Of a DNA stretch of 33,255 nt, positions 1 through 33,255 are shown piece by piece (position 1 is the stretch's first letter; each line of letters starts with the position of its first letter). The notes under the pieces were generated by a model. That model had not been told where the DNA came from, ran no database searches, and was given only the letters and a program-made list of their open reading frames with translations. The position numbers were made by a program, and so were the translations under genes. The stretch is taken from assembly GCA_016283195.1 (NCBI GenBank), contig JAEEML010000166.1, forward strand, positions 1 to 33,255, in the 5' to 3' direction. The DNA comes from Deltaproteobacteria bacterium. Its GTDB lineage: Bacteria; JAEEML01.

Positions 1-103
1 GCCGAAAGCTACCACCAAAGCGCCATCACTCTTTTATCATCTCTGCCAACCTTCTTCGCCACCTCATCCTGCTCCTTACCTTTTCGCTGGTGAGTTTTTT
101 GGC

Positions 104-152
104 AGTTAAGGGGGTAAATTTTGGAATTTTGCTAAAAGTTACCCCCTTAACT
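104..152. repeat. Perfect 14-bp-arm inverted repeat, loop-conserved hairpin family
   Basis: The left arm AGTTAAGGGGGTAA (104-117) is the exact reverse complement of 139-152, around a 21-nt loop. Read on the minus strand the loop starts CTTTTAGCAA and ends AAAAT. The repeat at 26362-26408 starts its arm with the same GTTAAG, ends with CTTAAC, and has a loop that starts CTTTTAGCAA and ends AAAAC, although the inner stem bases differ. This looks like a repeated structured element rather than a simple terminator, since no U-tract follows. Confidence 0.75.
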
Positions 153-160
153 TGCAAATT

Positions 161-194
161 CGGCCGCTAAATTTTCAAAAAATTTGCTAAGCCG
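161..194. repeat. AT-rich hairpin beside the inverted repeat
   Basis: CGGC (161-164) pairs with GCCG (191-194), and AAATTT (169-174) pairs with AAATTT (180-185) around a short loop. The right side reads TTTGCTAA, close to the loop core TTTTGCTAAAA of the neighbouring 104-152 element. It may be a degenerate member of the same family. Function unknown. Confidence 0.4.
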
Positions 195-268
195 GAGAAG
201 TTTTTAGGGAGAATTTGAAATGATATGGAGCCGCTCTCGTCTATCGGCTATAACAAAACACCAGGCGC

Positions 269-1111
269 TTAAACGAATGCATCAAGCACTTTGCCAATAT
301 CGGCATTGATACAAATAGAACGCCCCAAAAGCGCTTCAGGAACTGTCGCATCCCCTAAATTAATACTGATATAAATAGCATTCGCATTTTGCGCAGTCAT
401 GCGCCAGAACGGGTATTTGATAATTCCCGGTGTATTCGCTCCCACCCCAAGCTCAAGTAATACAATCCTTTTATGCTCCGGCACATGATGTTTTTCCAAA
501 AACTTTTCATACCGTGCAGCTGCCTCATACCAGCCTTCATCCTGCACAAAAGTCTCATCGGCGCGAAGATTCATGCACATCTGCCGACCACATACAGGGC
601 AATGTGGAATCAATTCAGTAGGAATTTTCATCTCCTTTTGTGCTTGATACATAGAGAGAATTTGTAATTCATTGTCATACGTTTTGGAATGACAAGGCAC
701 ACTGCATTGAAACAGACCATAATCCCCCTGAGTATAAAACAAGCGATGCTTGTCAAATCCGGCTTTTTGAAAACAGTGATCGACATTTGTTGTAATAACA
801 AAATATTCTTTTTCTCGTATCAATGATAATAGTTTTTGATAGACAGGTTTTGGTGGATCCATATAGCGATTTATCATAACATAGCGGCTCCAATAGGCCC
901 AATGTTCTTCAGCAGAATCAAATGGATAGAACCCACCTGAATACATATCGTTAAAACCATATTTAACTGCAAAATCGCTAAAGTACCGATCAAATCTTTG
1001 GCCGCTGTAGGTAAACCCAGCCGCCGTCGAAAGGCCTGCTCCTGCCCCCACAATGACAACATCTGTTTCTGATAGAATTGTCTTAATGCGTTCAATCTTG
1101 AGATTGTCCAT
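269..1111 (-). CDS. SirTM-type (class M) sirtuin
   Basis: A Sir2-fold protein of 280 residues. Family knowledge: SirTM enzymes are NAD-dependent protein ADP-ribosyltransferases encoded beside a zinc macrodomain that reverses the modification. Visible features: the NAD-binding GAGAGLS at 22-28, TTNVD at 107-111, and four zinc cysteines (CSVPC at 136-140, CPVC at 171-174). The usual catalytic histidine before the zinc module is a glutamine (YTQG, Q128), which marks SirTM rather than deacetylases. The frame opens earlier at a GTG (1132), but ATG 1111 has AAGGA upstream and leaves a 5-nt gap after the macrodomain stop. It is the last gene of the operon. In the classic operon lipoyl-carrier genes would be neighbours; none are here, so the substrate is unknown. 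Confidence 0.88.
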   Translation of the reverse strand: MDNLKIERIKTILSETDVVIVGAGAGLSTAAGFTYSGQRFDRYFSDFAVKYGFNDMYSGGFYPFDSAEEHWAYWSRYVMINRYMDPPKPVYQKLLSLIREKEYFVITTNVDHCFQKAGFDKHRLFYTQGDYGLFQCSVPCHSKTYDNELQILSMYQAQKEMKIPTELIPHCPVCGRQMCMNLRADETFVQDEGWYEAAARYEKFLEKHHVPEHKRIVLLELGVGANTPGIIKYPFWRMTAQNANAIYISINLGDATVPEALLGRSICINADIGKVLDAFV

Positions 1112-1116
1112 TACTT

Positions 1117-1911
1117 TTATTTTTCCTTGCACAAAATGGATTGATAGATAGTTTCATCTTTCTGGCTAAAAACATTGAATACAACATCCATCAGATAAGA
1201 GGTTCGGTGCTTCCAGTTCATTACAGTTTTAAAGGCAATACTGGCAGCTTCTGCGGCTGGAAAGCGAAATATTCCCGTGGATATACAGCAAAAGGCAATT
1301 GAATGTAAATCGTTCTCAGAGGCCAGATTCAAACAACTTGTATAACACGAGGAAAGTAAATTGCAGTCTTCTTCTGTCAATTCTCCGTTAATGATAGGCC
1401 CTACTGTATGTAATACAAATTTGCACGGCAAATTAAATGCTGGTGTCAATTTTGCACACCCTGTTGGTTCTTCATGTCCCTGTTCCTGCATCATTTTATG
1501 ACATACAGCCCGCAACTGAATTCCGGCAAAGGTATGAATACAATTATCTATACATGCGTGACATGGCTGCCAACACCCAGTCATTCCACTATTGGCCGCA
1601 TTTACAATGCTATCCACACCAAGCGACGTAATATCTCCTCGCCATAAATAGATATTACCATTGTCACATGATATCTTTGCGGACATATCCGACAGTTTGG
1701 TAATACCACGAGATCGATTGATTTCCTGCAAATACATATCCTGAATGGATAGAAATTCATCGCTTGCCGGCAGGGCAGGACGGATATTCATTAATGCTCT
1801 CAGAAGTTGCTTTTGAGACACTTCATCTTTAGGTATTTCTATTGCGGCATATTGTGAGTTTTCTGCCAGCAGGTATTCTATTAAATACTGACGACATTCT
1901 GTCTTGGTCAT
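1117..1911 (-). CDS. Zinc-dependent macrodomain protein-ADP-ribose hydrolase
   Basis: A 264-residue protein with an N-terminal helical part (1-75) and a macrodomain from about 85 onward. Motifs seen: RGDIT at 91-95, VNAAN at 103-107, and the Cys/His-rich zinc segment at 113-126 (C113, C117, H118, C120, C124, H126) that defines the Zn-Macro subgroup. Members of this subgroup remove ADP-ribose from proteins modified by the partner SirTM; that is family knowledge. The ATG at 1909-1911 overlaps the TGA of the upstream regulator (ATGA), so the two are translationally coupled, and the sirtuin follows at once. The pair should form a reversible ADP-ribosylation switch. Length is normal for the family and I see no broken motif. 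Confidence 0.9.
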   Translation of the reverse strand: MTKTECRQYLIEYLLAENSQYAAIEIPKDEVSQKQLLRALMNIRPALPASDEFLSIQDMYLQEINRSRGITKLSDMSAKISCDNGNIYLWRGDITSLGVDSIVNAANSGMTGCWQPCHACIDNCIHTFAGIQLRAVCHKMMQEQGHEEPTGCAKLTPAFNLPCKFVLHTVGPIINGELTEEDCNLLSSCYTSCLNLASENDLHSIAFCCISTGIFRFPAAEAASIAFKTVMNWKHRTSYLMDVVFNVFSQKDETIYQSILCKEK

Positions 1912-2363
1912 GTTGCATGACCTTTGTCATCTTCACAGATGATTGCCCGTGTCTCAGCCACCACATCTGCCAGTGTCATACTTCTAAGCTCGTTTTCCAA
2001 CGCCTGTTGAGCGGCGGCAAGCCGTCTGTCCATCACTTTGTGGATATTCCGTCCCACGGGACATTGCGCATTTGGATTCTCATGGAACCGGAACAAGCCA
2101 TTATCATCCAAGGAGTCTACAGCAACGTAAATATCATAGAGCGAGATTTCACCAAGCGGCCTTACAAGATGGGCTCCGCCACTTCCCTGGCGTGTTTCGA
2201 CGATGCCCGCCGTGCGCAATAGCCCCAGTACATTGCGGATGATCACCGCATTGACGCCGGTACTACCCGCCAAAAACTCACTAGTTACCCGCATCTTTTC
2301 GCTAAAAATTTCGATGCAGGTGAGGATATGTACTGCAACTGTAAACCTGCTTGTTATCTGCAC
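1908..2363 (-). CDS. Rrf2 family transcriptional regulator (YwnA-like)
   Basis: 151 residues starting MQITSRFTVAVHIL, a typical Rrf2 N-terminus with a winged helix (about 1-65; QGSGGAHL is the wing). The frame extends to an ATG at 2429, inside the upstream gene, but the GTG at 2363 has AGGA 8 nt before it and gives the family-typical start. Only isolated cysteines occur (C15, and the C of NAQCPVG), not the three-cysteine Fe-S cluster motif of IscR or NsrR, so it may sense through single thiols or not hold a cluster. The regulator lies inside the operon it probably controls. The palindrome at 3045-3071 is the best candidate for its operator (inference). Confidence 0.85.
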   Translation of the reverse strand: MQITSRFTVAVHILTCIEIFSEKMRVTSEFLAGSTGVNAVIIRNVLGLLRTAGIVETRQGSGGAHLVRPLGEISLYDIYVAVDSLDDNGLFRFHENPNAQCPVGRNIHKVMDRRLAAAQQALENELRSMTLADVVAETRAIICEDDKGHAT

Positions 2364-2373
2364 AATATCGATC

Positions 2374-3003
2374 CTATTTTCTGACAACGCTGATACGCTG
2401 GCCGATATAATCGCCTTTTTCAATCTCATCGATCATGGCAACTGCAAAATCAGCATAGCCAATAATACTTTCTCCTCTGGCGTTGAGTGTAAGCTCCTCG
2501 CCGCCAACAATATACTCACCTGTACGCGCTTCGTCAGCACGAAAATCAGCCGCCGGGCTGATGTACGTCCATTTTACATCGCCACGTGTACGCAACTCAC
2601 CTAATGCCTTCGCCATTGCAGCCGCTAGTGGCTTGTAGCTGTCGGGAAAATCCGGTCCATCCGATAGGCACATCGTATGCTCTGTGTTCACATACAAACT
2701 CCCTGCACCGCCAACGACAAGGAGCCGCGTTGCACTTCCCGACAGAATATCACACAAATGCTTCAGTGACGAGCTATGCTGCGGTAACATCTCCGGCGTC
2801 CAGGCCCCAAATGCATCGACCACCGCGTCAAATCCGCGTAAATCCTCGGCAGTCAATGCAAACAAGTCTTTCACAAGCACCTTCTTTGCCTCGCTAGCGT
2901 TCTCATTTCTCACCACCGCTGTTACATCCCAACCTCTTGAGACCGCTTCTTTTACAATAAGTTGTCCGGCCTTGCCATTCGCACAAATCACTGCAATCTT
3001 CAT
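2374..3003 (-). CDS. NAD(P)-binding atypical SDR/NmrA-like protein (YwnB-like)
   Basis: 209 residues with a Rossmann fold of the NmrA/atypical SDR type. The nucleotide-binding loop is at the N-terminus (MKIAVICANGKAG, 1-13), with an aspartate after strand 4 (VVDAFGAW) and VVGGAGSLYV in the middle. Proteins of this kind often work as NAD(P)H-dependent oxidoreductases or redox sensors; the substrate is unknown. Its ATG has GAGGAG upstream. It is the first gene of the operon, 10 nt ahead of the Rrf2 start. The same oxidoreductase/Rrf2 neighbourhood exists as ywnB/ywnA in Bacillus, which supports both calls. Confidence 0.85.
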   Translation of the reverse strand: MKIAVICANGKAGQLIVKEAVSRGWDVTAVVRNENASEAKKVLVKDLFALTAEDLRGFDAVVDAFGAWTPEMLPQHSSSLKHLCDILSGSATRLLVVGGAGSLYVNTEHTMCLSDGPDFPDSYKPLAAAMAKALGELRTRGDVKWTYISPAADFRADEARTGEYIVGGEELTLNARGESIIGYADFAVAMIDEIEKGDYIGQRISVVRK

Positions 3004-3044
3004 AATAACTCTCCTCTTGCTGGCGCGCTGCCAACCAATTGTTT

Positions 3045-3109
3045 AAGTTGTAACTACCATAGTTACAACTTTTGATATAGCAATAACGCAGTGCAGAATA
3101 GTTGTCAAC
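3045..3109 (-). promoter_or_regulatory. Promoter and palindromic operator of the Rrf2/SirTM operon
   Basis: A perfect inverted repeat, AAGTTGTAACTA at 3045-3056 and its complement at 3060-3071, has a 3-nt centre. Just upstream on the minus strand lie a TTGACA box (3104-3109) and an extended -10-like TGCTATATC (3074-3082). The TTGACA/TATATC gap is long (24 nt); TATTGC at 3080-3085 would give 18. The palindrome would sit at or just after the transcription start, which suits a repressor such as the Rrf2 protein encoded in the operon. The box-to-regulator link is inference. Confidence 0.65.
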
Positions 3110-3306
3110 AACTTTATTACATGTTTTTTTCAAGGCCAGGCTATTGGTCAGCGCTCAATATACCTCGCGATTATTAGCAAATGCTCTTCTCCCTCGGCGT
3201 TTTCCCGTAATAAACCAGATATGCCTTATAAAACAAGAACACGATGATGAATTTTGCTGGCAAGCAAAAGATAGACAAAGCCATCTTCGGCTAATATAGT
3301 GGTTTT

Positions 3307-3394
3307 TGCTGGCGCCCAAAGCCAGCATTTATTGGGCCTTTTTTACGAGATGTGCTAAAGCTGGCCAGTGTGCCAGTCATATTATATAACTGGC
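3307..3394 (+). other. Hairpin-rich leader before the cation transporter gene
   Basis: Three overlapping stems can be drawn: TGCTGGC (3307-3313) with GCCAGCA (3321-3327); GCCCAA (3314-3319) with TTGGGC (3332-3337), followed by CTTTTTT; and GCCAGT (3372-3377) with ACTGGC (3389-3394). The first two share bases and are mutually exclusive, and the second looks like a weak terminator. This could be an attenuator or a leftover terminator. I do not recognise a known riboswitch. The rest of the gap between 3134 and 3416 shows no gene. Confidence 0.35.
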
Positions 3395-3416
3395 TAATAT
3401 AATTCGGAGAATACAG

Positions 3417-4538
3417 ATGCCAAACGCAGACAATATCAATAGAAGCCGGCAAATCGTTAAAGTAAGCACCATCGGTATCATAACTAATGCCCTGCTTGCC
3501 GCCTTTAAGGCCACTATCGGTATTTTGTCAAATTCCATTGCCATCGTGCTAGATGCCGTCAACAATTTGAGCGACGCGCTATCTTCTGTCATAACCATCG
3601 TCGGCACCAAGCTGGCCGGTAAAGCGCCAAACCGCGAGCATCCTTACGGCTATGGCCGCGTAGAATATCTCACCACTGTTGTCATTGCCGTAATGGTATT
3701 AACTGCCGGTGCCACTTCGCTCAAAGAATCAATAGCCCAAATTATCCAGCCCGAAACACCTGATTACAGCCCGCTTTCGCTCATCATCGTCGGCGTGGCG
3801 GTGGTGGTTAAAATTCTACTGGGCACCTATTTCAAAAAGCGCGGAAAAACGCTGGATTCCGCTGCTTTGGTGGCTTCCGGCCAGGATGCCCTGATGGATT
3901 CCATTATTTCCATCTCAACCCTGGTCGCTGCCCTGGTCTTTGTCTTCTTTGGCCTGAGCCTCGAAGCCTGGCTGGGAGTGATTATCTCTATTTTTATTCT
4001 TCGGGCCGGCTATGAAATTATTAAGGATGCAACAGCTAAATTACTGGGCGAACGCGCCGATGGGGAGCTTACCAAAGCTATAAAATCCACAATTAAAGAA
4101 ATTGATGGTGTGCTTGGCGCCTACGATCTCATCTTGAATGACTATGGCCCGCAAAGGCTCTGGGGCAGCATTCATATTGAAGTCGCCGATAATATGCCTG
4201 CTACGCAAATTGATGCCCTCTCCCGGCAAATACAGGAACTGGCTTACAAAAAACATCAGGTTATCCTGCATACTGTTGGCATATATTCACAAAATACCGA
4301 CAAAACTTCGGTAAGTCTTAAGAATGAAATTTATCAGTTTATAAAAAAGCACCAAGAGGTTCTGGAAATACACGGTTTTTATATTAAACCTGATGCCAAT
4401 GATATTACACTTGATATCATTATCGGCTTCGGTAGTAAAAATCGCCAGGAACTTCTTAATACCATCAGCTCGGAACTAATGGCCAAATACCCAGATTACC
4501 ATTTTAACATCACCTTGGATTCGGATATCAGTGACTAA
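3417..4538 (+). CDS. Cation diffusion facilitator family transporter
   Basis: A 373-residue inner-membrane divalent-cation/proton antiporter of the CDF family. The N-terminal half has about six membrane segments. The family signature HPYGYGR is at 75-81. Metal-site positions are N50 and D53 in helix 2 (NNLSD) and D157 and D161 in helix 5 (GQDALMDS). The Asn/Asp pattern, instead of the HxxxD typical of zinc exporters, suggests the manganese/iron-type branch (inference). The cytoplasmic dimerisation domain follows from about 210, and the last 80 residues look like a second similar alpha/beta unit. GGAG lies 7 nt before the ATG. No clear neighbour-based regulation is visible beyond the hairpin-rich leader. 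Confidence 0.9.
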   Translation: MPNADNINRSRQIVKVSTIGIITNALLAAFKATIGILSNSIAIVLDAVNNLSDALSSVITIVGTKLAGKAPNREHPYGYGRVEYLTTVVIAVMVLTAGATSLKESIAQIIQPETPDYSPLSLIIVGVAVVVKILLGTYFKKRGKTLDSAALVASGQDALMDSIISISTLVAALVFVFFGLSLEAWLGVIISIFILRAGYEIIKDATAKLLGERADGELTKAIKSTIKEIDGVLGAYDLILNDYGPQRLWGSIHIEVADNMPATQIDALSRQIQELAYKKHQVILHTVGIYSQNTDKTSVSLKNEIYQFIKKHQEVLEIHGFYIKPDANDITLDIIIGFGSKNRQELLNTISSELMAKYPDYHFNITLDSDISD

Positions 4539-4636
4539 TAGCTGAGCTAGTTTGGCTAGCTGGCCGGCAGGGCCAAGAAGGCTAATGCGCCGAAAAAGTA
4601 TGGAGCTAAAAAAGCACCGAATGGAGGAGAACAAAA

Positions 4637-5272
4637 ATGAGTAAAAACATTATTGCCATTAACGCCGGCCCCAGGAAAGGCTGGAACACCGACACTCTAA
4701 TTACCGAAGCTTCCAAAGGCGCAGAATCCGCCGGGGCCACTATAAGGCGCTTTGACCTCTTTAAGCTGGAAAAATATACCGGCTGCGTCTCCTGCTTTGG
4801 CTGCAAAAAAGAAAAATTCAAAGGCCAGTGCATCTGCCGCGACGGCCTAAAGCCGGTTTTGGATGCCATCCGCGAATCTGACGGCCTCATCATCGGCTCG
4901 CCCAATTATCTCAGCGAAATGACGGCCTCTTTTCGCGCTCTTTACGAAAGGCTCATTTTCCAAAATTTAACTTATAATAAAGAGACTCCCTGCTGTAATG
5001 CCCGCCCCATTCCCGTTTTGCTCATTATGACCAGCAATGCTCCAGACACTATGTACCGGCAATTATTACAAAATTATCAGCAAACATTAAGCCACTTTGT
5101 GGGCCCGGCGGAGGTATTTGTCAGCGGCAATACCTTGCAGCTTAAAGATTACAGCAAGACCGATTGGCCGTGGTCCATGTTTGACGCAGAAGACAAAAAA
5201 AGGCGCCACGAAACAGTATTTCCGGAAGAATGCCGAGCGGTTTTTGAAAAAGGGGCAAATCTTGTAAGATAA
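4637..5272 (+). CDS. Flavodoxin-fold NAD(P)H-dependent FMN reductase, iron-sulfur flavoprotein type
   Basis: 211 residues with the FMN-reductase fold. The phosphate-binding loop is INAGPRKGWNT (8-18), the cysteine cluster GCVSCFGC with two more cysteines (CIC) follows at about 49-68, and GSPNYL lies in the FMN-contacting region. The closely spaced cysteines are what is seen in iron-sulfur flavoproteins that pass electrons between ferredoxin-like donors and small acceptors; cluster binding here is inference. A strong GGAGG precedes the ATG by 9 nt. It sits 98 nt after the cation transporter on the same strand and may be co-transcribed. No partner or substrate can be named. Confidence 0.82.
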   Translation: MSKNIIAINAGPRKGWNTDTLITEASKGAESAGATIRRFDLFKLEKYTGCVSCFGCKKEKFKGQCICRDGLKPVLDAIRESDGLIIGSPNYLSEMTASFRALYERLIFQNLTYNKETPCCNARPIPVLLIMTSNAPDTMYRQLLQNYQQTLSHFVGPAEVFVSGNTLQLKDYSKTDWPWSMFDAEDKKRRHETVFPEECRAVFEKGANLVR

Positions 5273-5343
5273 TGTAAATATTTGCTTTTTGCTGATTACC
5301 GATTGGTGATATGCGCAATTTGCGGCTATTTGCTCGTTAAACA

Positions 5344-5362
5344 GCTGCCGCTTACCGGCAGC
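5344..5362. terminator. Hairpin between convergent genes
   Basis: GCTGCCG (5344-5350) pairs with CGGCAGC (5356-5362) around a 5-nt loop. It lies between the ends of the plus-strand flavoprotein gene and the minus-strand acetyltransferase gene. On the minus strand it is followed by TGTTTAA, a weak T-run. It could be a shared terminator. Confidence 0.45.
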
Positions 5363-5379
5363 CGGGCCAGGGCACCTGA

Positions 5380-5919
5380 CTATTCCACATTTTTAATAAA
5401 ACGCGCCGGATTCCCCGCTACAATCGTATTCGCCGCCACATCTTTGGTGACAACGGAACCGGCGCCAACCACGGCATTTTCGCCAACAGTCACTCCCGGC
5501 AAAATCGTCGCCCCGGCACCAATCCAGGCCTTTTTGCCAATATGCACCGGCTTGCAGGTTAATATAGCGCGCTCATGTAAATCGTGATTATTGGAAATGA
5601 GCTGCACATTGGCGGCAATCATAGCCCCATCTTCAATGGTGATGCCGCCGCGTGCCATCATCAGGCAATTATTCATGATTACAACATTATTGCCAATGTT
5701 AACCATATCGGCGCAAACACAGGTTAGTGGTGCATTCAGCATAACATTATTGCCAATATGACCTTTAAACAGTTCCTGCACCAGCTCATTATATTTATCA
5801 GTAAAAGGCATGGTGTGGTTGAGCTCAAATACCAACTGGGCCTGGCGCTTGCCCTTTGCAAATTCTTCTGGCGTCGTTTGGCGAGTATCTACGCGAAATT
5901 CCTTAAAATTGTCTGACAT
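5380..5919 (-). CDS. Sugar O-acetyltransferase, left-handed beta-helix (LacA/NodL/Maa type)
   Basis: 179 residues. Hexapeptide-repeat acyltransferase that moves acetyl from acetyl-CoA to a sugar or similar hydroxyl. An N-terminal helical cap (about 10-60) is followed by hexapeptide turns such as IGNNVV, IEDGAM, IGKKAW and VGENAV. The catalytic histidine is in SNNHDLHERA. The ending GNPARFIKN is typical of the family, and the length matches maltose/galactoside acetyltransferases. AGGA lies 8 nt before the ATG, and only 5 nt separate it from the flavodoxin gene ahead, so they share a transcript driven from the promoter at 6707-6774. Its role with a flavodoxin and aldo/keto reductase is unclear. 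Confidence 0.9.
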   Translation of the reverse strand: MSDNFKEFRVDTRQTTPEEFAKGKRQAQLVFELNHTMPFTDKYNELVQELFKGHIGNNVMLNAPLTCVCADMVNIGNNVVIMNNCLMMARGGITIEDGAMIAANVQLISNNHDLHERAILTCKPVHIGKKAWIGAGATILPGVTVGENAVVGAGSVVTKDVAANTIVAGNPARFIKNVE

Positions 5920-5924
5920 GGCTA

Positions 5925-6653
5925 TTATCCTTTTTGTTTTATTAATTCGGCCGCTTTCTTGGCTACTTCATCCGGCCTGTTTTGGGCTGTCGATCCGCTG
6001 ATGGCCAGGCCCTCGGTCACGGTGGCTTTAGGCAAAACTTGGCGCAGTTTTTGCGGTGTGCCCGAAAGGCCACTGCCCTCGTGGGTGACAAAGGGTATTA
6101 CAGTTTTACCGGCAAAATCCTGGCTTTCAATAAAGGTATAGACGATCATGGGCAAATCGCCCCACCAATTGGGATAACCGAGATAAACCGTACTATACTG
6201 CTCAAAATGCTCAACCGCCACAGCTATCTGCGGACGGGCATTAGCTTCCTTCTCCTGCCTGGCTACTTCGATGCATTCTTTATAATTTGCCGGATAAGCT
6301 TTAACTGGTTTTATTTCAAACAAATCGGCGCCGCTCTGTTTAGCAATCTCCATAGCCACTTTGGCGGTGTTGCCCACTTTTATATTGCCGACGCTGTAAT
6401 TTTCGCCGGTTCTGGAATAATAGACGACGATGGCTTTACCTGTCTGATTTGCAGTTGTGTTCATCTTTATACTCCTCTTTTCGTTATTTGCCCCGGCATT
6501 GTTTAGGGCTTCTTTATCTGTTGTTTGTTCTGCAGCTGACTGGGCCGCCCCAGCGACTTTTGGCGGCGTCTCGGCTTTGGCCGGTGGCGGCGAGCTGCAA
6601 GCGGCAAGGCCAAATATCAGGCCGGATAATAGGATAGTCAGTAGTTTAGGCAT
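5925..6653 (-). CDS. Flavodoxin with lipoprotein leader and a second internal start
   Basis: 242 residues. A signal peptide ends in the lipobox LAAC (residues 16-19), then a low-complexity Ala/Pro/Glu linker, then a flavodoxin domain from about residue 70 (VVYYSRTGENYSVGNIKVG) with LGYPNWWGD and THEGSGLSG, as in the Flavodoxin_4 group. GGAG lies 8 nt before ATG 6653. In the same frame a second ATG at 6464, exactly where the flavodoxin begins, has AGAGGAG 7 nt upstream. The gene may therefore yield both a membrane-anchored and a cytosolic flavodoxin, or record a leader fused to an older gene. Flavodoxins carry electrons through FMN. The frame also extends to an ATG at 6716, but that lacks a signal-peptide-like start. 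Confidence 0.87.
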   Translation of the reverse strand: MPKLLTILLSGLIFGLAACSSPPPAKAETPPKVAGAAQSAAEQTTDKEALNNAGANNEKRSIKMNTTANQTGKAIVVYYSRTGENYSVGNIKVGNTAKVAMEIAKQSGADLFEIKPVKAYPANYKECIEVARQEKEANARPQIAVAVEHFEQYSTVYLGYPNWWGDLPMIVYTFIESQDFAGKTVIPFVTHEGSGLSGTPQKLRQVLPKATVTEGLAISGSTAQNRPDEVAKKAAELIKQKG

Positions 6654-6706
6654 TATAAATACTCCTTTGCTAAGAGAAGCCGCCCCTCTATGCGCGGCGC
6701 ATAAAT

Positions 6707-6774
6707 GAAGTAGCAAACAAAATCGGGAAAGTACAATGCTATTATCTCATTCACTATGCATAGGGATCATAGTG
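6707..6774 (-). promoter_or_regulatory. LysR-type promoter of the flavodoxin/acetyltransferase operon
   Basis: Reading the minus strand: the dyad CACTATG-N9-CATAGTG (6752-6774) contains T-N11-A (6757 to 6769), the LysR box pattern. TTGTAC follows at 6731-6736 and an extended -10-like TGC TACTTC at 6707-6715, 18 nt on. The dyad would be centred near -63, usual for LysR activation. The dyad lies directly after the lysR stop codon. The whole block is repeated at 8715-8782. Confidence 0.72.
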
Positions 6775-6784
6775 GCAGCCAAGC

Positions 6785-7642
6785 TCACCACGTCCGGCTG
6801 GCCTTGGCAATCCAATTCAAAACATCTGATAATAGCTGCTTATTTTTCTTTAAATAAGCAATCTTATAATGCGCGGTGGCTTCTTCATCAACAATGGGCA
6901 CACTGACGCAGCCTGCCATATCGGCGCGCAGCGTATTGGCTAGCGCAGTGGTAAAAGTGAGCGGTTTTTGCGACATCACCACATTTGTATAAACCATGAT
7001 ATCATCATATTCTATATACTTAGCATCTTTAATACAATCACGGTGCAATTGATGCCAAAAGCCGGTATGAATATATTCGCGAATTTCTTTCCCCCTAAGG
7101 TCAGAAAAATGAATGGCTTTTTTGTGGCTTAGCGGATCCGCTAAAGGTATTTGCATATATAGCTGCTCGTCAATAAACGGCATTGAATCAATGGTTTCGC
7201 TTTTAATCTCCCGGCGGGTAATGGCCAGATTGGCTTTTTCGCTCAAAAGCAGCGGCACAATTTCATCCTCGTCAGGCATAGCGGAGGTAATGTGAATATC
7301 AGGAAATTTATTGGATAATTCAGCAGTTAGCTTCCATAATGGTGCTGGAGCGCAGGTTACAATAAATAGGCTCTGATGACTTTTTTTAAAGGCTTCAAGC
7401 CGCAAAACCAGCGCCTCGGCATCTTTAAGCACATGGTGGGCCTGTTTAACCACCAGCTTGCCCGCCTCATTTAGCTTCATGCTGTTTTTGGTGCGGGTAA
7501 ACAGCTGTACGCCAAGCTCATCTTCCAGCCGCTGAATCGAACGCGTAAGGGCACTTTGCGAGATATGGAGCTTTTCGGCAGCTCGCGAAAGCACGGCTTC
7601 GTCGGCAATAACCACAAGTTGCTTTAACTGATTGAGCTCCAT
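6785..7642 (-). CDS. LysR family transcriptional regulator
   Basis: 285 residues. N-terminal winged helix-turn-helix (1-60: ELNQLKQLVVIADEAVLSRAAEKLHISQSALTRSIQRLE, shortened here to its key part AAEKLHISQSALTRSIQ), linker helix, then a periplasmic-binding-like effector domain (about 90-285). AAAGGAG sits just before the ATG. The genes on either side, an aldo/keto reductase and a flavodoxin/acetyltransferase pair, each have an identical LysR-type dyad in their promoters, so it very likely controls both (inference). It has its own space after a terminator at 7749-7779. A broken copy of its effector domain lies at 10390-10510. The effector molecule is unknown, but redox or electrophile stress would fit the targets. 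Confidence 0.92.
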   Translation of the reverse strand: MELNQLKQLVVIADEAVLSRAAEKLHISQSALTRSIQRLEDELGVQLFTRTKNSMKLNEAGKLVVKQAHHVLKDAEALVLRLEAFKKSHQSLFIVTCAPAPLWKLTAELSNKFPDIHITSAMPDEDEIVPLLLSEKANLAITRREIKSETIDSMPFIDEQLYMQIPLADPLSHKKAIHFSDLRGKEIREYIHTGFWHQLHRDCIKDAKYIEYDDIMVYTNVVMSQKPLTFTTALANTLRADMAGCVSVPIVDEEATAHYKIAYLKKNKQLLSDVLNWIAKASRTW

Positions 7643-7748
7643 GCTATCTCCTTTAGCACCATCAGCCGCTACCTATTTATCAGTAGTTTGTTGCTATCTG
7701 CAAGAAGGCAAAAGGAGAACAAGAGGCGGAAACAGAAAGAGAACGGAA

Positions 7749-7779
7749 TAAAAACTCCTGCTATTTGGAGCCCGCAGGA
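7749..7779 (-). terminator. Rho-independent terminator after the aldo/keto reductase gene
   Basis: On the minus strand TCCTGC (7779-7774) pairs with GCAGGA (7761-7756), followed by a run rich in T down to about 7749. It lies between the stop of the aldo/keto reductase gene and the start of lysR. Confidence 0.65.
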
Positions 7780-7818
7780 AAAATAGAGCAGTTAAGCATA
7801 AAGAGCTCGGCCACTTTC

Positions 7819-8658
7819 TTATCTTTCATACTGCGGCTGCCAGGCAGCAAACTGTTTAAGCTGCTCTTCGGTGCGGTTATAATATCGCCTTTCGCAATCA
7901 AGTTTGGCAATTTCGGCCATTTCTTCATCGGTTAGCTTAAAATCCAATATATTTAAATTCTCACGAATATGATCGGTATTCTTGCTGCCCGGGATCACGA
8001 CAAAGCCCATCTGCGTATGCCAGCGCAAAATCACCTGCGCCGCGCTCTTGCCATATTTTTTGCCCAAGTCCACAAAAACCTGCTCACTAATCAATGACTT
8101 ATCACCATGGCCCAGCGGATACCAGGACATCAGCTTAATGCCATATTTATCTAGGGTTTTTCTAAGCTCGCGCTGGGTAAAATATGGATGCGCCTCCACT
8201 TGAATAAATTGCGGAGCAATTTCCCACTCTTTTTCCAGAGCCGCAATATATTGGCCTTCAAAATTGGAAATGCCGATAGCTTTGGCTAAGCCCGCGCGGT
8301 AAGCTTTTTCCAGCTGCCGATAACCGGCCAGCCAATTACCGGCCGGCTGATGGATATAGAGCAGGTCCACATAATCCACGCCCAAGCGCTCCAGCGTCTC
8401 GCTAACCGCCTGATCATTTTCATATTCCGATGGCCAGAGCTTGGTTGAAAGGTAAATATCTTGGCGCTTTACCCCACTCGCCTTTATTCCGCGCCCGCAG
8501 GCTCTTTCGTTGACATAGGCATTGGCGGTATCAATGAGCGAATAGCCCATTTTTAGAGCTTCGCGCACACTGTTTTCGGCATCTGCCGGGGAAAGCATAT
8601 ATGTGCCAAGGCCAATCAGGGGGCATTTTTCTTGATTATTTAGGGTTATCTTTTCCAT
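7819..8658 (-). CDS. Aldo/keto reductase
   Basis: 279 residues, TIM-barrel NADPH-dependent reductase of aldehydes and ketones. The catalytic tetrad is complete: D43 (LIDTANAY), Y48, K73 (STKLW) and H103 (YIHQPAG). GISNF and the C-terminal cofactor-binding PGSKNTDHIREN are also present. Length is normal for the family (2,5-diketogluconate reductase-like branch). AAAGGAG precedes the ATG. It is transcribed alone from the LysR-type promoter at 8715-8782 and ends at a terminator. Together with the flavodoxin operon it forms a small regulon probably driven by the LysR protein between them. The substrate cannot be told from sequence. Confidence 0.93.
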   Translation of the reverse strand: MEKITLNNQEKCPLIGLGTYMLSPADAENSVREALKMGYSLIDTANAYVNERACGRGIKASGVKRQDIYLSTKLWPSEYENDQAVSETLERLGVDYVDLLYIHQPAGNWLAGYRQLEKAYRAGLAKAIGISNFEGQYIAALEKEWEIAPQFIQVEAHPYFTQRELRKTLDKYGIKLMSWYPLGHGDKSLISEQVFVDLGKKYGKSAAQVILRWHTQMGFVVIPGSKNTDHIRENLNILDFKLTDEEMAEIAKLDCERRYYNRTEEQLKQFAAWQPQYER

Positions 8659-8714
8659 TTGCCTGCTCCTTTGGTTAAGATGATAGGCTGCCTCTTTACG
8701 CGAGGCGCATCATT

Positions 8715-8782
8715 GGAGTAGCAAACAAAATCGGGAAAGTACAATGCTATTATTTCATTCACTATGCATGGGGAGCATAGTG
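8715..8782 (-). promoter_or_regulatory. LysR-type promoter of the aldo/keto reductase gene
   Basis: A second copy of the block at 6707-6774. CACTATG-N9-CATAGTG lies at 8760-8782 with T-N11-A at 8765/8777, TTGTAC at 8739-8744, and extended -10-like TGC TACTCC at 8715-8723. Spacing is the same as in the other copy. Arms and core boxes are nearly unchanged while the dyad centre differs. Confidence 0.72.
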
Positions 8783-8829
8783 ACTACGGGCAGCTACAGC
8801 TTATTAGCCTCTGGCGAACTCTTGGCCGG

Positions 8830-8953
8830 TTGGGCTTTTGGGCCGCTTGTGAGCAAAACGCACGCCAACGTAATTGGCCATGATTTTTAAGGCTTTATTT
8901 CAAGGTGCAAATTTTGCCGGTTTGCTGGCTATAAAAGGTGTGGGCAGCAGTGA
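8830..8953. repeat. 124-bp dispersed repeat, copy 1
   Basis: This stretch matches 10546-10669 at most positions, including an unbroken block around CACGCCAACGTAATTGGCC and ATTTTTAAGGCTTTATTTCAAG. It lies between the aldo/keto reductase promoter and the YhcG gene. A short GTG-started plus frame (from 8780) and a short minus frame overlapping the YhcG stop both cross it, but neither stays open in copy 2, so I do not call them genes. Confidence 0.7.
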
Positions 8954-8983
8954 ATCCATTTTCCCTATTTTCCAACTCTTCCA

Positions 8984-10147
8984 TCATTGCTCATCCCCAT
9001 TCTGTAACCTGAAAAATTCCTTCTGCTGCTCGATTTCACGCCGCAATTCCTCTTGCGTAGGCATATAAGTGAGATACTTGGCGGCATAAAGTTGGTCGCT
9101 GCCGTTGAGAACGGAATAATGTGCCACATTATCATCGGTGTCGGCGCAAAGCAATAGCCCAATGGTCGGATTATGCCCTTCGGGGCGCACCAGTTCATCG
9201 TACATCTTCACATACATATCCATCTGCCCAACATCCTGATAATTCAACTTTTTTGTTTTTAAATCGATAAGGACAAAACAGCGCAGATGATAATTGTAGA
9301 AAACAAGGTCGATATAATAGTCTTCCTTTTCGGTGTGAATATGTTTTTGGCGGTCAACGAAAGCAAAGCCTTTGCCTAGTTCCATAAGGAACGGCACAAG
9401 ATGGTCGATAATGCTCTGCTCAAGCCGACTCTCGGTATATTCAGCATTGTTTTTGAAGCCCAAAAATTCGGCAACCACAGGATTTTTCAGATATTCAAGC
9501 TTGTCTTGTAGCGGCTTTGTGAGTTTTTCCATCTCGTCGTGCACCGCCGCTTTGTTTTGCGACTGAAGCATTCGGTGGTAGTATTGCGACGATATGTTGC
9601 GCTGCAGGGTGCGGGTGCTCCACATTTCGTTGGCGGCCTCGTTCTCGTACCAGGCGCGGGCTTCGGCATTTTGCTCTTGCAGGATGATGCTATAGTGCGA
9701 CCAAGACAATCTCAATGGATATGCGGAAGCAATAAATCCATATAAATCCGATTGGTCGGAAAATCCCATCACCGCTGGGACAGTTTCAGATTGTCCCGTC
9801 AGTGATGGGACAATTTCAGATTTTCCACTCACTGCGTGGAAAATGTTCTGGAATGATTTATAAAATGACAAATACCTATAAAGGTTGTTGCGAGAATAGC
9901 CAGCACCATATTTTAAGGTTAAATCTTTTGCCAACCCTCGTATAACCTGCTCGCCATATTCAGCCCGCTTGTCGTTCAGCACTTCTTTCTGTATGCGCAT
10001 ACCTAAAAGCCAGTTGCGTTTGATGAGCGTTTCGTTCACGGCGCGGTAAGCCGCTGACTGTGCCTGTTCAATAATGACGCACGCATCCTGAAACAGGCCC
10101 GACATAGATTCAGGCGCTTTATCTATTTCTGTATGATATTTTTTCAT
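8984..10147 (-). CDS. DUF1016 (YhcG-type) PD-(D/E)XK nuclease family protein
   Basis: 387 residues. The N-terminal DUF1016 helical domain covers about 20-190 (AYRAVNETLIKRNWLLGMRI, then RNNLYRYLSFY, LSWSHYSIIL). The C-terminal nuclease domain covers about 225-380, with DYYIDLVFYN and VLIDLKTKKL supplying the D...DxK catalytic pattern. These proteins occur often in accessory regions near restriction genes; their exact role is not settled. The domain boundary holds a 10-residue in-frame repeat (SGKSEIVPSL, TGQSETVPAV). The frame extends to 10225, but ATG 10147 gives the usual N-terminus; its upstream GGTG is weak. The gene follows a short minus-strand ORF by 8 nt. Confidence 0.85.
   Translation of the reverse strand: MKKYHTEIDKAPESMSGLFQDACVIIEQAQSAAYRAVNETLIKRNWLLGMRIQKEVLNDKRAEYGEQVIRGLAKDLTLKYGAGYSRNNLYRYLSFYKSFQNIFHAVSGKSEIVPSLTGQSETVPAVMGFSDQSDLYGFIASAYPLRLSWSHYSIILQEQNAEARAWYENEAANEMWSTRTLQRNISSQYYHRMLQSQNKAAVHDEMEKLTKPLQDKLEYLKNPVVAEFLGFKNNAEYTESRLEQSIIDHLVPFLMELGKGFAFVDRQKHIHTEKEDYYIDLVFYNYHLRCFVLIDLKTKKLNYQDVGQMDMYVKMYDELVRPEGHNPTIGLLLCADTDDNVAHYSVLNGSDQLYAAKYLTYMPTQEELRREIEQQKEFFRLQNGDEQ
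9766..9836 (-). repeat. In-frame 30-bp repeat inside the yhcG-like gene
   Basis: Two 30-bp units encoding SGKSEIVPSL and TGQSETVPAV, with a partial third (MGFSDQ), lie where other members of the family run straight from SGK into the LSWSHY helix. The DNA alternates GGGACA and TGTCCC, so it can also form hairpins. Length can change by whole codons without breaking the gene. Confidence 0.6.
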
Positions 10148-10155
10148 ATTCACCA

Positions 10156-10305
10156 CTATCTTTTGACCGGTTTTTGTCGCTTTTTTGCCGCCGGAGCCGT
10201 CGGGAGCGGGTTCATTCCAGCGCACGGTATTGATAATGTCTTCTTATCACGAAGAATGTCGGCCATGCCGAAAAGAAGATTGCCTAAGGCCTGTTTGGTA
10301 ATCAT
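10156..10305 (-). CDS. Small ORF resembling a type I methylase N-terminal scrap
   Basis: 49 residues from ATG 10305, with GAGGA 8 nt upstream, ending 8 nt before the yhcG-like start. The segment NLLFGMADILRDK recalls the N-terminal helix of HsdM-like methylases; the C-terminal third is Pro/Lys-rich and matches nothing I know. It may be a broken remnant of a type I restriction gene, or a leader peptide that couples translation into the nuclease gene. No function can be assigned. Confidence 0.35.
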   Translation of the reverse strand: MITKQALGNLLFGMADILRDKKTLSIPCAGMNPLPTAPAAKKRQKPVKR

Positions 10306-10389
10306 CTTTTTGTCCTCAATATTTAAGCTCTTGCCTTGCTGCAGAGAGCTCAGCCACGCTAGCACAGTGCGGGAAATTCTTAAAGCGAG

Positions 10390-10510
10390 AAACACAGTCT
10401 TCTATATCGACACACAGCGTATTGGCCAGAGCAGAGGTAAGAGTAAGCGGTTTTTGCGACATCAGCACATTTGTATAAATAATATAATAATGTTCGATAT
10501 AATGCGCCTC
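10390..10510 (-). pseudogene. Fragment of a LysR-type regulator gene
   Basis: The minus strand encodes pieces such as MSQKPLTLTSALANTL, nearly the same as MSQKPLTFTTALANTL in the LysR protein at 6785-7642 (DNA match strongest over 10411-10475). The reading frame is lost on both sides and no DNA-binding domain is present. It lies next to copy 2 of the 124-bp repeat, so a second LysR/aldo-keto locus was probably duplicated and then mostly deleted. Confidence 0.7.
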
Positions 10511-10545
10511 CTACATGATAAATAGACCGGGTTAAGCTTCAGCAA

Positions 10546-10669
10546 GTGGGCTTTGGTGACCGCTTGCGAGCAAAAAGCACGCCAACGTAATTGGCCATGA
10601 TTTTTAAGGCTTTATTTCAAGATGTGAATTTGGGCGGTTTGCTGGCTATGAAAGGTGGGGCAGCAGTGA
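10546..10669. repeat. 124-bp dispersed repeat, copy 2
   Basis: Counterpart of 8830-8953 in the same orientation, 1716 bp away. Differences are scattered substitutions, with no gap needed across most of the match. It lies between the LysR fragment and the end of the DUF362 gene. Confidence 0.7.
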
Positions 10670-10710
10670 GAAAGGCATTTTCTTAAATCGGAGCTAGCGG
10701 GAAAAAGTGC

Positions 10711-11991
10711 TTACTTAACCTCAATAAGCTCATATTCCGCATTACCCAGGCCGATTTTCTTGGCATGAGCCAGGCAGGTTTTGTATTCCGCGTTAGGATT
10801 GGTGCTTTCAAAATGGTCGTGGTGGTCATGAAAAGCGCTTCTAGCCATTTCATCTGCCAGCTGGCTACCGGGTAAAGGCTCTGCTTTAAGGCAGGCATCC
10901 ACGCAGGCCTGGTCCAGAGCCAGCGGGTCAAAAGAAGCAAACATGCCGATATTGGGCAAAATCGGCGCATCGTTGCCGGAGTGACAATCGCAAGTCGGCG
11001 AAACATCGCGGATGATGGAAATATGAAAATGGGGCCTGCCGTCTAAAACAGCTTTGGTATATTCGGCCATGCGGCAATTTAATTCCTTTACCGCCGCGTT
11101 TAAGGCAAAACTGATGGCATCAAAATTACAAGCGCCGATGCAGCGTCCGCAGCCCACGCAATTTGGCGTAATAGCCATTTTTTTGCTCTTTTGGTCAAAA
11201 ACCAGCCCCTCGTTGGCACACTCTTTGAGGCATTTTTTACAACCGCGGCATTTTTGGGCACTAATGTGTGGCTTACCGTTACTATGCTGCTCTTTTTTGC
11301 CGGCGCGCGAGCCACAACCCATGCCGATATTCTTGATGGCGCCGCCGAAACCGGTGACCTCATGGCCCTTAAAATGGGTTAAAGAGATAAAAATATCGGC
11401 ATCCATAACGGCGCGGCCGATTCTGGCTTCTTTCACATATTCGCCGCCGGCTACCGGCACGACAATATCATCCGTACCTTTTAACCCGTCGCCGATGATA
11501 ATGGGACAACCGGCCGAGAGCGGCGTAAAACCGTTTTCCCAGGCGCAGTAAAGATGTTCGATGGCGTTTTTGCGGCTGCCGGGGTAAAGAGTGTTGCAAT
11601 CGGTCAAAAAGGGCTGACCACCGGCCGCTTTGATGGTATCCACCAGCGCTTTGGCGTAATTGGGGCGCAAATAGCTCATATTGCCCAGCTCGCCAAAGTG
11701 CATTTTTATGGCCACAAATTTGCCCTCCATATCAATCTGCCCAATGCCGGCTGCTTTGATGAGGCGTTTTAATTTGTCTCCCGGCCCCTCATCCGGCTTA
11801 CAGCGAAAATCAGCGAAAAAAAACCTTTGATATTCCTTGGTTAGAAATAAGCAATGCTCCTTTTTAGCAAATGGTCCTTCTATATTTTCTCTAAGTGGCC
11901 AAGTGGGGCTTTTATTATACCGCTTCGCGCGTGCACTGGATGCTCTCTTGGCTTCGCTTGTTGTTTTTCCGGCCGCCTCTTTAGCAACCAT
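10711..11991 (-). CDS. DUF362 domain 4Fe-4S protein with disturbed 5' end
   Basis: A DUF362 protein with two ferredoxin-type cluster motifs in its second half (CRGCKKCLKEC and CVGCGRCIGAC), likely carrying two 4Fe-4S clusters; the role of the family is poorly defined. The body from FADFRCKP onward matches the family, but the 57 residues before it do not. The usual start (SKVFFADF) can be read one frame over: a tract of eight T (minus strand, 11823-11816) would need seven to join SKV to FFADF. An AAAAGGAG at 11864-11857 and a TATAAT at 11919-11914 also lie inside the extension, pointing to an original start near 11850. So either an indel, a sequencing error, or an unusual start. Treat the N-terminus as unreliable. 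Confidence 0.75.
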   Translation of the reverse strand: MVAKEAAGKTTSEAKRASSARAKRYNKSPTWPLRENIEGPFAKKEHCLFLTKEYQRFFFADFRCKPDEGPGDKLKRLIKAAGIGQIDMEGKFVAIKMHFGELGNMSYLRPNYAKALVDTIKAAGGQPFLTDCNTLYPGSRKNAIEHLYCAWENGFTPLSAGCPIIIGDGLKGTDDIVVPVAGGEYVKEARIGRAVMDADIFISLTHFKGHEVTGFGGAIKNIGMGCGSRAGKKEQHSNGKPHISAQKCRGCKKCLKECANEGLVFDQKSKKMAITPNCVGCGRCIGACNFDAISFALNAAVKELNCRMAEYTKAVLDGRPHFHISIIRDVSPTCDCHSGNDAPILPNIGMFASFDPLALDQACVDACLKAEPLPGSQLADEMARSAFHDHHDHFESTNPNAEYKTCLAHAKKIGLGNAEYELIEVK

Positions 11992-12015
11992 GACTGCCGG
12001 GCGACGGGCGGCAGT

Positions 12016-12446
12016 TTAGCATAAAGGCAGCACTTTAACCAGTGGCGTATCCAGGGAGAGGGTGCCATCATTACCATGGAGGCTAGGGCCATACCGGTAA
12101 AGACTTTAGTGATACTGGCTAACTGGAAGTTTAGATTATATAGTTTTTTTTCGGCGGCAAATTCGCCAAAGCCTTTGGCGGAAACACCATCGGGAGTAGC
12201 TACGGCTACTATAGTGCCCAGAGAATTATCAATATCGCTAATTCGCTGAAATAATGGGCTTATTTTGGCTAAAAGTTCATCAGATTTAGCTGATGGATTA
12301 GGCGCGCCTTTAAATTCCGGTTTAGTTTGAAGGCTCTCCTCGTTGTTTTCATTACCATGATTGTCGCCATTTTGGCCGCAGGCGCTTAGAAGCAAAGCGC
12401 TTAAGATGAGCAGCAGAAGGCGTGGCCATTTCTTAAGTGTTTTCAT
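12016..12446 (-). pseudogene. Truncated, frameshifted serine beta-lactamase-type lipoprotein gene
   Basis: Starts with a lipoprotein signal (lipobox LSAC) and a low-complexity spacer, then the beginning of a beta-lactamase/penicillin-binding-type domain: LYNLNFQLASITKVFTGMAL holds the SxxK motif (SITK). After ASMV the frame must shift by one base to continue as NDGTLSLDTPLVKVLPL and then stops at TAA 12016-12018. Family members run about 350 residues, so roughly two thirds are missing, including the YxN and K-T-G motifs. Without the shift the frame continues to 11880 as unrelated sequence. It cannot be an active hydrolase. Confidence 0.8.
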
Positions 12447-12638
12447 TTTGTTACTCCTTTAATAATCGGACTAAATCAAATTAATTGGTTATTTTTTGCG
12501 GCGTAAAAAAGCCGAAAAAAACCTTTGTAGCCCAATCGCGAGTAAAGGTGTTAAAATTTTTTTGGGTTTTAGATAAGTTACTGTGACCTAGACAAAATCT
12601 GGGCGTTTACTGTAAGTTTGATAGCGGGTAATGTGGGC

Positions 12639-12749
12639 ATGAAGGTGTTATTGCTCGCGGTGGAAACCAACCAGCCGGAGTTTATGAGTGCCCTTATTGC
12701 GCCGGGGCCGGTCCCTTTGCTCGGATACTTTGGCACTGGGCGACTATGA
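12639..12749 (+). pseudogene. Ankyrin-repeat remnant upstream of the ankyrin gene
   Basis: A 36-codon frame whose start (LLLAVETNQPEFMSALIAPG) follows the ankyrin consensus seen in the next gene (ALMxAAxxGHxEVVxxLLxAGAD). It then degenerates and stops just before that gene's start region. It is probably the leftover end of an earlier ankyrin-repeat gene. The remaining 12447-12638 is AT-rich with no feature I can support. Confidence 0.45.
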
Positions 12750-12760
12750 AGGAAATCTTA

Positions 12761-15715
12761 ATGTTTTCAGTAAATAACAAAAAACGCCATAACGGTGACA
12801 ATAATAGAAATAAGCTGGTAAAATTTTTGCTTCCCAGATTTACCTCTCTCTTTCCGCCTCTCCTTGCCAGCCTCTTTTTTATCCTGCCGGCCAAGGCGGC
12901 CTGTGCTAAAAACTCAAACATTATCGGTATGATCTTTGGTGAGCTCCAGTGGCAGATGTGCCGAGCGGAGATGACCACCGAAAAAGAGACGCCGCTGATG
13001 AAGGCCGCCGAGGAGGGTAATACCAAAAAAGTGCAGGAGCTTATTGCTGCCGGGGCCGAAGTAAACGCTGTCTATGGAGAGCACTATGTCAGAACGACAG
13101 CGCTTTTAGAAGCCGTCAAAGAGGGCCACACGGAAGTGGTGAAGCTCCTCCTGGATGCCGGAGCCAAACCTGATTTAAAAGATGGCGAGTGCAATACAGC
13201 TCTCATGTATGCTGTAAATATGGACAACGCGCAGGAAATGGTTCGCCTGCTTCTTGAGGCTGGGGCAAGTCCCAGAACGAAGAATTTAGAGGGCGAGAAC
13301 GCGCTTGGCATGGTGCTGCAATGTAAGGTGAATGATAATTTACTGCCCTTTCTAAAAGCCAGGGTGTGGCTCTCCTCCAGGCAAAAAAACAAGGCGCTTT
13401 CTATGGCTGTTTGCCAAGATATGGAGACTTTTAAGGCGGCTATTGAAGCTGGAGCCAGGCCGAAGGAAGAGACATTGCTTAAAGCTGCCCAATGCGGCCA
13501 GGCAGATATTGTGCGCTTTCTAATTAGCAAAAAAATAAATATTAATGCCCGCGACAGTATGAAGGAAAAAGCCAAAACGCCGCTGATGTGGGCCGCCGAA
13601 AATGGGCATCTTGAGGTGGTGCAGGCGCTTACCTCCGCCGGAGCCGAAATAGATGCCCGCGCCCTTCCCCAAGAATCCTGGGAACGAGTTTATTATCATG
13701 ATAGCAAAGAAAAATCCAAATTTCTAGCCGGCGAGACAGCGCTCGTATTAGCAATTAGGGCCAGCGCTAGATATGAGTTTTTAAGTCGCAAACTGGCCGT
13801 AATTCAGGCCCTTTTGCAAGCTGGTGCCGATGTAAATATCAACAGCTGGAAATACGAACAATGGGACTTGTCACCACCAAGCTCGAAAGGTTATACCCCG
13901 CTCATAATAGCCGCCGAGACTTGGTGCCCGCCTGAGGTAATCAAGGCACTCATCGCCGCCGGGGCAGATTTAAAAGCCCGCCATGGCAAACAGGTTATGG
14001 ATATACTGCTGTGCAATGAGAATATCAGCGAAGATAACGACGTGGAGTTAGTTCGCGAGCTCATAAAAGCCGGAGCCAATGTAAATACGCGGTGTGATTA
14101 TAATAATTATGATAAGGTGTTTACATATAATTCTCGTCATGGTGGAGAAACGCCGCTCATGGTGGCGGCTAGAGGCGGCAGCGCGGAAATCGTGCAAATG
14201 CTGATTGACGCTGGGGCCGATGTAAATGCTCAAAACGAAAAAAATAATAATCAAACAGCTCTTATCTTAGCTACCCGCGAGGGCCATGCAGAGGTGGTGA
14301 AAGTTCTTCTTGCTGCCGGGGCCGACAAAACAGCTCGGCTGACTAAAGAGGAACATAAGGATATCTTTAAAGCTGATGTTTCTCAGGCTGATCCTGGTTA
14401 TACGCTGCTGATGCTGGCTTTTATGCCCCTGCGCGGGAGTTTATATTATAAGGAGTATACGCCACATCCGCAAGTGATAAAAGCACTGATTGAAGCCGGG
14501 GTGGATGTAAATGCCCAAAACATTAAGGGCGAAACGGCCCTGTATTTAGCTGCAAAGCGTGGTGATACTGAAGCAGTTAAGATGCTGCTCGCCGCCGGGG
14601 CCGAGGTAAACACACAGGATAATTATAATAAAGAGACACCGCTAAATCAAGCTGCTAGAAGAGACCACACCGAGATAGTTAAGGCTCTGATTGCCGCCGG
14701 GGCCGATGTAAATGCCAAGGATGAGGACAACAGTACGGCGCTAATGAGTGCGGCCTATTGTGGCAAAATAGAGATAGTGCAGATGCTGCTCGCCGCCGGG
14801 GCGGATGTAAATGCCCAGAGGTATTATTATAACAGTACGGCGCTAATGGATGCTACCGATTGTAGGCGCACCGAGACAGTTAAGGCTCTGATTGCCGCCG
14901 GAGCCGATGTAAATGCCAAGAATAAAAACAACGATACGGCGCTAATGTTGGCTAGTAATGGAGATTATAGCGGCCTTCGCGGTTTTGCCAATGAATATTA
15001 TAAAGCTTATACTGAGATAGCGTTAGCTCTGATTGCTGCCGGGGCCGATGTAAATATCAAGAATAAGGACGATGAGACGGCGCTAATACGAGCTATTAAT
15101 AACGGTTATACCGAGATAGCACTGGCCCTAATTAAGGCCGGGGCCGACGTAAGTGCCAAGGATGATGATAACGAGACGGCGCTAATGAGGGCTACCTCTC
15201 GGGATAATGCAGAGATAGTGCGGGCTCTGATTGCCGCCGGTGCCGATGTAAATGCCAAGGATAATAAGACACTACTAATGAAGGCTGCCTATCAGAAGAA
15301 TACAGAGATAGTGCGGGTTCTGATTGCCGCCGGTGCCGACGTAAATGCCAAGGGTTATCATAACGGGACGGCGCTAATGAGCGCTGTCGGCAACGCGGAG
15401 ACTCTGCAAATGCTAATTGCCGCCGGTGCCGATGTAAATGCTAAGGATGATGATAACGAGACGGCGCTAATGAGGGCCGTCTACAACGCGGAGATTGTGC
15501 AAATGCTAATTGCCGCCGGTGCCGATGTAAATGCTAAGGATGATGATAACGATACGGCGCTAATGAGGGCAGCTCGTTGGGGGCATACCAAGACAGTGCG
15601 AGTTCTGCTTGCCGCCGGTGCCGACGTAAATGCCAAAAATAATGACAACAAAACGGCTCTTGACATGGCCCAAACAGATGAAATTGCAGCGTTATTAAGA
15701 AGAGCGAAAAAGTAG
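12761..15715 (+). CDS. Large secreted ankyrin-repeat protein
   Basis: 984 residues. Start chosen at ATG 12761, with AAGGA 7 nt upstream, rather than 12746. A signal peptide (hydrophobic LLASLFFILPAKA, cleavage likely after AKA near residue 47) is followed by about 25 ankyrin repeats running almost to the C-terminus. Repeats near the N-terminus are divergent; those from about residue 630 are very alike (consensus TALMxAA-N-AEIVxxLIAAGADVNAKDDDN). Two repeats (GTALMSAVGNAETL, ETALMRAVYNAEIV) are two or three residues short. No enzyme domain is seen, so a protein-binding role in the periplasm or outside the cell is the likely function (inference). The gene stands alone, with no close operon partner. 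Confidence 0.9.
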   Translation: MFSVNNKKRHNGDNNRNKLVKFLLPRFTSLFPPLLASLFFILPAKAACAKNSNIIGMIFGELQWQMCRAEMTTEKETPLMKAAEEGNTKKVQELIAAGAEVNAVYGEHYVRTTALLEAVKEGHTEVVKLLLDAGAKPDLKDGECNTALMYAVNMDNAQEMVRLLLEAGASPRTKNLEGENALGMVLQCKVNDNLLPFLKARVWLSSRQKNKALSMAVCQDMETFKAAIEAGARPKEETLLKAAQCGQADIVRFLISKKININARDSMKEKAKTPLMWAAENGHLEVVQALTSAGAEIDARALPQESWERVYYHDSKEKSKFLAGETALVLAIRASARYEFLSRKLAVIQALLQAGADVNINSWKYEQWDLSPPSSKGYTPLIIAAETWCPPEVIKALIAAGADLKARHGKQVMDILLCNENISEDNDVELVRELIKAGANVNTRCDYNNYDKVFTYNSRHGGETPLMVAARGGSAEIVQMLIDAGADVNAQNEKNNNQTALILATREGHAEVVKVLLAAGADKTARLTKEEHKDIFKADVSQADPGYTLLMLAFMPLRGSLYYKEYTPHPQVIKALIEAGVDVNAQNIKGETALYLAAKRGDTEAVKMLLAAGAEVNTQDNYNKETPLNQAARRDHTEIVKALIAAGADVNAKDEDNSTALMSAAYCGKIEIVQMLLAAGADVNAQRYYYNSTALMDATDCRRTETVKALIAAGADVNAKNKNNDTALMLASNGDYSGLRGFANEYYKAYTEIALALIAAGADVNIKNKDDETALIRAINNGYTEIALALIKAGADVSAKDDDNETALMRATSRDNAEIVRALIAAGADVNAKDNKTLLMKAAYQKNTEIVRVLIAAGADVNAKGYHNGTALMSAVGNAETLQMLIAAGADVNAKDDDNETALMRAVYNAEIVQMLIAAGADVNAKDDDNDTALMRAARWGHTKTVRVLLAAGADVNAKNNDNKTALDMAQTDEIAALLRRAKK
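14650..15640 (+). repeat. Near-identical ankyrin DNA repeats
   Basis: The unit of about 99 bp (some 93 bp) carries blocks such as ATTGCCGCCGGTGCCGATGT and AATGCCAAGGATG many times with few differences, densest at 15210-15640. The high DNA identity, including third codon positions, shows recent expansion by unequal recombination or slippage rather than old divergence. Confidence 0.8.
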
Positions 15716-15964
15716 GGCATTTGTCTATATAAAAATACTTTACTCACTGCCCAGCACCTCAAATTAAATTAACCGAATTTTAGGGGCAGAATATTTTACG
15801 AATAAGCCGGAGCCGCGCGCTTTTCTCGTCGCCCCCAAGAAAACTATCTCCATTTCTTCAAAAACATGATATGCCACTTGTTACCGGTAGTGTTCCGGCG
15901 GCTAAGGGCCGGACATATTGTAAAAAAACGGCAGGGAGAGCCTGTTTTTCCTAAAGAGGCAGCA

Positions 15965-17116
15965 ATGGCTAACGAAGCGGATTTAGAACAACTTATTGAA
16001 GAAAATAGGGCACTTAAAGAAGAGCTTGCCGGCTACAGAGCCGCCGAAGAGCGCAGCAAAAAAGCCAAAAAAGCCGGTTTTCATTTTTTGGGAACGGTGG
16101 TCTTTCGCCTTTTAGACCGCAAGAAAATTCTCACTAACAGCCGCCTGCTCTTTCGCTCTTTAACCCGCTTTACCCAGCCCAATAAGGAAGATTGGCCAAA
16201 GCGCGAAGAGCTTTTGAACGAATCCGAGGAGCTTTTGGCCTCCATCGTGCGTTTTTTAACCCGCCGCCGTCTTTTTACCCTGCTCTTATCGCTGGTGGCT
16301 ATGGTGATTCCCGGTATTCAAATCTGGCTGGCTTTTCAGCAAAATCGCATTGTGGAAAACCAAAACGCCTATTACGAAGTGCAAGTTTATGACATTTTGG
16401 CCCGCGCCCTCACCGGCGACGACATCAACGCCAAGCAGGTGACGGGCGCCCTCATGGCCCGCACCGATATCGACCTTTTGGGCGGCATTATCGACGAAGT
16501 TTTTAGCGCCGATATGGGCGTCGCTTTTACCGCGCAGGATTTGGAAGCCCGCGAGCGCCGCTTAAAAGATGCCGCCTTCCGTGGCCACCTCTTACTAGGC
16601 CTTAGCCGCGCCGCGCTGGTAAAGCACGAAAACATGAGTTTAAAAGAACTTAATAGTAAATTATTCCCGCTATTTAGCAAGGTGATAAGCGATGCCACCT
16701 GGCGTGTGCCGGAGCTCCTGCGCCTGGGGCCGAGTAAAGATCCGCAGCTAACAGAAGAGGTCTTTCGTTATCTTTCCAACCTGGGTAATCTCTTGCGCAC
16801 CCAGTGGTCCATTGCTCATCGCGTGGGCTATGAAAAACAATATTTTGCCGTAATAAGCCCCTTTATTAACCGCGTCTCGCGGCAAATCGGCACTTCCAAC
16901 TCCTTCCACACCGTTTTTTATCAATATGCCATGCGCGAATTATTGGTTGATTTGGCCTTAAAACCCAATTTTGAAGATCAGGATGCCATCGGCACGCAAA
17001 CAACCGAAGAAATCACTGCCATCATCAATGAGGGCTTACAAATTCTGCAAACAAACACCACGGAAAACAGCAAAAACAGCTGGGCCGAGTTTAAAAAGCA
17101 GGTGGGGAATTTCTAA
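15965..17116 (+). CDS. Coiled-coil protein with one membrane segment, unknown function
   Basis: 383 residues from ATG 15965 (AGAGG 6 nt before; the frame opens at 15866 but that part looks non-coding). Residues 1-35 form a Glu/Leu-rich coiled coil (EADLEQLIEENRALKEELAGY), followed by a basic stretch, and a single hydrophobic helix at about 105-125 (LFTLLLSLVAMVIPGIQIWLA shortened to LLLSLVAMVIPG). The remaining 250 residues are soluble and mainly helical. I recognise no family. The stop overlaps the start of the lipoprotein gene by one base (TAATG), so they are translated together. They may form an envelope complex (inference). Confidence 0.75.
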   Translation: MANEADLEQLIEENRALKEELAGYRAAEERSKKAKKAGFHFLGTVVFRLLDRKKILTNSRLLFRSLTRFTQPNKEDWPKREELLNESEELLASIVRFLTRRRLFTLLLSLVAMVIPGIQIWLAFQQNRIVENQNAYYEVQVYDILARALTGDDINAKQVTGALMARTDIDLLGGIIDEVFSADMGVAFTAQDLEARERRLKDAAFRGHLLLGLSRAALVKHENMSLKELNSKLFPLFSKVISDATWRVPELLRLGPSKDPQLTEEVFRYLSNLGNLLRTQWSIAHRVGYEKQYFAVISPFINRVSRQIGTSNSFHTVFYQYAMRELLVDLALKPNFEDQDAIGTQTTEEITAIINEGLQILQTNTTENSKNSWAEFKKQVGNF

Positions 17117-18357
17117 TGAAATTACTAATAATATTCGCGCTTTTTCTCTGCGCCTGCGGTGGTACCAAGCCGCCGGTGGTAGGGCCAACTAACCCCGGCC
17201 CGCATAATCCGCCAGCTGTGAATAATCCGAACTCTATAGAGCCGGTAGATGCGGCGAGTGACGGCGCTTCCGATGCGGCGAGTGAAGCCGTCAGCAAGTA
17301 TCCGCCGGGCCTTGAGCATCTGGAAACTATTGATTCCAGTACCGAGCAGATTGCTGCTATTCAGGAATTTTTGAACACTATCGGCTATGATTGGCACAGT
17401 TTTATTGATAAGCCGGGGCAACTGGCCGATAGAGCTTGCCGCTTTGCCGAAAATTTTGCCACCATCAGCGCGGCCTGCGCTCTCTTAAAGGAGCTGAATG
17501 CCGATGAAGAATGCCTGGATGTCGATGGCCAACTAAATGATATTTTAGAACTTTTTACCAAAAGAAGCAAAGTAGCCATTAAAAACAGGCACCTAAAAAT
17601 GATAAGCGGCCATAAGCCTTACGAAAACCTGGAAGTAACGGTTACCTGGCAGCAGGAAGACGGCTCTTCCCTGGCCTGGCAAGGGGCCAATGTGGTTTTT
17701 GATGCGCCGCAGGGGCTTTTGAATCAGGAAGAGTGGCAAAGCGATAGTAATGGGCATATTGTTAACGAATTTGAGCAGGTGGCCATGGGCGGCCAGGCTA
17801 TCCGCGTCTCGCTGGCTCCCTTTTCCTGCCAAATACTGGCCGATCGCTGGCTGCCGCCTTTTGCCAATATTACCTTGCACGAACTAAAGAGCGAAACCGC
17901 CCATATCGAAATCTTTTTTTATGAAGAAGTGCGCCAGGATCCGGCCATTCACCAGCTTTTTACCGAAACACTTTTGGGGGAATTATTCCGCCTGGGGTTA
18001 AAAGGCGCCCGCACGCTGCGCGAATATGACAGCCTGATGCTCAAGAGCTATCGCAACCCGGATGAAGCGCTGGCTTACTTGCAAGCCCGTGAAAAAAAAG
18101 GCGATATTCTTATCTTCGGCACGGTAAACAGCGATTTTATCTCCCGCGTCGGCGCCCGCAGCATGTGGCATGAGGCGGTAGCTAATTTTAAAATAATCGA
18201 CGAAGCGAATAATGCGGAAATTTATTCCGGCTCATTAAGCGGCCGAGCCACCGGCATCGGCGAACAAGATGCCGCCGATAACGCCATGAGCGCTCTCGCC
18301 AAAAGCATTGCCGAAGATCCCGTTATGGCGGCTATTAAGAATTACCTAATTAAGTAA
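17116..18357 (+). CDS. Lipoprotein with an LpoB/FlgT-like C-terminal domain, unknown function
   Basis: 413 residues. A short signal ends at the lipobox LCAC (C14), followed by a Pro/Asn/Ala-rich spacer (about 17-58). The middle has a helical part (60-150) and a beta domain with VTVTWQQEDG (about 165-260). The last 110 residues (DILIFGTVNSDFI, VANFKIIDEANNAEIYSGS, GEQDAADNAM) resemble the alpha/beta domain found in LpoB, FlgT and CsgG-type outer-membrane lipoproteins; this is a pattern-level likeness only. Coupled to the membrane coiled-coil gene ahead of it. Likely an outer-membrane or periplasm-facing partner. Confidence 0.72.
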   Translation: MKLLIIFALFLCACGGTKPPVVGPTNPGPHNPPAVNNPNSIEPVDAASDGASDAASEAVSKYPPGLEHLETIDSSTEQIAAIQEFLNTIGYDWHSFIDKPGQLADRACRFAENFATISAACALLKELNADEECLDVDGQLNDILELFTKRSKVAIKNRHLKMISGHKPYENLEVTVTWQQEDGSSLAWQGANVVFDAPQGLLNQEEWQSDSNGHIVNEFEQVAMGGQAIRVSLAPFSCQILADRWLPPFANITLHELKSETAHIEIFFYEEVRQDPAIHQLFTETLLGELFRLGLKGARTLREYDSLMLKSYRNPDEALAYLQAREKKGDILIFGTVNSDFISRVGARSMWHEAVANFKIIDEANNAEIYSGSLSGRATGIGEQDAADNAMSALAKSIAEDPVMAAIKNYLIK

Positions 18358-18412
18358 AAAAGCGGCTATTTTCTAAAAGTTACCTTGCCGAAAAAATGAT
18401 TAAGTAAAAACT

Positions 18413-18447
18413 TGGCACTATTTTTGCTAAAATGTTTTTGAGTGCTA
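18413..18447. repeat. Weak hairpin with the TTTTTGCTAAAA loop
   Basis: TGGCACT (18413-18419) pairs with AGTGCTA (18441-18447), one G-T pair allowed. The loop contains TTTTTGCTAAAATG, the same core as in the 104-152 element. A possible third family member, placed between a lipoprotein stop and the next promoter. Confidence 0.35.
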
Positions 18448-18465
18448 GCAGAAGTCAAACTTATG

Positions 18466-18474
18466 TGCTACAAT
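18466..18474 (+). promoter_or_regulatory. Extended -10 promoter element
   Basis: TGC TACAAT forms an extended -10 box about 50 nt before the ATG at 18524. The -35 region (TAGCAG, 17 nt upstream) is weak, as is common with extended -10 promoters. Confidence 0.45.
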
Positions 18475-18523
18475 TCTCCCCTGCTTGGCTTGTCAGGCAA
18501 ATAAGATAGCGGAGTGGAAAAAT

Positions 18524-18946
18524 ATGTGGACTAAAAAATTAACCTGTACCTTAGCTGCTCTCTTTATTTTGAGTCTAACGGCTTGTGGCGAGGCGGAGAT
18601 TATCGTGCCGGAAACCTTGCGTGTTGTCTCTACTCAGCCGGCCAGCGGAGCCCTGAATATTTTACCCGGAGAGCCAATCACCATCGTCTTTTCCGCCCCT
18701 ATAATTGCCGAGGAAACTCCCGGCGATTACTTTGCCGTAGCCCAAGCCGACAACAGTATCGGCACCAAAGTGAGCTATAGTCAGGACAACAAAGAAGTTA
18801 CCATAAGGCCCAGCGGTAGCGGCAAATTTGCTCTGGATACCATGTACGAAGTTTCTATAAAAAAAGGCATAAAAAGCAGCGATCCGGATATTAAACCCTT
18901 GCCGGCAAATGTGAAATTCCGTTTTCGCACCTCTTCTGTCGATTAA
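18524..18946 (+). CDS. Small lipoprotein with one bacterial Ig-like (Big_5/SbsA) domain
   Basis: 140 residues from ATG 18524 (GGAG 9 nt upstream); the earlier ATG at 18485 would hide the signal peptide. The lipobox is LTAC (SLTACGEAE). The rest is one Ig-like domain of the SbsA/Big_5 type, with VVSTQPASGALNILPGEPI near the start and a long middle ending in VKFRFRTS. These domains are usually structural modules of cell-surface proteins; here one stands alone behind a lipid anchor. It heads a run of plus-strand genes ending in recN, 39 nt before the next gene. Function unknown. Confidence 0.8.
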   Translation: MWTKKLTCTLAALFILSLTACGEAEIIVPETLRVVSTQPASGALNILPGEPITIVFSAPIIAEETPGDYFAVAQADNSIGTKVSYSQDNKEVTIRPSGSGKFALDTMYEVSIKKGIKSSDPDIKPLPANVKFRFRTSSVD

Positions 18947-18985
18947 AAAAACTTTAGCCTAAGCTTCTTAAAACCGGGGTATTAA

Positions 18986-19789
18986 ATGAAAAAATTATTC
19001 ATCAGCGTCTTATTGTTTACTTTAGCCCTGCCGATAAGCGCTAAGGCCGGCTGGCGCGTGGTGCAGCAAGATACCAGCGGCGGCCAAAGCAGCGATTCCA
19101 TCCTTTACATGGAAGGCAAAAAGATGCGGGCCGAAATAGCCGCCCAGAATCAAGTACTTCTAATTGATGCCGGAGCGGATCGCCTGGTAATAATCGATAA
19201 CAAAGCCAAAGAGTATGGCGAGATTCGCCTTAGCGAATTCATCGGCCAAATAAAGAGCGCTTTGGAGGCCGTCAAAGCCATAAAGGCCCAGCTTCCGCCG
19301 GAGCTCGCCAAAGAAATCCCCGATATGTCAATGGATTTTAAAATCAGCTTCGAGCCAACCGGCAAAAAAGAGACTATTAGCGGCTTTGCTGCCAGTGAAT
19401 TTACAGCCAAAGACACCAAGGGCAAGGAAGTGGGTGTGGTCTGGCTTTCCAAAGAGGGAAAAATGGGCAAGCTGCACGCCGATTTAATGGCCTTTTCCAA
19501 ACAACTGGGCCAGGAACTGGCTATTTTGGCGCCCGTGCTCAATATGGCTCAGGAACACGGCTTTCCGGTAAAGATGCACCTTTTGCAACAAAACGATACT
19601 TATAATGACAGCATCGTTAAAACCATAGAGGAAAAGCCGTTAAAAGCCGCAATATTTGCTGTTCCGCCGGCTTATAAGCAAAAAAATATCGAGGAATTTA
19701 TTGCCCCTGTAGCTCCAAACTTGGGCGCCTCCCCCAAAGCTGCTCCGGAGGCCGGAGCACCAAAAGCAGGATCTCCGGCGAAGAAATAG
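18986..19789 (+). CDS. Secreted DUF4412-like protein
   Basis: 267 residues with a signal peptide (LLFTLALPISAKA, cleavage after AKA near residue 21). The mature part begins GWRVVQQDT and has a pattern typical of DUF4412-type envelope proteins: YMEGKKMRAEI, a LLIDAGADRLVIIDNKAKEY-like strand pair (here ADRLVIIDNKAKEY), GFAASEFTA, VWLSKEG. The C-terminal 30 residues are Pro/Ala/Lys-rich and low complexity. No enzymatic motif is visible. Its stop (TAG 19787-19789) abuts the recN ATG, so the two are co-translated; this places recN under whatever drives the upstream genes. Confidence 0.75.
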   Translation: MKKLFISVLLFTLALPISAKAGWRVVQQDTSGGQSSDSILYMEGKKMRAEIAAQNQVLLIDAGADRLVIIDNKAKEYGEIRLSEFIGQIKSALEAVKAIKAQLPPELAKEIPDMSMDFKISFEPTGKKETISGFAASEFTAKDTKGKEVGVVWLSKEGKMGKLHADLMAFSKQLGQELAILAPVLNMAQEHGFPVKMHLLQQNDTYNDSIVKTIEEKPLKAAIFAVPPAYKQKNIEEFIAPVAPNLGASPKAAPEAGAPKAGSPAKK

Positions 19790-21481
19790 ATGTTAAAATA
19801 TTTACATATAAAAAATGTGGCCGTTTTAAGCTCTTTAGAGCTCGAATTTGAGCCCGGTTTTACCGTGATTACCGGCGAAACCGGCACCGGTAAAAGTGTG
19901 CTTCTGCGCAGTATCGGCCTTTTGCTTGCCGACCGCGCCAACATGGATATGGTGCGCAGCGGAGCCGATAAAGCCGTCATAGAAGGCGAATTTGATATAA
20001 GTTCTCTTCCGGCAATAAGAGCTATATTGGAAGAAAAGGGCCTTAGCGGCGATGATCAAAATCTGCTTTTGGTGCGCCGCCAGATAAGCTCTCACCCACG
20101 GATATGGATTAATAATATGGTAGCCTCCCTCGCCGATTTGGCAGAAATAACGGCTGGGCTGATGGAGGTTTCCGGGCAACACGAGCATCAGCTACTCACT
20201 AAAAAAGAAAATCATATTGAGCTTTTAGACCGCTATGCCGATTTAACAAACGCAGCTACGCTTTATGCCGAAGAATTTGCTAAATTAAAAGCGCTTTTTA
20301 AGCAAAAGCAGCAATTTACCGCGGCGCTTGAAAAACGGGCCCAGCTTTTGGAAGATATTAATTATTCCATTGATGAAATAGAGGCCGCCGGGCTTAAAGC
20401 AGGTGAAGACGAAAAGCTGGAAGAAGAGCGCAATAAACTTAATAATATTGTGCGCCTTGCTGCTCTTCTCGGCAGTGCCGAAAGTGCCGTTTATTCCGGA
20501 GAAGTGGCCGCTATCGATCGCCTTTCCATTGCTTCTACGGCTCTAAGGCAGGCCGGCGCCCTGGATCAAACCTTAATTCCGCTGGCCGAAACTTTAAACG
20601 GACTCGAAGCTCAGCTTAGCGATGTGGCTCATGACCTGGCTCATTATTTAGCTCATTTGGAGGAAAACCCCGAGCGCCTCGAAGAGCTCGAAGAACGCTT
20701 GGAACTTATCCGCCGCTTAAAGCGCAAATATGGGGCCACCATCCAGGATATTTTGAAAAAACTGGATAATTTGCAGCAAGAACGGGAAAATCTGGAAAAC
20801 AGCGGTACCTCCCTCCTGCACCTTGATGAAGCTATAAGCGCGCAGGGCGAAAAAACACTGGCTTTAGCTAAAAAATTAAGCCAGGCACGCCAGAAAGCCG
20901 CCAAGGAATTAACCAAAGCATTATTAAAAGAACTGGCCGATTTGGGGCTCTCCAAAGCGCGCCTGGAACTGCTTTTTACCCCCTATAGGCTCAGCGATTT
21001 ACCAAAAGAATACGCCATGTTAGGTCCAAAAGGGTTGGAGCAGGCGGAGTTTTTGTTCTCGGCCAACCCCGGGCAGGAATTAAAAGAGCTGGCCAAAATA
21101 GCTTCCGGCGGCGAGCTCTCCAGAGTAATGCTGGCTTTTAAAGTGGTTTTAGCCGATAAAGACGCCGCCGCCGCTTATCTCTTCGATGAAGTGGACACAG
21201 GAGTCGGCGGAGCTTTGGGCGAGGCCATCGGGCGCAAAATTGCCGCTATCTCGGCCCATAAACAGGCGATAACCATCACCCATTTGCCGCAACTGGCCGC
21301 CGCCGCCGGTCAGCACCTATTTTTAATCAAGAAAATAGAGGGCGATACCACCAATACTTATGCTAAAAAGCTCACTTACGAAGAGCGGGTGGGAGAAATA
21401 GCCCGCATGCTGGATGGCGAAAAAGTTACCGAAACCGGGCGCGAGCACGCCAGAACGCTTTTGGCCGCCTGTCGGTCTTAA
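19790..21481 (+). CDS. recN: DNA repair protein RecN
   Basis: 563 residues, an SMC-like ATPase that acts in double-strand break repair. Walker A GETGTGKS (about 28-35), a central coiled-coil region (about 155-370; ELEERLELIRRLKRKYG), the ABC signature SGGELSR (about 439-445), Walker B LFDEVDTGVGG (about 464-474) and ITHLPQLAA (about 498-506) are all present in the right order. Length is normal. It starts directly at the stop of the preceding gene. No operator of the LexA type is visible upstream because the gene is embedded in a transcript with envelope-protein genes. Confidence 0.96.
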   Translation: MLKYLHIKNVAVLSSLELEFEPGFTVITGETGTGKSVLLRSIGLLLADRANMDMVRSGADKAVIEGEFDISSLPAIRAILEEKGLSGDDQNLLLVRRQISSHPRIWINNMVASLADLAEITAGLMEVSGQHEHQLLTKKENHIELLDRYADLTNAATLYAEEFAKLKALFKQKQQFTAALEKRAQLLEDINYSIDEIEAAGLKAGEDEKLEEERNKLNNIVRLAALLGSAESAVYSGEVAAIDRLSIASTALRQAGALDQTLIPLAETLNGLEAQLSDVAHDLAHYLAHLEENPERLEELEERLELIRRLKRKYGATIQDILKKLDNLQQERENLENSGTSLLHLDEAISAQGEKTLALAKKLSQARQKAAKELTKALLKELADLGLSKARLELLFTPYRLSDLPKEYAMLGPKGLEQAEFLFSANPGQELKELAKIASGGELSRVMLAFKVVLADKDAAAAYLFDEVDTGVGGALGEAIGRKIAAISAHKQAITITHLPQLAAAAGQHLFLIKKIEGDTTNTYAKKLTYEERVGEIARMLDGEKVTETGREHARTLLAACRS

Positions 21482-21562
21482 AGATCTTAAACCGGCACCT
21501 AAAAAAACACACCAAAATGAGTATCCACCTCACCGAAAAGCACCATTCAGGCTGACAATTAC

Positions 21563-21590
21563 TTGTCTTTCATTTTATTTGGCTTATTAT
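21563..21590 (+). promoter_or_regulatory. Sigma-70-like promoter of the TonB receptor gene
   Basis: TTGTCT (21563-21568), a 16-nt spacer and TATTAT (21585-21590) lie 37 nt before the ATG at 21627. No Fur-type or other operator palindrome is seen around it. Confidence 0.55.
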
Positions 21591-21626
21591 GCTTTTTGGG
21601 TCTTTGGGCTTTGAACGAGGTATAGT

Positions 21627-24206
21627 ATGTTTGCAAAGCGTACACCAGGCGCTCATTATTCCTTATTTTTATTTATATTTTCTCTAATTTCACTCTTCTT
21701 CTATCCCAAACTCCTACCGGCCCAAATCATGGGCATTGATTTTACGCCGCCGGAAAGCATCAGCCCGGCCGAGGATTTTATCGTTGGCGGTATTGTCTCC
21801 GGAGCCAAGGATATTGAATCGGTTTACCTTTTTTATCGCTTTGGCGAGGCTAGTGATTACCACCGCAAAGAGATGGAAATAGCCAGCACCGACTATTACC
21901 GGGCCATTATTCCTGAGGCCGAGCTCTCTACTGCAAACAGTGTGGAATATTACATAATGGCGGTGGATTTTTTGGAAAATAAGCAATATTTACTGGGCTT
22001 TCCCAAAAGGCCACTTATTACTGCCATCCGCGCTCCCGAGGCCAAGCCGGCCGATGCCGCAACGGAATCCGCCGCCGATGCCCAAAGCGAAAGCCTTCTG
22101 CCACCGGCAGCCGCTACCATAGACAGTGCCAGCGAAGATGCTGCCCGTGCTCTGTGCCGCGAAGAATACAATGAAAAGCTTAGGGACCACCCGGCAGATT
22201 TAACTGATGATCCTAATGTAATTGTTATAGAAAAGCATGAGATACGGGAGCTTGGCTTTCGCACTCTGGCCGATATTTTAGCTTTTATCCCCGGCCTTTA
22301 TGTGGCCATGGATGAACAAGGGCGCTACCAGGTATATAGCCAGGGTCTGGACGACCGCTCCGCTGTCGCTCTTTATATTAACGGCCAGCTGATAAACACC
22401 CTCTATGACGGTCTCACGCCCTGGAGTTTGCCGGCACAGGCTATTGAAGAAATCACTGTCTATATAGGCCCGGCGGCCCAAAGCGAGGCCCACGGAGCCC
22501 TGGGAGGAGCCATTTATTTGGAACTGGCTTCCGGCGAGCATGGGGTAAATATCAGCGCCAAAGCCGGCACTTCACTCTCCCGCATCGATGATATGACTCT
22601 GACCGGCGACCTACCCCACAGCGGCATTTATCGCCTGGACGGCACCGGCGGCTTTACCATAAAAAATTTTAACCTCACCTTTTTAGGCTCTCTCGCCTAT
22701 GGTAGCGGCATAAACCGCCTCATTATCAGCGATTATTTGACTCCTTCCGGCTATAGCTATGCCCCGGCTTCCACCCGTGACCTGCCCTTCTCTACCATGT
22801 GGGGGCTAACCGGCGCCTATAATGCCGGCACAAGGGGCATCATCTCTTTCGGCACGCAGATTTATTACTTAAAACACGGCCCCTATATTGGCAAGCTTGA
22901 TACCGTGAGCGGCGATGATTCCAACCAGATGGAGCGCCTTTTTACCGTTTATTTTGAGCATGCCATGACTATTCACCCTAAAGTTGATTACACTTTGCAC
23001 TTATCGTTAAAGCAGCAAGCCCACGGCCAGCGCTTCTCCCTGGCGCCGGCAGGCTACAGCACCAGCGATAAAAATAACGATATGGCGCCAGAGGAATTTC
23101 CCAGCGGGCTCATTGAAAATATCTCCCTCTCCGAGCTGGATTTAGGGGCCGGCGTAGCCTTTGATATTAGAATTATACCAAAGAATAAATTGCACATAGC
23201 TTTTGACCTCGGTTTTGCCAAACAACTGGGGCTCTCCGTAGCCAGGAATGCCACTCCGGAGGGAGCAGCTCTTAATGCCATTCAGGATCTTAAAGAATCC
23301 GATTTTCCCGAGAGCACCTTCGGGCGCTTCCGCATTAATTTAAATATTATAGATTATTGGCAATTTAATAATGCGCTCTCTCTGGATTTCGGCGCCCGGC
23401 TGGAATACTTTAACGAAAGCGCCATGAGCGGGCCCATCTTTGGCGGGCGAATGCTCCACCCCTACCTACGCTTTAAATGGCGGCTCAAAAACCATTTGCA
23501 ATTGGCTTTAAGTTACCGCCAGGGCTCCAGAGCCCCCACCTGGCAGGAGCGCTACAGCTTAACCGGCGTCATTGCCGGCTTTAAAGGCTCTACGGAACTC
23601 GCCCCGCCTGTAGCTCGCCAGATTGGCCTCGATGCCACCCATCACGGCCTTTTGGGCAGCGGCTATTATCGCCTAGTGGCTACCTTGGCCTGGCAGTGGC
23701 AGCAAGATGGCATTTACCGCCTCTATAGAGACTCTTTACCCAGTGAATTTACTCAGCTTTCCAGCCATGGTCCCTTGCTGAAACTGCTCCTGCGCCTTGA
23801 TTTTACCAAATATGATTATGTTGAACTCTCCGCCTACTGGTGGCGCCGGCAAATCATAGGCAGCGGTCTTTTGGACACCACTTTGCCGCAGCTAACAGGC
23901 CAGATTAAAGGCCATTTTCTCCTGGGCAAAGCGGTGGAAGTTTCCCTAAAGGGGCTCTATGTCAGCGAGCGCCGCAACGCCGGGCGGAGTGAGCGGGAAA
24001 TTCTCTCTCCCTGGAGCATCGGCTCCTATTTCCGCCTCGATGCCGCCATAAGAACCGTGCCGCTATGGAAGCATCTGCGCTTTGGTATTTATAGTTACAA
24101 CACCTTTGATGTGGATATGCGCGACCCGGCGCCCCGTTCCGGCTGGTTACCCACTAATATTCCGCGCGAAGGGCTCTCTATTCTCTTTGGCCTGGAGGTG
24201 GAATGA
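21627..24206 (+). CDS. TonB-dependent receptor with an extra N-terminal Ig-like domain
   Basis: 859 residues, outer-membrane importer or plug-barrel protein. The signal peptide (LFIFSLISLFFYPKLLPAQ) ends near residue 34. Residues about 35-135 form an Ig/FN3-like domain (GGIVSGAKDIESVYLFYR, YYRAIIPEAE, VEYYIMAVDF), then an Ala-rich linker (135-190), then the plug (VIVIEKHEIRELGFRTLADILAFIPG at about 200-225, cut here to the key part IRELGFRTLADILAFIPG) and the barrel to the C-terminus (YRQGSRAPTWQERYS, LSILFGLEVE). No clear TonB box is visible, so energy coupling is uncertain. It overlaps the next lipoprotein gene (ATGA). The substrate cannot be told from sequence; the Ig-like front part may add a surface or periplasmic binding function. 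Confidence 0.87.
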   Translation: MFAKRTPGAHYSLFLFIFSLISLFFYPKLLPAQIMGIDFTPPESISPAEDFIVGGIVSGAKDIESVYLFYRFGEASDYHRKEMEIASTDYYRAIIPEAELSTANSVEYYIMAVDFLENKQYLLGFPKRPLITAIRAPEAKPADAATESAADAQSESLLPPAAATIDSASEDAARALCREEYNEKLRDHPADLTDDPNVIVIEKHEIRELGFRTLADILAFIPGLYVAMDEQGRYQVYSQGLDDRSAVALYINGQLINTLYDGLTPWSLPAQAIEEITVYIGPAAQSEAHGALGGAIYLELASGEHGVNISAKAGTSLSRIDDMTLTGDLPHSGIYRLDGTGGFTIKNFNLTFLGSLAYGSGINRLIISDYLTPSGYSYAPASTRDLPFSTMWGLTGAYNAGTRGIISFGTQIYYLKHGPYIGKLDTVSGDDSNQMERLFTVYFEHAMTIHPKVDYTLHLSLKQQAHGQRFSLAPAGYSTSDKNNDMAPEEFPSGLIENISLSELDLGAGVAFDIRIIPKNKLHIAFDLGFAKQLGLSVARNATPEGAALNAIQDLKESDFPESTFGRFRINLNIIDYWQFNNALSLDFGARLEYFNESAMSGPIFGGRMLHPYLRFKWRLKNHLQLALSYRQGSRAPTWQERYSLTGVIAGFKGSTELAPPVARQIGLDATHHGLLGSGYYRLVATLAWQWQQDGIYRLYRDSLPSEFTQLSSHGPLLKLLLRLDFTKYDYVELSAYWWRRQIIGSGLLDTTLPQLTGQIKGHFLLGKAVEVSLKGLYVSERRNAGRSEREILSPWSIGSYFRLDAAIRTVPLWKHLRFGIYSYNTFDVDMRDPAPRSGWLPTNIPREGLSILFGLEVE

Positions 24207-25027
24207 TGAAAAAACTCTTTTTAATACCGCTATTTTGCGTTTATTTAATTGCCGGCTGTGTTAATTATAATAATACTTGTAAGCAAGGCGACAGCACCGT
24301 TATCGGTCATAGCGAAGTACTTTTTGACCTAAGGCCTGAGCTACTTAGAAGCCGTGAAGCACCCATCGGCAATTTGGTGGCCGACAGCCTCTTTTACGCC
24401 GCCAATAATCAGGCGGGAGCCGAAGCCGATTTTGCCATTGTCCCGGCCTCGGTCTTTAAAACCAATGCCGTCTGCGGCACGCGCGATTTTATTGAGCGCG
24501 GCGATATTACCAAAGGCGATTTAGCGGCTCTCTTCGGCAGTGAGAGCATTCCTTTGGTAACTATCGAAACAACAGCCGGCGAGCTCAAAAAGATTTTGGA
24601 GAGCTCCGTTTCGGCCCTCGGCGATCCGCTGGCCGAGCCGGAAGCTATTAATTTTTTACAAGTTTCCTCCCAGTTATCTTTTACTGTTGATTGTAAGCAG
24701 CAAGCCCATTTAGTCGCCGCCGACGGCTCGGAATATGCCGGCATGAGAATAGATAACTCTTTGGTGCTTATTGGTCAAAAAGGCCATGAAATTACACTTG
24801 AAAATTGGAATACATCTACACCGATCTATATTGTTACCACCAAAGCGCTGGCCAATAGCTCCGAGGGCGCTTACTCCCTAGCCACCGCCGCTACCATTGT
24901 GGCCAACTTAGAAGATGATTTAGCCACTGTAGCCGAGAATTATATTACCGACATCTCCCCCATTACCGAAGAAAAGCTGGCAGGGGGCCGCATCCGCCTT
25001 TTGGATAATTGTTACAATATAAAATAG
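24203..25027 (+). CDS. Lipoprotein consisting of a 5'-nucleotidase C-terminal domain
   Basis: 274 residues with lipobox LIAGC (starting from ATG 24203 or 24206). The body matches the C-terminal domain of UshA-type 5'-nucleotidases: REAPIGNLVADSLFYAA, ADFAIVPASVFKTNAV, GDITKGDLAALFGSE, ETTAGELKKILE. The N-terminal metallophosphatase domain with its metal-binding DxH and NGNHE motifs is absent, so phosphatase activity is unlikely. The C-terminal domain of the family binds the substrate; here it could act as a ligand-binding lipoprotein for the TonB-dependent receptor whose stop codon it overlaps (inference). Complete signal and intact frame argue against a pseudogene. Confidence 0.83.
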   Translation: MMKKLFLIPLFCVYLIAGCVNYNNTCKQGDSTVIGHSEVLFDLRPELLRSREAPIGNLVADSLFYAANNQAGAEADFAIVPASVFKTNAVCGTRDFIERGDITKGDLAALFGSESIPLVTIETTAGELKKILESSVSALGDPLAEPEAINFLQVSSQLSFTVDCKQQAHLVAADGSEYAGMRIDNSLVLIGQKGHEITLENWNTSTPIYIVTTKALANSSEGAYSLATAATIVANLEDDLATVAENYITDISPITEEKLAGGRIRLLDNCYNIK

Positions 25028-25082
25028 CTTTAATATTCTCAGAAGAATAAACGGCAGCTAGTGAGTAAGAGATATTCACCTT

Positions 25083-26312
25083 TCAAAACAATTGCCCGGT
25101 TTTTATAAAATCAAGCAAATTAGCATGGATAATGCCATTCCGATGTTGCAGCAAATAATCTGTCGTCAGCACATATTTAGGATAATTGTCATTAATCATT
25201 TCCAATGAGCGATATTCACGGTCTTCGGTATCTCGGCTTTGCATGATTGTATAGGCCACCTGAATATAGGCATAATTCATGGATTTGCCACGCACAATAA
25301 AGTCGCATTCCAGTTTACCGATGCGGCCGATGCTGATTTGGTAATCATGCGATCTGGCATAAATGTAAAGCATATTTTCCAGAACAGGCCCATAATTGAT
25401 GCGGTTATCAGTATTATCGGCATAAAAAAAGCTCAAATCAGCAAGGTAATACTTTTTTTCATTTTTTAAGGCCTTTTTTGATTTAATATCAAAGCGCGAA
25501 CATTCATATAAAATTTTTGCATTAACGAGAATCCGAAGATAACGGGCAAGGGTTTCACGGGTGATGGCGATTCCCTGTGCTCTTAGGGCATTGTATATAT
25601 TAGAAATATTTGTCGTTGCTCCAAAATTTGCTATCAAATATTTTCTAACGGCATCAAAAGTTTCCCGGTCGCGGATCTTCATCCTATGGCAGATATCTTT
25701 TTCAAAAATTTCCTGAATAATACTCCCAACATAACGTTGTTTTTCTGTAAGATCGCTATATTGCAATGCTTTTGGAAATCCACCGGACAAGATATATTGA
25801 TTGAGTTCGGCAAGTGGATTTACCTCTATAGCAAGCCCATAGAAGAGCTTCATCTTTTCGTATTCTTCAAAACTGAGCGGAAACATTTCAAATTCGATAT
25901 AGCGGCCCGTGAGTTTTGTAACAAGGGCGCCACTAAGGAGATAGGAGTTTGAGCCGGTGATAAAAATCGACCAACCACCATCAGTTCTAAAACCATTGAT
26001 GACTGGTTCAAAATCGCGCACGTTCTGGATTTCATCAATAAACAGATATTTGCGCCCGGCCCCAGCATCATGCGCTTCAATAAGCTTTTCAAGCGCATCG
26101 GCATTAGTTATCCGGCGGTATTGGCGGGCATCCAAATCGAGATAGACAATCTGATCTGGCTTAACCCCACTAGCTACCAGTTCCTGGGCAATTGTCTGCA
26201 TCAGACTTGATTTACCACAGCGCCGCACACCGGTAATAACTTTAATGATCTCCTCATCATGATAAAATCCGCGTATCTTTTTAAGATATAGTTCCCTAGG
26301 AAAAAGTTCCAT
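25083..26312 (-). CDS. AAA ATPase with DUF4143 domain (COG1373-type)
   Basis: 409 residues. The N-terminal ATPase has Walker A GVRRCGKSS (about 28-36) and Walker B KYLFIDEIQNV (about 88-98), then ITGSNSYLLSG (sensor). The C-terminal DUF4143 part follows from about 200 (DICHRMKIRDRETFDAVRKY shortened to KDICHRMKIRD) and ends with a nuclease-fold-like segment (GKLECDFIV, AYIQVAYTI). AGGAG lies 6 nt before the ATG. These proteins are frequent in anaerobes and have no settled role. It is convergent with the lipoprotein gene and divergent from the recombinase. Confidence 0.9.
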   Translation of the reverse strand: MELFPRELYLKKIRGFYHDEEIIKVITGVRRCGKSSLMQTIAQELVASGVKPDQIVYLDLDARQYRRITNADALEKLIEAHDAGAGRKYLFIDEIQNVRDFEPVINGFRTDGGWSIFITGSNSYLLSGALVTKLTGRYIEFEMFPLSFEEYEKMKLFYGLAIEVNPLAELNQYILSGGFPKALQYSDLTEKQRYVGSIIQEIFEKDICHRMKIRDRETFDAVRKYLIANFGATTNISNIYNALRAQGIAITRETLARYLRILVNAKILYECSRFDIKSKKALKNEKKYYLADLSFFYADNTDNRINYGPVLENMLYIYARSHDYQISIGRIGKLECDFIVRGKSMNYAYIQVAYTIMQSRDTEDREYRSLEMINDNYPKYVLTTDYLLQHRNGIIHANLLDFIKTGQLF

Positions 26313-26361
26313 GCCATACTCCTGACGCTGGCATCATAACAGATGCTCCGGAATAGTATGC

Positions 26362-26408
26362 GTTAAGCCGTCACTTTTAGCAATTTTTTTCAAAACTGAC
26401 GGCTTAAC
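26362..26408. repeat. Perfect 12-bp-arm inverted repeat, loop-conserved hairpin family
   Basis: GTTAAGCCGTCA (26362-26373) is matched exactly by TGACGGCTTAAC (26397-26408), with a 23-nt loop CTTTTAGCAA...CAAAAC. Loop and outer stem are those of 104-152 read on the minus strand, while the inner stem differs in a complementary way. It sits between divergent genes (ATPase and recombinase), so it is not an ordinary terminator. Confidence 0.75.
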
Positions 26409-26527
26409 TCGCCTTTTTGGGGGGCTTTAGCCGGCGGCCTCTTGAGACTGCGCCTCCATGGCTTAAGCCTCACAGGACAGCTATTACTTACGCTGATAGC
26501 CCATTATCCTGCCTTGGGAGGTTCTAT

Positions 26528-27127
26528 ATGAACAAGCAATACGGATATATCCGAGTCAGCACCAGGGAGCAAAATGAAGACCGCCAGCTCAGCGCACTTC
26601 TTAGCCTAGGCCTTGCGCCTAAGCAGCTTTTTATAGAAAAACAGTCCGGCAAGGATTTTGAGAGGCCGCAATATAAAAAGCTAATTAAAAAGCTTAGTTA
26701 TGGTGATACATTATATATCAAGAGCATCGATCGCCTAGGTAGAAATTATGCCGAAATTCTGGAGCAATGGCGGCTTTTAACCAAAGGCAAAGGTGTGGAA
26801 ATCTGCGTACTAGATATGCCCCTGCTGGATACGCGCCGCGACAAAGATCTCACTGGCACGCTCATTGCCGATATTGTCCTAGAGCTTCTTTCATACGTCG
26901 CCGAAACCGAACGCAATATGATTCGCCAGCGCCAGGCAGAAGGCATTGCCGCCGCCAAAGCGCGCGGTAAAACCTGGGGACGCCCCAAGCGAAAGCTTCA
27001 GCCAAGCTTTTTTGCGGCCTTAAAAGCTTGGAAAAGCGGAGAGATAACCTGTGCTATGGCGGCAAGTAGCTGTGGCATGACTCTGGCGAATTTTAGGTAT
27101 CACGCGGGGCGACAAGCAGGAAATTAG
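26528..27127 (+). CDS. Small serine recombinase (resolvase/invertase family)
   Basis: 199 residues from ATG 26528, with GGGAGG 7 nt upstream. The catalytic domain covers about 1-140: YGYIRVSTREQNEDRQ holds the nucleophile serine (S10), and IKSIDRLGRN and AETERNMIRQRQAEGI carry the conserved arginines and E-helix. A helix-turn-helix follows at about 150-199, with GRPKRK at its start. It is the length of resolvases and invertases, not of large serine integrases, so inversion or resolution of a nearby segment is expected. A 28-bp dyad directly after its stop and inverted 12-bp sequences at 27149/27250 are candidate sites. It opens the restriction-like island. Confidence 0.92.
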   Translation: MNKQYGYIRVSTREQNEDRQLSALLSLGLAPKQLFIEKQSGKDFERPQYKKLIKKLSYGDTLYIKSIDRLGRNYAEILEQWRLLTKGKGVEICVLDMPLLDTRRDKDLTGTLIADIVLELLSYVAETERNMIRQRQAEGIAAAKARGKTWGRPKRKLQPSFFAALKAWKSGEITCAMAASSCGMTLANFRYHAGRQAGN

Positions 27128-27137
27128 CCAAGATTAT

Positions 27138-27165
27138 GTGCGGGAAAAGTCTACTTTTCCCACAC
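27138..27165. other. Candidate recombinase site: 28-bp dyad downstream of the recombinase gene
   Basis: GTG, one base, GGGAAAAG, TCTA centre, CTTTTCCC, one base, CAC form a near-perfect dyad beginning 10 nt after the recombinase stop. Its half GTCTACTTTTCC (27149-27160) is repeated in inverted orientation at 27250-27261 (GGAAAAGTAGAC). Small serine recombinases use imperfect dyads of about 26 bp; the assignment is inference. No T-run follows, so it is a poor terminator. Confidence 0.45.
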
Positions 27166-27283
27166 CACGTGCTTGTTAGTCAGTAGATACAGCAAACCCG
27201 CATCAATACTGAGTTTTATGCCTAGCAAATTCTGGCAAAAAGTAAAGTAGGAAAAGTAGACAATTCCTACCACTTAACCATGA

Positions 27284-27357
27284 TTGGGCGAAAAGATGGC
27301 TGAGAGGCAAGCCAAATTGCGTGAACCTGGTGCACAGCATGGAGAAAAACTCCCATG
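27284..27357 (+). promoter_or_regulatory. THI-box-like leader and start-codon hairpin of the methylase gene
   Basis: The leader carries GGCTGAGAGG (27298-27307) and TGAACCTG (27322-27329), the two most conserved words of the TPP riboswitch, 17 nt apart, with TTGG(G)C and GCCAA placed to pair around the first. The pyrophosphate-side loop (TAATGCCAGCG) is missing. A hairpin at 27338-27357, CATGGAG/CT(C)CCATG, holds both the GGAG ribosome site and the ATG. Either a degenerate or altered riboswitch-like control, or chance. Confidence 0.3.
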
Positions 27358-29301
27358 TTAATAGGCATCCAGGATGAAATACTGCGCCTTGCCCAATTAG
27401 GCTTGCTTAACCTGCTACTCAAAGACCAAACAACCGGTCATAACATCCGCTGGGCAACTGATGCCTATGTCCAAATTGGGCATGCTTATGAACGAAATGC
27501 CGAAATTACAGCTGATGTAATTACTGGCGAGCATTCGGGGGTAATCCGCAATCGCGCCCGCAAAGAACTCGAATTACAATCAGGCCGCACCAAATCTCAT
27601 GCAGAGGTATTTACTCCCATTTGGGTATGTAATCGAATGATTGATGAGCTTTTGGCAGATATTAGTACCACTTGTTCTGAATGTGGCAAAGCAAATCCAT
27701 TTATCTATTCAAGATGCCTGGAAATTACCTGCGGTGAAGCTCCATTTTTAGTGCAACGCTATGATGTATTAACCGGCGAGATTATCCCTATTGAGCAGCG
27801 CAAGGGCATATTAGATCGCAAGTTGCAATGTGCCTATTCACTAAAAAAAGATAATATTATCAATGAAAATTGCGAAATTTTAAAGATTATTATCTGTGCT
27901 TTTCAATCAGTTTACGGCTACGAATTGCAAGGTGACAATCTGCTTATTGCACGGCTGAATCTCTATATGACATTTGAAGAGTATCTCCAATATATCTGCG
28001 AGCGAAAGCCAACCTACGAAGAAAGCCTAAAGATGATCGAAATTATCACCTGGAATCTTTGGCAGATGGATGGGCTTACTGGACATACGCCGTGTGGTGA
28101 AAGCGCAGTATCCTCACAGCTTTCGCTCTTTGATTTCATGGAAATAAGCGATAAGCCACAAGAAACACCCAAGCCATGCAAAGTACGTTTTTATATTAGA
28201 CCCCAAAAGTTTAAAACGCTCACTATTCAGCAAATCGCAGAGCAAGGAGGACAGAGTATGAAATTCAATTATATCATAGGAAACCCGCCGTATCAGGAAG
28301 AAACAGCTGACACATCTGATATGCCTATCTACAATAGTTTTATGGATGCTGCGTACAAGGTTGCTGACAAAGTAGAGTTGATTACTCCGGCGCGTTTTTT
28401 GTTTAATGCAGGAAAAACTCCAGAGAATTGGAACGAAAAGATGCTTAATGATGAGCATTTGAAGGTCCTGAAATATACCCAAAAGAGTTCAGATATTTTT
28501 GCCAATACGGACATTAAAGGTGGCATTGCGATAACTTATAGGGATGCAAATAAGTATTTTGGAGCTATTGGAGCATATTCTCAATTTTCTGAATTAAATA
28601 GCATCAGAAATAAAGTTATCAGTAAACCTGATTTTTCTTCGTTATCTGAATGGGTTTATGCACCTGAAAGTTATAAATTTTCAGAAGCACTTCATGCAGA
28701 GAATCCTGAGATTCGGTTTAAGGGGGAAAATGTGGGAATCCTAAGTAAAGGACATGATTATGATGTTGTCACCAATATTTTTTCCAAATTGCCGAACATT
28801 TTCATTGATGAAAAAACAACAGATAATGAAAATTGGCTTGGCTTTGTAGGTCTTATCGGAAATAAACGTTTTACAAAATATATCAAACGAAAATATATTC
28901 GTCCACATGAAAACCTTGATAAATACAAAGTTATTCTTCCAAAATCGAATGGTTCTGGTGCAATAGGAGAAGTTTTATCAACGCCCGTCATCGGGACGCC
29001 CGTCATCGGGCATACCCAATCTTTTATAAGCATTGGTGCATTAGAGACCGAAAGAGAAGCAGAAAACCTACTGAAATACATAAAAAGCAAATTTGCTCGA
29101 ACAATGCTTGGTATCTTGAAAATAACGCAAGATAATAAAAAGAAAACTTGGAAATATGTTCCTCTCCAAGACTTTACCTCTAAATCCGACATTGACTGGA
29201 CCAAATCCATTCCAGACATAGACCAGCAATTATATAAAAAATATGGGCTGGATAAAAGCGAAATCGACTTCATCGAAAGCCATGTAAAGGCAATGGCATA
29301 A
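27355..29301 (+). CDS. Eco57I-type N6-adenine DNA methyltransferase
   Basis: 648 residues. A helical N-terminal part (1-80) is followed by HAEVFTPIWVCNRMI (82-96), motif I in the altered form LEITCGEAPF (122-131), a Cys pair (CSEC) inserted just before it, GYELQGDN, and the catalytic NPPY at about 310-313 (YIIGNPPYQEE). The C-terminal third (about 430-640) is a target recognition region, including TPVIGTPVIGHTQSF and KFARTMLGILKITQDN. It should methylate adenine in a specific DNA sequence. It is followed after 26 nt by the helicase fusion gene, so the two form a modification/restriction pair. GGAG and the start codon lie in a hairpin. Confidence 0.87.
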   Translation: MLIGIQDEILRLAQLGLLNLLLKDQTTGHNIRWATDAYVQIGHAYERNAEITADVITGEHSGVIRNRARKELELQSGRTKSHAEVFTPIWVCNRMIDELLADISTTCSECGKANPFIYSRCLEITCGEAPFLVQRYDVLTGEIIPIEQRKGILDRKLQCAYSLKKDNIINENCEILKIIICAFQSVYGYELQGDNLLIARLNLYMTFEEYLQYICERKPTYEESLKMIEIITWNLWQMDGLTGHTPCGESAVSSQLSLFDFMEISDKPQETPKPCKVRFYIRPQKFKTLTIQQIAEQGGQSMKFNYIIGNPPYQEETADTSDMPIYNSFMDAAYKVADKVELITPARFLFNAGKTPENWNEKMLNDEHLKVLKYTQKSSDIFANTDIKGGIAITYRDANKYFGAIGAYSQFSELNSIRNKVISKPDFSSLSEWVYAPESYKFSEALHAENPEIRFKGENVGILSKGHDYDVVTNIFSKLPNIFIDEKTTDNENWLGFVGLIGNKRFTKYIKRKYIRPHENLDKYKVILPKSNGSGAIGEVLSTPVIGTPVIGHTQSFISIGALETEREAENLLKYIKSKFARTMLGILKITQDNKKKTWKYVPLQDFTSKSDIDWTKSIPDIDQQLYKKYGLDKSEIDFIESHVKAMA

Positions 29302-29327
29302 GACTATCAAAAGATTGGAGAGCCACA

Positions 29328-32300
29328 ATGGGAACCACCATACAAATAGAAACCATTAAAGAAATCCGCCCTATGATCTATGCCTACAATACCCCCGGAG
29401 TGAGCTACCACGATGGGTGGACCAAAATCGGCTATACTGAGATGCAAACCGTCGAAAACCGCATCGACCAACAAACTAAAACCGCCGATATTCAATGGAC
29501 TCTTGCGTGGAAACACATCGCTTTATACAACGACGAGAGTTTTGAAGCTTTCACAGATAATGATTTCCATAATTATCTGGAAATTTTTAAACATATCGAA
29601 CGTAAAAATGACGAAAATGGCCGCAGAGAATGGTTCCACATTGACGGCGAAACATCAAAAGCCTATTTTGATGAGTTTTCTGCACGTGAATGGCAAAATG
29701 ATATAAAAACCGATTATACACTACGCGATGAGCAAAATCGCGCCGTTGAAATGACCAAAACCTATTTTGAAAATGGCGGCAGCGAATTTTTGTGGAACGC
29801 CAAACCCAGATTTGGCAAATGTTTGGCGGCCTATGATTTAATCCGCCGCATGAAAATGAAAAATGTTCTTATCGTAACAAACAGGCCAAGTGTGGCTAAT
29901 TCATGGCTGGATGATTTCGTTAAATTCATCCATTGGCGCAATGAATACCGTTTTGTGACAGAGAATGACTCACTCAAAAAAAGTGCCAACAATTGTTTTG
30001 TGATGTCGCGCCAACAGTTCGTTGATTATAAATTTGATAATAACCTACCAAATATTGGCATGATTGCCTTTGAGTCGTTGCAAAGTCTAAAAGGCTCTGT
30101 TTATCACGGCGGAAAATATGACAAGCTGGATTGGATTCATGAATTAAAGTTTGATCTACTCATAGTCGATGAATCGCATGAAGGTGTGGACACACGCAAA
30201 ACTGACTGGGCCTTTGAAAATATTACGAAAAAACATACGCTATATTTGTCTGGTACACCATTCAAAGCAATCGCTAATGAGGATTTTGGTGCAGATCAGG
30301 TTTTTAATTGGTCTTATGCCGATGAACAAGCAGCAAAAGAACAATATTACCTGGCCGGTGTCTCTAATCCCTATGAACGACTGCCACGGATGTCGATGTT
30401 TACTTATCAGCTTTCGGCAATGATTCGCGACGAGCTGGAAAAAGGCTGCATGATTACAGAAGATGAAACTGTCGATTATACGTTCGATTTAAATGAATTT
30501 TTCAAAACAAATAGTAAAGGTGAATTTATCCATTTATCGGAAATAAAAAAATTTCTAAATACTTTGACAGTAAATGAAAAATATCCTTTTTCGACGCCAG
30601 AACTGCGCAATGAACTATGCCATACGCTATGGATACTGGATCGCGTAAGTAGTGCCAAAGCGCTGGCTAATCTTTTAAAATCGCACCCTGTTTTTGAAAA
30701 TTATGAGATTATACTCGCTGCTGGTGACGGTATTATCGATGAAAATGAAAAGCGAGAACGCGCTTTTGACAAGGTAACAAATGCTATCAGAAAACACAAT
30801 AAAACCATCACCTTAAGTGTGGGGCAATTAACTGTTGGCGTAACTATTCCTGAGTGGAGTGGCGTATTAATGCTGTGCAATATGACAAGCCCTGCCGCCT
30901 ATATACAGGCGGCATTCAGAGCACAAAATCCTTATACATTTAAACGCTCGGGTACTACAAGGCCACAGTACTTCCGCAAAGAAAATGCTTATATCTTTGA
31001 CTTTGATCCCGCGCGGACACTCATTATTTTCGACGAATTTGCCAATAATCTTTCGCTTTCTACGAGTGAAGGGCGGGGGACAACAATTAACCGCGAGGAA
31101 AATATCCGCCGTCTCTTAAATTTCTTCCCGGTATTAGGCGAAGATAACGACGGCAAAATGATTGAACTAGATGCAGCAAAAGTGCTAACAATTCCAAGAC
31201 GGATTAAAAGTCTGGAAGTTGTCAGACGCGGCTTTATGTCAAACTTTTTGTTCCAGAATATTTCTAATATCTTTGGTGCACCTGGCATTGTAAAAGACAT
31301 TCTCAGCAAGCTATCTCCAGCCATTAGCAATGGCAGCTCAAGAGGATCCAAACACGAGGCACCAAAATCATTAGATCATATCGAAGAAATTCCGGTTAAT
31401 GAACAAGGCGAAGTTGATATTTCCAATGAAATCGTAATTGGAACAGCAAAGGAACTTCTGGGTGAAAAACGCTGGGAAATACTTGCTGATGATGCTCAAA
31501 AAGCTGTAAATGATATAAAAATCGAACTACCAACAGCAGAAGGTAGTATTTCTGAAAACACGGCAAAAACCATCGCTACTACTCAAAAGGCAGTAGAAGA
31601 GCTAAAAAAGAACATTGCGGCTAATATTAAGAAAAATGTTGTTACAACGATCGCAGAAAACTATGGCGCAAAATCTAGCCAAAAAATGAAAATGGATTCG
31701 CAAGTTGAAGCCGCAATTGATTCTAAATTTAATAAGCGAAGGTCGGAATATGAACAAAAACTGCGCATTGCTCAGATTGAACTCGAGCGGAGGAGCGAAG
31801 AAGCGGACTCAAGCGGAAATAGCGCAATTCTTGATGAGGGAATGTCTAATTATTTGGCAGATGTCTATAAAACCACAAGAGAATTGACCGAAGGATTACA
31901 AAAAGATGTTGCTGAGATTGCCCAATCTGTTCCCCAAGAACTCGTCGAGAAGCAAGAGCATCTAAAGGCCGAAGCAGCCAAGAAAACGATAGAAGACGAT
32001 GTGCGCGCGCTGCTGCGCGGATTTTCGCGTTCGATACCAAGCTTTCTCATGGCCTATGGTGATGACGATCTGCGATTAAGCAATTTTGATACATACACCG
32101 AGCCAGAAGTATTTAGCGAGGTCACAGGTATTACTCTTGAGAATTTTATCTTTTTGCGCGATGGCGGTGATCATACCGATGAAACAACCGGTAAAACAGA
32201 GCACTTTAAGGGGCAGTTATTTGATGAAATAGTCTTTAATGATTCCGTTAAAGAATTTATGAATAAGCGACGTACTTTAGCCAATTACTTTGATGAATCC

Positions 32301-32732
32301 CTGGATGAGGATATCTTTGATTATATTCCGCCCCAAAAAACAAACCAGATATTTACACCCAAATGGGTCGTAAAAAAAATGGTCGGTGAGTTAGAAGCGG
32401 AAAACCCAGGTTGTTTTGACAATCCCGAAAACACCTTTGCTGATTTATATATGAAATCAGGACTTTACATTACAGAAATAGTCAAACGCCTCTTTAACAG
32501 TGATGGGCTAAAAGCCACCTACCCTGATGAAAAGAAACGAATCAGTCATATTATCAAGCATCAGGTGTATGGTATGGCACCAACCCGGATTATTTATTTG
32601 ATTGCGACAAATTATATATTAGGATTTGATGAAACACTAAAAAAAGAATCTACACATTTTGTGCAGGCAGATGCTGCTGAAGCTGCCAAATCAGGTAAAT
32701 TGCAACAACTGGTTGATGCCTGCTTTGGGTAA
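29328..32732 (+). CDS. GIY-YIG/SF2 helicase/degenerate methylase fusion, restriction subunit
   Basis: 1134 residues. Residues about 15-70 resemble a GIY-YIG-like T5orf172 domain (MIYAYNTPG, GWTKIGYTE, VENRIDQQ). The helicase spans about 130-570: AKPRFGKC (Walker A, with Cys in place of the usual Thr/Ser), DESH (281-284), SGTPF (308-312), TVGVTIPEW and QAAFRAQNP (motifs V/VI, about 500-535). A charged coiled-coil region covers about 700-880. The C-terminal 130 residues (QIFTPKWVVKKMVGELE, FADLYMKSGLYITEIV) mirror the methylase start, but the motif I glycines are lost and NPPY is absent, so it is probably a non-catalytic methylase-like module. GGAG lies 7 nt before the ATG. Likely the DNA-translocating and cutting partner of the upstream methylase. 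Confidence 0.85.
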   Translation: MGTTIQIETIKEIRPMIYAYNTPGVSYHDGWTKIGYTEMQTVENRIDQQTKTADIQWTLAWKHIALYNDESFEAFTDNDFHNYLEIFKHIERKNDENGRREWFHIDGETSKAYFDEFSAREWQNDIKTDYTLRDEQNRAVEMTKTYFENGGSEFLWNAKPRFGKCLAAYDLIRRMKMKNVLIVTNRPSVANSWLDDFVKFIHWRNEYRFVTENDSLKKSANNCFVMSRQQFVDYKFDNNLPNIGMIAFESLQSLKGSVYHGGKYDKLDWIHELKFDLLIVDESHEGVDTRKTDWAFENITKKHTLYLSGTPFKAIANEDFGADQVFNWSYADEQAAKEQYYLAGVSNPYERLPRMSMFTYQLSAMIRDELEKGCMITEDETVDYTFDLNEFFKTNSKGEFIHLSEIKKFLNTLTVNEKYPFSTPELRNELCHTLWILDRVSSAKALANLLKSHPVFENYEIILAAGDGIIDENEKRERAFDKVTNAIRKHNKTITLSVGQLTVGVTIPEWSGVLMLCNMTSPAAYIQAAFRAQNPYTFKRSGTTRPQYFRKENAYIFDFDPARTLIIFDEFANNLSLSTSEGRGTTINREENIRRLLNFFPVLGEDNDGKMIELDAAKVLTIPRRIKSLEVVRRGFMSNFLFQNISNIFGAPGIVKDILSKLSPAISNGSSRGSKHEAPKSLDHIEEIPVNEQGEVDISNEIVIGTAKELLGEKRWEILADDAQKAVNDIKIELPTAEGSISENTAKTIATTQKAVEELKKNIAANIKKNVVTTIAENYGAKSSQKMKMDSQVEAAIDSKFNKRRSEYEQKLRIAQIELERRSEEADSSGNSAILDEGMSNYLADVYKTTRELTEGLQKDVAEIAQSVPQELVEKQEHLKAEAAKKTIEDDVRALLRGFSRSIPSFLMAYGDDDLRLSNFDTYTEPEVFSEVTGITLENFIFLRDGGDHTDETTGKTEHFKGQLFDEIVFNDSVKEFMNKRRTLANYFDESLDEDIFDYIPPQKTNQIFTPKWVVKKMVGELEAENPGCFDNPENTFADLYMKSGLYITEIVKRLFNSDGLKATYPDEKKRISHIIKHQVYGMAPTRIIYLIATNYILGFDETLKKESTHFVQADAAEAAKSGKLQQLVDACFG

Positions 32733-32940
32733 TTATCACTCTATCCATACCCGCCGGCCATCTTTCCCATATTACTGCATATAAAGTGCTCGCACAACAC
32801 ATCTCCCAGCACACACATTGCGCTAATATACAAGCACAAGCATATTGCCGAAAAATCTAACCGTCCTGCCTTTATCTCAAAATATGCCCCGCACGGAAAA
32901 AACTTTCCCGCAGTCAAGAGCCCCAAAAAGAACTATTGCA

Positions 32941-33021
32941 ATGAGTGAGCAAAATGATTATTCTGCGCCAGAGCTAAAAAATGGTTGCTTTGGGGGTAAC
33001 GCCCTAAACGATGGCAGGTAA
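32941..33021 (+). CDS. Possible 26-residue leader ORF
   Basis: ATG 32941 to TAA 33019-33021, ending 3 nt before the ORF6N start; the end of this frame carries the AGG used by the next gene. The product (MSEQNDYSAPELKNGCFGG and 7 more) resembles nothing known and no good ribosome site precedes it. It may be a leader or the tail of a broken gene. The rest of 32733-32940 shows no gene or structure I can support. Confidence 0.25.
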   Translation: MSEQNDYSAPELKNGCFGGNALNDGR

Positions 33022-33024
33022 AAA

Positions 33025-33255
33025 ATGAATAAGGAAATTACCGCTAAGAAGATAGAAGCCAGGATTCTCACCATCAGAAATCAGCAGGTAATGATTGACC
33101 GCGACCTAGCGGAGCTTTACGGAGTGGAGACCAAGCGACTTAATGAACAGGTAAAGCGCAATATTGAACGGTTTCCTGAAAACTTTATGTTTCAATTGAA
33201 TAATGAAGAATTTGCCCATTGGAAGTCGCAATTTGCGACCTCCAATGCCGATAAA
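33025..33255 (+). CDS. ORF6N domain protein, cut by the window edge
   Basis: The first 77 residues of a protein that starts MNKEITAKKIEARILTIRNQ and has the ORF6N signature VMIDRDLAELYGVETKRLNEQVKRN (written here in part: MIDRDLAELYGVETKRLNEQ) and RFPENFMFQL. ORF6N is a DNA-binding domain first seen in phage antirepressor-like proteins and is common in accessory islands of anaerobes. AGG lies 7 nt before the ATG. The C-terminal part, which usually decides the role, is outside the window. Confidence 0.88.
   Translation, partial: MNKEITAKKIEARILTIRNQQVMIDRDLAELYGVETKRLNEQVKRNIERFPENFMFQLNNEEFAHWKSQFATSNADK

What the first reader, a model, noticed from the sequence alone, without database searches (positions are those of the whole stretch)
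27355..32732. Split restriction-like pair: methylase plus GIY-YIG/helicase/dead-methylase fusion
The second protein combines a GIY-YIG-like N-terminus, an SF2 translocase and a methylase-like C-terminus that has lost motif I glycines and NPPY; the first protein supplies the active methylase and recognition region. This looks like a type ISP or type I enzyme divided differently, with a homing-type nuclease domain in place of the usual one. The Walker A Cys (GKC) and the long coiled coil are further oddities.
Basis: partly seen in the sequence, partly recalled or inferred. Interest (0 to 1): 0.58.

Follow-up and report, generated by a model that had tools for sequence, protein, structure and literature searches.

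The report
Restriction system with one swappable methylase half
Two neighbouring bacterial genes look like a DNA-cutting defence system in which one half of the methylation enzyme, the part that reads the DNA site, has a possible partner in each gene and is swapped as a cassette among relatives.

Summary
The pair is real. P1 (27355-29301) and P2 (29328-32732) form a restriction-modification-like operon; relatives are common, mostly in gut Firmicutes, Prevotella, Fibrobacter and Gram-positive plasmids. P2 is a T5orf172-type GIY-YIG nuclease, an SF2 motor, a coiled coil and a half methylase (module C). P1 is an AdoMet-binding half (A) joined to a catalytic/recognition half (B, NPPY plus TRD) and is predicted to fold as a complete gamma-class N6-adenine methylase. 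The 'dead methylase' of P2 is not decay: C is the best-conserved part of P2 (Lys for the first motif-I Gly in 89 of 90 rows) and lacks everything from NPPY onward. In relatives the same four modules (A, B, H, C) are joined differently, including H-C-B in one chain with A separate, where C plus B is also predicted to fold as a full methylase. So one catalytic/recognition half has two possible partners: A, with AdoMet-type motifs, and C, apparently AdoMet-blind and attached to the nuclease-motor. B is also an exchangeable cassette: between near-identical systems identity collapses 8-19 bases past the start of the NPPY codons (14 of 15 pairs, five lineages). Layout resembles type ISP with another nuclease; PADLOC already labels the parts as predicted type II/IIG proteins.

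The parts
27355..29301 (+). P1 (648 aa): A-B fusion, predicted complete gamma-class N6-adenine DNA methyltransferase with recognition domain
   Evidence: Eco57I Pfam E 2e-19; AlphaFold2 pLDDT 84.9, pTM 0.80; CamA 7lt5 Z 19.3 over 418 residues
27355..28209 (+). module A (aa 1-285): AdoMet-binding half, motifs X, I, II; no NPPY
   Evidence: module border set by the relatives in which A is its own gene; matches PADLOC MTase_II PDLC03390
27718..27747 (+). motif I of A, LEITCGEAPF (aa 122-131)
   Evidence: G127 71 of 71, E128 69 of 71 rows
28210..29298 (+). module B (aa 286-648): catalytic NPPY plus target-recognition half; exchangeable cassette in relatives
   Evidence: PADLOC PDLC03375
28282..28293 (+). 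NPPY codons (aa 310-313); the left cassette breakpoint in relatives lies just past the homologous codons
29328..32732 (+). P2 (1134 aa): H-C, GIY-YIG nuclease, SF2 translocase, coiled coil, half methylase
29376..29639 (+). GIY-YIG (T5orf172-type) nuclease domain, aa 17-104
29715..31277 (+). SF2 helicase-like motor, about aa 130-650 (Walker A GKC, DESH, SGTP, QAAFRAQ)
   Evidence: end approximate
31485..31997 (+). predicted helical coiled-coil stretch, about aa 720-890
   Evidence: homologous stretch of L077 is long helices in the model; extent in the window is inferred
32118..32729 (+). module C (aa 931-1134): half methylase, motifs X to III only, Lys in motif I, ends where FDxIIGNPPY follows in H-C-B relatives
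32442..32468 (+). motif I of C, DLYMKSGLY (aa 1039-1047)
   Evidence: K 89 of 90, S 89 of 90, G 90 of 90 rows

Best explanation
An ATP-dependent restriction-modification system. P1 methylates adenine at a specific site: its A half binds AdoMet and its B half supplies NPPY and the recognition domain (fold predicted; activity inferred from family). P2 restricts: its GIY-YIG domain cuts and its SF2 domain moves on DNA (inferred from domains). P2 has no recognition domain of its own, so it must take its address from B. Module C, a paralogue of A that keeps the half-fold but not the usual AdoMet residues, is the part of P2 that engages the methylase side of the complex (inferred: C and B are one continuous domain in H-C-B relatives). 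Whether C takes B away from A or docks beside it is open. New specificities arise by replacing B at the NPPY codons (shown by comparison of relatives; a specificity change itself is inferred).
For: P1 model complete and confident, best matches are DNA N6-adenine methylases. C-B of L077 also models as a complete methylase, CamA 7rfk Z 19.5 over 403 residues. Four-module logic: of 91 loci classified, A-B|H-C 31, A|B|H-C 24, A|H-C|B 6, A|H-C-B 5, the other 25 partial or odd, most at contig ends. 0 of 84 C-bearing ORFs without B has NPPY after C starts; 2 of 37 separate A ORFs have it and both (L035, L067) look like frameshifted A-B fusions. In eight sister-type loci (A | C-B | H) 8 of 8 A have EPACGxGNFL or EPAAGHGNFL and no NPPY, and 8 of 8 C-B have CK(S/T)G or TKSG plus NPPY. 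C has Ala where A has the motif-II acid (Ala 88 of 90; Glu/Asp 71 of 71). C diverges more slowly than H (median distance ratio 0.77 in A-B|H-C loci). Cassette exchange. PADLOC files the parts as type II methyltransferase and type IIG enzyme.
Against: No activity, methylation motif or phage data. The long-type A of this window has GEA, not GxG, in motif I. The C-B model rests on only three fused rows plus unpaired C and B rows. Distance correlations after removing H show no A-B tie (-0.02) and a weak B-C one (0.11). B. subtilis DnmA-YeeB-YeeC, with similar parts, showed no restriction (PMC9973331, passages read). P2 itself and the P1-P2 complex were not modelled.
Confidence: 0.6

Rival explanations
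1. C plus B is the real methylase, with Lys in motif I as a working variant, and A is an accessory or regulatory subunit. In the window B sits on P1 but completes C of P2 in trans.
For: C and B are contiguous in H-C-B proteins and in sister-type C-B proteins; the C-B fold is complete; the Lys is almost invariant, as for a used residue.
Against: C lacks the first motif-I Gly and the motif-II acid while A keeps both types of residue; A is present in all 66 loci in which the other modules are complete and uncut and 8 of 8 sister loci; A-B fusions recur on the tree and model as a complete methylase.
Confidence: 0.2
2. The pair is not a working restriction system: P1 is a functional methylase used for gene regulation and P2 is a relic, as proposed for DnmA-YeeB-YeeC in B. 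subtilis.
For: Precedent in PMC9973331 (passages read); the Walker A Cys is unusual and the same genome holds a decayed second locus.
Against: All other active-site positions of P2 match the family; the reading frames are intact; L001 shares the Cys at 76% identity, so it is not a fresh lesion.
Confidence: 0.15
3. A type ISP-like single enzyme that was broken by gene fission, with C a useless stump.
For: Layout of type ISP (PMC4872093, passages read); fused relatives exist.
Against: The split form is the majority, spread over several phyla with C more conserved than H; labels change 14 times on the tree with C kept each time.
Confidence: 0.05

Closest known systems
Type ISP enzymes LlaGI / LlaBIII
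   Same: nuclease, SF2 motor, helical linker, gamma-class N6-adenine methylase and TRD in that order in the H-C-B relatives; P1 matches LlaGI 5ffj Z 17.0 and the C-B model 5ffj Z 18.1
   Different: ISP has an Mrr nuclease and one polypeptide (PMC4872093, passages read); here GIY-YIG, two proteins, and an additional AdoMet half (A)
DnmA-YeeB-YeeC (B. subtilis) and its V. crassostreae homologue
   Same: methylase + SF2 helicase + T5orf172/GIY-YIG protein in one operon (PMC9973331, passages read)
   Different: three separate proteins, MmeI-like single-chain methylase; no second AdoMet-like half described in the passages read
PADLOC type II/IIG models PDLC03390, PDLC03375, PDLC03626
   Same: match A, B and H-C-B respectively
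   Different: names only (PADLOC models); they do not state that A and B are halves of one enzyme
Target-recognition-domain movement in Helicobacter methylases
   Same: specificity parts exchanged by recombination at DNA encoding conserved methylase motifs (PMC3983042, passages read)
   Different: here the whole half from NPPY on is replaced, and it is often a separate gene

Membership tests
Type ISP | all functions in one polypeptide | tested here: not met
   two genes in the window; one-chain H-C-B in 5 of 91 loci, still with a separate A
Type ISP | N-terminal Mrr-family nuclease | tested here: not met
   T5orf172/GIY-YIG instead
Type ISP | SF2 helicase-like motor | tested here: met
   ResIII in 44 of 44 members
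Type ISP | gamma-class N6-adenine methylase followed by TRD | tested here: met
   P1 model and structure matches
Type ISP | unidirectional translocation and cleavage on collision | not testable with these tools
   needs biochemistry
T5orf172 / GIY-YIG nucleases | sequence profile and conserved residues | tested here: met
   window just above Pfam cut-off, 20 of 44 members at E <= 0.01, conserved residues
T5orf172 / GIY-YIG nucleases | GIY-YIG fold in a structure or model | not tested
Type IIG (PADLOC/REBASE sense) | methylase and nuclease in one chain | tested here: not met
   complete methylase on P1, nuclease on P2; fused only in H-C-B relatives
Type I | separate HsdS with two TRDs | tested here: not met
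   no such gene beside the pair among the ORFs of the window; TRD lies in P1 by structure match
Type III | Mod (beta-class) plus Res with C-terminal PD-(D/E)XK nuclease | tested here: not met
   motif order X-I-NPPY-TRD in P1 and GIY-YIG at the N-terminus of P2; the family definition is recalled
DnmA-YeeB-YeeC | three separate proteins, methylase MmeI-like in one chain | tested here: not met
   helicase and GIY-YIG are one protein here

The most novel reading that the evidence does not exclude
A half-swap switch: one catalytic and site-reading half (B) exchanges partners between an AdoMet-binding half (A), giving the methylase, and an AdoMet-blind paralogue (C) on the nuclease-motor, giving the restriction machine, so that protection and attack read exactly the same site and a single cassette replacement at the NPPY codons re-targets both at once.
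Probability: 0.25. Interest if true: 0.85.

Novelty: new variant of a known kind. Interest (0 to 1): 0.6.

Why it matters
If right, this is a natural methylase divided between its AdoMet half and its catalytic/recognition half, with a second, AdoMet-blind copy of the first half built into the restriction motor. It would explain how modification and restriction stay matched when specificity changes, and gives a modular part (B) that nature swaps whole while A, H and C stay the same (for example L019 and L082: H 99%, C 100%, A 97%, B 34% identical). It also adds a GIY-YIG nuclease to the translocating restriction enzymes, and shows that database labels treat two halves of one enzyme as two methyltransferases.

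Tried and rejected
Alignment A2 was dropped: short C-only rows had been aligned to B; A4 replaced it. Sequence searches of solved structures gave nothing useful for P1, P2 or L091 C-B beyond UvrB for the motor, nor for the GIY-YIG profile (best row an unrelated fimbrial protein, E 0.012). A viral scan with L077 C-B found no relative. The idea of site-specific inversion of B in L030 was not kept: the inverted arms are 79% alike and fall on the conserved MKFDxxIGNPPY coding stretch, and the second B is broken. The idea that C is a decayed stump was rejected. The idea, held midway, that only C plus B is the methylase was weakened by the P1 model. Genomes nearest the window gave no close relative: 6 of 145 genomes searched match, one of them the window's own.

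Limits of the counts: the architecture count used hits covering at least 60% of a module profile in loci L001-L093; L086 (the window itself) was left out before the count and L087 had no hit long enough, leaving 91. Two loci counted as A|B|H-C (L035, L067) look like frameshifted A-B fusions. The tree is a quick one (LG+G4), 38 of 84 inner branches weakly supported, long branches noted by the program. The breakpoint test used 15 pairs of the same architecture out of 29 pairs with H over 0.88, 20 of which have B under 0.60; the 15 pairs fall into five lineages and are not independent.

Literature: all 10 searches gave no paper describing this split or the A/B/C modules; the library lacks most subscription papers, and REBASE was not searched. 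Seen by passages only: PMC5737866, PMC7824862, PMC10853773, PMC9973331, PMC7251935, PMC4872093, PMC12707154, PMC3983042. Class definitions of type I, III and IIG and the canonical motif I (GxG) are recalled.

Full report
What is there. Two ORFs on the + strand, P1 27355-29301 (648 aa) and P2 29328-32732 (1134 aa), 26 bases apart. Pfam gives Eco57I methylase for P1 (E 2e-19) and ResIII (E 1.6e-12) plus T5orf172, a GIY-YIG relative (E 7e-4, 20.4 bits against a cut-off of 20), for P2. PADLOC gives type II methyltransferase for P1 and type IIG enzyme for P2. A tblastn of P2 finds 83 plasmid records, 30 of them covered over at least 80% of the query, 3 phage records, 80 loci kept of 171 in bacterial and archaeal genomes and 5 in viral contigs.

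GIY-YIG. The window match is marginal by itself. In the family it is not: 20 of 44 P2-like proteins hit T5orf172 at E <= 0.01 and 13 hit MUG113, another Pfam family that also matches this stretch of P2; Y18, Y20, G30, K33, G35, R45, D77 and E101 are invariant in 44 rows, and the pattern holds in 23 rows including distant sister proteins, one of which hits T5orf172 at E 2e-9.

Four modules. Profiles built from the two halves of P1 (A, aa 1-285; B, aa 286-648) and of P2 (H, aa 1-930; C, aa 931-1134) were run over all ORFs of 93 loci. Of 91 loci classified: A-B | H-C 31, A | B | H-C 24, A | H-C | B 6, A | H-C-B 5; 12 H-C only, 8 B | H-C, and 5 single odd cases, most of these at contig ends. In the five H-C-B chains C runs directly into KFDVIIGNPPYQ of B. 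None of 84 C-bearing ORFs without B has NPPY after C starts. Of 37 A ORFs separate from B, 2 contain NPPY, both apparent frameshifts of an A-B fusion. A and C are paralogues: short A proteins hit the C profile with 70-104 bits in the loci of this family.

A sister type. Phage NatCom_35866 (L091), four viral contigs (L094-L097) and plasmids of Variovorax, Sphingopyxis and Mycobacteroides (L104-L106) carry three genes A | C-B | H. In 8 of 8, A has an intact motif I (EPACGxGNFL or EPAAGHGNFL) and no NPPY, and C-B has Lys in place of the first glycine (DPACKTGVFL and similar) plus NPPY. Thus the better AdoMet motif and the catalytic motif sit on different chains.

Motif counts in the family. C: Lys 89 of 90 at the first motif-I glycine, Gly 90 of 90 at the second, Ala 88 of 90 where A has the motif-II acid. 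A: Gly 71 of 71, then Glu in 69 of 71; the following residue is Ala in 58 and Gly in 13, so the window's A is itself not fully canonical; Glu or Asp 71 of 71 at motif II. B: GNPP 75 of 75 with the position present. C evolves more slowly than H in split systems (median distance ratio 0.77, 0.80, 0.64) and about equally in H-C-B (0.98). C is therefore under constraint and not decaying.

Structure. AlphaFold2 on P1 with 49 rows: mean pLDDT 84.9, pTM 0.80, strands in the order of a methylase, b1 to b3 from A and b4 onward from B. Foldseek: CamA, BrxX/PglX, LlaBIII, BseCI, MmeI, DrdV; second look: CamA 7lt5 Z 19.3, rmsd 7.5, 418 aligned; MmeI 5hr4 Z 18.1; LlaGI 5ffj Z 17.0. AlphaFold2 on L077 aa 520-1473 with 46 rows: pLDDT 85.1, pTM 0.72; C plus B form the same fold; CamA 7rfk Z 19.5, rmsd 6.5, 403 aligned; LlaGI 5ffj Z 18.1. 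So B is completed by A in one arrangement and by C in another. Caveat: A4 holds only three fused rows.

History. On a quick tree of H the architecture labels need 14 changes (shuffled mean 28.5; as low in 0 of 200), and at least 8 for A-B | H-C against the rest on well-supported branches. Joining and parting of A, B and H-C has happened repeatedly.

Cassette exchange. Among 67 loci with all four modules, 29 pairs have H over 88% identical; 20 of these have B under 60%. L019 and L082: H 0.99, C 1.00, A 0.97, B 0.34. In 15 such pairs of equal architecture the best two-breakpoint fit puts the left break at +8 to +19 bases from the first base of the NPPY codons in 14 and at +37 in one; the right break is 10-14 bases before the stop of B in 7 and 113-149 before it in 8. 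The pairs come from five lineages (Clostridiaceae/Lachnotalea, Faecalibacterium, Lactobacillus, Fibrobacter, Aerococcus). Over all 67 loci the distance of B is nearly unrelated to that of A, C or H (r 0.13, 0.22, 0.20), while A and C keep a partial correlation of 0.35 after H (no significance test). B is a specificity cassette exchanged at the catalytic motif. Exchange of recognition parts at conserved methylase motifs is known in Helicobacter (PMC3983042, passages read).

Mechanism. Most likely P1 and P2 form one ATP-dependent restriction-modification complex. P1 methylates; P2 moves and cuts; C is the face of P2 that engages the methylase side. Shown: module structure, conservation, predicted folds, cassette exchange. 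Inferred: methylation, translocation, cleavage, complex formation, role of C. The bolder reading is that B changes partner between A and C.

Known or new. The layout is closest to type ISP (PMC4872093, passages read) with a different nuclease, and the parts list is closest to DnmA-YeeB-YeeC (PMC9973331, passages read). It fails two defining features of type ISP (one chain, Mrr nuclease). Ten literature searches found no description of the split or of the paired halves; REBASE could not be searched, and PADLOC has models for each part. I rate it a new variant of a known kind.

Noticed in passing
L103 (own genome contig C145), 280-1275, 3793-4773, 6305-6496: Two full A genes (331 and 326 aa) and the repeat that spans the A 3' end a third time at the contig end (97% over 192 bases), each full copy followed by a different gene: RhuM plus a lone T5orf172 GIY-YIG protein, or an AlbA_2/RecG-C-like protein. 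Looks like a decayed or reshuffling second locus.
   Followed up: partly
window 26417-27127 +: Serine recombinase (Resolvase E 1e-30) directly upstream of P1; no link to cassette exchange was tested.
   Followed up: no
window 33025-33255 +: ORF6N-domain protein runs off the contig end just downstream of P2.
   Followed up: no
L030 1949-2947 -, L038 6666-8983 +: Extra B copies: one inverted and broken upstream of A in L030, two tandem broken ones in L038; possible spare cassettes.
   Followed up: partly
L003, L010, L018, L020, L023, between A-B and H-C: Small opposite-strand genes between P1-like and P2-like genes of Prevotellaceae loci, toxin-antitoxin-like by eye.
   Followed up: no
window 29814-29822: Walker A Cys (GKC) in P2, shared only with L001 among 89 rows.
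   Followed up: partly
window 8984-10225 -, 12746-15715 +: YhcG-type PDDEXK nuclease (DUF1016) and a 13-repeat ankyrin protein elsewhere in the window.
   Followed up: no
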